Shown: positions 1-64,000 of the stretch, piece after piece
Layout of the letters: each line of letters starts with the position of its first letter
Position numbering within the stretch: position 1 is the first letter of the stretch
NCBI GenBank assembly: GCA_019136515.1
Contig: JAGVUB010000142.1
Location: forward strand, 1-64,000
Direction: 5' to 3'
DNA: 64,000 nucleotides
Source of the DNA: Verrucomicrobiota bacterium
Lineage (GTDB): Bacteria > Verrucomicrobiota > Verrucomicrobiia > Opitutales > Opitutaceae
Made by a program: the position numbers and the translations under genes
Notes under the pieces: generated by a model
What the model saw: only the letters and a program-made list of their open reading frames with translations
The model's database searches: none
Told to the model about the DNA's origin: nothing

Positions 1-54
1 TGCTCCTTTCGACGCACGGGCCGTTCCGGTGTTCATTCTTCACCCACATTTTCT

Positions 55-1145
55 CCAACGGGCGCAGCCCGTTGGTTCAGCAGCCTGGTGGACGAAGTCC
101 GACAGGCTGCTAGCCGGTGGAGCTCCGGCCAGTCTCAATAAGGATATTGAGATTGCATCCGCCTCGCGCTCCAATTCATGTCGGCAGCCAACGCTGCCTC
201 CAGGGGTGAGGCCATCGCATCGAACCTCGATGCTCACACCCCACCCCGGCGTGATGTAACTTTCGTAAGTTACATCACGCTTTCCGAAATCTTACAGATT
301 TCGGCCTGCGCCCACCCGGCGCCTGATGGCTCCGTGTGAACGCACAAGACTACGTTCGCACGGAGACCAATAAATTGGCCTCCGTTCGAACATGCCTAAC
401 GGCACCCCTTCGGGGTTGTCTTGGTCAACTTACGCAACTTTCAGTTGCTCCAGTCGACTCCGGTTCCACGCCCACCTTGGGCGTGTCTTCCGGGTTGCCG
501 CACCACGCTTGACAGCGTGCGTCAACCCCCGCCTCCGGCAGGGTCCCCCGGCCCCTAGCGGGGCTGAGCCAGTCTCAATAAGACTGGCTCCGGACTCACC
601 CGTCACCTCCCTGCGCGAAGCTCCGGGAGGCTTCCGGTCGATCCTAGCCGACCGGTGGAGCCTTCGGCCATCTCCCACCGATGCCCGGGACGTCCCCGGG
701 ACATCCAGGAACGCCTTGTTCCTGGCGTTCCGAAGGTCCGCTTCCGATCCAGTTCCGAGGTCAACTACGGTCAAACTGGCGGCAACATCATCTTCGACGT
801 CGTTGCCGCTCGGTCTTCTTTCTCCGGTGCTTCTTTCGAGACACTCTCCGCCGCATACTCCGGTATGAGACAAAGGCTCGGCCCGTTCGCCACCACGGTG
901 AGCGGGCCGAGCGCTTCGGATTGTTCAAGATGCTTCATGGCGGTCCCGCGCAACCCGCCCCCGCCTCCCACACTTTGGGAGGAGCCTCCTCCGCATACCT
1001 GAGACACAAGACATGATAGGGCCCTTGACACCGTGCGTCCAGCCCACGGACGGCGTCGATCTCCTAACCTCCGGAAGTCCGTAAGCTGCTGGTGACAATC
1101 GTCACCGAGCGCGTCACCAAACCTGTCACCAAATTGGAAACCAAT
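55..1145. repeat. Array of about thirty heterogeneous short inverted repeats
   Basis: No convincing coding frame is present. Almost every 20-40 bases the sequence folds on itself. Clear examples are 55-63/67-75 (9 bp), 79-87/103-111 (9 bp), 133-140/145-152 (8 bp), 217-223/227-233 (7 bp), 249-262/267-280 (14 bp perfect), 284-292/296-304 (9 bp), 331-342/353-364 (12 bp, one T:G), 467-474/478-485 (8 bp), 566-575/581-590 (10 bp), 634-640/649-655 (7 bp), 705-712/718-725 (8 bp), 876-885/903-912 (10 bp), 964-970/976-982 (7 bp), 1091-1096/1101-1106 (6 bp) and 1133-1137/1141-1145 (5 bp). Loops are mostly 3-10 nt. The stems are not copies of each other, but some words recur: GCCAGTCTCAATAAG at 128-142 and 568-582, and a CTAGCCG...GGTGGAGC module near 110 and 645. 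It could be a large structured RNA, a protein-binding DNA array, or debris of palindromic elements. I cannot identify it. Confidence 0.75.
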
Positions 1146-1212
1146 GACTTCGGGAACTCTTCGTCTAAAGTAGCACTTGTCGGTGATCGCCAGCGGACTA
1201 AAGAAACATAAC

Positions 1213-1749
1213 ATGGAAACTGACTCGCGATACCGCCTTACCATCACACTAGACGAGGCTCACGTGCCCGCGTTCGAGCAACAGCTCAACGCGTCCGCAT
1301 CCGGGACCACGAAGTCGGCCTTTGCGACGGCCCTCGTTGTCCGTGCCCTTAACACGGAGGCTCTCGAGACCAAGCCTTCAACTCCACCCATGGACCGGAC
1401 CGGCATCAAAGCTGACTCTTTTACTCAAGATCCCGGGGCCAAAGTCGTCCGGGCTGTGATCGGCACAGGCCTCACCGTCGTCGTGCTCACCCTCGCCGGC
1501 GCCTGGGGACTGTTCAGCCTTCACCATCGCCTTCACCCGGACCTTCGTCCGGATCTCGCATCCATCCGCCAGACGATCGAAGCTCGCCCGGACCTTGCGG
1601 CCATCCGTCAAGCTATCGAGGCCCGGCCGGACATATCGACCAAGGTTGTCGATCTCACCAAACGAATAGACGTCCAAGACAAAGCTCTCGTTGCGATCAT
1701 GGACAGACTTCAGCCATCGAAAGCGCAGACGAAGTCGGCCAGCCCGTAA
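1213..1749 (+). CDS. Single-pass membrane protein with 13-residue tandem repeats, unknown function
   Basis: I do not recognise a family. The protein has about 178 residues. It has a polar N-terminal third beginning METDSRYRL, one hydrophobic segment around residues 80-102 (GLTVVVLTLAGAWGLFSL), then a helical tail. The tail contains about two copies of a 13-residue unit (RPDLASIRQTIEA, RPDLAAIRQAIEA) and the start of a third. The tail is likely a coiled coil, possibly for oligomerisation or for sensing. ATG at 1213 is chosen over an in-frame TTG at 1177 because the extra residues are unremarkable. The gene lies just downstream of the inverted-repeat array, with several GTCACC words at 1101-1129 in its upstream region. 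The coding status is fairly likely because the frame is open and has a coherent membrane-plus-repeat architecture. Confidence 0.6.
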   Translation: METDSRYRLTITLDEAHVPAFEQQLNASASGTTKSAFATALVVRALNTEALETKPSTPPMDRTGIKADSFTQDPGAKVVRAVIGTGLTVVVLTLAGAWGLFSLHHRLHPDLRPDLASIRQTIEARPDLAAIRQAIEARPDISTKVVDLTKRIDVQDKALVAIMDRLQPSKAQTKSASP

Positions 1750-1891
1750 TTCGAACTCCCTGCCACATGTCACGGAAACGCCGACAATCCAGACATGCCA
1801 TTTGCTGGCCCGGAACAGCCCCGCATTCGCAAAAGAGCGCCCCTCCGCCACCATCATATTCACCCTCCCCGCGTTTCGCGGCGCCGTCGTT

Positions 1892-1945
1892 TTTGGACAA
1901 TCTTTATCGCTTTCCCATTGGCATAATTGGGTTTCAGTGTCCAAA
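1892..1945. repeat. 8-bp inverted repeat TTTGGACA / TGTCCAAA
   Basis: TTTGGACA (1892-1899) is matched by TGTCCAAA (1938-1945), 38 bases apart, just upstream of the HTH/coiled-coil gene at 1994. The region 1750-1993 holds no gene I can support. The repeat could be an operator or a leftover transposon end. No matching partner was found after the gene, so a mobile element cannot be claimed. Confidence 0.35.
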
Positions 1946-1993
1946 TAGGCCGGGAGACGGATTTCTGGCCGACAAGGGCGAAATCATCGAAAA

Positions 1994-2383
1994 ATGAAGA
2001 AAATTCCTGCTTCGACAAAACTCGAACTTGCGATCCGCGCATTACAAACGGACAAGCGCCCCCCGCTTTCGGCCATGTGCGAGGCCAAGGGAGTGAGCCG
2101 GCAGTCGGCGGACAATTGGGCTGACGAACTTATGTCCGCTGCGCGAATCGTGTTTGGTCCCGAAAAGGCGCCTAAGCGGATTCAGAATTTGGAGAAGCGG
2201 AACCGTCAGCTTCGAGATCGCATCGATTTGCTGACCCGCACCCTCTCACGCCACGGAGTCGAAATTCCACCTCTCCGCGCCGCCGAACTCGATGAGGAGG
2301 ACATCGGACTCATTTCCGGCGACGACCAAGCTGATGAAACGCCGGAGACGCCTCCTCAAGGGCCTATTCGCCCTGCTTGGTAG
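1994..2383 (+). CDS. Small HTH plus coiled-coil DNA-binding protein (transposase OrfA-like)
   Basis: A 129-residue protein. Residues 8-45 resemble a helix-turn-helix of the transposase OrfA/HTH_28 type (LSAMCEAKGVSRQSADNW). It is followed by a charged heptad-like segment (IQNLEKRNRQLRDRIDLL, about 60-80) and an acidic, proline-rich tail. That layout fits the regulatory first ORF of an IS3-type element or a stand-alone regulator. No transposase catalytic frame follows, so a complete insertion sequence is not present. The 5' end of the gene coincides with a tRNA-Thr-like remnant on the other strand, which makes the N-terminus and possibly the coding status uncertain. Confidence 0.5.
   Translation: MKKIPASTKLELAIRALQTDKRPPLSAMCEAKGVSRQSADNWADELMSAARIVFGPEKAPKRIQNLEKRNRQLRDRIDLLTRTLSRHGVEIPPLRAAELDEEDIGLISGDDQADETPETPPQGPIRPAW
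2006..2054 (-). other. Degenerate tRNA-Thr(TGT)-like 3' half
   Basis: Read on the minus strand, the segment has an anticodon-loop-like TTTGTAA, then GCGCGGATCGCAAGTTCGAGT, which is the arrangement of variable loop, T-stem and T-loop in tRNA-Thr(UGU). The T-stem is damaged (the usual G53-C61 pair is G:T), there is no good D-arm and no CCA end. It therefore looks like a decayed fragment, perhaps an old attachment site. Chance similarity cannot be excluded. Confidence 0.35.
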
Positions 2384-2447
2384 AAGGTTGCTGATCTCCT
2401 TCCTGGGCGATCCGGTGACTTCACCCAGCAGACAAGAGTTCGTTCAG

Positions 2448-4079
2448 TTACTTGGCCGGCACCTGTCCCGAATTGGCTCCTTCTGAGATTTTGCCATGAT
2501 CGCCATCCACATTGAGGACCCCCAGATCATCCAGCAACAATACGAACGCATCAAGGCGATCCTGCATCCAAGCCGGCTCAAGTGGGGGTTGTGCTTTCAT
2601 CGCGGTCGTGCGCACTATACCACTGTCGTCTAGCGTGAAGCGAAGCCGTTGAACGACGCCATCAAACCTTCCCAACGCGATGCGAAGGTGTTGCGCGAAG
2701 ACCAGCTGGGAAAACATATCTTCTAGAAGCCGGCTTAAGGGACACCTTGATCGCTCTTCAAGCCATGGCGAAAACCACGAAAGCGAGAGACGATCACGAC
2801 CGTCCCACTGCGTCTGGGGATGACTGGCTAATACGGGTATCGATGAGTAGGTGCGTAGGTGCCACCGAGCGAGCATCGTCAGGGCACGGCATATCGGAGG
2901 GCGCTCGTCCGTCGGTTCAATCCAATCGTAGCTGGCCTGGGTCCAACTCACCGTATTCTGCCATGCCGTTGAAAGAGCATCGGTATTCTTTACTGGCTTT
3001 AGGCCCGCGGCTTTTGCCTCTGCATGAACGATCGCTTCGAAGGTTGCCGACTGCCCCGGATAGGCCTTGGTCACCACGCCGACAGATTTATCCACCACTT
3101 GGCGGATCGAGTGGCAGCCATCTATGAGCGCTTGCTCGAAACAATGCATGAACATTTCCAAGCAGTAGCGCTGATATTGGCGGTGAGTGAAGATTTCCCA
3201 TCGCTCGCGCTGCCGGATGATCTCAGGCCCCTTGAGCACCAGACCGCGTTTGCGAGTTGTTCCAGTGTGCCAGACCGCACGCAGATCATCAGTTGTTAAG
3301 TCCGAATCCTGGCCGATCGTTTGCAGTATCAGATTTGCGGTGAGGGTCCTCGGGTGACTGGCCCCCTCTTGGGCGGCGGGGAGCAGTTTCCGGATGAACG
3401 CCTGTTTTATCTTTCTCGGGGAGTCGCGGAAAAATGAAGGATGAAACCCATTCAATCCTAGGTCATCGATCATGGCCTCCGTGACGGGTTCGGGACTAAT
3501 ATTGAATTTCGGATAGTATTTGGACTCCCGCAGCGAGGCATCCACATACTCAGCGATAAGCGTCGTATCGGCATCATCGCTGGTGCCATGTATGCGAGTC
3601 AGGGTCTCGCCTTTGGCCTTGGCAAATCCTGCGTGCAGACCAAGCGATCGCAGTGACGGGCCGTATAACGGCGCCGCGAAGACGCTGGTCGCATCCGTTC
3701 GCTTCGCCGCGTCGAAGCCGAGCTTCGCTGGCAAGAGCAGTTTCTGATCGACGCCAATTCTTCGATTAGGTGGACCGTAGCGATTATGCGCCGGCGAGTT
3801 GTCACGCTGGCTGTGCGACATCGCAACTTCAACGGTCTCTTGGAAGCGAAAGTAGTTCGACTCCGTGTAGTCCTTCGCGTCTGGGCACAGGTTGCGGAAT
3901 TTCCATGGGATCCACGTTGCCAAACAGAAGAATCCGAAATCGCTCGTGGCATTATTGATTCCGGGTATCAGGTCCTGGGTCAGGATGCGGAGATTGACAA
4001 TCCTCAGGCCGAGGAAGTCGATGCCCCCGCCTTTGGGAGCAAAGTTCTTTGTCGTGAATGGTTGGACTCCGTAGGGCAT
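2448..4079 (-). CDS. Unknown 543-residue protein paired with a PLD-type protein
   Basis: I do not recognise the family. The N-terminus (IDFLGLRIVNLR, then FFCLATWIPWKF at about 50) recalls the opening of uncharacterised proteins that begin with a 'wave through an intact region' motif beside PLD genes in defence loci, but I cannot place it in a named family. The rest is soluble, alpha-helical and without an obvious catalytic signature. The start ATG (4079) directly follows the stop codon of the PLD gene, so the two are almost certainly co-translated and probably act together. It is the last gene of the minus-strand defence run. Confidence 0.75.
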   Translation of the reverse strand: MPYGVQPFTTKNFAPKGGGIDFLGLRIVNLRILTQDLIPGINNATSDFGFFCLATWIPWKFRNLCPDAKDYTESNYFRFQETVEVAMSHSQRDNSPAHNRYGPPNRRIGVDQKLLLPAKLGFDAAKRTDATSVFAAPLYGPSLRSLGLHAGFAKAKGETLTRIHGTSDDADTTLIAEYVDASLRESKYYPKFNISPEPVTEAMIDDLGLNGFHPSFFRDSPRKIKQAFIRKLLPAAQEGASHPRTLTANLILQTIGQDSDLTTDDLRAVWHTGTTRKRGLVLKGPEIIRQRERWEIFTHRQYQRYCLEMFMHCFEQALIDGCHSIRQVVDKSVGVVTKAYPGQSATFEAIVHAEAKAAGLKPVKNTDALSTAWQNTVSWTQASYDWIEPTDERPPICRALTMLARWHLRTYSSIPVLASHPQTQWDGRDRLSLSWFSPWLEERSRCPLSRLLEDMFSQLVFAQHLRIALGRFDGVVQRLRFTLDDSGIVRTTAMKAQPPLEPAWMQDRLDAFVLLLDDLGVLNVDGDHGKISEGANSGQVPAK

Positions 4080-6728
4080 CTACTCGAAATAGCTGTCGTG
4101 CAGTTGATCGGGCACCATCACCGAAAGGCAGCGCGGGCAGATTACAGGTTTCATGCTCGCGAGCACCCGAAAATCCGCCTGTTTAATGCCGTGGTTTTCA
4201 CACCCTGAAACCGCGCACCTTTGGGTATAGGGACTGACTGAGACGAAAGTGGCCCCTTTCGGCCCCTTGAGGCACTTTGCAGCCAATCGTTCGATGTTAG
4301 GAATGTCTCTTGAATCATGTGACGGGCATGATTGGGGGAGGTGATTGATCTGATCCAATATCTTGTATCCCGGAGTGGCACTCCAAGAGTCCTGCAGAAT
4401 GCAATCGAGCGCCGCCTGTGCTTTCGATACTGTGTCGATGTCGTCTTCCTTGCCATCACTCATGATGTGCACGGCGGTTTCGACAACCGAGTTACGGGTG
4501 TCTGAAGCCAGTTGGTCCGGGACCCCAAAAGTGATGCGGAAGGTGAGCCACAGGCGGCGTGGAAACGTCTTCTGAAGAGTTTCCACGGCTTGGGCTTTTG
4601 CGGCTACGAACAGCGCCAAGCCTAAGATGAGCAAGCGCTCATCAAAGCTTAGGTGGAAGCGATTTACCGCATCATATACTATTGGCGGGAATGTGCTGTC
4701 GGGATACGGGCAGCTGGAAGGAGGGGTGTAGTTTTGCCCCTGTCTTCTATCTCCGAAGATTGTGCGAAGGAATCTATTGGTGAGATCCCAGACGCTGGGC
4801 AGTGCGAGCTGGGGCGCGGTGCGTCTGACAGAACGCCGGACACTCAGAAGCACCAAGAAGGATGCCATCACCACCCGGAGCAGCTTGCTGGCTCGTGTCT
4901 GATTTATGATCGTTGTGGTTAAGCGGCTTTCCATCCGGCTGAAGCGCTCATCGGCTAGGTCCCATCGCATTTGGGCTGCTTTGGCTGCGGCTGCTTTCGC
5001 ATCAAGATCTTCAGCGTCTTCCGATTCGTCATCAACTACGGGCCCCGGTTTCTTACCTGTAGTTGAGTGCCCCTTTGTCTCGTGTCGCAGAAGTGTGTCG
5101 AGGATACGGTCGAACCACCCGACATTGCCGCCTACCGTCCCCGCGGACTGCGAATGCCCTGTGGACATGATCTGAGGCGGCCACACTGGAACACGGTCTG
5201 GCGCTGGCTTCCGTGTGGGCTTGGTCTTCTGGCCCTCTTGCTTGGCGTTCCCGTCGGAGTCGGGCTTCGGGTCCTCATCTTCCCATACCTGGTCAATCAG
5301 CGAGAACGCCGCGCTTAGGTCCGCAGCGCTGGGCAAGCCCTCTTGCGCCAGCATGGCCATGAGGCCTCTCCACGCATTGCGTTGACCAGGCTCCGATGTG
5401 AGAATGGCGGTTTCATCGATGAACGCGACTCCCTCTACAGGTTCGCCCATCGCGGTGGTCGCCCGGATTGAAATCGTGGCGCAGGAGGATCCGGGGTCGA
5501 TTGCGTGCGTGAAGCTCGCCCAAGGTATGCTGGTTGTGCCGCTCCGCTCGAACAGCGAGTCCAACTGGCGTTCGAAGGATTGCGGTCCAGAGGCCCAAAC
5601 AAGCGTGACTGATCTCAGGGGCAGATGCTCGGCCTTCTCGGAAGTGCAGAGTCTCAAAGCATGTCCTTGATTTGAAGCCCACAGATTTAGCCATCGATTT
5701 TCACGCTTCTCGTGTTGCTGGACAAAGGGCTGAAATCCTTGAAGCCGACCGACCGATTTGAAGTAGAAGGCGTGGTCTGCCTCCTCCACTTGGCGCAGGA
5801 TGCCGGCCTCGATATTGCTGGCGCCAAGGGCCATCTCCGTTGCGTTGACACTACCACAAAAGAGCCAGTGTCCTGCCTTTGTGGTGAAGCCGTATAGCTT
5901 GAAATGCGGGAATGCGCTCTTCTCTTTGTGCAGCTTTAGTTGAAGAAGTCTTGCTTCGGGAACGGGCGGTTTCCCGGTCGGAAGGTCGTAGGTTCCTTTT
6001 TCTACTGGAGCCGGGAATACGTTAATTTGATCAGCCTGAAGCGTCGATTGGGCTAACTGGATGCCTTTCCATGCGCCTCCGAAATAGGGAGCGCAGATAT
6101 CCAGTGAATCGACCTTCCCAATGACAGATTTCCATTGGCTGGGGAACGGCCCGTCGAACGAAGACTGGAAGAATATCCGCCGGCGCGGCTCAGGTGATTG
6201 GCTGGCTTCGAACTGCTGGATCGCTCCCGCGGTATCCGCCAGCAGCTTCACTGCAGGAATGTGCGCGTGGTCGAACTGCGCCCATAGCGCAATCAGTCCT
6301 TCGACAAAGCCGCGCACCTCAGAAACCAGGCCGCGGAAACCTTGGTTCCGCGAAATCCTGAAGCCGTCAAACAGCTCCAGGTTTCCGATGAAGCCAGATT
6401 GTGTGAGATTGCCACTCCCGCAGAGGACGGCCAGTTCCTCGTCTCCCAACATGATCCAGACCTTGGCGTGAAAGCTGTGCCCATGCGGAGCCAGCATTAC
6501 CGAATAGCTCCTAGTTGCCGCCTGCAACGCCGCCGCCTCCTCTGTGCTCCGCATGAATCCCAGCTGGTCGCATAGTATCACGCACCCCTTGAGTTTGTCC
6601 TGATCCACCTGAGGCAGCACGACAGACTCGAAGAAGCTCATGCTGGCCGTGTAGGTCGTTCCAATAAGATACCTCGGCGCGAACAGCCGAAAGAACTCCG
6701 ACAGCTTTATGGCTTCAAGGTGTTCCAC
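4080..6728 (-). CDS. Phospholipase-D-superfamily protein with two HKD motifs, a hydrophobic segment and a C-terminal zinc-ribbon-like end
   Basis: An 882-residue protein. HKD motif 1 is H87-x-K89 with G-S-x-N at 104-107 (FHAKVW, CGSGNLT). HKD motif 2 is H275-x-K277 with GSVN at 292-295. Two such halves form one active site in PLD nucleases and phospholipases. A hydrophobic stretch (LLRVVMASFLVLLSV) lies near residue 640. The C-terminus has Cys pairs (CAVSGC, CPRC) that could bind zinc. The start is a GTG at 6728, 16 bases after the metallopeptidase stop. PLD-fold nucleases occur in several defence systems (for example DrmC of DISARM), but the neighbours here are not DISARM genes. Role inferred: nuclease or helper of an anti-phage module with the next gene. 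Confidence 0.8.
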   Translation of the reverse strand: MEHLEAIKLSEFFRLFAPRYLIGTTYTASMSFFESVVLPQVDQDKLKGCVILCDQLGFMRSTEEAAALQAATRSYSVMLAPHGHSFHAKVWIMLGDEELAVLCGSGNLTQSGFIGNLELFDGFRISRNQGFRGLVSEVRGFVEGLIALWAQFDHAHIPAVKLLADTAGAIQQFEASQSPEPRRRIFFQSSFDGPFPSQWKSVIGKVDSLDICAPYFGGAWKGIQLAQSTLQADQINVFPAPVEKGTYDLPTGKPPVPEARLLQLKLHKEKSAFPHFKLYGFTTKAGHWLFCGSVNATEMALGASNIEAGILRQVEEADHAFYFKSVGRLQGFQPFVQQHEKRENRWLNLWASNQGHALRLCTSEKAEHLPLRSVTLVWASGPQSFERQLDSLFERSGTTSIPWASFTHAIDPGSSCATISIRATTAMGEPVEGVAFIDETAILTSEPGQRNAWRGLMAMLAQEGLPSAADLSAAFSLIDQVWEDEDPKPDSDGNAKQEGQKTKPTRKPAPDRVPVWPPQIMSTGHSQSAGTVGGNVGWFDRILDTLLRHETKGHSTTGKKPGPVVDDESEDAEDLDAKAAAAKAAQMRWDLADERFSRMESRLTTTIINQTRASKLLRVVMASFLVLLSVRRSVRRTAPQLALPSVWDLTNRFLRTIFGDRRQGQNYTPPSSCPYPDSTFPPIVYDAVNRFHLSFDERLLILGLALFVAAKAQAVETLQKTFPRRLWLTFRITFGVPDQLASDTRNSVVETAVHIMSDGKEDDIDTVSKAQAALDCILQDSWSATPGYKILDQINHLPQSCPSHDSRDIPNIERLAAKCLKGPKGATFVSVSPYTQRCAVSGCENHGIKQADFRVLASMKPVICPRCLSVMVPDQLHDSYFE

Positions 6729-6744
6729 TTGGCGCAGGGGTTGG

Positions 6745-7443
6745 TCACGAACTGCTTTCTAGCCGGGCCTTCACCTTTTGCCAGTTCGGGAATACCTCGC
6801 TCAGCAGACGGAAGAAGGCGCGATCGTGCTGGGGGTGTTTGAAGTGGCAGATCTCGTGGGCGATCACGTAGTCCACACAGAGCGCCGGCGCCTTCACCAA
6901 CTCGGGATTGAGCAGGATTCTCCCGTTTCGATGCGAACTGCCCCACCGCTTGGGCATCCGAAGAAGTCGGACCGTGGGTGCCGGGAGCTTTCGGGCGGCG
7001 CACCACTGCTTCCACTTCTCCAATCGTGCAGTGAATTGAGCCAGGGCCCGCTCGCGGAGCCAGCCGTCGAGTAGTGCCTTGACCTGCTCCTCCCGCTTGC
7101 TGGGACCGGCGATGTGAATGTAGGCGCCCTTCAGACGAACGGCAGGCTTCGGCGCCTCGCTTACCTTCAGTCGATACTGGCGGCCGAGATAGGTGTGCGT
7201 CGCACCAGATTCATAGCGCAGCGGAATTCTGTCGCGCTGCATGTCCCGGAATTGGACTCGTTGACGAACGATCCACCGCAGGCGTGCCTTCACCTTGGCT
7301 TGGATCGACTGCGTGGTCGCGCTCCTTGGAGCCTTCAACTCCAGCAGGCCGTCAGGGCGCACGCTGATGGCGAGCGTCGTCCGATCACTGCGCAGGAGAA
7401 TCGCGTCCCCGGCGGCCGTTTCGATCGATAGCCGGTCAGACAT
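6745..7443 (-). CDS. YgjP/SprT-like M48-type zinc metallopeptidase
   Basis: A 232-residue protein of the YgjP-like metallopeptidase family (old DUF45). The zinc motif HEICH is at residues 196-200, with E197 as the expected general base. It is preceded by the family signature RWGSSHRNGRILLNPEL at about 166-182. These small peptidases are often found next to hsdR in type I restriction loci, as here. Their role there is not established; trimming or turnover of restriction subunits is only a guess. The start codon overlaps the end of hsdR by 8 bases, which points to translational coupling. Confidence 0.88.
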   Translation of the reverse strand: MSDRLSIETAAGDAILLRSDRTTLAISVRPDGLLELKAPRSATTQSIQAKVKARLRWIVRQRVQFRDMQRDRIPLRYESGATHTYLGRQYRLKVSEAPKPAVRLKGAYIHIAGPSKREEQVKALLDGWLRERALAQFTARLEKWKQWCAARKLPAPTVRLLRMPKRWGSSHRNGRILLNPELVKAPALCVDYVIAHEICHFKHPQHDRAFFRLLSEVFPNWQKVKARLESSS

Positions 7444-10400
7444 CGGAACGGTTTCTCGCGATCCGGAGGATCGACTCGATGATGCTGTCCATTTGGGCGT
7501 AGGTCAGTTTGACGCCCCGCTCGCTTTGCAGCCTGAAGAGCAGGTCATCGAGGTCGTTCCGCATCCGGTTTTGTGCGTCCGCATTTTCGCGCCAGCGCAC
7601 GACGGCATGGCGTCGGATGATGGCCTCGATCTCGCAGGCCAACTCCCCCAGCAATCGAGCGATACTTTCCTCCGCTTTGTCTGGCTGCTTCTTGCTGCCA
7701 TAGGTGCCAGCCTCCTCTTCCACCATCCCGCCATTGGAGCCAAGGTCGGAGACCTGCTCCTTCAGGGCGCCATAGAAAGCCTTGGCTAGGTCACTGTCCC
7801 GCACGCTGGCAGGCGTGTCGTCGTGGCTGCCGTCACGGACGCGCTCCATGATTTCGGTCACCTTCTTGAGCAACTCAGCTTCGCTGATGCGTTGGGCTTT
7901 GTAGGCGTCGATCGCCTCTTGCAGCAGGAGAGAGAACTTCCGGTAGAAGAACGGATCCTCCTCCATCTTCTCGGTAATCGTCTTCTTGGTCCGGTTGGCG
8001 ATCACCTCAGCCTTGCCGCGGGTGCTGGTGACGCGGTCCACTTCGGCCTCGAACGCCTCGCGTTCGAAGATGTTCACCGGCTCGACCACCTGGATCACTT
8101 CCTCGGCCGGCACATAGGTCGCCAGCATCTTCTGGATCTGCTTCTCGTAGTCCTTGTAGTCGATTTCCTCGGCGAAGCGGATCTTCACCGAAGCCCGGAT
8201 CTTCTGGAACAGCACGGCGTCGCGCTTGTAGCGCTCTACCTTCGCCGGAGGCGTCGTCTGGATCCACGAGAGACTCGACAACCCGAGCTTGAGGAGGCGC
8301 GAGAATCGTGAGACCCGGTTGTAGAATTCCTCGCGCTTGAGCGGATCCGCCAGCGCCAGGATGTAGGCCTCGTCATCCTGCTTGTTCGGCAGATCTCGGA
8401 ACATCTCCCATGCCGCGTCGTGTGCTACCGGCAACTGCTTCAGCTCCTCCCGGACGTCCGTGAGAGCACCCTCGAGGTCATCCGGATCAAACAACTGGCC
8501 GGCGAGCTTGCTGTAGAGTTCGAGGGCATCGTGCAGTTCCCCGATCACGCCGTGGTAGTCGATGATGTAGCCGTAGTCCTTACCGGGGTGCAGGCGGTTC
8601 ACACGGGCGATGGCCTGGAGGAGCGTGTGCTCCTTGAGGCTGCGGGCGATGTAGAGCACGACATTGCGCGGTGCGTCGAAGCCCGTGAGCAGCTTGTCGA
8701 CGACAATGATGATCTCCGGTTCGTCGCCCTTCTTGAAGGCGTCGATGACGTTGCGGTTGTAGTCCTTCTCGTTGCCGTGCTTCCCCATCTGCGCCTTCCA
8801 GAAGCGCAGCACGTTCTCATCTGTGGCGGTGTCTCCTTCACCCTCGCGGTCATCCGGAGCGGAAATCAGGACTTCGGAGGTCACCTTACCGATCTGATCG
8901 AGGTAGCTCTTGATCAGCAGCGCCTCGCGCTTACCGGGTGCAGTGAGCTGGCCCTTGAAGCCCGTTCCCTTCCAAGTCTTTCCGAAGTGGCGAGAGACGT
9001 CCCAAGCGATGAGGTAGAGGCGGCTTTCGATCCGGGTGAGTTCGTCGCGCGACGCAAACTTCCGCTTCAAGTCGGCCTTCTGGTCAGTGTTCAGCCCTTC
9101 GCACAGCTCCTCAAACATCCGGTCGACGGCCTTCTGGTTCACGTCCTGAAGAATGTGGCGCCCTTCGTAGAGCAGGGGCACGACGGCTTTGTCCTCGACT
9201 GCGTCTCGGATCGTGTAAGGAGGCTCGATGATTCCGCCGAACTTCTGCGCGGTGTTCTTCTCCTTCTTCATGAGCGGCGTGCCCGTGAAGCCGACGAAGC
9301 ACGCGTTGGGCAGCGCCTTGAGCATGCGCAGGTTTGCCTCGCCGTATTGAGACCGGTGGCTCTCGTCCACCAACACAAACAGGTCGGTGTCTGTGTTGCG
9401 GAAAGTGTCGTTGGCCTTCGCCGCGGCGCCGAACTTGTCGAGCACCGTGGTGATCACGGGCACGTGCTCGTCTTCGATGAGTTCGATCAGGTGGCGCCCA
9501 GTCTTCGCCTGCTGCGGCTCCTTTCCGCACTGGTGGAAGGTTTTCCAGATCTGCTCGTCGAGATCGATACGATCCGTGACGAGGATGATGCGAGGATTCG
9601 GGAGGCTCTCTGTCGGCTCCAAGGCGAGGGCCTTCGCGAGCATCACCATCGTGAGCGACTTGCCTGATCCCTGCGTGTGCCAAATGACGCCACCACGGCG
9701 CCGGCCATCCTCATCACGGACGCGAAGACGCTCCATCGTCTTTCTGATCGCGAAATACTGCTGGTAGCGAGCGATCTTGCGCACCGTGCCGCCTTCGTCA
9801 AAGAGGGTGAACTGCCGGACGATTTCGACCAGGCGGTCAGGACGGCAGATGGAGAAGATCAACCGATCTTGTCCGGTCACTTCCCGCGGACCTGCGGACG
9901 CCATCTCTTCAAAGTGTTTCCGCGCATAGGCGAATTCGCCTGCGAAGAGCTTCTCGTGCTCCTCTCGCCGAGGCAGGGTGCCGATTGCCGTGTGCACGTC
10001 GGAGTCGGAGTAATACAGCTCTCTCCAGGCGGCCCAGAACTTCTGTGGTGTCCCCGTGGTGGCATAGCGCCCGTCATCCTTATTGAGCGCGAGTAGCACG
10101 GGAGCATAGGTGTAAAGGTGGGGAATCTCGGCGTCTTCCTGATTCCGCAGGTGCTGTTTGATTGCGGCCTCCAACGAGTCCTTTTCATCGCGTCGCTTAC
10201 ACTCGATCACGATGAAGGGAATGCCGTTGACGAAGCAGACTATGTCCGGCCGCCGGCGTTCGTGGCTGCCCATCCGCTCGACCCGGAACTCGGCGGTGAC
10301 ATGAAACGAATTGTTGTGCGGATGCTCCCAGTCGATGAAACGCAGGGTGCGCCCTTTGGTTTCGCCATCCACCTCTTGATCGATGGAGACACCCAGCGTA

Positions 10401-10702
10401 ATCAGGTCGAAAATGGATTCACTCGTGCGGCACAACCCGTCGAATGGAACGCTCCGGAGTTTCTCGATAGCCTGGGCAATGGCCTCTTCGGTGAACGGAA
10501 TCTCCCTCCCCTTGGTCACGACTCGATTGATGCGGCGGAGTTGTGTCGCGAGAATCTGTTCCATCAACACACCCCCAAGCTTTCCCCGACGTTCGACCGC
10601 CACCTCCTCGGGCGAGAGGTAGCTGTAGCCCAGTTGTTGAAGGAGCTGGATCGCCGGGATCTGGCTGACGTGTGACTCAAGAAAGTTGGGAGCAAGGCTC
10701 AT
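7436..10702 (-). CDS. hsdR: Type I restriction enzyme, ATP-dependent translocase/endonuclease subunit HsdR
   Basis: A 1088-residue R subunit. The N-terminal PD-(D/E)XK nuclease is D153...E167-C-K169 (RRPDIVCF, IVIECKRRD). SF2 motor motifs follow: Walker A GSGKS at 345-349, DESH at 446-449, and the motif-VI region ARVNRLHPGKDYGYI further on. The protein translocates DNA with HsdM/HsdS and cleaves unmethylated foreign DNA. The frame stays open upstream to 10909, but ATG at 10702 is chosen because the protein then starts like other HsdR chains and its ATG overlaps the cap3 stop as ATGA. Unusually, the gene is separated from hsdS by four CBASS genes. Confidence 0.95.
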   Translation of the reverse strand: MSLAPNFLESHVSQIPAIQLLQQLGYSYLSPEEVAVERRGKLGGVLMEQILATQLRRINRVVTKGREIPFTEEAIAQAIEKLRSVPFDGLCRTSESIFDLITLGVSIDQEVDGETKGRTLRFIDWEHPHNNSFHVTAEFRVERMGSHERRRPDIVCFVNGIPFIVIECKRRDEKDSLEAAIKQHLRNQEDAEIPHLYTYAPVLLALNKDDGRYATTGTPQKFWAAWRELYYSDSDVHTAIGTLPRREEHEKLFAGEFAYARKHFEEMASAGPREVTGQDRLIFSICRPDRLVEIVRQFTLFDEGGTVRKIARYQQYFAIRKTMERLRVRDEDGRRRGGVIWHTQGSGKSLTMVMLAKALALEPTESLPNPRIILVTDRIDLDEQIWKTFHQCGKEPQQAKTGRHLIELIEDEHVPVITTVLDKFGAAAKANDTFRNTDTDLFVLVDESHRSQYGEANLRMLKALPNACFVGFTGTPLMKKEKNTAQKFGGIIEPPYTIRDAVEDKAVVPLLYEGRHILQDVNQKAVDRMFEELCEGLNTDQKADLKRKFASRDELTRIESRLYLIAWDVSRHFGKTWKGTGFKGQLTAPGKREALLIKSYLDQIGKVTSEVLISAPDDREGEGDTATDENVLRFWKAQMGKHGNEKDYNRNVIDAFKKGDEPEIIIVVDKLLTGFDAPRNVVLYIARSLKEHTLLQAIARVNRLHPGKDYGYIIDYHGVIGELHDALELYSKLAGQLFDPDDLEGALTDVREELKQLPVAHDAAWEMFRDLPNKQDDEAYILALADPLKREEFYNRVSRFSRLLKLGLSSLSWIQTTPPAKVERYKRDAVLFQKIRASVKIRFAEEIDYKDYEKQIQKMLATYVPAEEVIQVVEPVNIFEREAFEAEVDRVTSTRGKAEVIANRTKKTITEKMEEDPFFYRKFSLLLQEAIDAYKAQRISEAELLKKVTEIMERVRDGSHDDTPASVRDSDLAKAFYGALKEQVSDLGSNGGMVEEEAGTYGSKKQPDKAEESIARLLGELACEIEAIIRRHAVVRWRENADAQNRMRNDLDDLLFRLQSERGVKLTYAQMDSIIESILRIARNRSDV

Positions 10703-11211
10703 CTGTGCTTGGATCCTTCGACTATTGGGAGCTGGTGAAAATCTGTGTCGGTGTGGAGGCTTACCCAAAGCCCTTCGAATGAAATCTCGGTCCCAAGAAT
10801 GAGCATCACGAGACCGGCAAGTTGGTGGCGGGAATCGCGGAAACAGTCTGCCATCGAGCGGAGATCGACTGCCGACGGTGTCGGACGAGGTTCGGGATGT
10901 GTGTGCCACTCACCGATGAAATGCAGGCCAGACCGGAACCGCTTATCGATCACTCTTTGCTGGTTACTAAGAGTCGGAACAAATGCGAAGCGCGTTCGTC
11001 TGTCGGTTGCGACCGGTTCGGTAGCACAAACAACCCTCACCAAGTTGGTCTCGATGGTGGCCAACAACATGCCCCCGGCTTCCGGAGCGGAACTACTTGT
11101 CTGGCGAAACCGTTCAACAGTCGCGAGCGCCTGTGGCTCTATCCGAAGAATCTCGTTTCCGCGCCCCGTGCGCAGTTCGATGCCGTTAGTTGCTGTAGTT
11201 GCCCAGTCCAT
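10699..11211 (-). CDS. cap3: CBASS Cap3-like JAB/MPN isopeptidase
   Basis: A 170-residue JAMM/JAB deubiquitinase-fold protein. The metal site is complete: E44 in PEAGGMLL, then H103-x-H105-P...S113-x-x-D116 (EWHTHPEPRPTPSAVD). In type II CBASS, Cap3 removes the CD-NTase from proteins to which Cap2 has linked it and so opposes Cap2. The start is one base after the cap2 stop, and the stop overlaps the hsdR start by 4 bases. The JAB plus E1-E2 plus CD-NTase order is diagnostic, so the CBASS assignment rests on context as well as motif. Confidence 0.9.
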   Translation of the reverse strand: MDWATTATNGIELRTGRGNEILRIEPQALATVERFRQTSSSAPEAGGMLLATIETNLVRVVCATEPVATDRRTRFAFVPTLSNQQRVIDKRFRSGLHFIGEWHTHPEPRPTPSAVDLRSMADCFRDSRHQLAGLVMLILGTEISFEGLWVSLHTDTDFHQLPIVEGSKHR

Positions 11212-11212
11212 G

Positions 11213-12949
11213 TCAGCGGCCGATTAGGCACTCGTGAGCCACGGGCCAAGGTTGCGAGTGAAAAGTGCCGTGCGGAGATAGATTGAGCATCTTATCCCAT
11301 GGCGCCCGCGGACTAAGGCCGTGAATTTCGAACTGGTCTCTCGGGCCAAGAAAGGTTCGCACTTCCGATTGCGTGCACCGCCCCGAGAGAAAGTCAGCCG
11401 TTAGGCGGACGGTCATCGCTGCTGTTGGCATCATTTCAGCGACACCATACGGCTGGAAAAATCCGCTGCATCCGCGACCTTGGATTTGCTTTGTCGCTTC
11501 CGGATCGGTGACGCTGAGTTTGAACTCGCCCCATTGGTTGCACCCGCAGGCGAGACAACCGCCTTCGATCGGGTGCACAAGCATCGCGTGCCCGGCGATG
11601 CCATGAGGTTCGATCCATGCAAAGATTACCGGCGGCGCCCCCGCAGCACGTCGCGCCCAGTAGTTGAGGTCATAATCGACACTCCATGCGCCTATCGTCG
11701 AAACGATTAGGTCCACGCCCTGAAGTCGAGATGGGCTGATCGAGACAATCTGCTCTAGATCGAAATCCAACTTCTCGATCTCAAGGTGAGGTGATTCCAT
11801 CTGGAGGAGCAATCGCAACGCTTCCGCCTTCTTTTTCCCGACCTGAAGCCCACCCAGCACGTGTCGGCCGGCGTTGTCCCAGCTTAGCGTGTCGTTGTCG
11901 ACGAGGAGAAGACTGCCAACCCCCATTCGGGCCAGCATGTGAGCGACATATCCGCCGAGTGATCCACAGCCAACGACTGCGACACGTTTTGAGGAGAAAT
12001 CGACCCCATTTCCGCCGCGCATTCTGATGTGTTGCGCATGGACGGATTGGACTGCGTGTCGGTATACTGGGGCGTCAATCGTTAGTGCACGCGCCCTGGT
12101 CTTCACTACCTCCCACGGCACGTGACCTTGCCTAAATCCTCTTGTGACGTCTTTGCCTTTACCCGCCGCATGAGCGGTGAAGCTCACCGCCGCGTCGATG
12201 TGCCCCGTTACGGTTGGTGTCCGGAGTGTCACGAGGAAGCTGCCATTTCCCCAACAGAGATGATGGTGGATAGCCCCTGCAAGATGCTCAGATGTTGGCT
12301 CAATTAGGGCCAACAATTCGCCGACCGTTCGGGGAAACGCAGAAGGAGAGAGTCTGGCGGGAAGGTCAACGCGCTCGACTATCCCAATCGAATGAATGGC
12401 ATCTTCGCCTTTGCCTGCTCGTTTGCACCATGCCCGGAGTTTTGCTTCATCGGCCGCCAAGATTTTGTGCGCGGAATCGCTGAAGCAAAAGGCTTGTTTC
12501 GGTATCTCTGCGTCAGGTGTTAGGACGAGCACGTCCTGGAGTGCGGTTTGCCAGTAGTTGAAAAACTCAGCATCGAAATCACCCTCTTGCGGCGATTCAA
12601 GAATTGCTCGTGCCCGAGTAAGGACGAAATCAATCGCAGCTTCCGGCGCCGCGATGGGCGTAACTGCGGCATTAGTTGTCAGGCACAAACTGCCGTTTCC
12701 ATTTACATGAGGAATGACAAACCGGAAGTTACTAACTGGCTTTACCCGGATCTCCGGCAGGCTTGACGGGAACGTCTCTGTCAGGCGAATTTCCGCTGCG
12801 ATCGCCGTGCCCTTGATTTCCAGAGCAATCTCCCAGGCGCGTGGATAGGATGGATCGCTAAACTCTTTCGCCGCGGGAAAGAGTTCGGTTAGCCGTCGCG
12901 CGGCTTTATCAGCCGCGGCCGTAAACCTATCCTGGAAGACCGGTGACAT
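11213..12949 (-). CDS. cap2: CBASS Cap2-like E2-E1 fusion (ubiquitin-like conjugation enzyme)
   Basis: A 578-residue protein with an E2-like N-terminal domain: the HVNGNGSLCL motif gives candidate catalytic Cys89. After a linker comes a ThiF/E1 adenylation domain (VAVVGCGSLGGY, GCGSLGG at 327-333, D351 in LLLVDND). Cysteines at 465-470 (GGCLACGC) and C494 (GRGCSGFF) are candidates for zinc binding and for the E1 thioester. In type II CBASS, Cap2 activates the C-terminal glycine of the CD-NTase and links it to target proteins, priming nucleotide second-messenger synthesis. The gene abuts the CD-NTase with no spacer. The length fits the E1-E2 fusion form. Confidence 0.92.
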   Translation of the reverse strand: MSPVFQDRFTAAADKAARRLTELFPAAKEFSDPSYPRAWEIALEIKGTAIAAEIRLTETFPSSLPEIRVKPVSNFRFVIPHVNGNGSLCLTTNAAVTPIAAPEAAIDFVLTRARAILESPQEGDFDAEFFNYWQTALQDVLVLTPDAEIPKQAFCFSDSAHKILAADEAKLRAWCKRAGKGEDAIHSIGIVERVDLPARLSPSAFPRTVGELLALIEPTSEHLAGAIHHHLCWGNGSFLVTLRTPTVTGHIDAAVSFTAHAAGKGKDVTRGFRQGHVPWEVVKTRARALTIDAPVYRHAVQSVHAQHIRMRGGNGVDFSSKRVAVVGCGSLGGYVAHMLARMGVGSLLLVDNDTLSWDNAGRHVLGGLQVGKKKAEALRLLLQMESPHLEIEKLDFDLEQIVSISPSRLQGVDLIVSTIGAWSVDYDLNYWARRAAGAPPVIFAWIEPHGIAGHAMLVHPIEGGCLACGCNQWGEFKLSVTDPEATKQIQGRGCSGFFQPYGVAEMMPTAAMTVRLTADFLSGRCTQSEVRTFLGPRDQFEIHGLSPRAPWDKMLNLSPHGTFHSQPWPVAHECLIGR

Positions 12950-13999
12950 TCAGCCGAATCGGGTCTCCTTCTTAACGAATGGCGCGGTCGGCGTGACCGG
13001 AGCGATTCCGCCACCGCGGTCACCCTTGTCATCATCGTCGTCATCCTTCGCATCGAACGCCTCAAGGAACCCATCCGTTTGGAACACCCAGTCCCAAGCT
13101 TCGCGGGTAGCTTTCTTGTTGGTATTCGGACTCCAAGTGACTGCGAGTTTCTCAAGAGCTTCGGTCACGCGCTTGCGGAGTTCGATCATGTTCGAATCAC
13201 TTTCGGACTTCGTTAGTCGATCTTGCTGTGTCTTCGATTGGGCTCGATTGAAGACGACAAGATTCTTCTGAAGCCGGTCGGCCATCTTTTGCAGGAGGAA
13301 GAAGAACGCCTTGTCGTCCCGGCCAGCTGAACGCTCGAAACACTCATCGGCTAGCATGGTGAGTTTCAGTCCGTTCGGCATGTCCCACTTGTCGCCGCGA
13401 CTGCGCGCAAAGCGCTTCAGCAGTCTGATCATGCGGCGGAACTGGCTCCCTGCGTCTTCTTGGAGCTTGTTTAAGTCTTGGACCTGCCTCTCAAACCAAA
13501 CGTTGATTTCAGTGGGATCGGAAGCACGCCAACCGTTCTCTCCCGCGAGTTCTTGGCTCTCATCCTTGGTGTCCGCGTTATGGACGCGGAATGATGGCAC
13601 ATCGACGTGATACCCTTCCGCGTAGAATACACGCACGCAGTTACCGATAATCTCCGGTTGTTTGTTGAACTTGTCGTCCTTGAGCGCGTCTCGGACCATC
13701 TCCTGCACTTCGCGGGCGCCCATGCTGATTAGCCCGAGCAAGCTGTCCTTCAAACTATCCGCGAGAAAACTGACACCGTCGTCGATGTCATAGTCGCTGT
13801 CCTTCTCCTGAACGGTGGTTCTGATAGCCATCGAGCCTTGAGCGATGAAGGAACGGATCTTCACCCGTTCGGGTAGGTTTGCCTTGAGGCGATTGCGGTT
13901 TGCTTCGCGCTTTGCATACAAGTCGTCTCGAACAGCATCGGAGAGGTTTACCTTCTCCGCCTCGTAGGCCTGAATCTGGCGGTGGTAGTCAATTGTCAT
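12950..13999 (-). CDS. CD-NTase (cGAS/DncV-like nucleotidyltransferase) of a type II CBASS
   Basis: A 349-residue protein with all catalytic features of CD-NTases: G55-S56 (AQGSMAIRTT), the metal-binding pair D71-x-D73 (SDYDIDDG) and the third acid D133 (HVDVPSF). It makes a cyclic oligonucleotide on phage infection that activates the effector. The C-terminus is a flexible Gly/Pro/Thr tail ending in ...TRFG, the terminal glycine expected for conjugation by Cap2. The frame stays open to 14269, but ATG at 13999 matches the family N-terminus and overlaps the upstream stop as ATGA. The product is not visible from sequence. A cyclic triadenylate is suggested only by the NucC-like effector. Confidence 0.92.
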   Translation of the reverse strand: MTIDYHRQIQAYEAEKVNLSDAVRDDLYAKREANRNRLKANLPERVKIRSFIAQGSMAIRTTVQEKDSDYDIDDGVSFLADSLKDSLLGLISMGAREVQEMVRDALKDDKFNKQPEIIGNCVRVFYAEGYHVDVPSFRVHNADTKDESQELAGENGWRASDPTEINVWFERQVQDLNKLQEDAGSQFRRMIRLLKRFARSRGDKWDMPNGLKLTMLADECFERSAGRDDKAFFFLLQKMADRLQKNLVVFNRAQSKTQQDRLTKSESDSNMIELRKRVTEALEKLAVTWSPNTNKKATREAWDWVFQTDGFLEAFDAKDDDDDDKGDRGGGIAPVTPTAPFVKKETRFG

Positions 14000-14766
14000 G
14001 ATTGGGGTTGGTTGGAATTGTAGGAAAGGCGTGCGGCATACGCCGTCCAGTCCACGGCTGGAACGGTGGCCAGTGATTGCAGGCGCGAGAGCAGGCGAAA
14101 CGCGAAATACGCGAGGGCGTTGTCTGTCGGCCCAAACGAATACGCGTTCGATCCGGCGAAGGTGTCGAAGCTCGCGCCCGTGGCAGCAAAGCCGCAATCT
14201 ATAGCCTGATCTCCGACGAGACTTCCGTGAACTTGCTGAAACGCCTCGCTTCGGAAGCCATCTTTCCAATCGACATCGATGGCCAGTATTCCAGCCACTA
14301 TGTGTCCTGGCTTTTTCGCTGGATAGACTCCGCCGGCATGAGGAATCTCCACGGAGGTTCTAGTCAAACGGCGCACCGACTCGGCCTTCTTGGCGGCGTA
14401 TTCGAGATAGCCCTTGTCGACCTTTGGTTTGCACTCGAAAACCGCGTAAACCGCCTCGGCCGGCACGTAACGATGTTTGTCGTTGTCGAGTAAGGTTGGC
14501 GTATATTGGCGATCGAATACAACGATGTCGACAGAGTGGCTGACGCTCCCAAGCGAATCGATGACAATGGCCTTCTCGATGGTGTAACGGTTTGGAAGGT
14601 ATTTCCGCAGAAAGTCGATGAAATGCTGTTCGTTCACCTCGCCGCGATCTCCCGCATGGGTGATACGCTGCGATGACTTGAGGGAGGCAATGAGGCACGT
14701 CTGCTCGGTCGCAAATGCCTCACGAAGGAATGTTGTGTCCTGCGGAATTTGGTTTTCAGCGCTCAT
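13996..14766 (-). CDS. nucC: NucC-like CBASS effector endonuclease
   Basis: A 256-residue PD-(D/E)XK nuclease. The active site is visible as D80 (SVDIVVFDRQY) and E111-C-K113 (VYAVFECKP). From memory of E. coli NucC (D73, E104, K106), the D-to-E-to-K spacing is the same, and flanking text such as VVFDRQY, YAVFE and IPHAGGxYPAK also matches. NucC is a cA3-activated hexameric dsDNase that destroys host DNA (abortive infection). It lies directly upstream of the CD-NTase with ATGA overlaps to hsdS on one side and the CD-NTase on the other. The well-studied E. coli NucC goes with HORMA/Trip13 (type III); here it is paired with Cap2/Cap3. Confidence 0.88.
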   Translation of the reverse strand: MSAENQIPQDTTFLREAFATEQTCLIASLKSSQRITHAGDRGEVNEQHFIDFLRKYLPNRYTIEKAIVIDSLGSVSHSVDIVVFDRQYTPTLLDNDKHRYVPAEAVYAVFECKPKVDKGYLEYAAKKAESVRRLTRTSVEIPHAGGVYPAKKPGHIVAGILAIDVDWKDGFRSEAFQQVHGSLVGDQAIDCGFAATGASFDTFAGSNAYSFGPTDNALAYFAFRLLSRLQSLATVPAVDWTAYAARLSYNSNQPQS

Positions 14767-15974
14767 GTTCTGTCGGGTGTTACACGGGTCTTGCCCGTAA
14801 GGAGTTGCTGCATGAGGCCGCGCTTCTGCTGGTCGAGGGCGGTGTGCGCATTATGCAGGAGTTGAAGTTCGGCGTCAGCGGCATCGAGAACGTCCGCGAT
14901 GGCGTTTTGCTCGGCGAATTCCGGGATCAGGAACTTCTCGTGCTCAAAGTCTGCCATCACGAACGTCATCTTCTCGATGTGGACGCCGTGACTACAGACC
15001 AGGGCATGATGCCAAAAGCGACGGGTGCGGCAGAGATGACCAATGAATCTCGCACTGAGTGCGGTCGCATCACGCGGCACAAGGACTTCATAGGAATCCG
15101 AAGCATAATAGCCGTCACACTCGGGCGGAACTACGCCGAGACCGCCATGAACCACCTGCATGCGGGAGATGATAAAATCCCCAGCGCGCACCTGCTTCAT
15201 GACCTTCGTCTTGATGTCGCGACCATGAAGTGCTTCGCGAAATAGGACGCCTTCAGCGCGGCGGCGGGCGCTCACCAAGTGGTAAAGATGGTCGTCATCG
15301 AAGGTGACATAGCGATCTTCGGTCCGCATCAACTCACCGAATCGGTGCTTTCCCCAAGGTTTGCTGAACCCCGGCAGGCGCCGTTTGCCGGTGAGGAGCT
15401 GCTGCATGAGTCCTTGCCTGCGGCGCGCTTTAGCGGCGATGAGGGTATCAAGGGTCTCCAGTGAGTCATCCCACGAACCGAAAATGTCGGCTAGCTTTCG
15501 CTGCATCCGAAGATCCGGAAGAGGGATGAGCATCTTCGCGACAGAGCCGACATTAAGATGCTTTTGGGCCAGCCCATTCTGCATTCCCAGCGCCTGCGAT
15601 CGGCCATAGCTGCTGTTGAAAAAGGAACAGAGATACCGGCTGTCGATCAGTTCTTGGCGTGGCCTTGCGAATACAAGGTCGATACAGTTGGTGCCTGCAT
15701 ATTCTTTCGGAACGACGCACGCCACACCCGGTGCTCCGGTGCGAACAATCAACACATCATTTTCGCGCAACTTGGATTTGGCGTTCTTCCGGTCTCCCTC
15801 CTTTGTGAGGTAGACCCAGTTCGAATCATTGACGCGATTCTCCCGGACATTCTGAGAGCGAAATGCCCGGATGCCGCTGTCGTCCGTGTAATACTTTGAA
15901 GGCTCGATGACGATACCGACCGAAACACGATCGCAGACGGCAGAAACGGGAGTCTGTGGCCATGCGCTGTTCAT
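14763..15974 (-). CDS. hsdS: Type I restriction-modification specificity subunit HsdS (two target-recognition domains)
   Basis: A 403-residue S subunit with two target-recognition domains. Each ends in a helix spacer and the same sequence, (R/K)RQGLMQQLLTGK or QKRGLMQQLLTGK, at about 195 and 390. This repeated unit is typical of type IC-like HsdS, where the two halves read the two parts of a split DNA site. It overlaps rhuM upstream and nucC downstream by 4 bases each (ATGA). A second, half-size S gene lies upstream of hsdM. Confidence 0.92.
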   Translation of the reverse strand: MNSAWPQTPVSAVCDRVSVGIVIEPSKYYTDDSGIRAFRSQNVRENRVNDSNWVYLTKEGDRKNAKSKLRENDVLIVRTGAPGVACVVPKEYAGTNCIDLVFARPRQELIDSRYLCSFFNSSYGRSQALGMQNGLAQKHLNVGSVAKMLIPLPDLRMQRKLADIFGSWDDSLETLDTLIAAKARRRQGLMQQLLTGKRRLPGFSKPWGKHRFGELMRTEDRYVTFDDDHLYHLVSARRRAEGVLFREALHGRDIKTKVMKQVRAGDFIISRMQVVHGGLGVVPPECDGYYASDSYEVLVPRDATALSARFIGHLCRTRRFWHHALVCSHGVHIEKMTFVMADFEHEKFLIPEFAEQNAIADVLDAADAELQLLHNAHTALDQQKRGLMQQLLTGKTRVTPDRT

Positions 15975-16989
15975 TTCTCCCCCTCCGGCATCTTGAGCAG
16001 CTTCTTCTCAGCGTCTTCTAGCTGTTTGATATCCTCCCGGTCGGCTTCGATGGCTTCGGCGGCCCGGCGCTTCTCGTCGAACTCAGCGTAGCGCTCCTCG
16101 GCGATGACCTTCATGTTCTCGTGGCTGATGGAACCGGCACTGCTGAGCACAGGGCGGTCGTTGAACTGCAGCAGCCGGTCCACATTGGTGCGCCAGAAAT
16201 CCAGGGTAAGTGTCTTTCCGTCCTTCGCTCGAAGTTCCGCCTGGTCGAGGAAGATCACGACGAGCCGGTTGAGCGTATCAATCTCGTCCTTGGACAGGTA
16301 GTTCTTCGCGATGATGACGTCCTGCTTGCGCACGCGGCTGCCGCTCCATGACTGGAGGGCCATATTGGGCGCTGCGGGGTCAGCGCGGCTGACGACGATC
16401 TCCGCGGCCGTCTTCTGCGTGACGGCGTAGAGCATCTTGTTCTGCACCTCGGCGAAGAAGAGCCCGGTCTCGGGACTCTCGCGGTAATCGGAGCTGAGGG
16501 CGAAGAGGTCGCGGACCTTCTGGTAGAACCGCTTCTCCGAAGCCCGGATCTCCCGGATGCGGGCGAGCAACTCGTCGAAGTAGTCGAAGCTACCGGGATT
16601 CTTGAGCCGCTCGTCGTTCATGACGAAGCCCTTCACCAGATACTCGCTCAAGTTGGCCGTCGCCCACTGTCTAAACTGGGTGCCGCGGGGACTCTTCACG
16701 CGGTAGCCGACCGCGAGGATCATCTCCAGACGGTAAAGCTTCACCGAGCGGCGGACCTCACGATCACCCTCCACACGAACCATTAAGGATTCCTTAATAG
16801 TTCCATCGGGTGACAGCTCGCCTTCATCCAAGATGTTCTTGATGTGGATGTTGACGTTGGCTGTGGACGTGTCGAACAGGGCAGCGATCTCCGCCTGGGA
16901 AAGGTAAACGGTGCCACCCTCGATCCGAAGCCGGATGTCGGGCCGCCCGTCCTTGGCCGGGTAGATGATGATCCTCTCGGTGTCGTTGC

Positions 16990-16993
<4 letters not shown>
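15971..16993 (-). CDS. RhuM-family protein embedded in the restriction operon
   Basis: A 340-residue protein of the RhuM family, first noted as a Salmonella pathogenicity-island gene and common inside type I R-M loci. The N-terminus has the family's conserved text, VYLSQAEIAALFDTSTANVN and IHIKNILDEGEL, which reads as a winged or HTH-like DNA-binding part. Later come the family's YRLEMILAVGYRVKSPRG and FRQWAT segments, then a charged C-terminal helix. The biochemical role is unknown. It overlaps hsdM and hsdS by 4 bases on each side. Confidence 0.9.
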
Positions 16994-18466
<1,473 letters not shown>

Positions 18467-18480
<14 letters not shown>

Positions 18481-19081
18481 GGTTGTCGAGGGGGTTGAAA
18501 TTGATACTGGTGATGGCGAGTTGGTCGATGAGCTGGCTGCGCTGATGGGCGAGTTGCTCCATTAGGCTCTTCTCCTGCATGCGAAGGTCGTTGAGGTTCG
18601 TGATAGCATCCTGCTTTGCTGCATTCGGGACAGGCACCTGTAGCATCGCGAGGACGCTCACGGGTAGCGAACGGATGTATGTCCCGCGCATACTCGCCGC
18701 CAGTTGCTCTTGGATGACGGGTAGGTTGAGATACCACGCGAGGAAGCCAGACCGCAGGGCCAACCACTGGGGCCGGATGCGAATGATGATGAATTGGCTG
18801 CCAGCGACGGAGGGCTCATCGAGGTCAAAGACCGCCGCTGTGAGGCGGGATCCGCGGGCCGCAAGGAGGACGTTGCCGGGCTTAAGCGAGAACTTGGAAA
18901 CTTCGGTCTCGGAGAGGCGGACCTTCGTGGTAGAGCTTAACGCTAGGAATCCATCGTGACTCACGTCGCCGATGCGGATTAGGCGGTGAGTCCCGTTGGG
19001 ATCGTGCCGTGTGGATGCTTCGCCACGCAGGGTGATGCCTGTTTGGATGTCCGCGAGGTCACGGAGAAGTTCGTAATTCAT
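18467..19081 (-). CDS. Half-size HsdS-like specificity protein (one target-recognition domain)
   Basis: A 204-residue protein with a single HsdS-type target-recognition domain (IRIGDVSHDGFL, LKPGNVLLAARGS, YIRSLPVSVLAMLQVPVP) and one terminal helix (KSLMEQLAHQRSQLIDQL). That is half of a normal S subunit. Half-S proteins can dimerise to give a palindromic-like specificity or replace one half of another S. It is not a truncation by frameshift: the start and stop are clean and it overlaps hsdM by 14 bases. It is the first gene of the tightly packed minus-strand run. Confidence 0.85.
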
Positions 19082-19163
19082 TAGGACGGTTGCGTCGGGG
19101 CGGGGGTCGGACCCGCCACGATGTCGTTCGGTTGGGTTGTGTTAAGTCCCCTGCTCCGGCGAA

Positions 19164-19460
19164 TCACTCACGGGTAGACGAGGTGATGAAGTAGACGTAA
19201 CAGCTTCGCGTAGCGTCGTCGCCACCGCCGCCGCCGCCCTTGCATCCGAGTTTGAGCAGGGCCTCTTCCACGGCCCTGGCATCTGCGGACGTGGAGCACG
19301 TATCGTAACGCCAGTTGCCGTTCTTTTCGTCCACTCCGTGACCATTGAAAAGCCGGTCCTTCGGATCGGCTGCGATACCGGCATACCATGCCGACTTGGG
19401 GTTGGTGAACTTATTCATGAAAGCCACCAAACCATCATACACCTGTTGTGCTGTGCTCAT
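19164..19460 (-). CDS. Small unknown protein upstream of the restriction operon
   Basis: A 98-residue protein. No family is recognised with confidence. The segment AWYAGIAADPKDRLFNGHGV (about 24-43) vaguely recalls the opening of GIY-YIG-type folds, but the catalytic residues are not clear. A glycine run (about 75-80) precedes a final strand, CYVYFI. It ends 82 bases before the half-HsdS start on the same strand, so it could be the first gene of the same transcript. Confidence 0.6.
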   Translation of the reverse strand: MSTAQQVYDGLVAFMNKFTNPKSAWYAGIAADPKDRLFNGHGVDEKNGNWRYDTCSTSADARAVEEALLKLGCKGGGGGGDDATRSCYVYFITSSTRE

Positions 19461-19841
19461 CTTGACTGAATAACTAACTTTGGATTTCGAAGGGACGGGC
19501 AGTTTTCCCTTGATGCCGAGCTACAGGTGGACAGTCTTGGGCTTCTCGAAGGCTTGGAGACTGCTTAACTGTTGGCTCCGAAGCGCAAGCTCCGGAGCTT
19601 TTTCTCGAGCTGCGGGAACAATCAAAACACCACTTGTGCGCGTTGCAAGCATTTTTTATCGCACAAGTGCATATGTGTCGCGAAGGGTGCTGGGTTCTTC
19701 TCCCCGGACACCGGAATCACCACAAGCCCCTCATCCCTCCCCAACGGGCCGGATTGTTGGCGGGATTCTAGGTCGGAACGCTCGCAACCCCGCAATGGTG
19801 GCAACTTGGGCGGGGTCTTGTCCGGACCTAGCGTCCCGGCA
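19461..19841. promoter_or_regulatory. Non-coding stretch with a 10-bp inverted repeat, likely upstream control region
   Basis: No convincing gene is seen in these 381 bases. CACTTGTGCG (19631-19640) and CGCACAAGTG (19660-19669) form a perfect 10-bp inverted repeat around an AT-rich core with a T6 run, unusual for this GC. It lies about 170 bases upstream of the 98-residue gene on the minus strand. It could be a protein-binding site or a hairpin of a leader RNA. A weaker hairpin GCTCCG/CGGAGC followed by T5 (19575-19603) would terminate plus-strand transcription. Confidence 0.45.
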
Positions 19842-20123
19842 CTACTCTTCTTCGACCACAATGAACCTCGCGAAGATCGCAGTCCCGGCGCCCACTCCGA
19901 TGACCTCGTAACCATGCTCCGTATCCCGCACCCGCCCAAGGGCAATGAGATGGCGGTAGCCGCACTTGGGACAGGGGAAGCCGGGGACGTGCCTGAGCTT
20001 GCCGCACATTGGGCACGCGTCTGTCGGTAACTCCGCGTTGTGCTTTCGCAGATATTCGAAGGCGAGGTCGCGCTGTTCGGAGAAGAGCGCGTCCCAGTAG
20101 TCACATTCGTCGTCTGGATCCAT
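19842..20123 (-). CDS. Small zinc-ribbon protein
   Basis: A 93-residue protein with an acidic N-terminus (MDPDDECDYWD). It has a zinc ribbon formed by CPMCGK (about 37-42) and CPKCGY (about 51-56), and a short beta-rich C-terminus ending VVEEE. Such proteins bind DNA, RNA or protein partners; the function here is unknown. It lies 66 bases downstream of the PD-(D/E)XK gene on the same strand, so the two probably form one transcript. Confidence 0.65.
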   Translation of the reverse strand: MDPDDECDYWDALFSEQRDLAFEYLRKHNAELPTDACPMCGKLRHVPGFPCPKCGYRHLIALGRVRDTEHGYEVIGVGAGTAIFARFIVVEEE

Positions 20124-20189
20124 GGCGCAGTATCGACCGGTGCGCGCTGGCGCTCCGGCTCGCAGATTGAATTTGATGTTGGGGCCGGG

Positions 20190-20777
20190 TTAGGCCGCCA
20201 GGAGATCAGCCGTCTTGAAGATCAACTGCCGGGCATTCCTGAAGCCGATGAGATGCATGCGGCGCTCAGCCAGCTCGATGTAGGCGACCGCGGCCCAGGT
20301 GTCCGAGAATCGCGCATGACGGGCGGCGAGCTGGGCGTAGGCACCGACCTGTGCGAGGTCTCTACTCCGCGGAGTCAACGGCGCGCCATGGGCTACCACC
20401 TTGACCTCGACCACACCGCGGCGACCAGGTCCGCCCGTGACCAGAAGATCGCACACCCCGTGAGGGACGCCGTTAAACGCAGGGAGAGCAGCTTCGATTT
20501 CCATCTCCGACGCTCCAAGGTTCCAAATCGTGTTTCGCAGCGCACTCAGCCAGGGGAGGAGTGCCTTCTCCTCGAAGGAGAGTGGTTTCGAGTCACCCAT
20601 CCGCAAGAGGAGGCGGTGAAATGCCACGCCGGCATCAAGCGGATTTCGTGGAATCAGGCGGACGTGTGCGTTGGGGCGAATTTCGACAACCTCGTCGATG
20701 TCGGGCCGGAGGCTGGCGAACGTTGCATCTGCGGTGGGGATGTTCAGGGAACGGGTGATGATGGATACAGGTTTCAT
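20190..20777 (-). CDS. RecB/Cas4-type PD-(D/E)XK nuclease-like protein
   Basis: A 195-residue protein. The order of key residues fits the RecB-like nuclease fold: H54 (VAFHRLL), D110 (GVCDLLV), E124-x-K126 (VVEVKVV) and Q143-x-x-x-Y147 (QVGAYAQL). No helicase part is present and the cysteines of a Cas4 iron-sulphur cluster are missing. It is likely a metal-dependent DNA nuclease of the island. The gene starts 34 bases from a palindromic operator and is divergent from the HTH regulator, so it is the first gene under that control region. Confidence 0.75.
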   Translation of the reverse strand: MKPVSIITRSLNIPTADATFASLRPDIDEVVEIRPNAHVRLIPRNPLDAGVAFHRLLLRMGDSKPLSFEEKALLPWLSALRNTIWNLGASEMEIEAALPAFNGVPHGVCDLLVTGGPGRRGVVEVKVVAHGAPLTPRSRDLAQVGAYAQLAARHARFSDTWAAVAYIELAERRMHLIGFRNARQLIFKTADLLAA

Positions 20778-20811
20778 TGTTGGAATTGAGTGATGAGGGT
20801 CACCGGTTAAC

Positions 20812-20871
20812 GTTTATACCCTGTAAACACATACCCGCCTTGTCAAGAAAGTTGTTTACGTGTCGTAAACA
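20812..20871. promoter_or_regulatory. Two matching palindromic operators between divergent genes
   Basis: Operator 2 (20853-20871) is a perfect palindrome, TGTTTACGTGTCGTAAACA. Operator 1 (20812-20828) shares its outer arms and exact spacing, GTTTA-7 nt-TAAAC. They are centred about 42 bases apart (four helical turns). Operator 2 is 18 bases before the HTH gene and operator 1 is 34 bases before the nuclease gene. A TTGACA-like -35 for minus-strand transcription lies between them (complement of 20841-20846). The arrangement is that of an autoregulated divergent promoter region bound by the neighbouring HTH dimer. Confidence 0.75.
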
Positions 20872-20889
20872 CTCGGATTTGATTTATGC

Positions 20890-21207
20890 ATGTCGCATCT
20901 CTCTGCTGCACTCGAAGCCGTGTTGAGCGAGCCTCAGAAACCTGCCCCTCAGAGTGCGCCGATTTCCCTTCGGCAGCTTGCGCGTGATGCCGGGCTCACC
21001 CCCGGGTTCTTAAGTCAGATGCGGCGGGGGCTTCGGACTGGATCGACGAAGCGGCCCTCGCGGACGGACATCCTTCCCACGCCGCGCTCCATAGCGGCCC
21101 TGTGCGCTGCGTTGGACGAACCCGCAGCGCGTGCCGTTCTTGTCGCCTACTGCAAGGATGTCGAAGAGTTCGTCTGGAGCAGTCGAGGGACGAAGTCCAA
21201 CCGCTGA
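20890..21207 (+). CDS. Xre-type helix-turn-helix regulator of the island
   Basis: A 105-residue protein. A Cro/C1-type HTH spans about residues 26-50 (ISLRQLARDAGLTPGFLSQM), followed by a basic RRGLRTGSTKRPSR loop and two helices. It lacks any sensor or enzymatic domain, so it is likely a simple repressor or controller. It is transcribed away from the PD-(D/E)XK gene, with two palindromes between. The most direct reading is that it represses itself and the divergent defence genes, as control proteins of restriction systems do. Confidence 0.82.
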   Translation: MSHLSAALEAVLSEPQKPAPQSAPISLRQLARDAGLTPGFLSQMRRGLRTGSTKRPSRTDILPTPRSIAALCAALDEPAARAVLVAYCKDVEEFVWSSRGTKSNR

Positions 21208-21386
21208 AAGACGCGCTGTTGGGGCGTGTGGGAGTTCCCGCCTTGCGGCGCCGGCATGTGGGGGAATTCCGAACCAAACTTCGGGCGCGCACTCACGTCG
21301 TTCGCTTCGCCCCTCGGGCATGAGGGCTGGGTGTCAGCCCCTTCTCGCATGCCGGGATTGAGTCGGCTGTCGCCCTGTTCGTTACC
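21208..21386. repeat. Hairpin-rich intergenic segment
   Basis: Nested inverted repeats: GGCATG (21317-21322) with CATGCC (21348-21353) encloses GGGCTG (21324-21329) with CAGCCC (21335-21340). The style is like the left-end array. There is no T-tract, so terminator function is doubtful. No gene is seen. Confidence 0.45.
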
Positions 21387-21902
21387 ATGACCCAATCACA
21401 CACATTCGAATCCGCGTATTCCCTGGACTCCGATCTCATCATCAAAGACCTGCGCGATCACACTCACTGTTTTGTCTACCGACGCCGACTCCCGTATTGG
21501 CGCGGGCACTGGCGACACCCGCAAAATCAGACCGTCTTCCAGTCGGTCATCGGAGAAGCCATCGCCGAAACTGCTTTTGTTCCTGGCACCGTTTTCTGGC
21601 GGATGAGGTCCCCGGACCGACCGCCATCGGCGACGGAACGCGATCTCTGCCTCCTGTTCCGTTTGGCCAACGGCCTCACTCTCGCCTACACGTCGTCCGA
21701 CGAGGTCGTCTACCGAGATAGCACCTGGTTCGGTGCGCGCATGGTCTCTGTCGCAGCCAGCCCCAATCGCCATGCAACCTGCTCCGATTTCGCGCCAACG
21801 AGCCGTCCAGTTACTCCTCCGGCACGCTTCCGCGACGAGTGGTTCCAGCTGAGAATCCTGGAAGAAGTGCTCTCGCATAAGCCCCAGGAGGAATTCGCAT
21901 GA
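21387..21902 (+). CDS. Unknown protein, first gene of a two-gene module
   Basis: A 171-residue soluble protein with no family I recognise. Visible features are FVYRRRLPYWRGHWRHP (aromatic and basic, about 29-45) and a hydrophobic strand RDLCLLFRLANGLTLAYTS at about 85-103. It overlaps the next gene by ATGA (21899-21902), so the pair is translationally coupled. It sits between the HTH regulator and the island edge, a place often used by extra defence or toxin-antitoxin modules, but nothing in the sequence proves such a role. Confidence 0.65.
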   Translation: MTQSHTFESAYSLDSDLIIKDLRDHTHCFVYRRRLPYWRGHWRHPQNQTVFQSVIGEAIAETAFVPGTVFWRMRSPDRPPSATERDLCLLFRLANGLTLAYTSSDEVVYRDSTWFGARMVSVAASPNRHATCSDFAPTSRPVTPPARFRDEWFQLRILEEVLSHKPQEEFA

Positions 21903-22432
21903 ACACTCCTGACTTCTTCCGTGTGGCAACGGAGCGAATCCTTGCGTCTCAGACACGCGTAACTGGGCGTGGAGTCTTCGAAATGGACATCATGGTGGGA
22001 CTCTTGACCCGCCTCGAACCAACCGAAATCGTCAAAGCGCTTACAGACTCCTACGGCAAGGCATTCACGAGAATCTCCGGGTATCTCGACCGAGCAGACC
22101 TGCTAATCTTGTATGAGGTCGGCGGTTACTGGATCTTTGCGCTGGCCGACCCGACCTTCTCTCCTGCCGATTGCCTCGGACTGATGCTGGACGATCACGA
22201 AACGATCGATCGCCTGGAGAGGTCGCCAATTGGGCGAACGGTATCCTTGCCCCGCGTGGTTCGCGAGCTCAGGGCGATTCTTGCTCGAATGGATGACGAC
22301 ACCGCCCGTGCGTTGTGGGCTGCCCTAGCCTTCGCAAAATCGGCGGACCTTCGTCCCGAGCAGATATCCGGAGTTGAGTGGTGGAAGCCCGAATTCATCG
22401 ACAACTGGCAGCCGAACGCCAATCCGACTTGA
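21899..22432 (+). CDS. Unknown helical protein, second gene of a two-gene module
   Basis: A 177-residue, mostly alpha-helical protein. No recognised domain. It has leucine-rich helices (MVGLLTRLEPTEIVKALTD, LPRVVRELRAILARM) and a C-terminus rich in Trp, Pro and Asn. The start overlaps the stop of the preceding gene by 4 bases. It is the last gene before the island boundary. A partner of the 171-residue protein is the most likely reading. Confidence 0.65.
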   Translation: MNTPDFFRVATERILASQTRVTGRGVFEMDIMVGLLTRLEPTEIVKALTDSYGKAFTRISGYLDRADLLILYEVGGYWIFALADPTFSPADCLGLMLDDHETIDRLERSPIGRTVSLPRVVRELRAILARMDDDTARALWAALAFAKSADLRPEQISGVEWWKPEFIDNWQPNANPT

Positions 22433-22518
22433 GCTCGGATTGGCCTGCAAATCCGAGAGCCTGCCCGCAGGGGGGGGCTCTCTTACTCCAGGTCGTTTCT
22501 CAACGGACGAACACCTTT

Positions 22519-22540
22519 CAGGAATAGTTCAGGAATAGTT
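22519..22540. repeat. Tandem duplication of CAGGAATAGTT
   Basis: Two exact 11-base copies lie end to end in the non-coding region 22433-22643 near the island edge. The rest of that region shows no gene. The repeat may be an integrase arm-type site or just a slippage product. Confidence 0.5.
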
Positions 22541-22643
22541 GGGCGCTCTAGATCCCTGTTTTGGCATTTCCAGAGGTCTTCGAGATTCCGTAGGTCCCTG
22601 ATAACCAACACATCGATGAAGCCTAAAAGAACCAAGTCCGGCG

Positions 22644-22666
22644 TTCGAATCCCCGTGGGGACGCCA
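22644..22666 (+). other. tRNA-Glu 3' fragment, probable attachment site (attR) of the island
   Basis: The T-loop TTCGAAT, the following CCCC half-stem and the acceptor strand ending GGGGACGCCA match the 3' end of bacterial tRNA-Glu, including the encoded CCA. Upstream, the D-arm and anticodon arm are absent. Integrases of many islands recombine at exactly this part of a tRNA gene. Since the fragment keeps its downstream hairpin, it is the chromosomal side of the junction. DNA to the right is GC-rich core; DNA to the left is island. Confidence 0.75.
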
Positions 22667-22672
22667 ACTTCT

Positions 22673-22704
22673 AAGGCCCGCAATTCCAACGAGTTGCGGG
22701 CCTT
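22673..22704 (+). terminator. Hairpin behind the tRNA-Glu fragment
   Basis: AAGGCCCGCAA (22673-22683) and TTGCGGGCCTT (22694-22704) form a perfect 11-bp stem with a 10-nt loop. This is probably the original terminator of the tRNA-Glu gene, now left behind with the 3' fragment. Confidence 0.75.
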
Positions 22705-22827
22705 GGCGCTTTCTGGAATCCGCTGCGGAATCGCGGGCGCAGGGAAAGCGACGCGCAAAGAAGCACGGAGTTACCACGGCGGAGGACCTCCACCCACCGG
22801 GCTTGCACACGCCTTTCACGCCGCGCC

Positions 22828-24468
22828 ATGCTTGCGCCTCTCCGAATGCCCGCCGCCCCCTCGTCCGCTCCGTCCAGCTCCGCTTGGTACCGCCACCCGG
22901 TCCTGCTGGTGACGCTCGCGACCCTGCTCTGCCTCGCCCCCTTTGCGAACAAGGCCGTCCACATCGACGACTACCTCTTCCTCCGCTCGGCCCAGCAGAT
23001 CCTCGCCGATCCGGCGAACCCGTTCGGAACGGTCGTCAACTGGTACGGGTTCGCGATGCCGCTGGCCGACGTCACCCAGAACCCGCCATTGGCCTGCTAC
23101 TACCTCGCCGCCGCCGGCGGGCTGTTCGGCTGGAGCGAGCCCGCGCTGCATGTGGCGTTCCTGTTGCCGGCGATCGCCGCCGTCTTGGGCACCCACGTCC
23201 TCGCCCGCCGTTTCTGCCCGCAACCCGTCCTCGCCGCGACGATCGCCCTGGTGTCTCCAGTATTCTGGGTCTCGGCCACCACGCTGATGTGCGACGTGCC
23301 GATGCTCGCGCTCTGGCTTTGGTCCCTGGAGTTCTGGCTGCGCGGCCTCGACCGCAACCAACACCGTTGGCTCGCCCTCGCCGCCGTCTACACCACCGTC
23401 CGAGAACGCCGGCCGAGCTGGAAACTCCTCTGGTTTGCGCTCCCCGTGCTCGCCCTCGCTGCGTTCGACCGCTGGACGGCTCACCGCTACGGGCATGGCA
23501 TGCTCGCCGGCGCCGGCCTCTACGCCCGCATGCAGCAGGTCTCCGGGCCGCTCTGGCAACGCGGTCTGATCACCTTGTCCTTCACCGGCGGCTGCCTGCT
23601 GCCGCTGCTCTTTGTCGCACATCGCCTCTGGTCCTGGCGCGGCCTCGCCTTCGGACTCGGCTTCGCCGCTACGTTCGTCGCCGTCCTACCCCTCGCCGCC
23701 CAACTCACCACGCTCGAGTTGCATGGTGCAGCCGGCACCCGTTGGGATGCGATCGCGCAGGTGGCGCTTTTCGCCGCCCTCGGGCTCGCGCCGTTGGCGC
23801 TCGTCGTCGGCGACCTTCGCGCACACCGCAACGCCGACTCGCTCCTCCTCGCGCTCTGGGTGCTCGGTACCCTCGTCTTCACCGCGGGCCTCAACTGGTC
23901 CGTCAACGGCCGCTCGCTCCTCCCGCTTGCGCCCGTCGTAGCGATCCTCGTCGTGCGCCGACTGGCTGCCCGCGGTCCTGCTTCCCCGCCGCGTCGCACT
24001 TGGCTCCAGCTCTGGCCGCTCCTGCCCGCCGCCGCCCTGAGCGTCGCCATCGTGCGCGCCGACACCGCCTTCGCCCGGGACTCCCGCGCCGCCGCCCGTG
24101 TGCTCCACGAGCAGCTCGGCGGCCGGCCGGGCACGCTCTGGTTCCAGGGGCATTGGGGTTTCCAATACTACATGGAACAGGCCGGCGCCAAGCCGCTGGA
24201 CAAACGCGCCTTCGCCATGACCCCCGGCGACCACCTGATCTCGCCCACCGGAAACACCAACGTCTCCGCTCCGCCAGCACCGCCGTTCGTCCCTGCCGGC
24301 AAGGTCACGATCGCCGCCTCCGGCTGGATCTCGACCATGCAGATCGACCTCGGCGCCGGTTTCTACTCCGACGGTTTCGGTCCGCTTCCCTTCTACTTCG
24401 GACCCGGCACCCCCCAAGTGTTCGAAGTCTCGCGCTTCGATCCCCCTGCGTGGCAGACGCCGCGATGA
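22828..24468 (+). CDS. Polytopic membrane glycosyltransferase-like protein (PMT/ArnT type, GT39-like)
   Basis: A 546-residue integral membrane protein with about ten hydrophobic helices. The N-terminal loop after helix 1 has HIDDYLFLRSAQQI, the acidic pair expected at the active site of PMT/ArnT-type lipid-linked sugar transferases, and NPPLACYYLAA follows. The C-terminal third is soluble. The text LALAAVYTTVRERRPSWKLLW lacks the membrane helix normally found between these two pieces, so a short in-frame loss is suspected. An alternative ATG lies at 22846. The sugar and acceptor are unknown. It is the first core gene beyond the island edge. Confidence 0.75.
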   Translation: MLAPLRMPAAPSSAPSSSAWYRHPVLLVTLATLLCLAPFANKAVHIDDYLFLRSAQQILADPANPFGTVVNWYGFAMPLADVTQNPPLACYYLAAAGGLFGWSEPALHVAFLLPAIAAVLGTHVLARRFCPQPVLAATIALVSPVFWVSATTLMCDVPMLALWLWSLEFWLRGLDRNQHRWLALAAVYTTVRERRPSWKLLWFALPVLALAAFDRWTAHRYGHGMLAGAGLYARMQQVSGPLWQRGLITLSFTGGCLLPLLFVAHRLWSWRGLAFGLGFAATFVAVLPLAAQLTTLELHGAAGTRWDAIAQVALFAALGLAPLALVVGDLRAHRNADSLLLALWVLGTLVFTAGLNWSVNGRSLLPLAPVVAILVVRRLAARGPASPPRRTWLQLWPLLPAAALSVAIVRADTAFARDSRAAARVLHEQLGGRPGTLWFQGHWGFQYYMEQAGAKPLDKRAFAMTPGDHLISPTGNTNVSAPPAPPFVPAGKVTIAASGWISTMQIDLGAGFYSDGFGPLPFYFGPGTPQVFEVSRFDPPAWQTPR

Positions 24469-24584
24469 ACCGCCATGCGGTGGGGCGTCGTCCCCATCGT
24501 TGGCAGCAAACTCCTCGGCGGCATCCCGCGTGGGCGGTCGAAAACGCCTTGTCTCCGCATTCCGGGCACTCATCCTGACCGACC

Positions 24585-25115
24585 ATGGGTACATCGACTC
24601 TGCGGCGAGAAGTTCTCCAATTGACGATCGTCGCGCTTCTGGCGGCGACCTCGGTCCGGGCGGAGAGCGGCCGGCCGAACGGGACCGCCGGCGACCAATC
24701 GACCCCGAGCACGCCGGGAGTTGCGCCAGCGGCGCCGGAACAGGAGCCGGGCGAGGCGGCCAAGGTGACGGCCACGGCCCATCGGTTGATCCGCGAGTAC
24801 CTTGCGAAGCGCTACACCGCCATCGGCGAACGGCTCGAGATCGCCGAGGATCTGGGCGCCCCGGCGCCGGTGCAGGGTTGGGACGGCCGCTGGCGTTTCC
24901 AGGGCACCGCCGCGCTGCACCACTACTACGATTCCGCCGAGGAGGGCCCGATGCGGCGGCGGGTGGTCGAGATCAAGGAGACCAAGGGCCTGAGTGCGAC
25001 GCAGAAGTACCGGCTGATCGAGCGCACCACGTTCATCCGCACCGAGAACATCGCCTTCGAAGCGTGCGTCACCGGCACCGGTGCCGACGCCACGCTCGAT
25101 TTCACGCTCCGCTGA
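24585..25115 (+). CDS. Secreted protein of unknown function
   Basis: A 176-residue protein. A signal peptide is clear (LQLTIVALLAATSVRAES, cleavage near residue 26), then a low-complexity Pro/Gly/Ala/Thr linker (about 30-58). A compact domain follows, with EYLAKRYTAIGERLEIAEDL and GRWRFQGTAALHHYYD. No family is recognised. It stands alone between the glycosyltransferase and a convergent exonuclease gene. Confidence 0.7.
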   Translation: MGTSTLRREVLQLTIVALLAATSVRAESGRPNGTAGDQSTPSTPGVAPAAPEQEPGEAAKVTATAHRLIREYLAKRYTAIGERLEIAEDLGAPAPVQGWDGRWRFQGTAALHHYYDSAEEGPMRRRVVEIKETKGLSATQKYRLIERTTFIRTENIAFEACVTGTGADATLDFTLR

Positions 25116-25127
25116 GCGCCTCCGGGT

Positions 25128-25793
25128 TCAGAACAGCTCGCCCTGCCGCAACGACTCGCGGCGCACCGGATCGAGCGAGCTGAGCTCGAGCAGCCACGGC
25201 ACCGTCGCCCCCGCGAATTCCGGGCGCGCCAGTGCCGCCCGCAGCAGCAGCGCCGCCGCAAGCGCATCGTACAACGCCGCGTGGTAACGCCGCCGAGTCG
25301 GCGGACAGTGTTTCTCCGCGAGTGCGGCGAGCTCCGCACCAAGCGAGAACTGCGTCACCAGATCCTCGAGCTTCGCCGACCCGACTCCGCGGAAAAGCTG
25401 CGGCACCAGCCGGCCGGTGTCGATCCAAGGGCCCCAGTCGTTCGTCGTCGCACCGGCCCGCGCGAACTCCGGCGACTGCCGCGCGTACGGCCAAGTGGCC
25501 TTGAGCAGCGAGTTCTCCGTGCCCGCGAAGTGCGCGGCCAGCGGCCCGCGCTGCCGCCATCCGGCGAACCGCTCCCAGTCGGCGGCCAGCGGCGCGGCGT
25601 CGGCCACATCGGCGGCGCCGATCCCGTGCACCGCGGAGTCCTCGCGGCGGATCGCCCCGCTGGGCCGGCACAGCCGCGTGGCCGTCTCGACCACTTCGCC
25701 GCCGTGCAACACCGCCACGCCGTATTCAACCACCCCGCCCGCGAGGCTGCCCTCAAAGTCGAGGAAGTGGATGGGGACGGCGCACCAAGGCAT
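25128..25793 (-). CDS. DnaQ-like DEDD 3'-5' exonuclease domain protein
   Basis: A 221-residue protein. ExoI motif is D12-x-E14 (FLDFEGS). The middle Asp is likely in NDWGPWIDTGRL, and the ExoIII motif is H171...D176 (YHAALYDALAAALLL). This is the DEDDh pattern of DnaQ-type exonucleases. The frame is open far upstream (to 26813) because of the high GC. ATG at 25793 is chosen since the protein then begins just before the first motif. It could proofread or process nucleic acid ends. Confidence 0.82.
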   Translation of the reverse strand: MPWCAVPIHFLDFEGSLAGGVVEYGVAVLHGGEVVETATRLCRPSGAIRREDSAVHGIGAADVADAAPLAADWERFAGWRQRGPLAAHFAGTENSLLKATWPYARQSPEFARAGATTNDWGPWIDTGRLVPQLFRGVGSAKLEDLVTQFSLGAELAALAEKHCPPTRRRYHAALYDALAAALLLRAALARPEFAGATVPWLLELSSLDPVRRESLRQGELF

Positions 25794-25874
25794 GCCGCGA
25801 TGCAAACCCGCCGCCCGCCCTTCGCCCACCAAAAACGGCGTGCTGTCCGCAGCGGCTTCGCCCAACCTCGCGCC

Positions 25875-26639
25875 GTGGACCTCGCACCCTATCGCGCTTT
25901 CCTGCAAGAACTCGCCATCGCCAGCGGCGACTTCGTCCGCCCGCTCTTCGGCAGCCATGACGTCGCCGTCGAGATGAAGTCCGACCAGACGCCCGTGACC
26001 GCCGCCGACCGCGGTGCCGAGGAGCTGATGCGCGCGATGATCGCGAAACGTTTTCCCGATCATGGCGTGCTCGGCGAGGAGTACGGCAACGACCGTGCCG
26101 ACGCGGAGTTCGTCTGGGTGCTCGATCCGATCGACGGCACGAAGAGCTTCGCCGCCGCCTGCCCGCTCTTCGGCACGCTCATCGCCCTGCTCCATCGCGG
26201 GCAACCAGTCCTCGGCTGCATTCACCAACCCATTCTCCGCCAGCTCGTCGTCGGCGACAGCACGGCAACCACGCTCAACGGCAAACCCGTGCGCCTGCGC
26301 GAGCCGGCCGACCTCGCCGCCGCCACGCTGCTCGTCACCGACACGCTCTCCGTGCCGCAGCATCAAAGCGCCGCCGGCTGGGAGGCGCTCACGCAACGCG
26401 TGCGCCTGGTCCGCACCTGGGGCGACTGCTACGGCTACCTGCTCGTCGCCACCGGTTGGGCCGACATCATGGGCGACCCGGTCATGAACCCGTGGGACAT
26501 CGCCGCGCTCGTGCCGGTGATCCGCGGTGCCGGCGGCATGATCACCGACTGGCAGGGGCGCGAGCCGATGGGCGCCCAGTCCACGCTCGCCGCCCATCCC
26601 AAGCTCCACGCCGAGGTGCTGCGGATCCTGAATCCGTAG
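25875..26639 (+). CDS. hisN: Inositol monophosphatase / histidinol-phosphatase (HisN-like)
   Basis: A 254-residue member of the inositol-monophosphatase fold. Metal-site motifs are visible: GEEYG, DPIDGTKSF and the late PWDIAAL. The texts VEMKSDQTPVTAADR and YLLVATGWADIMGD fit the HisN/IMPase clade that removes phosphate from histidinol phosphate or inositol phosphate. GTG at 25875 gives the usual family length and leaves room for promoters. An ATG at 25800 is possible but lies only six bases from the start of the divergent exonuclease gene. The substrate is not certain. Confidence 0.82.
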   Translation: MDLAPYRAFLQELAIASGDFVRPLFGSHDVAVEMKSDQTPVTAADRGAEELMRAMIAKRFPDHGVLGEEYGNDRADAEFVWVLDPIDGTKSFAAACPLFGTLIALLHRGQPVLGCIHQPILRQLVVGDSTATTLNGKPVRLREPADLAAATLLVTDTLSVPQHQSAAGWEALTQRVRLVRTWGDCYGYLLVATGWADIMGDPVMNPWDIAALVPVIRGAGGMITDWQGREPMGAQSTLAAHPKLHAEVLRILNP

Positions 26640-26684
26640 GTCCGGCGTGCCGGAGCACGCGGTCGTTATATCAAGGCGCGGATA

Positions 26685-26722
26685 CGAAAAAGCCGCGGGC
26701 CGATCGCTCGGCGCCGCGGCTT
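26685..26722 (-). terminator. Terminator of the glycolytic cluster (after tpiA)
   Basis: Read on the minus strand, AAGCCGCGG (complement of 26714-26722) pairs with CCGCGGCTT (complement of 26690-26698), followed by a T-tract (26686-26690). Confidence 0.85.
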
Positions 26723-26745
26723 GAAGTATGCGGATCTCGGGTCGC

Positions 26746-27513
26746 TCAGGCCTTGGCGGTGCTGCCGGCCTTGACGAGCTCGAGGAAGGACGGGGCCTGC
26801 AGGGCCGCGCCACCGATGAGGCCGCCGTCGATGTCCTCCTGCTTGAGGAGCTCGGGGGCGTTGTCGGGCTTCATCGAGCCGCCGTAGAGGATGCGGACGC
26901 GCTGGGCCGCCTCGCCGTAGAGTTCGGTGAGGAGCTTGCGGATGAAGGCGTGCACTTCCTGCGCCTGCGCGGTCGTGGCGACCTTGCCGGTGCCGATGGC
27001 CCAGACGGGCTCGTAGGCGATGACGACGTCGGCGATCTGCTCCTTGGTGACACCGGCGAGGCCGGCGACGGTCTGGGTGCGGACAACGTCGAAGGCCTTG
27101 CCGGCCTCGCGCTCCTGCAGCGTCTCGCCGACGCAGAGGATGGGCTTGAGCTGGGCCTTGAGGGCGGCGACGACCTTCTTGTTGATGAAGGCATCGGACT
27201 CGCCGAAGTAGGTGCGGCGCTCGCTGTGACCGAGGATCACATACGAGCAGAAGAGCGAGCGGAGCATTCCGGCCGAGATCTCGCCGGTGTAGGCGCCGGA
27301 GGCCTCGGGGTGCATGTTCTGCGCGCCGAGCTTGATGGCGGAGCCTTCGACGACCTTCGAGACGGACTCGAGGGCGGTGAACGTCGGGCAAACGACGATT
27401 TCGACGGCGGTGGACTTGCCGGCAGCGGAGACGATGGCCTTGGCGAGTTCAGCGCCTTCGGCGGCCGTCTTGTTCATCTTCCAATTACCAGCGATGAGGA
27501 TTTTGCGAGCCAT
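26746..27513 (-). CDS. tpiA: Triosephosphate isomerase
   Basis: A 255-residue TIM-barrel enzyme interconverting DHAP and glyceraldehyde-3-phosphate in glycolysis. Catalytic residues are visible: N and K in AGNWKMN (10-16), His in ILGHSERR, and Glu in the loop-6 region AYEPVWAIGTGK. GGSMKPDNAPEL is the phosphate-binding end. The length is normal. It is last in the minus-strand order gap, pgk, tpiA and is followed by a strong terminator. Confidence 0.97.
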   Translation of the reverse strand: MARKILIAGNWKMNKTAAEGAELAKAIVSAAGKSTAVEIVVCPTFTALESVSKVVEGSAIKLGAQNMHPEASGAYTGEISAGMLRSLFCSYVILGHSERRTYFGESDAFINKKVVAALKAQLKPILCVGETLQEREAGKAFDVVRTQTVAGLAGVTKEQIADVVIAYEPVWAIGTGKVATTAQAQEVHAFIRKLLTELYGEAAQRVRILYGGSMKPDNAPELLKQEDIDGGLIGGAALQAPSFLELVKAGSTAKA

Positions 27514-27547
27514 GAGAGGAGGAGTGTGTGCGTTGTTGGGAGAGGGA

Positions 27548-27568
27548 GGCCGGGCACAGCGCCCGGCC
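27548..27568 (-). terminator. GC hairpin between pgk and tpiA (possible attenuator)
   Basis: GGCCGGGC (27548-27555) and GCCCGGCC (27561-27568) form a perfect 8-bp stem with a 5-nt loop. It lacks a T-tract, so it may stabilise or trim the message between the two genes rather than stop transcription. Confidence 0.5.
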
Positions 27569-27576
27569 GGGATGGA

Positions 27577-28833
27577 TCAGGCTTCCAGAGCCGCGACGCC
27601 GGGGAGGACCTTGCCTTCGAGGAGCTCGAGGCTGGCGCCGCCACCGGTGGAGCAGTGGGTGACGACCTTCGCGACCTTGAACTTCTTCGCGGCCGTGGCG
27701 GTGTCGCCGCCGCCGATGACAGTCACCGCGCCGGCCTTGGTGGCTTCGGCGATGGCTTCGGCCTGGGCGATGGTGCCGGCGGCAAACTTGTCGAATTCGA
27801 ACACGCCCGCGGGGCCGTTCCAGACGATGGTCTTGGAGGCGAGGATCGTCTCACGGAAGAGCGCGATCGTCTTCGGGCCAACATCGAGGCCCATCCAGCC
27901 GGCGGGGATGCCGGACTTGTCGTCGACCAGCTTGGTCTGGGCATTGGCGTCGAACTTGTCGGCGGCGACGTAGTCGACGGGGAGGACGAGCTTCACGCCC
28001 TTAGCCTTGGCCTTGGCGACGAGCTCGGCGACGATCTTGGCGCCCTCGGGGTCGAAGAGGCTGGAGCCGATCTCGACGCCTTCGACAACCTTCTTGAAGG
28101 TGAAGGCCATGCCGCCGCCGATGATGATGGCGTTGGCCTTGTCGAGGAGGTTGTTGATGAGGGGAATCTTGTCGGCGATCTTGGCGCCGCCGAGGATGGC
28201 GAGCAGCGGGCGGGCCGGAGCGTCGATGACCTTGGCGAAGGCGACGAGCTCGGCCTCCATGAGGAAGCCGGCGCCCTTCTGGGCGAGCTTCAGGCCAACC
28301 ATCGAGCTGTGCGCGCGGTGGGCGGTGCCGAAGGCGTCGTTGACATAGACATCAGCGAGCTTGGTGAGCGAGGCGCGGAAGGCCTCGACGTTCTTCGGGT
28401 CGGCCTTGATGGACTTCTCGGTGCCGTCGGCCTGCTTCTCCTTCACCTTGCCTTCTTCCTCGATGTGGAAGCGGAGGTTTTCGAGGAGAACGACCTGGCC
28501 GGGCTTGAGCGCGGCGCAGGCGGCCTCGGTGGCGGCGCCGACGCAGTCGGGCAGGAACGTCACGGGCTTCTCGAGGAGCTTGGAGAGCTCGTCGGCGACG
28601 GGCTTGAGGGAGTACTTGGCGATGACCTTGCCGTCCGGGCGGCCGAGGTGGCTGGCGAGCACGACCGAGGCGCCCTTCTCGAGGGCGTACTTGATGGTCG
28701 GGAGGGCGGCGACGATGCGCGCGTTGTTGGTGATGGCACCGGTGGCCTTGTCCTGCGGGACGTTGAAGTCGACGCGGATGAAGACGCGTTTGCCGGCGAG
28801 GTCGAGGTCGCGGATGGATTTGAATTTGGCCAT
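27577..28833 (-). CDS. pgk: Phosphoglycerate kinase
   Basis: A 418-residue glycolytic kinase. The N-terminal domain has the signature [13 protein letters not shown] (14-26) and ASHLGRPDG. The C-terminal nucleotide domain has [13 protein letters not shown] and [11 protein letters not shown] at 28833 begins [12 protein letters not shown] as in the family; the open frame upstream to 28884 adds only low-complexity residues. It is cotranscribed with tpiA, the gap being 63 bases. Confidence 0.97.
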
Positions 28834-28880
28834 GACGGAAAAGGGAGCGGACGGGGAGAGCGGAGGGAAAACGGGAGCGG

Positions 28881-28926
28881 ACAATAAAGAAGGGCTGAAC
28901 GCTGAGTTGAGTCAGCCTTCAGCCCT
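28881..28926 (-). terminator. Terminator between gap and pgk
   Basis: AGGGCTGAA (28891-28899) and TTCAGCCCT (28918-28926) form a 9-bp stem around an 18-nt loop. On the minus strand it is followed by TTCTTTATTGT. It should end much of the gap message before pgk. Confidence 0.75.
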
Positions 28927-28962
28927 TCAGAGATTTCAGCCTTCAGTGAAGTGCTGCGAAGC

Positions 28963-30033
<1,071 letters not shown>

Positions 30034-30231
30034 TTACTGGATGGAATTGAGCGGCAGGCGTCCGCTAGCGGCGATGATCACCGTGGCGCACACGCACCGG
30101 AGCCGGTCAGGACACCGGAGGAACGCGGGTTTGGCAAGAGGGATGATTGGGTGGCCAAAAATTCCGTATACCCGCCCTTTCGCGCCTCATGCGCGGGAAA
30201 TCTGGGGCCAAGGCGCGCCGCCACAGCCCCC

Positions 30232-30870
30232 CTACTTCGGCAAAGCCGCCGCCAGTTCGCGCCCGAGCGAGGCAACCGCCTCGCCCAACTTCGCGGTGAG
30301 CGCAGCATAGTCTCCCTCCGGCCATTCAGCGGTTGCACTCTCGAACACTCCGGTGGCCAGCGGCGCCGCACCGGCTCCCGCCGCCGTCGCACGGATCTCC
30401 CAAGCCGCAGCAAACCGCGCCCGGCGTCTCTCGGGGCCGGCGACGCCCTCGCACGCGAGCACACGCACCGAAATTTCGTACTGCGGCAACGCCGACTGCG
30501 GCGCCGGATAGGCCACAACCGCGCGCACTCCCGGCTGCGTCAGCAACGTCTCGCGCAGGAGCCGCGCAATCCCCTGCTCCAGCGGCTCGGCCCAGCGTGC
30601 GTCGCGCACCCGCACCACCTCCGTGCCACCGGGCCGGAGCACCACGGCGGGCGAACGCAGATAGGCCGGAAGCTCGATGCGGCAGAGCCCGAGCGTCGCC
30701 CCGCGGGCGCCTTCGGTCGCAGCCCCCACGGCCGGCACAGAGCCCGGCGCGAACAACAGGTAGAACCGCGTCGGGTCGGGCTGTGCGGTGGGCAGGTTGC
30801 AGCCGGCCAACACGGCGAGCACGAGGGCGGCGACGAGCCGGGGGAAGGTCGCAAGAGGGAGCGTTTTCAT
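30232..30870 (-). CDS. PqiC/MlaB-like ABC transport auxiliary lipoprotein
   Basis: A 212-residue lipoprotein. The lipobox LAGC (21-24) follows a hydrophobic signal (LVAALVLAVLAGC). The rest resembles the ABC-type transport auxiliary component family (DUF330, PqiC-like): TRFYLLFAPG, LGLCRIELPAYLRSPAVVLR and the RWAEPLEQGIARLLRETL segment. It is last of the four-gene lipid transport operon and probably sits in the outer membrane as the acceptor or bridge. Confidence 0.85.
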   Translation of the reverse strand: MKTLPLATFPRLVAALVLAVLAGCNLPTAQPDPTRFYLLFAPGSVPAVGAATEGARGATLGLCRIELPAYLRSPAVVLRPGGTEVVRVRDARWAEPLEQGIARLLRETLLTQPGVRAVVAYPAPQSALPQYEISVRVLACEGVAGPERRRARFAAAWEIRATAAGAGAAPLATGVFESATAEWPEGDYAALTAKLGEAVASLGRELAAALPK

Positions 30871-30884
30871 GGCGTTACGGAAAT

Positions 30885-31910
30885 TCAACGACGCCGGCCG
30901 GAACCGGCGGGTCCGACCGGCGGCCGGCCGGTGATGAGGGAGTTCGGGTTGCGCTCGAGGAAATCGACCAGCCGCTGCAACGACTCCGCGGCCTCGGCCA
31001 CGCGCCGCATCGTCTGCACGACTTCCTCGCCGATGCCGGTCTGCGGGCCGGTGAAGCTGCGCACCGAAAGCGCGGCGGCGTTGAGCTGCTCCATCGCACT
31101 GCGCGCCTCGGCGAGCGTGCGCTGCAATCCCTCGCCCGTCGGGCCGACCTGCTCGTCGACATGGCCGATCATGGCCCGGAGGTCCGCCAGCACACGGTTC
31201 ACACCGACAAAGGCCTCGCCGAGTTTCGGGTCGCTCGCGAGCACCCGCACGGCGGCCGCGGCGGACTGCACCTCGTCGATGGCGGGCTGAAGCTGGAGCG
31301 CATCGATCTTGGTGCGTGTGGTCGCCATCAGTGCCTTCAACTCCGTGGAAATGCCCGCGTAGTCGACTTGCCCGAGCTTGCCGAGGATCTCGGTGATGCT
31401 GGCGGTGAACTCCGCGATCATCGACGGCACCGCGGGAACAACCGGGATGTCGGAGTTCGGGAGCTCGGCCGGCAGCGGGTACTTCTGCTCCTCGTCGAAG
31501 TTGAGCTCCACGTAGAGCAGGCCGGTCGCCAGCCCCTGGACGGCCAACTCGGCGCGCATGCCGTCCTTCACGAGTTCGCCGATCCGGCCCGACTCCGAGA
31601 AATCGATGCGTTTTCCCTCGGGGCCAACGAGCACGTTCTTCGTCACCTCGCAAACGACCTCGACGACGGAGTCGCGCCTGGCGGCATCGAACCGCACGGT
31701 GATGTCGGCCACGCGGCCCACCCGCACGCCGCGCAGCTTCACCGGCGCCCCGGGATCGAGCCCGTGCACGGACTCGTCGAAGAACACGGCGAAACGCTGC
31801 GGTTTGGTGAAGAGCGAGGCGCCGCCGAACGCGAGCACGCCGATCAGCAGCAACAGGAAACCGCCGATCACGAAGATGCCGATGAGCGTGGGACTGAGTT
31901 TGGTTTTCAC
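30885..31910 (-). CDS. mlaD: MCE-domain lipid transport protein (MlaD-like)
   Basis: A 341-residue protein with one N-terminal membrane anchor (LIGIFVIGGFLLLLIGVLAF) and an MCE domain (about 40-120: FFDESVHGLDPGAPVKLRGVRVGRV). A long helical C-terminal part follows, with repeated hydrophobic heptads. It forms the periplasmic ring that passes phospholipids in Mla/Pqi systems. The start is a GTG at 31910 that overlaps the ATPase stop as GTGA. The helical tail resembles MCE proteins that form a tube. Confidence 0.9.
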   Translation of the reverse strand: MKTKLSPTLIGIFVIGGFLLLLIGVLAFGGASLFTKPQRFAVFFDESVHGLDPGAPVKLRGVRVGRVADITVRFDAARRDSVVEVVCEVTKNVLVGPEGKRIDFSESGRIGELVKDGMRAELAVQGLATGLLYVELNFDEEQKYPLPAELPNSDIPVVPAVPSMIAEFTASITEILGKLGQVDYAGISTELKALMATTRTKIDALQLQPAIDEVQSAAAAVRVLASDPKLGEAFVGVNRVLADLRAMIGHVDEQVGPTGEGLQRTLAEARSAMEQLNAAALSVRSFTGPQTGIGEEVVQTMRRVAEAAESLQRLVDFLERNPNSLITGRPPVGPAGSGRRR

Positions 31911-32686
31911 GGGTGATTCGAAGCGGAGACCACATCCTCGGGTGCGAGGAACTCGCGCACGCGCGGATCGGTCGCCTCGGCCAGCAGACGCCGAGGCGCC
32001 CCCTCGGCGAGGATGCCCTGCACCTCGCGGTGCAGGAGGATCGCGCGATCGGCGATGCCGAGGATGCTCGGCAACTCGTGCGAGACGATGACCATCGTGG
32101 TGTGGAGGTTGTCGCGGATCTCGAGGATGAGGCGGTCGAGGGCGCGCGAGGTGATCGGGTCGAGGCCGGCGGCCGGCTCGTCGAAGAAGATGATCTGCGG
32201 ATCGAGCGCGAGGGCGCGGGCGATCGCGGCGCGCTTGCGCATGCCGCCGCTCACCTCCGCGGGGAACTGGTCCTCGCAGCCGGAGAGGCCGACCTGCGCG
32301 AGCTTCCAGCGCACGATCTCGCGCCGCTCGGCAGCCGTGAGCGCCGTGTACTCCTGCAACGGCAGGGCCACGTTCTCCGCCAGCGTCATCGAACTCCAAA
32401 GCGCACCATATTGGTACGACACGCCAAAGCCCTTCTGCATCTCGCGCCGCTCGGCCGGTCCGGCCGCGGTGAAGTCGCGCCCGAAGTAGGCGATGCGCCC
32501 CGCGGCCACCGGCAGCAGGCCGATGAGGTGTTTGAGCAGCGTGCTCTTGCCGCAACCGCTCCCGCCGATGACGAAGAACAGCTCGCCCCGCGCCACGGTG
32601 AAGTTCACGTCGTGCAGGATCGTCCGCTCGCCCTGGCGACACTCCAGCCCCTGCACTTCGATCGCGTTGTCGGCGGCGTTGCTCAT
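31907..32686 (-). CDS. mlaF: ABC transporter ATP-binding protein, lipid transport (MlaF-like)
   Basis: A 259-residue ABC ATPase. Walker A GGSGCGKS (about 37-44), signature VSGGMRKR (about 144-151) and Walker B IIFFDEPAAGLDP are present. The Mkl/MlaF subfamily is indicated by the text YFGRDF and by the gene order MlaE, MlaF, MlaD, lipoprotein. It drives lipid movement across the envelope with the permease just upstream. Confidence 0.94.
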   Translation of the reverse strand: MSNAADNAIEVQGLECRQGERTILHDVNFTVARGELFFVIGGSGCGKSTLLKHLIGLLPVAAGRIAYFGRDFTAAGPAERREMQKGFGVSYQYGALWSSMTLAENVALPLQEYTALTAAERREIVRWKLAQVGLSGCEDQFPAEVSGGMRKRAAIARALALDPQIIFFDEPAAGLDPITSRALDRLILEIRDNLHTTMVIVSHELPSILGIADRAILLHREVQGILAEGAPRRLLAEATDPRVREFLAPEDVVSASNHP

Positions 32687-32705
32687 CGGGGAAACGGGGC
32701 GCGGA

Positions 32706-33818
32706 TCAGAAGCCGAGAATGTTGAAGATCACCGCGAACACGGCGTCGGCGAGGATGATGCAGAGGATGGCGGTGACGACCGCCGAGGTCGCCGCCTTGC
32801 CCACGCCGGCAGCGCTGCGGTCGGCCTGCATGCCGCGCAGGCAGCCCGCGAAGCCGATCAGCCCGCCGAACGCCATGCTCTTGATCAGGCCGCTGGCGAG
32901 GTCGGAGAGATCGAGGATGCTCTTGGTCTCGATCCAGTAGGTGATCGGCGGCAGGTCGAGCAGGCCCCACGCGATGAGCATGCCGCCGAGCACGCCGAGG
33001 GCGTTCGCGTAGAGCGTGAGCAGCGGCATCATCAGCTGCAGCGCCACCAACCGCGGCAGCACGAGGAACTGCACGGGGTTCAGGCCCAGCGTCTCCAAAG
33101 CGTCGATCTCCTCGTTGGCCTTCATGTTGCCGATCTCGGCGGCGAACGCCGCGCCGGTCCGCCCGGCCAGCACCACCGCCGCCATCATCGGCCCCATCTC
33201 GCGCACCACGCCGAGCCCGATCAGGTCGGCCACGTAGATGTCGGCCCCGAACTGCCGCAGCAGCACGGCCGACTGGTACGCCATGATCACGCCGACGAGG
33301 AAACTGATCAGCCCGACGATGGGCAGGCCCTGCGCGCCGCACTGCTGCATCTGGATCAGGCAGTCGCCCCAACGAAAACTTCCGGGTTTCCGCAGCAGGT
33401 GCGCGAAGCCGATCGTGCAGTTGCCCACGAAGCGCGCGTAGTCGAGCGCATCGTCGACGAACTTCCGCGCCGCCACGCCGACCTCCGCAAACCACGTCCA
33501 GCCGCCGCCCGTCCCCGCCGGCCCGCGCTGCGGTCGGACGAGCGCCGGCGGGATCCCCGCCGGCAGCCCCTGCACCGCGAGTGCCCAGTGGCGCCGCTCG
33601 CAGAGCCGGCGCACCTCGCCGAGGAAGAGCACCAGCGAGCCGTCCCAGCGCTCCAGCTCCGTCACCACAATCTCGACGCGCCGGAGGGTCGCACCTTTCG
33701 CCGGCTTCCACTGCGGCCGCTCGGCGGCGTGGTCCCAGCGCCCGCCGACCGTCAGGCGGCACTGATCCGCGGTCTCCTCGATCCGCAAGGTGGCGGCGTT
33801 GGCGGGCGGGGTTTGCAT
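32706..33818 (-). CDS. mlaE: MlaE-type permease with fused N-terminal STAS domain
   Basis: A 370-residue protein. Residues 1-110 look like a STAS domain (RIEETADQCRLTVGGRWDH, EIVVTELERWDGSLVLFL), the job done by separate MlaB elsewhere. Residues about 115-370 are the MlaE permease, with the typical GLPIVGLISFLVGVIMAYQSA, VVREMGPMMAAVVLAGRTGAAFAAEI and NEEIDALETLG. ATG at 33818 gives exactly this architecture; the longer open frame upstream is GC-driven. It is first of the operon. Confidence 0.92.
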   Translation of the reverse strand: MQTPPANAATLRIEETADQCRLTVGGRWDHAAERPQWKPAKGATLRRVEIVVTELERWDGSLVLFLGEVRRLCERRHWALAVQGLPAGIPPALVRPQRGPAGTGGGWTWFAEVGVAARKFVDDALDYARFVGNCTIGFAHLLRKPGSFRWGDCLIQMQQCGAQGLPIVGLISFLVGVIMAYQSAVLLRQFGADIYVADLIGLGVVREMGPMMAAVVLAGRTGAAFAAEIGNMKANEEIDALETLGLNPVQFLVLPRLVALQLMMPLLTLYANALGVLGGMLIAWGLLDLPPITYWIETKSILDLSDLASGLIKSMAFGGLIGFAGCLRGMQADRSAAGVGKAATSAVVTAILCIILADAVFAVIFNILGF

Positions 33819-33926
33819 GGCGCTCGGGCCCCACGCTGCCACGCGGCGGTGTCGTTGCGATGAAAAACCGGAGCCACGGACCTTCGCCGTTGCGCCGCGC
33901 GACGATTCGCGCGAGTTCACCTGCCG

Positions 33927-34583
33927 ATGCTCCCGTTCCGCACCGTCCTCTTCGATCTCGACGGCACGCTGGTCGACGCCTTCACGACGATCCACCGCGC
34001 GTATTGCCACACGCTGCCGCAGTTCGGCTATCCCGCGCCGAGCGCCGAGCAGGTGCGGCGTGCCGTGGGCGGCGGGTTGGAAAACGCCATGGGGCGCTTC
34101 GTGCCGGCGGAACTCGTGACCGAGGCCTGCCGCGTGCACGTGGCCTACACCGAGAAGATCCAGCTCGAGGATCCGACCGTCTACCCCGGCGGCCGCGAGC
34201 TCGTCGCCGCTCTCCGGGCACGCGGGAGGAAGACCGCCGTGCTCACCAACAAGATCGGCGAGCACGCCCGCGCCCTCCTCGCGCACCTCGGGCTCGCCCC
34301 GCAGCTCGACCTCGTCCTCGGCGCGCGCGACTGCCCGTGGCGCAAACCCGCCGCCGAGTTCACCGCCGAGGCGCTGCACCGGCTCGGCGCCGAACCGGCC
34401 ACGGCCTGCCTGATCGGCGACTCGCCCTTCGACCTGGCGACCGCGCACAATGCTGGCATCCCCTGCTTCTGCGTCGCCACCGGTACACACTCCGAGCAGG
34501 ACCTGCGCGCCGCGGGCGCCACCGCTGTGTATCCCGATTTACCCATCCTCGGGGCCGCCGTGTTCGGGCTCACGCTCGCGTGA
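33927..34583 (+). CDS. gph: HAD-superfamily phosphatase, phosphoglycolate phosphatase-like
   Basis: A 218-residue HAD hydrolase. The four motifs are visible: DLDGT (10-14), the Thr of VLTNK, the Lys of RKPAAE and GDSPFDLATA. The small helical cap (about 18-90) and the overall match to Gph/PPase suggest phosphoglycolate or another small phosphate ester as substrate. It is divergent from mlaE; 108 bases separate the starts. Confidence 0.88.
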   Translation: MLPFRTVLFDLDGTLVDAFTTIHRAYCHTLPQFGYPAPSAEQVRRAVGGGLENAMGRFVPAELVTEACRVHVAYTEKIQLEDPTVYPGGRELVAALRARGRKTAVLTNKIGEHARALLAHLGLAPQLDLVLGARDCPWRKPAAEFTAEALHRLGAEPATACLIGDSPFDLATAHNAGIPCFCVATGTHSEQDLRAAGATAVYPDLPILGAAVFGLTLA

Positions 34584-34585
34584 GC

Positions 34586-34870
34586 TCACAGCAGCCACCA
34601 CGCGCCGCTGAGCACCAGCGCGAGCAGCACCGCCAGCCCGACCGCCAGCCACGCCCGGCCGCCCCGCGGCAGACCGTCGCCGATCTCGCGCTCCTCGATG
34701 CGCCGGCACTCCCCGTCGTCCGGTTCCGCGGGCAAGTCGACGCCATCGAGGTAGGTTTCCTCGCTCCAGCCGGTGCGTTCGTCGGATCCACAATGCGGGC
34801 ACGCCCTGGCTCCCGCCGGCACGGGCTCGCCGCAGGCCGGGCACTCGCCGGGAGGGACGAACGCGCTCAC
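34586..34870 (-). CDS. Small zinc-ribbon protein with C-terminal membrane helix
   Basis: A 94-residue protein. An N-terminal zinc ribbon (CPACGEPVPAGARACPHCG, residues 10-28) is followed by an acidic middle and a tail anchor (AWLAVGLAVLLALVLSGAWWLL). The start is a GTG at 34870, directly before the ribbon. The larger open frame upstream is spurious. No function is known; such proteins are common and usually uncharacterised. Confidence 0.7.
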   Translation of the reverse strand: MSAFVPPGECPACGEPVPAGARACPHCGSDERTGWSEETYLDGVDLPAEPDDGECRRIEEREIGDGLPRGGRAWLAVGLAVLLALVLSGAWWLL

Positions 34871-35112
34871 GGGGTCCTCCTCCCGCGCGAAGCGTGCGCC
34901 CCCCGCGCCGCTCCCCTTCGGTCGGGGGCCCAAGACTCGGCCGGTTGGCAACCATTGCTCATGTGCGTCACCCTGCGGCCCCAGCGCGGGGCCGCAAGCC
35001 CCGGCGCCAGCGGAACGCCCGGGCCCGAGCCGAGGCAGACGACAGCGGACGCGCGGCGACTCCGGCCCCTCCGGTGTTGCCGCACGTCCACCGGCTCGCC
35101 TAAACCTTGGCG

Positions 35113-35799
35113 GTGACCGAAACTCCGCAGCCCAGTCCGCGCCGCATCCATGCCATCGTCGGCTGGCGGCGACTCCTGCTCTGGCCGCTGGGGCTGCTCG
35201 TCCGCCTCTGGTGCCGCACCGTGCGCATCGAGGCCGACGAGGCGACACGCCGGGTGATGGGGCGACTCGATCAGGCCGCGATCTTCACGCTCTGGCACAA
35301 TCGCCTCTTCATCGCCGCCGAACTCTACCGCCGCTTCCGCAAGGGCAAACGCCTCTACGCACTCGTCAGCGCCAGCAAGGACGGCGCCTGGCTGGCCGCC
35401 TTCTTCGAGGTCGTCGGCTTGCGCACCGTGCGCGGCTCCAGCAGTCGGTTCGGCCGCGAGGCAATGCACGCCCTGGCCGAGAAGCTCCGCCACGGTGAAG
35501 ACATCGGCATCACGCCCGACGGGCCGCGGGGCCCTTGCTACGACTTGAAGGGCGGCGGAGTGATCCTCGCCCGCAAAACCGGAGCGACCACAATCCTGGT
35601 CGGCATGCGCTTCGCGGCGGCATGGCGGCTGCCGAGCTGGGACCGGTTCTACCTGCCCCGTCCGTTCTCGCGCGTCGAGTTGCACGCCGAGGAATGGGGA
35701 GCCGACCTCCTCGAACACAACGAGGAGCCGCTCGGCACGCTGCGGAACCGCCTGCTGGAGCTGAATCCCGACGAAGCCCCCCGTTGCGGCTCGCGCTGA
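35113..35799 (+). CDS. DUF374-type lysophospholipid acyltransferase-like protein
   Basis: A protein of about 228 residues of the DUF374 family, a branch of the PlsC/LpxL acyltransferase fold. The expected catalytic segment is FTLWHNRLFIAAELYR. Downstream conserved blocks are SASKDGAWLAAFFEVVGLRT, RGSSSRFG and ITPDGPRGP. It probably acylates a lipid at the inner membrane. GTG at 35113 is preferred; TTG at 35107 is also in frame. Confidence 0.82.
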   Translation: MTETPQPSPRRIHAIVGWRRLLLWPLGLLVRLWCRTVRIEADEATRRVMGRLDQAAIFTLWHNRLFIAAELYRRFRKGKRLYALVSASKDGAWLAAFFEVVGLRTVRGSSSRFGREAMHALAEKLRHGEDIGITPDGPRGPCYDLKGGGVILARKTGATTILVGMRFAAAWRLPSWDRFYLPRPFSRVELHAEEWGADLLEHNEEPLGTLRNRLLELNPDEAPRCGSR

Positions 35800-35893
35800 C
35801 GCAGCCAGCAGGAGGGCGCAAACAGGGCCGATCGACGCCGGCCCACGGGCATGGATCGGCGCCACCAGACGGCCGCCGATCCCGGGCCCGCAA

Positions 35894-36298
35894 TCAGAAC
35901 GTCGGGACGAGGGTGATCTTGTTGCCCGGCTCGACGACATAGTCGTCACCCGTGCACCACGTCTCGTCGTTGATCAGGAATTTGAAGATGATCGGCTTGG
36001 CGGCCGCCTCGATGGTGAAGGACCAGAGATCGTCCTTCTGGCAGTCGAGCGTCTGGCCACGATCCCAGTTCAGCCCCGGGCCTTCGCCGCGGATGTAGAG
36101 CGTGTTGCCAAAGCCGACATCGAGGTTGGCCTGGATCACGGTGGGCTGCGGGCCGGACTTCTTGGCCGGCTTGACCGCGACCACCGGCTTCGGCGCGGGA
36201 GCGGGCACCGGAGCGGCGGCCACCACGGGCTTGGCGGCAGGCTTCTTCGTGGCAGTGGCGCGGGAAGCGGCGCCGGCGGGAGTCTTCGTCTTTTTCAT
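35894..36298 (-). CDS. Lys/Ala/Pro-rich protein with a CBM20/CBM48-like beta-sandwich
   Basis: A 134-residue protein. The first half is a basic, disordered stretch rich in Ala, Pro, Lys and Val (about 1-50). The second half (VGFGNTLYIRGEGPGLNW, then IIFKFLINDETWCTGDDYVV) has the strand pattern and the Trp/Asn pair seen in starch-binding or glycogen-binding modules. No signal peptide is seen, so it is probably cytoplasmic; glycogen binding is an inference. Confidence 0.72.
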   Translation of the reverse strand: MKKTKTPAGAASRATATKKPAAKPVVAAAPVPAPAPKPVVAVKPAKKSGPQPTVIQANLDVGFGNTLYIRGEGPGLNWDRGQTLDCQKDDLWSFTIEAAAKPIIFKFLINDETWCTGDDYVVEPGNKITLVPTF

Positions 36299-36572
36299 CG
36301 GTGTATTTTCAATTTCAGGTCTGCATCAGACGGGGGGCCGTTCAGTCGGCTCTCCCGCCGTCCGACCGCAAAAGCGCCGGACAGCCGGCAGCATGGGGAG
36401 TTTTCCGGATTTGTCACCGAGGAAATCCGACGATGCCCGCCGTTTTCACCCAACGGCCGCATTCGTCGTGGGCCGGGGCGCGTCGCGTGCGCGCGGCGAC
36501 GATCATTTTCCGGCGAATTTCGTGTTTACTCGGAGCGAGAAACCGCCCTCAATCCCGGCCCTTTCTGGTTCC

Positions 36573-36648
36573 GGGGTCGTAGCTCAGTTGGAAGAGCGCG
36601 TCGTTCGCAACGACGAGGTCAGGGGTTCGATCCCCCTCGGCTCCACCA
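36573..36648 (+). tRNA. tRNA-Ala (anticodon CGC)
   Basis: A full cloverleaf. The acceptor is GGGGTCG paired with CGGCTCC, the D-arm is AGCTCAGTTGGAAGAGC, and the anticodon stem CGTCG/CGACG encloses TTCGCAA with anticodon CGC, reading GCG. The T-arm GGGGTTCGATCCCC and encoded CCA follow. Confidence 0.95.
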
Positions 36649-36660
36649 GAGTGTTGAAGA

Positions 36661-36686
36661 AGGCCGGCCTGCACGCCGGCCTTTTT
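36661..36686 (+). terminator. Terminator of tRNA-Ala
   Basis: AGGCCGGC (36661-36668) and GCCGGCCT (36675-36682) form an 8-bp stem followed by T5. Confidence 0.9.
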
Positions 36687-36718
36687 CGTGGGCGAGCGCG
36701 GCGGCCCCGCCGGCCGGG

Positions 36719-36760
36719 CAAAAAGAAACGGGCGCCGCCCGGTGTGGACGACGCCCGTTG
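36719..36760 (-). terminator. Terminator of rpsB-tsf
   Basis: On the minus strand, AACGGGCG (complement of 36753-36760) pairs with CGCCCGTT (complement of 36728-36735), followed by TCTTTTT. Confidence 0.85.
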
Positions 36761-36783
36761 GAAACGGTCTGGGGAGCCGGCGC

Positions 36784-37377
<594 letters not shown>

Positions 37378-37404
37378 GTATTGAAACAGGGCGGGGTGCG
37401 GCGA

Positions 37405-38322
37405 TTACTCGGCCTTCGGCTCGGGCTTCTTGGCGGCCGGGCGGCGGGTGGCCGGGCGCTTCTTGGCGGGCGCGGCACCGGTGCCGGCGGGCGCCGGGGT
37501 CTCGTCGCCACCGACAGCCTCCTCGACGAGGTCCTTGGCGGCGGCAGGCACCTCGACCTTCGAGAGATCGATCTCGGCGGCGGCGCGCTGGGCAGCCGCG
37601 GCGGCCTTCTGCTCGGCCGCGCGGGTAGCCTTGCGGCTCTCACGCTGGGCCAGGCCGGCCTGGATGGCCTCGACGATGGTGTCGGTGATGATGCGCACCG
37701 ACTTCACGGCGTCGTCGTTGCCCGGGATCGGGAAGGTGACCTTGGTCGGGTCGGAATTGGTGTCGACGAGGGCGATGACGGGGATGTTGCAGCGGGTGCC
37801 CTCGGCCACGGCGATGTCCTCGTGGTTGATGTCCACGACGTACATGGCGGCGGGGATCTCGCTCATCTCGGTGATGCCGTCGAAGTTGCGCTGCATGCGG
37901 GCCATCTCGCGGCGGATCTTGGACTCCTCCTTCTTCGGGAGCTTCGCGAGCTCGCCGTCGGTATCCATCTTCTGCCACTTCTTGAACTTGGCCATCGAGG
38001 TCTTGATGGTCTCGAAGTTCGTGAGGGTGCCGCCGAGCCAGCGGTTCACGGCATAGGGCATGCCGGTGGCGGTGGCCGCCTCGCGGATGATGTCCTGCGC
38101 CTGGCGCTTGGTGCCGACCAGGAGGATGTTCTTCCCCTCGGCGACGTGATTGGTGACGAACTCGCAGGCCTTGCCGAGCAGTTCGAAGGTCTTCTCGAGG
38201 TCGACGATCGACACGCCTTGGCGGTGATCGAAGATGTACTTCTTGGACTTCGGGTTCCAGCGCTTGGTCTGGTGGCCGAAATGCACGCCGGCATCGAGCA
38301 GGTCTTTGATAACGATGTTCAT
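37405..38322 (-). CDS. rpsB: 30S ribosomal protein S2 with a long C-terminal tail
   Basis: A 305-residue S2 protein. It begins with the family text LLDAGVHFGHQTKRWNPK, then RQGVSIVDLEKT, VGTKRQAQDI and RWLGGTLTNFETI. The conserved core ends near residue 230. The remaining 70 residues are Ala/Pro/Lys-rich and disordered (ending PAAKKPEPKAE), a tail seen in some Verrucomicrobia-like bacteria. It is first gene of the rpsB-tsf pair. Confidence 0.97.
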   Translation of the reverse strand: MNIVIKDLLDAGVHFGHQTKRWNPKSKKYIFDHRQGVSIVDLEKTFELLGKACEFVTNHVAEGKNILLVGTKRQAQDIIREAATATGMPYAVNRWLGGTLTNFETIKTSMAKFKKWQKMDTDGELAKLPKKEESKIRREMARMQRNFDGITEMSEIPAAMYVVDINHEDIAVAEGTRCNIPVIALVDTNSDPTKVTFPIPGNDDAVKSVRIITDTIVEAIQAGLAQRESRKATRAAEQKAAAAAQRAAAEIDLSKVEVPAAAKDLVEEAVGGDETPAPAGTGAAPAKKRPATRRPAAKKPEPKAE

Positions 38323-38520
38323 AATCTATGGCTCCATTCGTCGCCACAGGCCGCCAACGAGGGCTGCCTTGCGATCACCCTTGGGATCAAGGGTTGGTTG
38401 TTTTGGTTGTTGTTGCTGACAGGAAAAGCGCCGAGAGCACCCGACCGCGCCCGGGGAGGCAAGCGGGATTTTCGCCGGCCCCCACTGATCGCCAGCGCCG
38501 GCCCCGGCCGACGGCGGCGA

Positions 38521-38551
38521 CCAAAAAGCCCCGGCGGAGGACCGCCGGGGC
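38521..38551 (-). terminator. Terminator of the sodium/solute symporter gene
   Basis: GCCCCGGC (38528-38535) and GCCGGGGC (38544-38551) make an 8-bp stem. On the minus strand it is followed by TTTTTGG. Confidence 0.9.
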
Positions 38552-38574
38552 CTGGAGTCGGAAGAACGCGGTGC

Positions 38575-40422
38575 TCAGCGCGCGATGCCCAGCGGGCTGA
38601 AGATCACGTAGAGGATGAGTGTCGCCACCACGACCACGATGCCGGCGGTCTTGGAACCGGCCGAAGCGGTGAGGTTCAGGTTGGTGTTGGTCTTGAAGAC
38701 CACCGGCTCGGGCAGCGGTTTGATCATGCCGATCAGCCACATGACGATCATCACCGTACCAAAACAGATCGCCATGCGATCAAGGAAGGCGATGCCGGGC
38801 GCGAAGGTCGCGATGAGGAAGTAGAGGGCCGGGTTGAGCAGCAGGCCGACCACGCCGGTGTAGCCCGGGGCGCGGCGGTTGATGAAGCCGAACACGAACA
38901 CCGCGAGAATGCCGGGGGAGGCGTAGCCCTGGAACTCCTGGATGTATTTGAAGATCGAACCGAACTTGTCGAGATTCGGCGCCACGAGGCACCCGATCAC
39001 CGCGAAGACGCCCACGGAGATGCGGCCCACGGTCACGAGGGTGCGCTGCGCCGCCTGCGGCGCGAAGTTCCGCTGGAAAATATCCATCGTGAAGATGGTC
39101 GAGGCGGCGTTGAGCACGGCGGCCAGCGAGCTGACGATCGCGCCGAGCAGCGCGGCGAGCACGAAGCCCACCAGGCCGGAGTTCTGCGGAATGAGATTCT
39201 TGATGAGGAGATTGAGGGCGGCATCGAACTTGTAGCCGCTCTTGATCTCGACCTCCTTGATCTCGCCGCCGGCGGCGCGCACCGCGGCGTTGTGCGCCGC
39301 GACCTTGGCCTGCAACTCGGCATGCTTGGAGATCCAAGTCTCGTCGACGACGAAGAACGTCTTCGATCCCTTGTCGCCCACCTCGCGGAGGATGGCGCGC
39401 TCGTTGGCGCGTTCCTGGGCGACGGCGAGGTCCTTGCTGTAGAGGTTAAAGGCGATGATGCCGGGGATGACGATGATGAAGGGGATGATGAGCTTCATCG
39501 CCGCGGCGAACACGATGCCCTTCTGGCCTTCGCGCAGGGAGGCCGAGCCGAGGATGCGCTGGGTGATGTACTGGTTGAGGCCCCAGTAGTAGAAATTGGG
39601 AATCCACAGGCCGATGATGAGCGCCGTCCAGGGGATGTTCTTGTCGCCCGAGGGCAGGATCATGCTCATCTTGTCGCGGTTGAGCGCGAGAAGCTTGGTG
39701 AAACCACCGGCGCCGTCGGCCACCGGATCGGGGTTGGCGCTGCCGGCGGTGAGCGCCGCCACCGGGGTGTCGCCGAGCTTGCTCATCGCGAAATAGGCGA
39801 TGATGGCGCCGCAGATGATCAGCGCGATGCCCTGGATGAGGTCGGCCCAGGCCGAGGCGTTGAGGCCGCCGGCGGCGATGTAGACGGCCGCCACCATGCC
39901 GATGATCCAGCACCAGTTGGCCAGCGTCAGCGTGACGCCGAAGAACGCGTAGTTGGCGAACAATTCGCTCATCGTGAGCGCACCGGCATAGATGACGCCC
40001 GTCAGCGACACGCCGATGAGCAGGATCATCGTGGCGGCAGCCATGAGCGTGCGCGCAGTGGGGTTGTAGCGATGCTCGAGAAACTGCGGGATGGTGAAGA
40101 TGCCCGTACGCAGGAAGTACGGCAGGAAGAAGAACGCCACCACCACCAACGTGATCGCCGCCATCCACTCGTAGCTGGCGATCGCCATGCCGAGATAGTC
40201 GGCCGCCTGGCCCGACATGCCGACGAACTGCTCGGAGGAGATGTTTGCGGCGATCAGCGAGACGCCGATCAGCCACCATTTCAGGCCGCGGCCGGCCAGG
40301 AAGTAGGACTCGCTGTCCTTGCCTTCGCCCCTCGACTTGATCAGGCCGACCGCGATGACGGCGGCGATGAAGAGGAAGAAGACGACGATATCGATCGTGA
40401 AGATACTGAACGTGTCTGACAT
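38575..40422 (-). CDS. Sodium:solute symporter (SSS family), probable sugar transporter
   Basis: A 615-residue SSS-family transporter with about fourteen membrane helices. The N-terminal SYFLAGRGLKWWLIGVSLIAANISSEQFVGMSG is the classic sodium-site region of SGLT-like proteins. A large soluble loop (about 330-395) sits between helices. It begins at ATG 40422; the long open frame upstream overlaps the divergent gene and is spurious. The divergent neighbour is an aldose 1-epimerase, which points to galactose, glucose or a related sugar as cargo. Confidence 0.9.
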   Translation of the reverse strand: MSDTFSIFTIDIVVFFLFIAAVIAVGLIKSRGEGKDSESYFLAGRGLKWWLIGVSLIAANISSEQFVGMSGQAADYLGMAIASYEWMAAITLVVVAFFFLPYFLRTGIFTIPQFLEHRYNPTARTLMAAATMILLIGVSLTGVIYAGALTMSELFANYAFFGVTLTLANWCWIIGMVAAVYIAAGGLNASAWADLIQGIALIICGAIIAYFAMSKLGDTPVAALTAGSANPDPVADGAGGFTKLLALNRDKMSMILPSGDKNIPWTALIIGLWIPNFYYWGLNQYITQRILGSASLREGQKGIVFAAAMKLIIPFIIVIPGIIAFNLYSKDLAVAQERANERAILREVGDKGSKTFFVVDETWISKHAELQAKVAAHNAAVRAAGGEIKEVEIKSGYKFDAALNLLIKNLIPQNSGLVGFVLAALLGAIVSSLAAVLNAASTIFTMDIFQRNFAPQAAQRTLVTVGRISVGVFAVIGCLVAPNLDKFGSIFKYIQEFQGYASPGILAVFVFGFINRRAPGYTGVVGLLLNPALYFLIATFAPGIAFLDRMAICFGTVMIVMWLIGMIKPLPEPVVFKTNTNLNLTASAGSKTAGIVVVVATLILYVIFSPLGIAR

Positions 40423-40486
40423 ACGGAGAAACACCGCGGGGGGCGGCGGGAGGGTTGGTTGAGGGCTGCGACAGGGGGCTGGGGAA

Positions 40487-40507
40487 ACATCCGAAGCGTC
40501 CGGATGT
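40487..40507. promoter_or_regulatory. Candidate operator between the symporter and epimerase genes
   Basis: ACATCCG (40487-40493) and CGGATGT (40501-40507) are perfect inverted arms with a 7-base spacer, 65 bases upstream of the symporter start. The geometry fits a dimeric repressor such as LacI/GntR types, but no regulator gene is adjacent. The 273-base divergent region otherwise shows no clear promoter boxes. Confidence 0.5.
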
Positions 40508-40695
40508 GGCCCAGTGTTAAGCCGGAGCCGCTGCCGGCGGGCAAACGAAAATCCCGGCCGCGCACCAACAAGACGGGCGGTTAAAACGTCAGATGCGAAA
40601 TGCCGCACCACCCCGGGTTTGTTTCTCGACCGCCCCGCCTCGGTGGATCGTGATGGTACCGGCCCCTGCCCCCTTCCCTTTCTCATCCCGTAGCC

Positions 40696-41766
40696 ATGTT
40701 CATCAGCCAACCCTTCGGCCGCCTCCCCGACGGCCGTGAAACCCGTCTCCACCTCCTCCAAAACAAGTCCGGTGCTCGCGCCGAGATCACCGACTTCGGC
40801 GGCATCCTCGTGCGCCTCCTCGTGCCGGATCGCACCGGACAGCTCGACGACATCGTGCTCGGTTTCGCCTCGGTCGAGCCCTACGTCGACCGCTCGCCCT
40901 TCTTCGGTGCCACCATCGGCCGCTTCGGCAACCGCATCGGCGGCGCGCAGTTCACCGTCGACGGGCGCACCTACCCCCTCGCCGCCAACAACACGCCCGC
41001 CGGCCAGCCCTGCAACCTCCATGGCGGCCCGCTCGGCTTCGACAAGGTCCTGTGGAACGCGACCCCCTTCAAGGAGCCCGGCGTCGCCGGCCTGCGCCTC
41101 ACCCACCTCAGCCGCGACGGCGAGCAGGGTTTCCCCGGCAACCTCGCCGTCACCGTCGAGTACCGCCTGACCGACGCCAACGAGCTGCGCATCGACTACT
41201 CGGCGACAACCGACCAGGCCACCCCGGTCAACCTCACCAACCACTCGTACTTCAACCTCCGGGGCGAAGGCCGTGGCACCATCCTCGACCACCAGCTCAA
41301 GCTCCACGCCGCGCGATTCACACCCGTCGCCGCCAGCCTGATCCCCACTGGCGAGCTCGCGCCTGTCGCCGGCACGCCCTTCGACTTCACCGCGCCGCAA
41401 ACCATCGGCAGCCGCATCGCGGCCAAGCACCCACAGCTCGAGTACGGCAACGGCTACGACCACAACTACGTCGTCGATCCTGTCGCAGGCCAGAAGCTCG
41501 TCCCCGCCGCCGAAGTGTATGAGCCCGAGACCGGCCGCGTGCTGGAGATGTTCACCGAGGAGCCCGGCTTCCAGCTCTACTCCGGCAACTGGTTGGACGG
41601 CTCGCTCATCGGCAAACGCGGCCAGCCCTACCCGCAGCGCAGCGGTTTCTGCCTCGAGGCGCAGCACTTCCCGGATTCGCCCAACCAGCCGCAGTTCCCC
41701 AATACGATCCTGCGCCCCGGCGAACGCTACGCCACGGCCACCGTGTACCGATTCAGCACCCGCTGA
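40696..41766 (+). CDS. galM: Aldose 1-epimerase (galactose mutarotase)
   Basis: A 356-residue mutarotase. The conserved blocks are FFGATIGRFGNRIGGAQF, NLHGGPLGFDKVLW, NLTNHSYFNLRG with its catalytic His, YDHNYVV, and the C-terminal ARG-binding FCLEAQHFPDSPNQP with the catalytic Glu. It interconverts alpha and beta anomers of sugars. Divergent from the sodium/sugar symporter, with which it probably forms a sugar-uptake unit. Confidence 0.95.
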   Translation: MFISQPFGRLPDGRETRLHLLQNKSGARAEITDFGGILVRLLVPDRTGQLDDIVLGFASVEPYVDRSPFFGATIGRFGNRIGGAQFTVDGRTYPLAANNTPAGQPCNLHGGPLGFDKVLWNATPFKEPGVAGLRLTHLSRDGEQGFPGNLAVTVEYRLTDANELRIDYSATTDQATPVNLTNHSYFNLRGEGRGTILDHQLKLHAARFTPVAASLIPTGELAPVAGTPFDFTAPQTIGSRIAAKHPQLEYGNGYDHNYVVDPVAGQKLVPAAEVYEPETGRVLEMFTEEPGFQLYSGNWLDGSLIGKRGQPYPQRSGFCLEAQHFPDSPNQPQFPNTILRPGERYATATVYRFSTR

Positions 41767-41786
41767 ACCGTCGCACAAGGCACTCA

Positions 41787-41820
41787 CGAAAAGAGCCGGC
41801 GCCAAAGCCGGCTCTTTTCG
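41787..41820. terminator. Bidirectional terminator between convergent genes
   Basis: CGAAAAGAGCCGGC (41787-41800) and GCCGGCTCTTTTCG (41807-41820) form a perfect 14-bp stem with a 6-nt loop. T-tracts exist on both strands, so it ends both galM and the convergent ACP-dehydratase gene. Confidence 0.9.
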
Positions 41821-41853
41821 TTTCCGGGCTTCGAACGACCCGGGCTCGCGCGT

Positions 41854-42747
41854 TCAGACCGCAGGTACTGCGGCGGAAGCCGCCGGCACCTGCCCCACGT
41901 AGCCGAACGTCAACGTGATCTCCTCGGCGAACGCCGCCTTCTCATCGCCCACCTTCACGGTGCCCTCGAAGGTCGCCAGCGGCGCCTTGATCCGCTTCGG
42001 CCGCACGGAGAGCAGCAGCGTCTCGCCCGGTTTCACCACCCGCTGGCAGCGCACACCTTCGCAGCTGGTGAAGAACACCGCCGCCGGATCAACTGGGTGC
42101 TCGAGTTCCGCCACACCACCGCGCAGGAGGAACAGCACCGCGAGCTGGCCGAGTGCCTCAAGCATGATCGAGGCCGGCAGCACCGGGTTGTTCTTGAAAT
42201 GCCCTTGCAGGAAGAACTCCGTGCCCGCCACCTGGTAGCGACCCGTCGCCGCCGCCGAGCCCACCGAGGCCTCCTGGATGAAGAGGAACGGCGGCTGCAT
42301 CGGCATCATCTCCAGCACCGCCTCCGGCGGGTAGTGTTTGAGCGGGGTCGGCACCGCCTTGCCGGAAACCCGCGCCTCAATGAAGGCGTTGATGTCGGCG
42401 ATCGTGCGCAGATCGCGCAGCTCCTCGTTCTTGATGGAGACCTTCAGGCTCTCCTCCACGAGCATCACGACCTCAAGCATCGTCAGGGAGTCGACCCCGA
42501 GGTCCTCGATCACCCGCAGGTCCGTCGCCCCGGTCTTCAGACGCGGCCGGTGTTCCGGGTCCACGAACCGTTCGATGATGCCCAGCACCACCGTCGGGAT
42601 CGCCGCGACGTCGCCCGTGCGCCGGTAGGTCAGCGCGGCGTCCAAGGTCGCGGGCGAGCAACGTTTCAGCGACTCGCGCAACAACGCCTCGTCGGCGGCA
42701 CTCAGGCTCGGCGTCGCCGGACCACTGGGGGAATCGGAAGCGGACAT
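41854..42747 (-). CDS. Acyl carrier protein fused to a FabA/FabZ-type dehydratase domain
   Basis: A 297-residue fusion. The ACP domain (about 60-135) has the phosphopantetheine serine in IEDLGVDSLTMLEVVMLVEE. After a linker comes a hot-dog dehydratase (about 150-285) with the FabZ-like GHFKNNPVLPASIMLEALGQLA, keeping the catalytic His and Glu, and MMPMQPPFLFIQEA. It likely acts in fatty acid or polyketide-type lipid synthesis with a tethered carrier. ATG at 42747 starts MSASDSP. The extra helical N-terminus (about 1-55) is unassigned. Confidence 0.82.
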   Translation of the reverse strand: MSASDSPSGPATPSLSAADEALLRESLKRCSPATLDAALTYRRTGDVAAIPTVVLGIIERFVDPEHRPRLKTGATDLRVIEDLGVDSLTMLEVVMLVEESLKVSIKNEELRDLRTIADINAFIEARVSGKAVPTPLKHYPPEAVLEMMPMQPPFLFIQEASVGSAAATGRYQVAGTEFFLQGHFKNNPVLPASIMLEALGQLAVLFLLRGGVAELEHPVDPAAVFFTSCEGVRCQRVVKPGETLLLSVRPKRIKAPLATFEGTVKVGDEKAAFAEEITLTFGYVGQVPAASAAVPAV

Positions 42748-42930
42748 GGCGGTGGATGTAACAGGTGCGACAAGTCCACGCGCAAATCCAATCTTCACTC
42801 GCACGCACCCACCGCCAGGCACTGGGCCGCCGCACCGAGAGCACCACGGATCGATCGCGCACTTGCCGAAAAAAGCTCTTGCCATGCCCCCCTCCCACCG
42901 GATGCTCTCGCCCCCTTAATCACTTTCACC

Positions 42931-43161
42931 ATGGCTCGAATCTGCGCGATCACAGGCAAGCGTCCCTCCCGGGGAAGCATCATCCACCGTAAGGGTCAGT
43001 CCAAGAAGAGCGGAGGCATCGGCACGCACGTCACCGCGATTACCAAGCGTTGGTTCAAGCCGAACCTCCAGAAGGTCAAGGTGCGCCTGCCCAACGGCGC
43101 GACCAAGCGCATCTTGGTTTCCGTGAAAGCAATTAAAGCTGGCAAAGTCCAAAAAGCCTGA
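42931..43161 (+). CDS. rpmB: 50S ribosomal protein L28
   Basis: A 76-residue L28 protein. It begins MARICAITGKRPSRGS, then HRKGQSKKSGGIGTHV and RWFKPNLQKVKV. The fixed length and basic character match the family. Cysteine at residue 5 is the only one, so it is the zinc-free type. It is monocistronic, followed by a strong terminator. Confidence 0.97.
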   Translation: MARICAITGKRPSRGSIIHRKGQSKKSGGIGTHVTAITKRWFKPNLQKVKVRLPNGATKRILVSVKAIKAGKVQKA

Positions 43162-43190
43162 CCAGCTTGTAGCTCTCCCATCCACCCGCC

Positions 43191-43234
43191 TGCCCCCGAG
43201 CGAGCGCTTAGCGCCCTCGGGGGCACATTTTTTT
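43191..43234 (+). terminator. Terminator of rpmB
   Basis: TGCCCCCGAG (43191-43200) and CTCGGGGGCA (43216-43225) form a 10-bp stem followed by a T7 tract (43228-43234). Confidence 0.9.
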
Positions 43235-43262
43235 CGGGTGGGGGGAAGACGGCGGCGCCGTG

Positions 43263-44861
43263 TCAACCGCGGCGCAACCCCAGGCGCACCAAGAGGCGAC
43301 CGGCCAGCGCGGGCAGTTCGGCCCGCCCATCGATTCGCGACGCCCACAGCACCACGCCGTAGATCGCCACCCCGAGCGGGATCCCGGTCGCCAGCACGAC
43401 GATGTCGCGCCACCACGCCGGCGATACCAGCAGTTCGACGAGCAGCCTTCCGCCCCACACGGCCAACGCCATCGCCGCCACGCCGGCGACGATCTTGAGC
43501 AAGTCGCGCCAGAGGTGGTGGAAGGCCAGCGCCGGGTCGCGACGCGCCAGCCGCGCCTGCAGGTACCAGGCCTGCGCAACGACGGCGAGATTGCTCGCCA
43601 GCGCCAGCCCCACCGTCGAGAGCGGCCCCATCAGCGCCAGCCCGAGGCCGATGTTCACCGCAAAACTCAGCAGCGCCGCGCGCACGGGCGTGCGCGTATC
43701 CTTGCGCGCGTAGAAGGCGCGCAGCACCAGATTGACGAAGGAGAAGAACGGCAGCCCGGCCGCGAAAACCGCAAGGACCGGGACCATCGCCCCGGTATCC
43801 GCCGAATGAAAGGCCCCGCGCTGGAACAGCAGCCGGATGATCGGCTCGGCCAGCAGGGCCAGGCCCGCCGCCGCCGGGATATTCACCACCAGGATCAGCC
43901 GCATGCCCCGCCGGTACGACTCCGCAAAGGCCCTCCAGTCGCCCTGCGCCGCCTGCCGCGAGATCAGCGGGAACACCACGGTCGAAACCGCCACGGCGAA
44001 AACGCCGATCGGCAGCTCCATCAGCCGCGTCGCCAGGTTCAGCAGCGAAACCGCCGCGTCGTTGAGCGAGAGCCCGACCAGCCGCAGCAGCGCCATATTG
44101 ATCAGGTACACCGCCGAGCCAACCACCGTCGGCCCCATCAGCGCCACGATCGCCCGCACCTGCGCGCTGCGGCGCAGGTCCAGCCGCGGGCGCCAGCCCT
44201 CGCGCATGAGAGCGGCCGCCGGAACCGCCATCTGAAAGAACCCGCCCACCAGCACGCCGGCGCACAACAGCCGTATCCGCAGCCCGCCCTCCGCCGCCCA
44301 GCCGCCCCAAGCGCCGCCGACCAGCGCCGCGATCATCGCCAGATTCAACCAGATCGGCGAAAGCGCCGGCTCGAGAAAACGCTCCAGGGTCTGCAACGCC
44401 GCGCTGAACGCCGCCGCCAGGCAGACAAACACCATGTAGGGAAACAACCATACGGCCAACTCCGCGCCGAGCCGCCAGCGGGCGATCGTCGCCGGGGCCG
44501 CGCCCAACGCCGCCGCCGGCCCCTCCCACCAGCCCGAGCCCAGCACCAGCATCGCCGCGGCCACCACCACCAGCGTCACCACCAGCAGCCAGCTCGCGAC
44601 CTGGCTCACGAGGGTGAACGCCCCCACCCGTTGCCGCTGCTCGAGCTCCTCGTTGAGCGTCGGCACGAACGCCGCCGTGAGCGCCCCCTCGCCGAGCAAC
44701 CGGCGGAACAGGTTCGGCAGCGTGAACGCCGTGTAGAACGCGCTGGCCAGCGCCGAGGTGCCGAAGACCGCCGCCGTCAGCATGTCGCGCACCAGGCCGA
44801 GCACGCGCGAGACCATCGTCGTGCCCGCGACCAGACCGATGCGTTCGAGGTTCTTCGACAT
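43263..44861 (-). CDS. murJ: Lipid II flippase MurJ (MviN)
   Basis: A 532-residue membrane protein with about fourteen helices. The MurJ signatures are visible: TMVSRVLGLVRDMLTAAVFG (12-31), LPNLFRRLLGEGALTAAFVP and the later NIALLRLVGLSL region. It flips the peptidoglycan precursor lipid II across the inner membrane. ATG at 44861 begins MSKNLERIG; the longer frame upstream is low complexity. Confidence 0.95.
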   Translation of the reverse strand: MSKNLERIGLVAGTTMVSRVLGLVRDMLTAAVFGTSALASAFYTAFTLPNLFRRLLGEGALTAAFVPTLNEELEQRQRVGAFTLVSQVASWLLVVTLVVVAAAMLVLGSGWWEGPAAALGAAPATIARWRLGAELAVWLFPYMVFVCLAAAFSAALQTLERFLEPALSPIWLNLAMIAALVGGAWGGWAAEGGLRIRLLCAGVLVGGFFQMAVPAAALMREGWRPRLDLRRSAQVRAIVALMGPTVVGSAVYLINMALLRLVGLSLNDAAVSLLNLATRLMELPIGVFAVAVSTVVFPLISRQAAQGDWRAFAESYRRGMRLILVVNIPAAAGLALLAEPIIRLLFQRGAFHSADTGAMVPVLAVFAAGLPFFSFVNLVLRAFYARKDTRTPVRAALLSFAVNIGLGLALMGPLSTVGLALASNLAVVAQAWYLQARLARRDPALAFHHLWRDLLKIVAGVAAMALAVWGGRLLVELLVSPAWWRDIVVLATGIPLGVAIYGVVLWASRIDGRAELPALAGRLLVRLGLRRG

Positions 44862-45115
44862 GTGAGCGCCTAGGTTCTCCCCGCCGCCGCCCCCGGGGCG
44901 CAAGACCATTACCCGCCCGCCCGCGCTCCGCCGAGCCGGTCACCCGCGTACGGTTCCAAACAATCGGCGTGGTTTCCATTGCACGACATCTCGCCCCCCG
45001 GAGCGCATCCGGACGGCCCGCCACCATCTGCCAAACAGCTTGCCACCACCCGCCGCCCTGCGTATCCACCAGCACGCTTTCCCGGTCATTCCTCCGGCCA
45101 ACCCGAACCACACAC

Positions 45116-46096
45116 ATGAAACGCCAAACCATCGCCGCGTTCCTCTCGTTCACGCTCCTCGCCGCCCTCGCCCAGGCCGATGTGGGGACCTCGCTTCTCA
45201 AGCCGAGCACCGCCACCCGCCCCAAGGACGACACCAAGGGCAGCCAGATGGGATCCTATCAGGGGATCAAGCACCCCATCGGCGTCGTCGATTTCGAGGT
45301 CGATTCCGGCTGCGACTTCGACGACGGCGCGAAGGCCAACATGCGCGCCATGCTCGAGTCCGCGCTCTTCGCCACCAACCGCTTCGTCATCGTCGAGCGG
45401 GGCAACCTCGACGCCGTGCTCAACGAGCAGGACCTCGCCTCCAGCAAACGCGCCGCGAAGTCCACCGGCGTGGCCCAGACCGGCAAGATCCGCACCGCCC
45501 GCTACCTCGCCACCGCCCTCATCACCGAGGTGTCGAGCAACACCTCCGGCGACTCCGGGGCCGTGCGCATCAAGGGCTTCTCCATCGGCGGCTCCGCGAC
45601 CAAGTCGAGCATCGTCCTGGTCGTGAAACTCGTCGACACCACCTCCAGCGAAGTCGTCGCCAGCGAACGCATCCGCGGTGTCGCCGGCAAGTCCGGCCTC
45701 AACCTCGGCTACAGCGAGTCCCGCTGGGGCGGCGAACTCGGCACCTTCGCCAAGACCCCGATCGGCGAGGCCGCTCAGGACTGCATCAACCAAGCCGTCA
45801 AGTTCATCGCCTCCAAGATGGAATCCTACCCCGTCGAGGGCAACGTGGTCTCCGTCTCCGAGGAGGCCATCAACATCAACCTCGGCACCAACTACGGAAT
45901 CCGCGCCGGCCAGACCTTCGCCATCCGTCGCAAGGGCGAGGTGCTCACCGATCCCGAAACCGGCGAGATCCTCGGGGCCAGCGAAGGCGAGACCCTCGGC
46001 ATGATCGAGGTCGTAAGCCCCAAGGAAAAGTTCTCCACCTGCAAGCTCGTCAGCGGCGACCTACCCTCCCGCGGTGACACGGTCGTGCTCCAGTAG
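45116..46096 (+). CDS. CsgG-family secreted/outer membrane protein
   Basis: A 326-residue protein with a signal peptide (AAFLSFTLLAALAQA, cleavage near residue 21). The domain matches the CsgG/FlgO type of curli-assembly-like proteins: IGVVDFEV, FVIVERGNLDAVLNEQ, ATALITEVSS, VVKLVDTTSSEVVAS. A C-terminal part (about 250-326) resembles the FlgT-type beta domain (GTNYGIRAGQTFAIRRKG). No lipobox or curli operon is present, so the role as a curli pore is unlikely; an envelope role is inferred. Confidence 0.82.
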   Translation: MKRQTIAAFLSFTLLAALAQADVGTSLLKPSTATRPKDDTKGSQMGSYQGIKHPIGVVDFEVDSGCDFDDGAKANMRAMLESALFATNRFVIVERGNLDAVLNEQDLASSKRAAKSTGVAQTGKIRTARYLATALITEVSSNTSGDSGAVRIKGFSIGGSATKSSIVLVVKLVDTTSSEVVASERIRGVAGKSGLNLGYSESRWGGELGTFAKTPIGEAAQDCINQAVKFIASKMESYPVEGNVVSVSEEAININLGTNYGIRAGQTFAIRRKGEVLTDPETGEILGASEGETLGMIEVVSPKEKFSTCKLVSGDLPSRGDTVVLQ

Positions 46097-46115
46097 CCAC
46101 CCCCACGCTTCTCGC

Positions 46116-46145
46116 GCCCGCCCCTGCCCGGGGCGGGCTTTTTTT
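46116..46145 (+). terminator. Terminator of the CsgG-like gene
   Basis: GCCCGCCC (46116-46123) and GGGCGGGC (46131-46138) form an 8-bp stem followed by T7. Confidence 0.88.
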
Positions 46146-46219
46146 GTCCACCCATCGCGCCGCACGGGCCATTGACCCCGCCGCACCGGCCCGACATCTT
46201 CCGCGCGCACCCTCCGCCC

Positions 46220-47251
46220 ATGCCGCTCATTCCCCGGCTCACCGAAAAACTCCAGCGCCACCCGAAACGCTTTGTGTTTCCGGAAGGCGCCGACCCGCGC
46301 GTGATCCAAGCGGCCCGGCAGATCGTCACCCGCCGCATGGGCGCCCCCATCCTGCTGGGCGACCGCTCTACCATCAAGGATGCCGCCCTCCGTCTCGACA
46401 TCTCACTGCAGGGCATGCGCCTCATCGACCCCGCCCGATCCGTCGACCTCGACGACTTCGCCGCCCGTTACTTCGAGCTTCGCAAGAGCCGAGGCCTGTC
46501 GGCCGCCGAAGCCCGCGCCGCCATAGCCGACCCGGCGTTCTTCGCCACCATGATGCTCGCCACAGCCCAGGCCGACGCGCTCATCGGTGGCGCCACCGTC
46601 TCCGCCTCCAGCGCCCTGCGCCCGCTCTTCCAGATCATCCCTCGGCAGGAGGGCGTGAACACCGCCTCCTCCGTCATGGTGCTCGACTTCGATGAAAACA
46701 AGGTCGGCCTCGATGGCTCCCTCTTCCTCGGCGACTGCGGCGTCATCCCCGACCCCACCGCCGAGCAACTGGCCGACATCGGTATCACCGCCGCCCGCAT
46801 CGCCCACCATCTCACTAACGACACCCCCCGCGTCGCCTTCTTGAGCTATTCCAGCCACGGCAGCTCCACCCATCCCTCCGTGCTGAAGATGCGGGTCGCC
46901 ACCGAGCTCGCGCGCGCCAAGATCCCCGAGCAAAAGTTCGCCATCGAGATCGATGGTGAGATGCAGGTCGACGCCGCGCTCGACCCCCGTACGGCCTCCG
47001 CCAAAAACATCGCCGGCGGTGTCGGCGGCCGGGCCAACGTCCTCATCTTCCCCGATCTCAACTCCGGCAACATCGCCTTCAAGCTCGTACAGCTCCTCGC
47101 CGGGGCCAACACCTTTGGCCAGATCATCACCGGGCTCTCGCGCCCCGCCGCCGAGATCAGCCGCGGCTCCAGCGCCCACGACGTGCTTGGCGCCGCCGCC
47201 ATCGTCGGCGTCCAGGCCATCAGCCACAACCTCCTCTACGGCCACGACTGA
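46220..47251 (+). CDS. pta: Phosphate acetyltransferase catalytic domain
   Basis: A 343-residue PTA_PTB enzyme converting acetyl-CoA and phosphate to acetyl phosphate. Features are RFVFPEGADPRVIQAARQI, ADALIGGATVSASSALRPL, VAFLSYSSHGSS, and the C-terminal NVLIFPDLNSGNIAFKLVQ. It is only the catalytic domain of the long E. coli Pta. The missing regulatory half is the next gene, downstream and separate. ATG at 46220 fits the family start. Confidence 0.93.
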   Translation: MPLIPRLTEKLQRHPKRFVFPEGADPRVIQAARQIVTRRMGAPILLGDRSTIKDAALRLDISLQGMRLIDPARSVDLDDFAARYFELRKSRGLSAAEARAAIADPAFFATMMLATAQADALIGGATVSASSALRPLFQIIPRQEGVNTASSVMVLDFDENKVGLDGSLFLGDCGVIPDPTAEQLADIGITAARIAHHLTNDTPRVAFLSYSSHGSSTHPSVLKMRVATELARAKIPEQKFAIEIDGEMQVDAALDPRTASAKNIAGGVGGRANVLIFPDLNSGNIAFKLVQLLAGANTFGQIITGLSRPAAEISRGSSAHDVLGAAAIVGVQAISHNLLYGHD

Positions 47252-47274
47252 CCCGATTGCGGACTGCGGATCGC

Positions 47275-47383
47275 GGATTGCGGAACTCCGCAGCCGCCCC
47301 ACTCGCAGATTCGCGCTCAGCCGGTCCCAATCGGCCCGTCCTCCATTATCGTTCCGCCATCCGCATTCCGATTTCCGCAATCC
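47275..47383. repeat. 10-bp inverted repeat between pta and its partner gene
   Basis: GGATTGCGGA (47275-47284) and TCCGCAATCC (47374-47383) are perfect arms about 90 bases apart. The left arm lies in a patch of related words (GCGGACTGCGG, GCGGATCGCGG). The whole 136-base gap between genes shows no ORF. It could fold the message between the two genes. Confidence 0.55.
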
Positions 47384-47387
47384 AACC

Positions 47388-48554
47388 ATGCCCACCACCG
47401 CCATGCCCGCCGGATTCCAGGAGGCGCCCGAAGGCCTCCTCGCCAAGCCGACCAACAACACCACCAAGCGCATCTTCGTCGCGGGCACCCGGATGAACGA
47501 GGGCAAGACCACCACCTGCCTCGGCCTCTTCGCCGCCCTCCAAACCCTGTATCCGCGTGTCGGCTTCATCAAACCGGTCGGCCAGCGCTTCGTCGAGGTC
47601 GAGGGCCACCAGATCGACGAGGACTCCGTGCTCCTCGACACCATCTACCACGTCAAGGTCCCCATCGAGAGCATGAGCCCCGTCACCATCGACGGGAAGT
47701 TCACCCGCCGCTACCTCACCGACCCCGCCGGCATGCTGCCCGCCCTCGTCGACCGCATCTGCCGCGCCTTCGACCGCGTCTCCTGGGAAAAGGACTTCAC
47801 CATCATCGAGGGCACCGGCCACGCCGGCGTCGGTTCCGTCTTCGACCTCTCCAACGCCAAAGTCGCCCGCCTGCTCGACGCCAAGGTCATCCTCGTCTCC
47901 TCCGGCGGCATCGGCCGCCCGGTCGACGAGATCGCGATGAACAAGGCGCTGTTCGACCGCGAAGGGGTCGAAGTCATCGGCGCCATCGTCAACAAGGTCG
48001 AAGCCGACAAGCTCGGCTTCATCGCCGACTACGCCGGCCGCGGCCTCGCCCGCCTCGGGGTGCCGCTGCTCGGCGTGCTCCCCATCCAAAAACCGCTTAC
48101 ATCACCCAACCTCGCCCAGATCGTCGAGGAGATCGGCGGCCGTTGGCTCAACGGGCGCGCTAGCGGCGCCAACGAGCGCATCGACGAGGTCGTCATTGGC
48201 GCCATGACTGCCAAGGGCGTCGTCGATGTGCTCAAACCCGGGGTGCTGCTCGTCACCCCCGGCGACCGCGACGACCTGCTCTTCGCCACCATCTCCACCG
48301 CCGGCCTCTCCGGCGGCCGCGTCGTCTCCGGCATCGTCCTCACCGGCAACACCCTCCCGCACCCGCGCCTGATCGAGCTGCTCTCCAAGACCCCGATCCC
48401 CGTCGTCGCCGTCGCCGACGAGGCCTACGCCGTCGCCTCGAAAATCAACAGCATGACGATCAAGACCCAGCCGCAGGACGCCGACAAGATCCCGATCATC
48501 AAGCGCATGGTCCTCGACCACGTCGACCTGCGCAAACTGCTCGCCTCGTTCTGA
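47388..48554 (+). CDS. P-loop/DRTGG regulatory partner of phosphotransacetylase
   Basis: A 388-residue protein like the N-terminal half of long Pta enzymes. The P-loop dethiobiotin-synthetase-like part has FVAGTRMNEGKTTTCLG (about 30-46) and IIEGTGHAGVG. The DRTGG domain follows at about 225-340 (VVIGAMTAKGVVDVLKPG, VTPGDRDDLL). It lacks the PTA_PTB domain, which is encoded just upstream. The two proteins probably form one enzyme complex, with this one sensing nucleotides or metabolites. Confidence 0.85.
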   Translation: MPTTAMPAGFQEAPEGLLAKPTNNTTKRIFVAGTRMNEGKTTTCLGLFAALQTLYPRVGFIKPVGQRFVEVEGHQIDEDSVLLDTIYHVKVPIESMSPVTIDGKFTRRYLTDPAGMLPALVDRICRAFDRVSWEKDFTIIEGTGHAGVGSVFDLSNAKVARLLDAKVILVSSGGIGRPVDEIAMNKALFDREGVEVIGAIVNKVEADKLGFIADYAGRGLARLGVPLLGVLPIQKPLTSPNLAQIVEEIGGRWLNGRASGANERIDEVVIGAMTAKGVVDVLKPGVLLVTPGDRDDLLFATISTAGLSGGRVVSGIVLTGNTLPHPRLIELLSKTPIPVVAVADEAYAVASKINSMTIKTQPQDADKIPIIKRMVLDHVDLRKLLASF

Positions 48555-48599
48555 GCCCCCCCGGCGCTCTGCCCGCGCGGGAGGGTCCGCCGTGCATCG

Positions 48600-48632
48600 G
48601 AAAACAAACAGCCGCCTCGCACCGGAGGCGGC
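48600..48632 (-). terminator. Terminator of the lipoprotein gene
   Basis: GCCGCCTC (48611-48618) and GAGGCGGC (48625-48632) pair. On the minus strand they are followed by TGTTTGTTTT. Confidence 0.85.
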
Positions 48633-48663
48633 CGTTGGAACTGTCCGGAAATCGCAGGCGGAC

Positions 48664-49368
48664 TCAGATGCCCTTCTTCACCAGCACGGTGTAGCTGACC
48701 AGCGAGCCCTTCGGCGACACGAAGAAGACGTCGCGATACTCGCCCACCGGTATGTCGAGGCTGTAGTAGCGCGCCGTCGTCGCCTCGCCCTCGTTTTGCA
48801 GGAGGAAACGGCAGGCCACGCCGACCTGCACCGGGAAATCAACCACGTTGCGCACGCGCATCCACGTCCGCACGCGGCCGTCGGTGAGCGGATGAGCCTC
48901 GATGGAGGTCAGTTTCACCATCGAGGTGAACGCCTTCGCGAAATCCGCAGCGACCGGCACCAGCACCATACCGGTCCAGTCCCGTTCCACCAATTCGGCG
49001 GCGGCGCCGTCTGCCGTCAAACCGCGCGTCGGAGGCTGGCTTCCGTAGTTGATCGGCGCTTCCACCGTGGGGGCCTTCGCTCCCGCCTCAAGCGAGGCGA
49101 TCGCCTGCGGAAACCCGGTGGCCTCCACCTGCTCGTGCTGCACGCCACCGTCCATCGGCTTGGTCAGGCGCTCGACCACAGCGGTGGCCTCCGCGGATAC
49201 CGGAGCTGCAACCACGGGTTCTGGAGCTGGTGGAGGTGGCGGTGGAGTGGGCTGGGCAGCGGTGGCCGGCTTGGCAGGCTTCGCCGGCGCCGCGGTCTTG
49301 GGCGTCGAACAGCCGGCGATCAAAAGGCCGGCCAGCGCAAGGCTGAGGACAAGGGTGTAGGGTTTCAT
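48664..49368 (-). CDS. Envelope lipoprotein with YcfL/DUF1425-like domain
   Basis: A 234-residue lipoprotein. A signal ends in the lipobox LIAGC (16-20), followed by a disordered Ala/Pro/Lys stretch (about 21-55). The C-terminal domain (about 140-230) has VRTWMRVRNVVDFPVQVGVACRFL and RYYSLDIPVGEYRDVFFVSP, the pattern of YcfL/DUF1425-type proteins. Likely outer-membrane anchored; the function is unknown. A single gene with its own terminator. Confidence 0.78.
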   Translation of the reverse strand: MKPYTLVLSLALAGLLIAGCSTPKTAAPAKPAKPATAAQPTPPPPPPAPEPVVAAPVSAEATAVVERLTKPMDGGVQHEQVEATGFPQAIASLEAGAKAPTVEAPINYGSQPPTRGLTADGAAAELVERDWTGMVLVPVAADFAKAFTSMVKLTSIEAHPLTDGRVRTWMRVRNVVDFPVQVGVACRFLLQNEGEATTARYYSLDIPVGEYRDVFFVSPKGSLVSYTVLVKKGI

Positions 49369-49572
49369 GCAGTGGACTGGGGTTTAGCTGATTTCTGAGA
49401 ACCGCGATGAAGATAATAGGCGGTGGTAGCACGATATGGATTCCTGCCGCGCTGGGAAGACTCACCTCGGTCACCCGCGAAATAAACAAAAACTTACGGC
49501 TCCGGCACCGCTCCGACGGACACCGATTCGTTCGTGCATTCCCGGCGCCACCCGTGCCAGAGTCGCCCCGCG

Positions 49573-50511
49573 ATGAAATCCCCCTGGGACACCCTCAAGA
49601 TTCTCGCCGATCCCACCCGCCTGCGCCTGCTCGCCCTGCTCTTGCGCGAGGAGCTTTCCGTCGCCGAGCTCCAAGAGATCCTCGACATGGCCCAGTCTCG
49701 CGTCTCGTCGCAACTCTCCCTTCTGCGCCAAGCCGGCTTCGTCCTCGATCGCCGCGACGGCAAACGCGCCTACTATTCGCTCCGGACCAGCCTCGACCAG
49801 CGCCAGCTCACCCTCCTGCGCACTGCCGCCGAGGCCATCGCCGATCAGCCCGAGTCCGTCGACGACCGCGCCAACCTCGAGCGTGTGCTCGTCCGCCGCC
49901 GTCGCCAGTCGGAGGAGTATTTCAACCTCGTCGCCGGCCGCCTCGGCAAGAACTACTGCCCCGGCCGCTCGTGGGAAGCCATCGGCCACCTCGCTCTCCG
50001 TCTCGTGCCCGGCATCGTCGTGGCCGACCTCGGCGCCGGCGAGGGCCTGCTCTCGCAATTGCTTGCCCGCCGCGCCGCCCTGGTCTGGTGCATCGACAAC
50101 TCCCCGCGTATGGTCGAGGTGGGTACCGAGCTCGCCAAGAAGAACGGGCTGGAGAATCTTCGCTACGTCCTCGGCGACATCGAGACCGTCCCTCTCGGCG
50201 AAGGCACAGTCGACCTCGCCATCCTCAGCCAGGCCCTCCACCACGCCGAACACCCGCAACGCGCCGTCGACGAGGCCAGCCGCATCCTCAAACCCGGCGG
50301 TCAGCTCATCGTCCTAGACCTCAAGGCCCACGATTTCGAGAGAGCCCGCGAGCTCTACGCCGACCGCTGGCTCGGCTTCAAGGAGAGCGCCCTCCACGGG
50401 TTCCTCAAGAAGGCCGGCTTCACGCAGGTCGAGGTCAGCACCGTCGCCCGCGAGACCGAGGAACCCTGTTTCGAGACCCTCCTCGCCGCCGGCTTCAAGC
50501 CCGGCAAGTAG
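49573..50511 (+). CDS. ArsR-type regulator fused to a SAM-dependent methyltransferase
   Basis: A 312-residue fusion. Residues 1-75 are an ArsR/SmtB winged helix (LKILADPTRLRLLALLL, LDMAQSRVSSQLSLLRQAG). Residues about 140-260 are a class I methyltransferase (VVADLGAGEGLLSQLL, then LSQALHHAEHPQRAV). This fusion is found in many bacteria, often near methionine or SAH-recycling genes. No SAH riboswitch is visible here. ATG at 49573 matches the family start. Confidence 0.9.
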   Translation: MKSPWDTLKILADPTRLRLLALLLREELSVAELQEILDMAQSRVSSQLSLLRQAGFVLDRRDGKRAYYSLRTSLDQRQLTLLRTAAEAIADQPESVDDRANLERVLVRRRRQSEEYFNLVAGRLGKNYCPGRSWEAIGHLALRLVPGIVVADLGAGEGLLSQLLARRAALVWCIDNSPRMVEVGTELAKKNGLENLRYVLGDIETVPLGEGTVDLAILSQALHHAEHPQRAVDEASRILKPGGQLIVLDLKAHDFERARELYADRWLGFKESALHGFLKKAGFTQVEVSTVARETEEPCFETLLAAGFKPGK

Positions 50512-50588
50512 CCGACGAAGTTCGCGCCTCGCCCGGGAGGGTCCGCTCTCCGGTTGACCGCGCTCCGTCGCGCCCGCTTGCTGGCCGG

Positions 50589-51572
50589 ATGCCGTGGGAA
50601 GTGCAACTCCGTCAGGGACTCCATCTGCCCCAGATCGACTGGTGGCTCGACGCGCCCCGCCCGGCCGCGCGCGCGTTCATCTCGCATGCGCACTTCGACC
50701 ACATGGCGCGGCACCGCCTCACGCTCTGCACCGAGGCCACCGCCCGCCTCATCTACGCCCGCCAGCCCGCCCGCCGCGACCTGATCGAGTTGCCCTTCGG
50801 CCGTACCCATGAGCTCACTCCGGACTGCCACGTCACCCTCGTGCCCGCCGGCCACATCATCGGTTCCGCGCAGTTCCTCGCCGAGTCCGAACACGGCCGC
50901 CTCCTCTACTCCGGCGACTTCAAGCTCCGCCCCGGCCGCGCCGCCGAGGTCTGTGCCGTGCCGCGCGCGGATATCCTGATCATGGAGACAACCTTCGGCC
51001 TGCCGAAGTACCGGCTTCCCCCGGCCGAGGGCGTGATCGCCGACATGGTGCGCTTCTGCCGCGAAACGCTCGCCGCCGGCGCCGTCCCCGTGCTCCTCGG
51101 CTACAGCCTCGGCAAGGCCCAGGAGATCCTCGCCTCGCTCGCCGGCGCCGAGCTGCCCGTGATGCTCCACCCCGAGATCCTCCGGCTCACCCAGCTGTGC
51201 GAGAAGCTCGGACTCACGTTCCCCGCCTACCGGGAGTTCGACGCCCTCGCCGCCCCCGGCCACGTCGTCATCGCCCCGCCGCAGGCCTCGAAGGCCTGGC
51301 TCGGCCGCCTCGCCCCCCGCCGCACCGCGATGATCACCGGTTGGGCCCTCGACTCCTCCTGCAAGTACCAGAACGGCTGCGACGCCGCCTTCCCGCTCTC
51401 CGACCACGCCGACTTTCCCGAGCTGCTCGAGTTCGTCGAGCGCGTGCAGCCCAAACGCGTGCTCACCGTGCACGGCTTCGCCGCCGAGTTCGCCCAGACC
51501 CTCCGCGCCCGCGGCCTCGATGCCACCGCCATCGGCCGGGAGAACCAGCTCGAGTTCCCCCTCGGCGGCTGA
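50589..51572 (+). CDS. Metallo-beta-lactamase-fold exonuclease-like protein
   Basis: A 327-residue protein with the MBL metal motif SHAHFDH (about 33-39), a beta-CASP-like second domain and later motifs (GHIIGSAQF, LYSGDFK, METTFG, FPLSDHADF). This is the pattern of RNase J/CPSF-type or ligase-associated DNA exonucleases. No LigD or ATP-ligase gene is adjacent. It lies 77 bases after the ArsR-methyltransferase gene and may be cotranscribed. Confidence 0.85.
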   Translation: MPWEVQLRQGLHLPQIDWWLDAPRPAARAFISHAHFDHMARHRLTLCTEATARLIYARQPARRDLIELPFGRTHELTPDCHVTLVPAGHIIGSAQFLAESEHGRLLYSGDFKLRPGRAAEVCAVPRADILIMETTFGLPKYRLPPAEGVIADMVRFCRETLAAGAVPVLLGYSLGKAQEILASLAGAELPVMLHPEILRLTQLCEKLGLTFPAYREFDALAAPGHVVIAPPQASKAWLGRLAPRRTAMITGWALDSSCKYQNGCDAAFPLSDHADFPELLEFVERVQPKRVLTVHGFAAEFAQTLRARGLDATAIGRENQLEFPLGG

Positions 51573-51666
51573 GCTGCCCGCAGCACCCCAACTTCCACAA
51601 AACCCGCTGGCCCGCGGCACCCGCCCCCCTTTCCGTGGTCCGACATCGCACACGCTCCAGCCTGCC

Positions 51667-52524
51667 ATGCGCCGCTGCTCCCTCCTTCTCGTCCTCCTCG
51701 CCTCGCTCGTCGCCCGCGCCGGCGACGAACCGGCTACGGCTTCGGCGCCCACGCCGGAGCCGGCAGGCGCCCCGCCGGTTGCCGCGCCCGTCGGCTTCAT
51801 CCGTCCCGGGGAATCATTTGAGCTGCGCATGAGCTACGGTCTGCTCGGCACCGCCGGCACCACCCGCATCGAGACTGCCGCCGAGGACTCCGCCGCCGGT
51901 CCCCGACTCCGCGTCCGCGTCGCCGCCCAGAGCAGCGGCATCGTCGACACCTTCTACACCGTCGTGAACAATTCCGAGTCGGTCCTCGACGCCACCACCG
52001 GCCGGCCACTCACGGTGTCCATCAAGGGCAAGAGCGGAAGCCGCCTCACGGAAAAGACGACCACCTTCGACTACGAGAAGGGCCAGGCGGTCCACGTGAA
52101 CACCATCCGCCCCCGGCACAACGCCATCGTCGCCCTCCCGGCCGAGCCCGCCTACGACATCATGGTGGCCCTCATGCAGGCCCGCGATTGGCACCTTCGG
52201 CCCGGCGAGTCGCGCCGCGTGCTCTGCGTCAACGACGAGGACTTTTTCACCATCGAAGTCACCGCGCTCCGCGAGGAGCGCGTGAAGACCCCGGCTGGCA
52301 CGTTCGACGCCGTTTTGCTCGAACCGAAACAGGTCGGCCCTCCCACCGGATTCTTCAAGAAGGGCGGCGCCATCAAGGTCTGGATCTCCAAGGGCGACCG
52401 CCCCCAGATCGTACGCCTGGATACAAAGACCAAGATCGGCACGATCGTCGCCGTCCTCACGAAGGAGGAGATGACCACGCCGGCGCCGCCGCAGCAGCCG
52501 CCGTCGCCGCCCGGGGCGCCCTGA
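51667..52524 (+). CDS. Secreted DUF3108 protein
   Basis: A 285-residue protein. A signal peptide (LLLVLLASLVARAG, cleavage near residue 19) is followed by a Pro/Ala linker and a DUF3108 domain (about 45-260: GESFELRMSYGLLGTAGTTRI, VVNNSESVLDATTGRPL, GTFDAVLLEPKQ). The C-terminus is proline-rich. The function is unknown; the family is periplasmic. It ends 9 bases before the end of a convergent TPR gene. Confidence 0.85.
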   Translation: MRRCSLLLVLLASLVARAGDEPATASAPTPEPAGAPPVAAPVGFIRPGESFELRMSYGLLGTAGTTRIETAAEDSAAGPRLRVRVAAQSSGIVDTFYTVVNNSESVLDATTGRPLTVSIKGKSGSRLTEKTTTFDYEKGQAVHVNTIRPRHNAIVALPAEPAYDIMVALMQARDWHLRPGESRRVLCVNDEDFFTIEVTALREERVKTPAGTFDAVLLEPKQVGPPTGFFKKGGAIKVWISKGDRPQIVRLDTKTKIGTIVAVLTKEEMTTPAPPQQPPSPPGAP

Positions 52525-52533
52525 AGCTCCGGC

Positions 52534-53328
52534 CTACGGTGCCGGCAACGCCTCCAGCGACCGCCGCGCGTGCTCGAAACCCGGTACCTTTTCCAAGATT
52601 GCCGCAAACACCCCCCGCGCCTCCACCGCCCGGCCGAGCGCCGCCAGCGCGCACCCGTGCTTCCAGCTCAACCACGGATTGGGAAACAGCCGCGCGTACT
52701 CCCGGTAATAGGGTTCCGCCAGATCGAAACGGTTGAAGGACTCCGCCAGTGCAGCGACATCGTAAGTCGCCGTCAACGGGTCGAGTCGCGCGGCGGCCGC
52801 GGCATACTGTTCCGCCGCACCGGCCGGTCCCGCCCCGGGGTCCATGAGATGGAAACGCAACAATCCCATCTGCGCGTCGACGCATTCCACATCGGCCGCA
52901 GCCGCCTGTTCGAGTTCCTTCCGTGCGCGGCCCAGTAACTGCGCCCGTGCCTCGCCCTCGGTCCCACCGGCCAGCGCCAGCAACGCCTCGCCCAGCCGGC
53001 TGCGGATCGCCGCGCTCGCCGGCTTTTTCGCGGTCGCGCGCTCAAACTGCGCCACCGCCTCCGCGGGGCGTTTCTGCTGCAGCCGGATCTGGCCGAGCAG
53101 TGAGCAGCCATCCGCCGTCGCCGCGTCCCCCTCCGCCAGCGGAGCTGCCAAGCTCTCCGCTCGCGCCATGTCGCCCGACTCGAAGGCCGCCGTGGCCTGC
53201 ACAAACGTCGAAGGTGCGAAGCAATCGTCGTCCGCCGCCCGCGCGGCCACGGTCAGGCACAGGAGCAGCGCCGCCAGCGACAATCGATGCCTCGGCCGCG
53301 CGCGAGTCGGAAAACGTCCATGATTCAT
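52534..53328 (-). CDS. Secreted TPR-repeat protein
   Basis: A 264-residue protein with a signal peptide (LAALLLCLTVAARA, cleavage near residue 30). It has tetratricopeptide-like helical repeats (AFESGDMARAESLAAPLA, LGQIRLQQKRPAEAVAQFER, LAALGRAVEARGVFAAILEK). It likely acts as a protein-binding scaffold in the periplasm. The start overlaps the mpg stop by 4 bases (ATGA), so it is coupled to the repair gene for reasons not clear from function. Confidence 0.8.
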   Translation of the reverse strand: MNHGRFPTRARPRHRLSLAALLLCLTVAARAADDDCFAPSTFVQATAAFESGDMARAESLAAPLAEGDAATADGCSLLGQIRLQQKRPAEAVAQFERATAKKPASAAIRSRLGEALLALAGGTEGEARAQLLGRARKELEQAAAADVECVDAQMGLLRFHLMDPGAGPAGAAEQYAAAAARLDPLTATYDVAALAESFNRFDLAEPYYREYARLFPNPWLSWKHGCALAALGRAVEARGVFAAILEKVPGFEHARRSLEALPAP

Positions 53329-53957
53329 TTCCCGCGCATAACGCCGCCCCGCCCACTATTCCCGTGCGAAAATCGCGGAGCCTCCGCCAACTCCGCCACC
53401 CGCGCCGGGTCGATCAGGAAACGCCACGGTTTCGCCGCCCACACCGGGCCCGCAAAGGCCACCCCTACCCGCGGCGTCGCCCGCACCCAGGCTTTGGGCA
53501 CACGCACGCCGCGATCCTCCACATGCAATCCGCTCGGCGGCAGCGCCGCCGCGCCGTCGAGCCGCCGGTCAATCCCCAGCGCGCGCGTCAACCGCCCCGG
53601 GCCGGCCGCTCCCGCCACACCGCGGATCAGCACCGCCGCCGGCCAGTCCGCCGGCCCGGTCACGAGGTTGAGCATCTCATGCACGCCGTAACAGAGAAAA
53701 ACGTACCAACAGCCGCCGTCGCGGTACATCGTTGCCGTGCGCGCCGTCCGCCCGGCGCGGGCGTGGCAGGCCAGATCGCGTTCGCCGTCGTAGGCCTCCA
53801 CCTCGGTGATCAGGCGCGCCTCCGCCACGCCGTCGCGCGTGCGCACAAGGAACTTGCCGAGCAGCTCGCGCGCGAGCCGCACCGTGGCCCGCGCCCGCCA
53901 ATGCTCCGGCGGCAGCACCGGACCGGGCTGAGGAAACACGTTTGCCGCGGGGCCCAT
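53325..53957 (-). CDS. mpg: 3-methyladenine DNA glycosylase (Mpg/AAG type)
   Basis: A 210-residue AAG-family glycosylase that removes alkylated purines. Visible blocks are LARELLGKFLVR, ITEVEAYDGERDLACHA with the catalytic Glu, and MYRDGGCWYVFLCYGVHEMLN. GPGRLTRALGID is the C-terminal signature. ATG at 53957 is taken; the open frame upstream lies inside the divergent kinase gene. It is divergent from the kinase, with 55 bases between the starts. Confidence 0.93.
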   Translation of the reverse strand: MGPAANVFPQPGPVLPPEHWRARATVRLARELLGKFLVRTRDGVAEARLITEVEAYDGERDLACHARAGRTARTATMYRDGGCWYVFLCYGVHEMLNLVTGPADWPAAVLIRGVAGAAGPGRLTRALGIDRRLDGAAALPPSGLHVEDRGVRVPKAWVRATPRVGVAFAGPVWAAKPWRFLIDPARVAELAEAPRFSHGNSGRGGVMRGK

Positions 53958-54012
53958 GCCCAGGCAGAGTGCCGCCTTCGTTTCCCGGCTCCACCGAATT
54001 CTCCCGCGCACC

Positions 54013-54921
54013 ATGCCGCACCTCCTCACCCTCACCGCCAACCTCCTCTGGGAGCAGACCCTCCTCTTCAAGGAGTGGCAGCCCGACCGCACCCAACGCG
54101 CCCAGCGCTCCACCCACCAGGTCGGCGGCAAAGGGATCAACGTTTCCAAGATGTTGACACGCCTCGGCGCGGCCAACTCCGCCGTCTGCTTCCCCGCCGG
54201 CGCCACCGGCGCACTTGTCGAAACTTGGCTGCGCGAGCGCGGTTTCGTCCTGAAAACCTTCCCCGCCGCCGCGCCCGAGACGCGCAGCGGCGTGGTCATC
54301 CGCAGCCTGCGCACCGAAACGACCTTCCTCGGCCCCGACCAGCCGCTCGATCCCACCGCCGTGCGTTCCGCCGCCGCGATCCTCGCCGCCGAGCCGAAAG
54401 AATCCGTGCTGGCCGTCTGCGGCAGCATCCCCGGATGGGAGGGCCCCACCGGCGCCGCCTTCCGGGAGTTGTTCCAGTCCTGGCGCGGCCAACTCGTGGC
54501 CGACACCTATGGGCCGCCCCTCAAGTGGCTGGTCGAACGCCCGCTCGCGCTGGTAAAGATCAACCGCGAGGAGTTCGATCGCCTCGTGCCCCCAGTACCC
54601 GGCGACAAGTCCGAGCTGGCCTTCACCATGCGGCTGGCCGAGACCGTCGCCCGCTACCCCGTCGCCGCCTGGATCATCAGCGACGGCGCCAAGCCCGTCT
54701 GGTGCGCCCTCAAGGACGGCACGACCACGGCGCTGCGCCCGCCGCCAGTCCGCGAAGTCTCGGCGACCGGATCGGGCGATGTCCTGCTCGCCGCGCTGCT
54801 CCACGCGCACTTCAACCTCGGCCAACCTTGGCCCGAGGCACTCGCCTACGCGCTGCCGCTGGCCTCAGCCAATGCCGCCCATGAAGGCATCGCCGAGTTC
54901 CCGCTGCCGGCCACGAAGTAG
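54013..54921 (+). CDS. PfkB-family sugar kinase (1-phosphofructokinase/tagatose-6-phosphate kinase-like)
   Basis: A 302-residue ribokinase-fold kinase. It has VGGKGINVSKMLTRLG (about 37-52), a strong sign of the LacC/FruK branch, and the anion-hole and catalytic Asp motif ATGSGDVLLAALLH (GSGD instead of the common GAGD). The substrate, fructose-1-phosphate or tagatose-6-phosphate, cannot be decided. ATG at 54013 is used; an in-frame ATG at 53956 would overlap mpg. Confidence 0.85.
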   Translation: MPHLLTLTANLLWEQTLLFKEWQPDRTQRAQRSTHQVGGKGINVSKMLTRLGAANSAVCFPAGATGALVETWLRERGFVLKTFPAAAPETRSGVVIRSLRTETTFLGPDQPLDPTAVRSAAAILAAEPKESVLAVCGSIPGWEGPTGAAFRELFQSWRGQLVADTYGPPLKWLVERPLALVKINREEFDRLVPPVPGDKSELAFTMRLAETVARYPVAAWIISDGAKPVWCALKDGTTTALRPPPVREVSATGSGDVLLAALLHAHFNLGQPWPEALAYALPLASANAAHEGIAEFPLPATK

Positions 54922-55170
54922 GGCTCTGCACCACACGGATTCAGGATGGTCCCACACCGAGCCGTGGCGGACACGCAAACGACCGCAGCGGGGGCTTTTC
55001 CCCGCAACCTTTCCCTCCGCCGGCGGTCGTAGGCGGCACTCTCTTGCCACGCGGTGTGCGAAAAGTCCGTTTTTTGCCCGCCGCGGACCATGGCAGCCCT
55101 TGCTCTCGGGTGGGCGACCTGCCATGAAGTCTCTCAGCCGCCCGCACCCATCCACATATCTCCGCACACC

Positions 55171-55860
55171 ATGAACAAACGTGGCGTCATCATCGCTGCC
55201 GTCGTTGTCCTCATCGCCCTTGTGGCCTTCTTCGCCTACCGTTCCCACGCCAACAAGGTCGCAGAGGAGAAGGAGCGGGCTCGCCAAGAACAGCTCGCCC
55301 AAGAGGCTGAGCGGGCCCGTGCCGAAGCCCAACGCAAGGCCGAGGCCGAAGCCGAGGCCAGGCGTCTCGCCGAGCTGAAGGCCCAGCAGGAAGCCGCCGA
55401 GAAGGCCCGCCTCGCCGAGGTCCAGCGGCTCGAGCAGGAGGCCGCCGAGAAGGCCCGTCTCGCCGCCGAAGCCGAAGCCAAACGCCTCGCCGCCGAGGCC
55501 GAAGCCCGTCGCCTCGCCGCCCTCGAGGCCGAACGCGAAGCCCAACGTCTGGCCGAGTTGCGCGCTCAGGAGGCCCGCGACGCCGAGGCCGCCCGCCTCG
55601 CCGCCCTCAAAGCGCTTGAGGATGCCGAAAACGAGCGCAAGGCCGCCGAGGAGCGCGAACGCGCCCGCCTCGCCGCAATCAAACGCCAACAAGAACTCGA
55701 AGCCCTCGCCGCGATCCAGGAACGGCTCGCCATCGGTCGCATGGTCTATCCCGACGACTACAAGCGCCGCCGCCACTACGACATGAACGTCGGCCTGATG
55801 CAGTCGGGCCTGCTCGCGGCGCCGGAACCCGTGATCCCGCCCTCCGGCGAGAAGAAATAG
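55171..55860 (+). CDS. Membrane-anchored coiled-coil protein
   Basis: A 229-residue protein. One N-terminal membrane helix (VIIAAVVVLIALVAFFAY, 6-23) is followed by about 150 residues of Glu/Ala/Arg/Leu-rich repeats (units such as EARRLAALEAER and EAEAKRLAAEAEA), a long single alpha-helix or coiled coil like TolA. A short globular end (RMVYPDDYKRRRHYDMNVGL) follows. It may span the periplasm; no partner is visible nearby. Confidence 0.78.
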   Translation: MNKRGVIIAAVVVLIALVAFFAYRSHANKVAEEKERARQEQLAQEAERARAEAQRKAEAEAEARRLAELKAQQEAAEKARLAEVQRLEQEAAEKARLAAEAEAKRLAAEAEARRLAALEAEREAQRLAELRAQEARDAEAARLAALKALEDAENERKAAEERERARLAAIKRQQELEALAAIQERLAIGRMVYPDDYKRRRHYDMNVGLMQSGLLAAPEPVIPPSGEKK

Positions 55861-55888
55861 CCCGCCGCCCGCACCGCCCCTTTTTGCC

Positions 55889-55918
55889 AAGCCGGCCCGT
55901 TCGCGGGCCGGCTTTTCT
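55889..55918. terminator. Terminator of the coiled-coil protein gene
   Basis: GCCGGCCCG (55891-55899) and CGGGCCGGC (55904-55912) form a 9-bp stem with a TTCG tetraloop, followed by TTTTCTGTTT. Confidence 0.9.
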
Positions 55919-55942
55919 GTTTCAAGTCCGAGCCAACGCGTC

Positions 55943-56821
55943 TCAAGCCGTGCAGCGCCGCCGCCACGCAACGGCGAGCAACAGCACAGCAGCGACCATC
56001 AGGCCGTAGGTCGATGGCTCCGGCACGCTGCCTCCTTGGGGTAGATCATAGTGCCCACGGACTGCGAAGATGAAGTCATTGAAATCCCCATCGCGATGTA
56101 CCCCGCCCTCACGAATATCCTCGAAGGCGAAGACAATGAACGGATCACCGATAAGGCCTGGGATATGCTCCGGATCTCGGACCGATGAATACGGAGTCAG
56201 CATCCCGTAATACGACTGCATGTCCGAGCCCACCGGCAGGTTGTTGTCCGTGTCGAACACGTAGTACTTGCCGCCCTGCGCGCCGATCGTGGGCTCAGCA
56301 CCGATGTTCGGTCCGAACACCCCACTGCCCGTAACGAAGAAGTCGAGTGATTCGCCCGGCGCCAGGTTCAGCACCACATTGTCGCCGAACCACCGATTCT
56401 TTGGACCGTGTTTATTGATCGTCTGCACACTGTCGGCGAGCAGGGTGTCCACTCCGTTCTTCGTGTAGCCGAAGTCGTTCCACCATCCGGCGGTCTCCCC
56501 GAGGAACACGACCTCGAGATAGAGCGGATGTCCCCATCCATCCCAGATAGGATTCTGAAACGGATTCCCCACCGACACCTGTTTCAGACCCGTGGCCCCC
56601 CAGTTCGCCGTCCAGCCGGACCACTCGCGATTGGAGTCCTCAAAAGCCCCGGGGGCTCCCATGGTGGGATTGGGTATCCCGAGAAATTGAACATCCCCGG
56701 CGATCTTGAACTCCGGGGCGAACCAGGCGGTGTAGTCGGTCAACAGATCGCCCGTCGCCTTGTACATTCCCCCGTAGGTTGAAACCGCCAGCAACGCCGC
56801 GAAGACCAGTAGCTTTTTCAT
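55943..56821 (-). CDS. PEP-CTERM secreted protein with DUF4114-like domain
   Basis: A 292-residue exported protein. It has an N-terminal signal (LLVFAALLAVSTYGG). The C-terminal sorting signal is complete: VPEPSTYGLMVAAVLLLAVAW then RRR. The segment before it (FAFEDIREGGVHRDGDFNDFIF) is a DUF4114-like block. PEP-CTERM proteins are cut and attached by exosortase in EPS-producing bacteria and are common in Verrucomicrobia. ATG at 56821 begins MKKLL. Confidence 0.92.
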   Translation of the reverse strand: MKKLLVFAALLAVSTYGGMYKATGDLLTDYTAWFAPEFKIAGDVQFLGIPNPTMGAPGAFEDSNREWSGWTANWGATGLKQVSVGNPFQNPIWDGWGHPLYLEVVFLGETAGWWNDFGYTKNGVDTLLADSVQTINKHGPKNRWFGDNVVLNLAPGESLDFFVTGSGVFGPNIGAEPTIGAQGGKYYVFDTDNNLPVGSDMQSYYGMLTPYSSVRDPEHIPGLIGDPFIVFAFEDIREGGVHRDGDFNDFIFAVRGHYDLPQGGSVPEPSTYGLMVAAVLLLAVAWRRRCTA

Positions 56822-56998
56822 CTCTTCACCTCTTGGATTGAACTGCGATTCGTGTGCGCGGGGTCCGGCCGCAAACCCACGAAGCGCCCCTTCTCCCACC
56901 CGCCGCCCAGCCGGGGAATCAGTCCAAGTCCGTTTTCCGCCTGCGCAAAAGCCCGATGCCCGCGATCAGGTCAGCCGCCTCCATCCGCTCACCGCGGC

Positions 56999-57944
56999 TC
57001 ACGCCGGCCCATCCGCCCACACCCCCGCGATCTCGCCGCCGCAAAACGCGCACCGGCCACCGCGCACGAAGCAGCCGTGCAGCCGGTACCCGTCGCGATC
57101 GATCACACATTTTCCGCAGTGCGGGCACCACGTCCGCTCGCCCTCGGAGTCGCGCACATTGCCAGTGTAGACGTACCGCAACCCCTTCGCCCGTGCGATG
57201 CCGCGCACACGGGTAAGCGTCGCCAGCGGCGTCGCCGCCCGGTCGAGCATCAGGTAGTCGGGATGGAAGGCCGAGAAATGCCACGGCACATCCGGCCCGA
57301 GGTGTTCGGCGAACCAGTCGCTCGCGCGTTCCAGCTCCACCTCGCTGTCGTTGAGGCCGGGAATGAGCAGCGTCGTCACCTCGAGCCACACTCGCGTATC
57401 CCGATGCAGCCACGCCAAGGTGTCGAGCACCGCGCCAAGCCGCGCGCCGCATTGCCGCCGTCACCGCCACCGTGCGCAACCCCGCCGCGCGGCACGCCGC
57501 CGCGACCTCCAGCGCCTGCTCGGCGAAGACCACCGGGTCGTTGTAGGTGAACGCCACCGACGCGCAGCGCTGCTCCGCCGCCATCTCCGCGATCCGCTCC
57601 GGCGCGACCGCCGCGGCCATCAGCGCCTCCTCGCGCGCCCGGCTGATCCGCCAGTTCTGGCAGTACCGACACGCAAGGTTGCAGCCCACCGTGCCGAACG
57701 ACAGCACGCTCGAGCCCGGCAGGAACTGCGCGAGCGGCTTCTTCTCGATCGGATCGACGGCGAACCCGCTGCTGCGCCCGTGCGCCAGCAACAGCATCGC
57801 GCCCCCGCGGTTGCCGCGCGAGAAACAGAAGCCGTCCTGTCCCTCGCCCAGCTTGCACGCCCGAGGGCACAGCTCGCACTCGATCCGGCCATCCACCCGC
57901 GGGCGCCACCAGCGAGCCAGGGGCAACTCCGTCGTCGTGCTCAT
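56999..57944 (-). pseudogene. AmmeMemoRadiSam radical SAM gene (AmrS), internally deleted and frameshifted
   Basis: The 5' part (57944 to about 57440) is a good AmrS N-terminus: CELCPRACKLGEGQDGFC, then the radical SAM motif TVGCNLACRYCQNW (C-x3-C-x2-C). After VAVTA the frame continues into nonsense. The normal C-terminal part reads on in another frame (57430-56999: LDTLAWLHRDTRVWLEVTTLLIPGLND, ending with CPHCGKC and CAFCGG). By comparison with the family, about 35-40 residues including the expected HMDAANVDLKAF-type block are missing. It therefore looks broken, or an assembly error lies here. The start overlaps the Memo-AMMECR1 stop by ATGA. Confidence 0.82.
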
Positions 57945-59323
57945 GGCGTTCCCGGCTCCACGATCTTCCGCGCCGCGAAGCGTTGCAGCCGCACCGGCTC
58001 CTTCGCGCCAATGCCCGCCTTCGACCTGGCGATGGCCACCTGCTGCGCAACGCTCGTGACCTCCGGGATATCCGGCAACAGCAGCCCGCGCCGCCCGTCG
58101 GCCGCGCGCACCACCACCCCCCAATGTCGCGGGTCGAGCTCCGCCTCCGACGCGATGTCTTCCAGCGGTTCGAGCACCGTCACCTCGATCCGCAACGCCG
58201 CCAATTCGTCCGGCCCCACCGGCGAGAACCGCGGATCGTGCAGCGCGGCCTCGCGCGCCATGCGCCACGTCTCCACGGCGAGGTCGCCCGTGTGCGACTC
58301 CATGGTTCCGATGCAGCCGCGCAACCGCCCCTCGGCGGTGTGCAACGTGACAAACACGCCGTTGCCGCCCGGGCAGTCGCCCGGCCGCGGCGCCACCAAC
58401 TCCGCCGGCAGCTGCAACGCAGCCGCGATCGAGGCGCGCGCCAGCGCCGGCAGCATCGCCAGCCGGTCCGCGTCCGCCGGGCCGCGAGCGCCCTCCGCCT
58501 CCGCCGCGGCGAACAGCACCGCCACGCCATAGCCCACGCCAAAGGGGCCCTCGTAGCCGAGCACCTCGCGCCCGTCGGCCCGCCATCCCGCCGCACCGAG
58601 CGCAAATTGCGTCGATTCGACGACATCCTCCGCCGCGTTCTCTTGCAGCCGCTCGACGGCGGCAGCCAGCCCGTGCGTCGCGCCGGACCGTAATTGTGCG
58701 ATGAACGCGTGGTCGAACTTCGCCGCCTCCGGATCGTAACCGCAGGGCGCGCCCGGCTGAAGCCGATGGCTCATGTCGCCGCTCGCCACCACGGCTACCC
58801 GACGGCCAAGGCGGACCGCAGCCGCCGCCACACATTCACCCAGCTCGCCGATACGCGAGTTGTCGACCTCCGCGAGCGCCACCACCACGGTCGGGCCGCC
58901 CCAGCCGGCCTGCGTCAGGTGCCAAAGCGGCACCACGCTGCCGTGGTCGAGTTGCGCGGCCGGAAGATTCGCGGTGGCAATCCCGCGGGCCGCCGCCTCG
59001 CTGCGTAGCTCAGTTGTCAAAACGCTGTCGCCGGGCAGCCGCACCTCCGAATGCGACGCCCCGAACCGCGCCAGCGAGCCGGAGACCCCACCCGAGGTCA
59101 CAGCGAAGGCACGCGCCGCCCGCGCCGCATGTGGCGAGATGAGCACCACGGCCTCGGGCTGGGTCGCGACCAGGCGACGGGCGGCCTCGCCCATCGCATC
59201 ATAGGAGGAGCGACACGCTTCCAATCGCCCCCCCGCCACCGCCGGAACCAGGATTGGGGCATGCGGTAGCAGGATCGCGATCGGGATCGATCCACGGCGT
59301 TCGGCGGAAAACTCAGTTTTCAT
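57941..59323 (-). CDS. AmmeMemoRadiSam system Memo-AMMECR1 fusion (proteins B and A)
   Basis: A 460-residue fusion. Residues about 15-280 are the Memo/extradiol-dioxygenase-like domain (AILLPHAPILVPAVAGG, VVLISPHAARAA, VAVVASGDMSHRL). Residues about 290-460 are AMMECR1, with the diagnostic GRLRGCIGTMES and WGVVVRAADGRRGLLLPD. The two are separate genes in many bacteria. The radical SAM partner lies directly downstream. The biochemical role of the three-protein system is not established. Confidence 0.9.
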   Translation of the reverse strand: MKTEFSAERRGSIPIAILLPHAPILVPAVAGGRLEACRSSYDAMGEAARRLVATQPEAVVLISPHAARAARAFAVTSGGVSGSLARFGASHSEVRLPGDSVLTTELRSEAAARGIATANLPAAQLDHGSVVPLWHLTQAGWGGPTVVVALAEVDNSRIGELGECVAAAAVRLGRRVAVVASGDMSHRLQPGAPCGYDPEAAKFDHAFIAQLRSGATHGLAAAVERLQENAAEDVVESTQFALGAAGWRADGREVLGYEGPFGVGYGVAVLFAAAEAEGARGPADADRLAMLPALARASIAAALQLPAELVAPRPGDCPGGNGVFVTLHTAEGRLRGCIGTMESHTGDLAVETWRMAREAALHDPRFSPVGPDELAALRIEVTVLEPLEDIASEAELDPRHWGVVVRAADGRRGLLLPDIPEVTSVAQQVAIARSKAGIGAKEPVRLQRFAARKIVEPGTP

Positions 59324-59535
59324 GGTGCCTGTGACGCGAGCGGCCTGCCCGGTAAGGCGGACCGGCCGCCGGTGCGCAAAAGAAGATCGCGCCGATGTGC
59401 CCGGTTCTCAACCCTGCCAGCTGATCGCGAACTGGTCCGCCACGAACCGCCGGGCGAAACCACCCATCGTCGAAAGTTGCCCCAAAAAGGTCTTGCTTCC
59501 CTCCGATCCGGCCCGTTTCTTCGCGAGCTTTTCCA

Positions 59536-59850
59536 ATGAAAGCCACCATCAAGACACAGGGGAAGCAGTTCGTCGTCACCGAGGGCGACGTTCTGATCGT
59601 GGATCGTTTCCCCAAGGCCGAACAGGGCTCCACAGTCGAGATCAACGACGTTCTCTCCGTCGGCGAAGGAGCCGAGATCAAGATCGGCACCCCCACGGTG
59701 GCCGGCGCGTCCGTCACCGCCGAGGTCCTCGAGAACAAGCGCGGCAAGAAGATCGTCATCTTCAAGAAGACCAAGCGCAAGGGCTATGACCGCCGCACCG
59801 GTCACCGCCAAGACCTCACCGTCCTCAAAATCAAAACCATCTCTGCCTAA
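59536..59850 (+). CDS. rplU: 50S ribosomal protein L21
   Basis: A 104-residue L21 protein. It begins [20 protein letters not shown] and contains the conserved [49 protein letters not shown] and the C-terminal TVLKIKTI. It is first of the rplU-rpmA operon, 10 bases before rpmA. Confidence 0.97.
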
Positions 59851-59859
59851 GGAATCGTC

Positions 59860-60099
59860 ATGGCGCACAAGAAAGGTCAGGGCACATCCTGCAACGGTCG
59901 CGACAGCAAGCCGAAGAACCTTGGCATCAAGCTCTACGGCGGCCAGGCGGTCATCTCCGGCAACATCATCGTCCGTCAGCGCGGCACGCGTTATCACGCT
60001 GGCGCCGGCGTCGACATGGGCCGCGACCACACCCTGTTCGCGATCCGCGACGGCGTGGTGAACTTCGACAAGGAGCACCGCAAGGTCAGCGTGCAGTAA
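59860..60099 (+). CDS. rpmA: 50S ribosomal protein L27
   Basis: A 79-residue L27 protein. It starts [20 protein letters not shown], without the cleavable N-terminal extension known from Firmicutes, and continues [22 protein letters not shown] and [13 protein letters not shown]. Its N-terminus reaches the peptidyl transferase centre. Operon with rplU. Confidence 0.97.
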
Positions 60100-60120
60100 A
60101 CGCTGCACCCACCCCTCTCG

Positions 60121-60149
60121 GCGCACCGCCCCAAGCGGTGCGCTTTTTT
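60121..60149 (+). terminator. Terminator of rplU-rpmA
   Basis: GCGCACCGC (60121-60129) and GCGGTGCGC (60135-60143) form a 9-bp stem followed by T6. Confidence 0.92.
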
Positions 60150-60250
60150 GTGCCCCGACGCGGAGTCCGCACCCCCGAACCGCATCCCCTCGCGCGCGTT
60201 TCCCACCGCCGTCCTTGCCAGCCCATCCCGCGCCCGCTATTCGCCCGATC

Positions 60251-60724
60251 ATGCTTCTGCGCTCCGTCGCCACCCTACTCCTCCTCGCCCTCCCGGCCCT
60301 CCTTTCCGGCGCCGTGGACATCGTGCGCGTCTGGCCCACTTACCGCGACGCCAACTCCTTCCGCCGCATCTCCGAGTACATCGGCGGACGCGAGAGCTCC
60401 GGGCGCGAGATCGTCCTGCGCTCCCAAGCCGCCGACCGCTCCGGCTACTACTTCCTTACCCGGCTGAAGTCCGACCGTGCCCTCGAGGGCGCGAACCTCG
60501 TCGTCGAAGTCGTGCTGCCCGGCAACCCGGCCGTCCGCACCTTCACCTTCCCTGCCCTCATCGCCTCCGGCGCGAAGGTCTATCAACTCGGCGTCACCGG
60601 CACCGATTGGCCCGCCAAGACCATCCGCCCCGCCGCCTGGCGCGTGACCGCTCGCAGCGCCGACGGCACAGTTCTCGCCGAACTCGCCAGCTTCCTCTGG
60701 AGTGGCCCCACGGCCGCGAAATAG
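60251..60724 (+). CDS. Small secreted protein, unknown function
   Basis: A 157-residue protein with a signal peptide (LLRSVATLLLLALPALLSGA, cleavage near residue 21). A beta-rich domain follows: VDIVRVWPTYRDANSFRRIS, YFLTRLKSDRALEGANLVVE, and WRVTARSADGTVLAE. No family recognised. It ends 12 bases before the Ogg gene, so the two may be cotranscribed. Confidence 0.75.
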   Translation: MLLRSVATLLLLALPALLSGAVDIVRVWPTYRDANSFRRISEYIGGRESSGREIVLRSQAADRSGYYFLTRLKSDRALEGANLVVEVVLPGNPAVRTFTFPALIASGAKVYQLGVTGTDWPAKTIRPAAWRVTARSADGTVLAELASFLWSGPTAAK

Positions 60725-60736
60725 AGCACCGGTTCC

Positions 60737-61714
60737 ATGCCCGCCGCCACCCGACCCGCCCTCGACGATCCGGGCTGGTCGCCGTGGGAGCCGCTCGCCC
60801 TGCCTCACCGTTTCACACCGGCGAGCCTGCGCGAGACGCTTGATGGCGGCCAGGCCTTCCGCTGGCGCTGGCACGACGGGCCCGCGGTGTGGCAGGGAGT
60901 CTTCGGCCAACACGTCGTACAGCTGCGACTTGGCGCCGGGGCCACCTCCGGCGAGCCGCAGTGTAAACTCCTTCCGGATTCGCTGTGGTTTCGCGCCGCC
61001 ACGGACCCGATCCCAGCACGCGCCGCCCTCGCCCACTATCTCGGGATGGCGGGCGAACTCGAGGTCGTGCTCGCCCGCCTCCCGTTGACGAGCGACGCCG
61101 TACTCGCCGCCGCCGCGGCCGCCTGCCCCGGATTGATCCTGCTCCGCCAGCCCTTCGCCGAGGCGCTGCTCGCCTTCATCCTCAGCTCGACCAAGCAGAT
61201 TCCCCAAATCCGCCAACTCTGCGAGACGCTCGCGGTCCGCTTCGGCGCCGAACTGGCGCCCGGGCTCCACGCCCTGCCGACCTGGGAACAGCTCGCCACC
61301 GTCGGTGAACGCGAGTTGCGCGCCTGCGCCCTCGGTTTCCGCGCCCGTTACGTGCACGAGACGGCGCAGTTTCTCGCCGCCCGCCCCGGCTGGCTCGCCG
61401 CAATCGAGACCGCGGCGTATCCCGATGCCAAAGCCGCGCTCTGCGCGCTCCCCGGCGTGGGCGAGAAGGTCGCCGACTGCGTGCTGCTCTTCGGGGCGGG
61501 CCGGCTGGAAGCGTTTCCCGTCGACGTCTGGATCCTGCGCACCCTCGCCGAGAACTACGGCCTGCACGGTTGGCGGCCCGCCCAGCTCGCCCAGTTCGGC
61601 CGCGCCCACTTCGGGCCGTTCGCCGGACTCGCCCAGCAATACCTCTTCGCCGCCGCCCGTAGTCGGCGGCGGGAACGCGCCCCGAACCAGCCGACGTTTT
61701 CGTCATCCGGGTAA
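60737..61714 (+). CDS. ogg: 8-oxoguanine DNA glycosylase (eukaryote-like OGG1 type)
   Basis: A 325-residue HhH-GPD glycosylase that excises 8-oxoguanine. The helix-hairpin-helix and catalytic region is ALPGVGEKVADCVLLFGAG, where the Lys is the Schiff-base nucleophile by analogy with human OGG1 K249. The conserved Asp is in FPVDVWILRTL. The N-terminal OGG_N domain (LRETLDGGQAFRWRWHDG) supports the OGG1 rather than the MutM type. Confidence 0.92.
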   Translation: MPAATRPALDDPGWSPWEPLALPHRFTPASLRETLDGGQAFRWRWHDGPAVWQGVFGQHVVQLRLGAGATSGEPQCKLLPDSLWFRAATDPIPARAALAHYLGMAGELEVVLARLPLTSDAVLAAAAAACPGLILLRQPFAEALLAFILSSTKQIPQIRQLCETLAVRFGAELAPGLHALPTWEQLATVGERELRACALGFRARYVHETAQFLAARPGWLAAIETAAYPDAKAALCALPGVGEKVADCVLLFGAGRLEAFPVDVWILRTLAENYGLHGWRPAQLAQFGRAHFGPFAGLAQQYLFAAARSRRRERAPNQPTFSSSG

Positions 61715-61856
61715 CGCGCGGCAGCCCGATCCCGATCGGTCGCAAAAAGACGCCGGCGGTTGAATTCGCGCTTGCCGCCGTCCTGCCGGAGTGGACGCTG
61801 CGAGCCGCCCCCTGCGCCACAAACCCCACGCAAACCCGTAACCTTAAGGATACGTT

Positions 61857-62663
61857 ATGCGTCCGCGCACGAACTCCCCCGAGGGCTTCACCCTCGTCGA
61901 ACTCCTGACTGTGATCGCGATCATCGGCGTGCTCGCCGCCATCCTCATCCCCGTTGTGGGGAAGGTCCGCGAGAACGCCCAGCGCGCCTCCGATCTCGCC
62001 AACATCCGCAGCATCGGCCAGGCCGCCCTCGTCTACGCCCAGGAGCACAACGGCAGCCTGCCGGCGACCAACCTCCCCGCCGCCGCCGGCACCACCGGTT
62101 TCGTCCCCACCGGCACCGCGGCCACCACGACCCTCTACTCCTACGCCGCCGCCCTCGCCCTCTCCGGCGGACTCAACAACGGCGCCGTCTGGGTCTCCCC
62201 CGCCGACCTCACCGGCACGCAGGGACTGGGCAACGTCCTCGGCAACGGCCAGCCGCGCGATTTCGCCGCGGATACACCGGCCTTCAACGGCGCCATCCTC
62301 AGCTTCCAGGCCTTCAGCGGCCTGCGCACCTCCATGGGGGCCAACACCCCCGTCGTCTGGACCCGCGGTCTCGCCGCCGCCACCGGCGTCTGGGACGCCA
62401 ACCGCCAAAACTCCGTCTACGGCGCCGATGGCGGCCACGTCTTCTTCATGGGCGGCCACGTCCAGTTCTTCGACAACCTCGGAGCCGACGACGCCAACGG
62501 TCGCCTCATCGCCTCCAGCGGGACGCGTACCCGACAGCTCCTGACAACCGCCCCCGTCTTCACCGGCCCCGCCGCCTGGCAGACACCCCGCGTGCTCTCA
62601 GCCACCGGCGCCGGCACCGGTCCGGGGCTCGCCCACGACACCGCCGCCACCGGCTCGCTCTGA
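61857..62663 (+). CDS. Type IV pilin-like/pseudopilin protein (prepilin N-terminal methylation motif)
   Basis: A 268-residue protein. The prepilin cleavage motif EGFTLVELLTVIAIIGVLAA (residues 9-28) has Gly before Phe and Glu5. The rest is a globular head with GGHVFFMGGHVQFFDN near residue 198, like the large family of Verrucomicrobia/Planctomycetes secreted pseudopilins. It is probably exported by a type II secretion-like system; no pilus operon is adjacent. Confidence 0.9.
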   Translation: MRPRTNSPEGFTLVELLTVIAIIGVLAAILIPVVGKVRENAQRASDLANIRSIGQAALVYAQEHNGSLPATNLPAAAGTTGFVPTGTAATTTLYSYAAALALSGGLNNGAVWVSPADLTGTQGLGNVLGNGQPRDFAADTPAFNGAILSFQAFSGLRTSMGANTPVVWTRGLAAATGVWDANRQNSVYGADGGHVFFMGGHVQFFDNLGADDANGRLIASSGTRTRQLLTTAPVFTGPAAWQTPRVLSATGAGTGPGLAHDTAATGSL

Positions 62664-62693
62664 CAACCTTCCCCACGAACCAGCCCCCGCGAA

Positions 62694-62727
62694 GGGCCTC
62701 CGCCTCCCATCGGCGGGGGCCCTTTTT
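62694..62727 (+). terminator. Terminator of the pseudopilin gene
   Basis: GGGCCTCCGCC (62694-62704) and GGCGGGGGCCC (62712-62722) form an 11-bp stem with one T:G pair, followed by T5. Confidence 0.9.
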
Positions 62728-62770
62728 CGTTTCGCCGCCCCCGCGCCGCACCGCCTACCGTCAGTCCCGA

Positions 62771-63607
62771 ATGCCGCTCTCCCCGTCCGCCACCCGCGCC
62801 CTGCTCGAACAACTCGGCCACCGGCCCAACCGCCAGCTCGGGCAGAACTTCCTCATCGACGGCAACATCGTGCGCAAATCCCTCGAGCTCGCCGCCGTGC
62901 GCCCCGGCGACCGCGTCGTCGAGATCGGCCCCGGCCTCGGCACGCTCACCAGCGAGCTGCTCGCCGCCGGCGCCGAGGTCTGGGCCGTCGAATTCGATCC
63001 GCGCCTTCACGCCCACCTCGCCGCCACCGTCGTGCCCGCGGCCGCCGGCCGCCTGCACCTGCTCCACGGCGACGCCGTCGAGCATCCACTCGCCGGCTAC
63101 GATACCGCGCTCGGCGACTTCAAGATCGTCGCCAACCTCCCCTACGCCATCTCCACCCCATGGTTCGACGGCGTGCTCTCCCGCCCGCTGCCCGAGCGCA
63201 CCGTGCTCATGGTCCAGCGCGAGGCCGCCGACCGCTTCCTCGCCGCCCCGGGCACGAAGAGTTTCGGCGCCATCTCCATCTTCCTCCAGTCCGCCTTCGC
63301 CGCCGCCCCGGGCCACGCCGTCAGCCGCAACTGCTTCTACCCCGCGCCCGACATCGACTCCTACCTGCTCAACCTCCAGCGCCGCCCCGAGCCGTTCCTC
63401 TTCCGCGACGCCACGCGCCTGCTCGTGCGCGCCTGTTTCCAACAGCGCCGCAAACAGATCGGCGCGCTCCTGCGCCGCCACGCCCCCGCCGCCGTGGAGC
63501 CCTGGGGCGCCGCGCTCGCCGCCGCCGGCCTCGATCTCCAGGCCCGCCCCGAGCAGATCCCCTCCGCCCTCTGGCAACAGCTCGACCGCCTGCCACCGGC
63601 GCATTAG
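62771..63607 (+). CDS. rsmA: 16S rRNA dimethyladenosine transferase RsmA (KsgA)
   Basis: A 278-residue rRNA methyltransferase that dimethylates the two adjacent adenines near the 3' end of 16S rRNA. Diagnostic parts: RQLGQNFLIDGNIVRKSLEL, the SAM motif VVEIGPGLGTLTSELL, the NLPYAIS catalytic motif, and the C-terminal FQQRRKQIGALLRR. ATG at 62771 begins MPLSPS. The upstream open frame is GC-driven. Confidence 0.95.
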   Translation: MPLSPSATRALLEQLGHRPNRQLGQNFLIDGNIVRKSLELAAVRPGDRVVEIGPGLGTLTSELLAAGAEVWAVEFDPRLHAHLAATVVPAAAGRLHLLHGDAVEHPLAGYDTALGDFKIVANLPYAISTPWFDGVLSRPLPERTVLMVQREAADRFLAAPGTKSFGAISIFLQSAFAAAPGHAVSRNCFYPAPDIDSYLLNLQRRPEPFLFRDATRLLVRACFQQRRKQIGALLRRHAPAAVEPWGAALAAAGLDLQARPEQIPSALWQQLDRLPPAH

Positions 63608-63706
63608 CCGCCACCCGCCGTCCGCCGTGTTCGGAATTTGCGCGGCGCGAATCGCGTGGATACGGTTCCGCCCCCGCTGCCCCCCGCCTCAACCCCGGCG
63701 TGTCCC

Positions 63707-64000
63707 ATGCCCCTCGACTTCCCGTCTCCGCCACCCCCAACAACACCCAACGGCACCCACTTTGCCACCGCCGAGCGACTCGACGAATCCAGCCTCCGGG
63801 AGGAACTACGCGCCGTCGGCGGGCACCCGTTGCTCGACACCCTCCTGGTCGCCACCGGCTCCTTGCTGGCCGTGCTCAACGAGCACCGACAGATCCTCGC
63901 ACTCAACGAGCGCCTGCTCGCCTTCCTCGGTCTCGGGTCGGCGGAAACAGTGCTCGGGTTACGCCTGGGCGAGGCGCTCGCCTGTCCCCACTCCGAGGAG
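63707..64000 (+). CDS. Partial PAS-domain protein, probably a sensor kinase (cut by window end)
   Basis: The first 98 residues are visible. After a proline-rich start (PSPPPPTTPNGTHF) comes a PAS-like segment (LLAVLNEHRQILALNERLLAF, then LGLGSAETVLGLRLGEALACPHSE). This LGLRxGEAxxC motif is typical of PAS domains at the front of histidine kinases in this group. The remainder of the protein lies outside the window, so kinase activity cannot be confirmed. Confidence 0.72.
   Translation, partial: MPLDFPSPPPPTTPNGTHFATAERLDESSLREELRAVGGHPLLDTLLVATGSLLAVLNEHRQILALNERLLAFLGLGSAETVLGLRLGEALACPHSEE

Follow-up and report, generated by a model that had tools for sequence, protein, structure and literature searches.

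Hairpins at the edge of a probably acquired island

The 64-kb stretch of DNA analyzed here (hereafter the window), which forms the start of a 104-kb contig in a 4.1 Mb genome of 202 contigs, opens with a gene-free region in which short, mutually unlike hairpins follow one another. Whether such a region encodes a large structured RNA, serves as a scaffold for a protein or is the substrate of a mobile element is the question that it raises. The block is not explained by any family tested, and a folded minus strand is modestly favored. The features discussed below are the following.

1-113, minus strand: end of an IS1182-family insertion sequence, with its transposase expected to run leftwards, past the contig end
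114-985, minus strand (favored, predicted): non-coding, single-copy hairpin block with some 25 unlike hairpins, from fold and stem statistics
133-152, no strand assigned: hairpin TCTCAATA/TATTGAGA, with its left arm within the word GCCAGTCTCAATAAG (128-142)
249-280, no strand assigned: longest perfect hairpin from the stem search, 14 bp with a 4-nt loop
345-423, minus strand: multibranch junction, from prediction alone, with outer stem 418-423/345-350
508-529, plus strand: internal near-repeat with 1024-1045, 19 of 22 bases identical
566-590, no strand assigned: hairpin GAGCCAGTCT/AGACTGGCTC, with the same 15-nt word (568-582) and another right arm
652-670, plus strand: internal near-repeat with 114-131 (CCGGTGGAGC..CGGCCA), E 0.74
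1013-1041, minus strand: weak promoter-like site TGGACG-17-TATCAT directed into the block, one in 2 kb with 0.4 expected by shuffling
1213-1749, plus strand: neighboring gene of a 178-residue orphan protein with one hydrophobic stretch (predicted, by reading) and a short repeat

The first 22 kb of the window have a G+C content of 55-61%, as compared with 64-74% further on, and carry type I restriction-modification and CBASS genes. Because of this lower G+C and these defense genes, they likely form an acquired island. The initial annotation had placed the hairpins beside a repeat-bearing protein in a defense island, and this location stands: the small neighboring protein contains the short repeat RPDLASIRQ/RPDLAAIRQ, and the searches made returned no relatives for it. 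Further into the island, an adjacent gene pair on the minus strand (2448-6728), adjoining the restriction genes, encodes proteins of 543 residues, without any family match, and 882 residues, with weak PLD-like and ZacB-like matches. Between block and neighbor, the end of a plus-strand frame (1083-1210, VTERVTKPVTKLE) is similar to the C-terminus of a tyrosine-recombinase-like gene located beside a tRNA in genome G342. The two have VTKPVT.LE in common in frame, a word that is not widespread, and this frame end could be a remnant or a chance likeness.

The insertion-sequence end

The structured block was first thought to start at position 55. Instead, bases 1-113 represent one end of a multicopy element, located at the contig end: they, or their outer 60 bases, are repeated at ~37 other places with 88-100% identity, nearly all of which are contig ends. 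The insertion sequence measures ~1.6 kb, and in a complete copy (L025:2163-3786) the encoded protein combines DUF772 and DDE_Tnp_1_6 domains. Multicopy terminal inverted repeats flanking a DUF772/DDE transposase assign bases 1-113, and these only, to what we take to be the IS1182 family, a name derived from this domain pair. The two hairpins at 55-75 and 79-111 are the insertion sequence's own, and the CTAG at 110-113 represents its closing bases; all the copies read end with CTAG, except two with CGAG. Among the ~37 copies (L009-L053), the ends (55-111 in the window) carry a hairpin whose stem varies while its pairing is kept, with variants CCAACGGGC/GCCCGTTGG, CAAACTGGC/GCCAGTTTG and CAAACAGGC/GCCTGTTTG, the loop being GCA or GTA. 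An effect of the insertion site as the source of the block's hairpins was rejected, as the flanks of the 37 other insertion-sequence ends are not structured to the same extent (z +2.3 to -3.8). A continuation of the block on another contig was rejected as well: none of the right-end flanks is similar to it, and a mate contig was not found.

Extent and strength of the pairing signal

The structured block covers ~870 bases, from 114 to about 985. The right limit of 1145 initially proposed is not borne out, the z-scores of 150-nt windows being at background from about 901, a drop beyond which a 7-bp stem is still located at 964-982. Perfect stems of at least 6 bp with 3-5 nt loops reach 13.8 per kb in 114-985 versus 1.73 per kb over 462 kb of this genome, and the first 1.1 kb contain 11 short-loop stems of at least 7 bp versus 0-4 in each other 1.1-kb slice of the window. 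The minimum free energy of 1-1145 yields z-scores of -11.3 (plus) and -14.3 (minus) against dinucleotide shuffles, while the control stretch 1200-2300 yields +0.2 and +0.5. Segment 114-813 returns about -14 on both strands, and the 150-nt windows give their strongest signal, with z down to -10, between 150 and 450. A fold energy far below that of dinucleotide shuffles, one general mark of a structured RNA, is thus a property of the block, and the excess of hairpins, claimed at the outset, is real and, with the insertion-sequence end left out, sharper than it first seemed. The count of "about thirty" inverted repeats agrees with the centroid helices, of which 32 are listed between 110 and 1190, but not with the perfect stems of at least 5 bp with 3-5 nt loops, only 16 of which lie in 114-985.

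No comparable place was found by folding in the ~1.5 Mb sampled out of 4.1 Mb, and uniqueness by BLAST extends to the whole assembly. The other hairpin-dense places in this sample exhibit z-scores of -0 to -8, and those that were read are either a CRISPR-like array or dispersed REP-like repeats built from a few kinds of hairpin. The REP-like hairpins (L069:3000-3600, L068:12500-13000, L154:3080-3230, L091:18400-19000) combine a constant loop (GGA, GTGA, GCA or GAA) with varied paired stems, some of them following GTAG. The array at L123:19000-19900 looks, by reading, like a CRISPR with repeat GCTTCAATGGGGCCGCGCTCCGAGGAGCGCGGAGAC.

Individual hairpins and reused words

The perfect 14-bp stem at 249-262/267-280 is present as described earlier. 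The predicted junction at 345-423 encloses three hairpins (404-416, 394-403, and 352-393). The initial annotation had also reported that the same words enter different pairings, and indeed GCCAGTCTCAATAAG occurs at 128-142 and 568-582 as the left arm of different stems, with right arms that are unrelated to each other and each complementary to part of the word. In the near-repeat of 508-529 and 1024-1045, each differing base is able to pair locally (by reading). The ungapped core of the near-repeat of 652-670 and 114-131 lies within the range of shuffles; ahead of the CCGGTGGAGC copy at 652, additional bases make a stem complete. Scores of 16 and 15 were obtained for the two top internal direct repeats, while the best per shuffle (n = 60) averages 11.7 with a maximum of 15. 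Reused words are predicted both by fold-back copying and by selection for pairing.

The exclusion of three known classes by the initial annotation can be confirmed. The only direct repeat family is the 15-mer, found twice at a distance of 440 bases, with no regular identical repeats as in a CRISPR; the block is single-copy in its own genome and does not have the many similar copies of a REP family; and its hairpins are unlike one another, which is not the case in a tandem repeat. Other candidates were rejected: a diverged ~520-bp tandem duplication, the halves aligning over short words only; a CsrB-like sponge or a tRNA array, in view of the lack of a consistent loop motif and of tRNAs; and an integron attC array, none being seen in the block by reading.

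Search for relatives

BLASTN returned no homologue of the block in its own genome, in 57 relatives, in 388 genomes of the phylum, or in phage and plasmid records. Three matches were rejected as relatives: that in genome G019 lies in or at the end of a protein gene (an aldehyde dehydrogenase, by reading), that in G485 in or at the end of an oxidoreductase-like frame, and that in G342 in or at the end of the tyrosine-recombinase-like frame beside a tRNA, a likeness that may be due to chance. Scans of GTDB genomes and IMG/VR, run frame by frame with the block, reported no protein relative in any frame. Rfam 15, including the large ornate RNAs, returned nothing at gathering score in 1-1300, its only match in the whole window being a tRNA (36573-36645). 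Covariance models of 305-424 and 500-592 identified no relative in 388 phylum genomes and 252 family genomes, respectively, each model being built from one sequence and run with strict filters that remote relatives could escape.

A motif shared with phages

The 15-mer GCCAGTCTCAATAAG alone is found in 44 viral stretches, a number that may be near chance, while six IMG/VR contigs contain two core copies in a span of 34 bases, versus ~0.2 by chance (an estimate for an assumed 50 Gb). Copies of CAGTCTCAATAAG, some direct and some inverted, form clusters in phage intergenic regions (L225:3916-4200, L212:4870-5150, L217:1-70, L226:60-210, L232:6270-6380, L233, and L234). They are located directly ahead of terminase genes in L225 and L212 and of the terminase large subunit gene in L217, and away from terminase genes in other contigs. 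The clusters of L225 (z -5 to -7) and L232 (z -3 to -7) are themselves structured, and the variants paired in the 133-152 hairpin (..TCTCAATAAGG and ..TCTCAATATC) are adjacent in L225 and L212. Those phages have the motif alone in common with the block, and none of its other hairpins. A text search for the motif in the literature returned only unrelated primers and the like. The same motif is carried by a ~145-bp short repeat of a congeneric genome, G001 (L236:1473-1625 and about nine other places), the CTAG-ended inverted repeats of which are similar to those of the insertion sequence.

Which strand folds

With G-U pairs forbidden and both strands treated alike, the small symmetric internal loops of the plus-strand fold contain 16 G.U/G.A mismatches on the minus strand versus 5 on the plus strand, and the minus-strand fold gives a similar ratio, although the block is C-rich on the plus strand, which by itself slightly favors such pairs on minus. 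Loops with G first and A last account for 5 of 16 on the minus strand and 0 of 16 on the plus strand (background 6-8%), and the promoter-like site at 1041-1013 is the only one in 2 kb. As these signals all agree, each of them being modest, the minus strand is modestly favored as the folded one; the assignment of a proposed RNA to this strand is supported, but weakly. G.T and G.A pairs and G..A loops are favorable in single-stranded DNA too, and the strand signals do not separate the latter from RNA.

Comparison with known systems

GOLLD and ROOL RNAs are known from phages and mobile elements. Like them and OLE, the block is long and non-coding, with dense predicted structure and multibranch parts (PMC12286853), but it has no Rfam match to any of them and short unlike hairpins dominate it. 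REP palindromes of the GTAG and CGTC families, one GTAG family of which has been published from O. terrae, a member of the bacterial family supposed in the initial annotation, also place short-loop palindromes outside genes (PMC3733652), whereas the block's hairpins are mutually unlike and single-copy, and a common tag is not seen. The palindromes of Streptomyces telomeres are packed as tightly (PMC4513846), but the block is internal to its contig and adjoins an insertion sequence. Hairpins made by template switching exhibit the same perfect reverse-complement arms beside reused words (PMC8794818), the known cases being single stems recognized against an ancestor, while here a whole block is present without one.

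Weighing the explanations

We tentatively prefer, at somewhat less than an even chance, the reading of the block as a large structured RNA of the acquired defense island, truncated by the insertion sequence. The block would be the DNA for one such RNA of this lower-GC island, transcribed leftwards from the minus strand with a start at about 1006. The transcript would form some 25 short hairpins, part of them within a multibranch junction, and the folded RNA may be the working part, e.g. by serving the island as a scaffold or by binding protein. Because an IS1182-family element is now at position 113, the 3' end of the RNA would be cut or lie beyond the contig. The pairing excess, the minus-strand signals, the lack of a protein-coding relative in any frame, and the low-GC defense island argue for this reading, while the lack of any homologue in the searches made, the modest strand tests, the failure to find a terminator for the transcript, and the missing left part of the block argue against it.

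The hairpins might instead act as single-stranded DNA, in a region through which a mobile element is replicated, transferred or packaged and to which proteins specific for folded or palindromic DNA bind. The acquired look of the island and the clusters of the two-hairpin word in phage intergenic regions, directly ahead of terminase genes in three contigs and structured in two, point in this direction; this explanation is nonetheless unlikely, since that word is all that is shared with those phages, some clusters lie away from terminase genes, and the searches made recognized no replication or relaxase gene near the block. Fold-back template switching, repeated as DNA was synthesized, might also have generated the hairpins, which would then be devoid of present function. 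This reading is quite unlikely: one event is known to make a perfect stem (PMC8794818), and both the single left arm with two right arms complementary to parts of it and the internal repeat scores (16 and 15 versus a shuffled mean of 11.7) are in line with it, but known events yield single stems, the strand bias in mismatches and loops is not predicted, and other stretches of the window, copied by the same DNA polymerases, exhibit no excess. Lastly, a diverged cluster of REP-like palindromes could have been brought with the island from another genome. Although this genome is rich in scattered hairpins that combine a constant loop with varied stems, in places as clusters, this origin is very improbable, as the genome's own clusters reach z of about -2 to -8 only, while the hairpins of the block occur once in this genome and lack matches in 388 genomes of the phylum, with varying loops and no recurring GTAG or CGTC tag (by reading).

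A proposal that combines these elements, a new class of large multi-hairpin RNA or folded-DNA element on a mobile defense island, with the phage-shared motif CAGTCTCAATAAG and stems renewed by template switching, is doubtful at present. If the block is transcribed, it would add an unclassified large structured RNA to those of mobile elements, beside restriction and CBASS genes. If template switching produced its stems, the use of a single left arm with two different right arms would be an unusually clear record of how hairpins originate.
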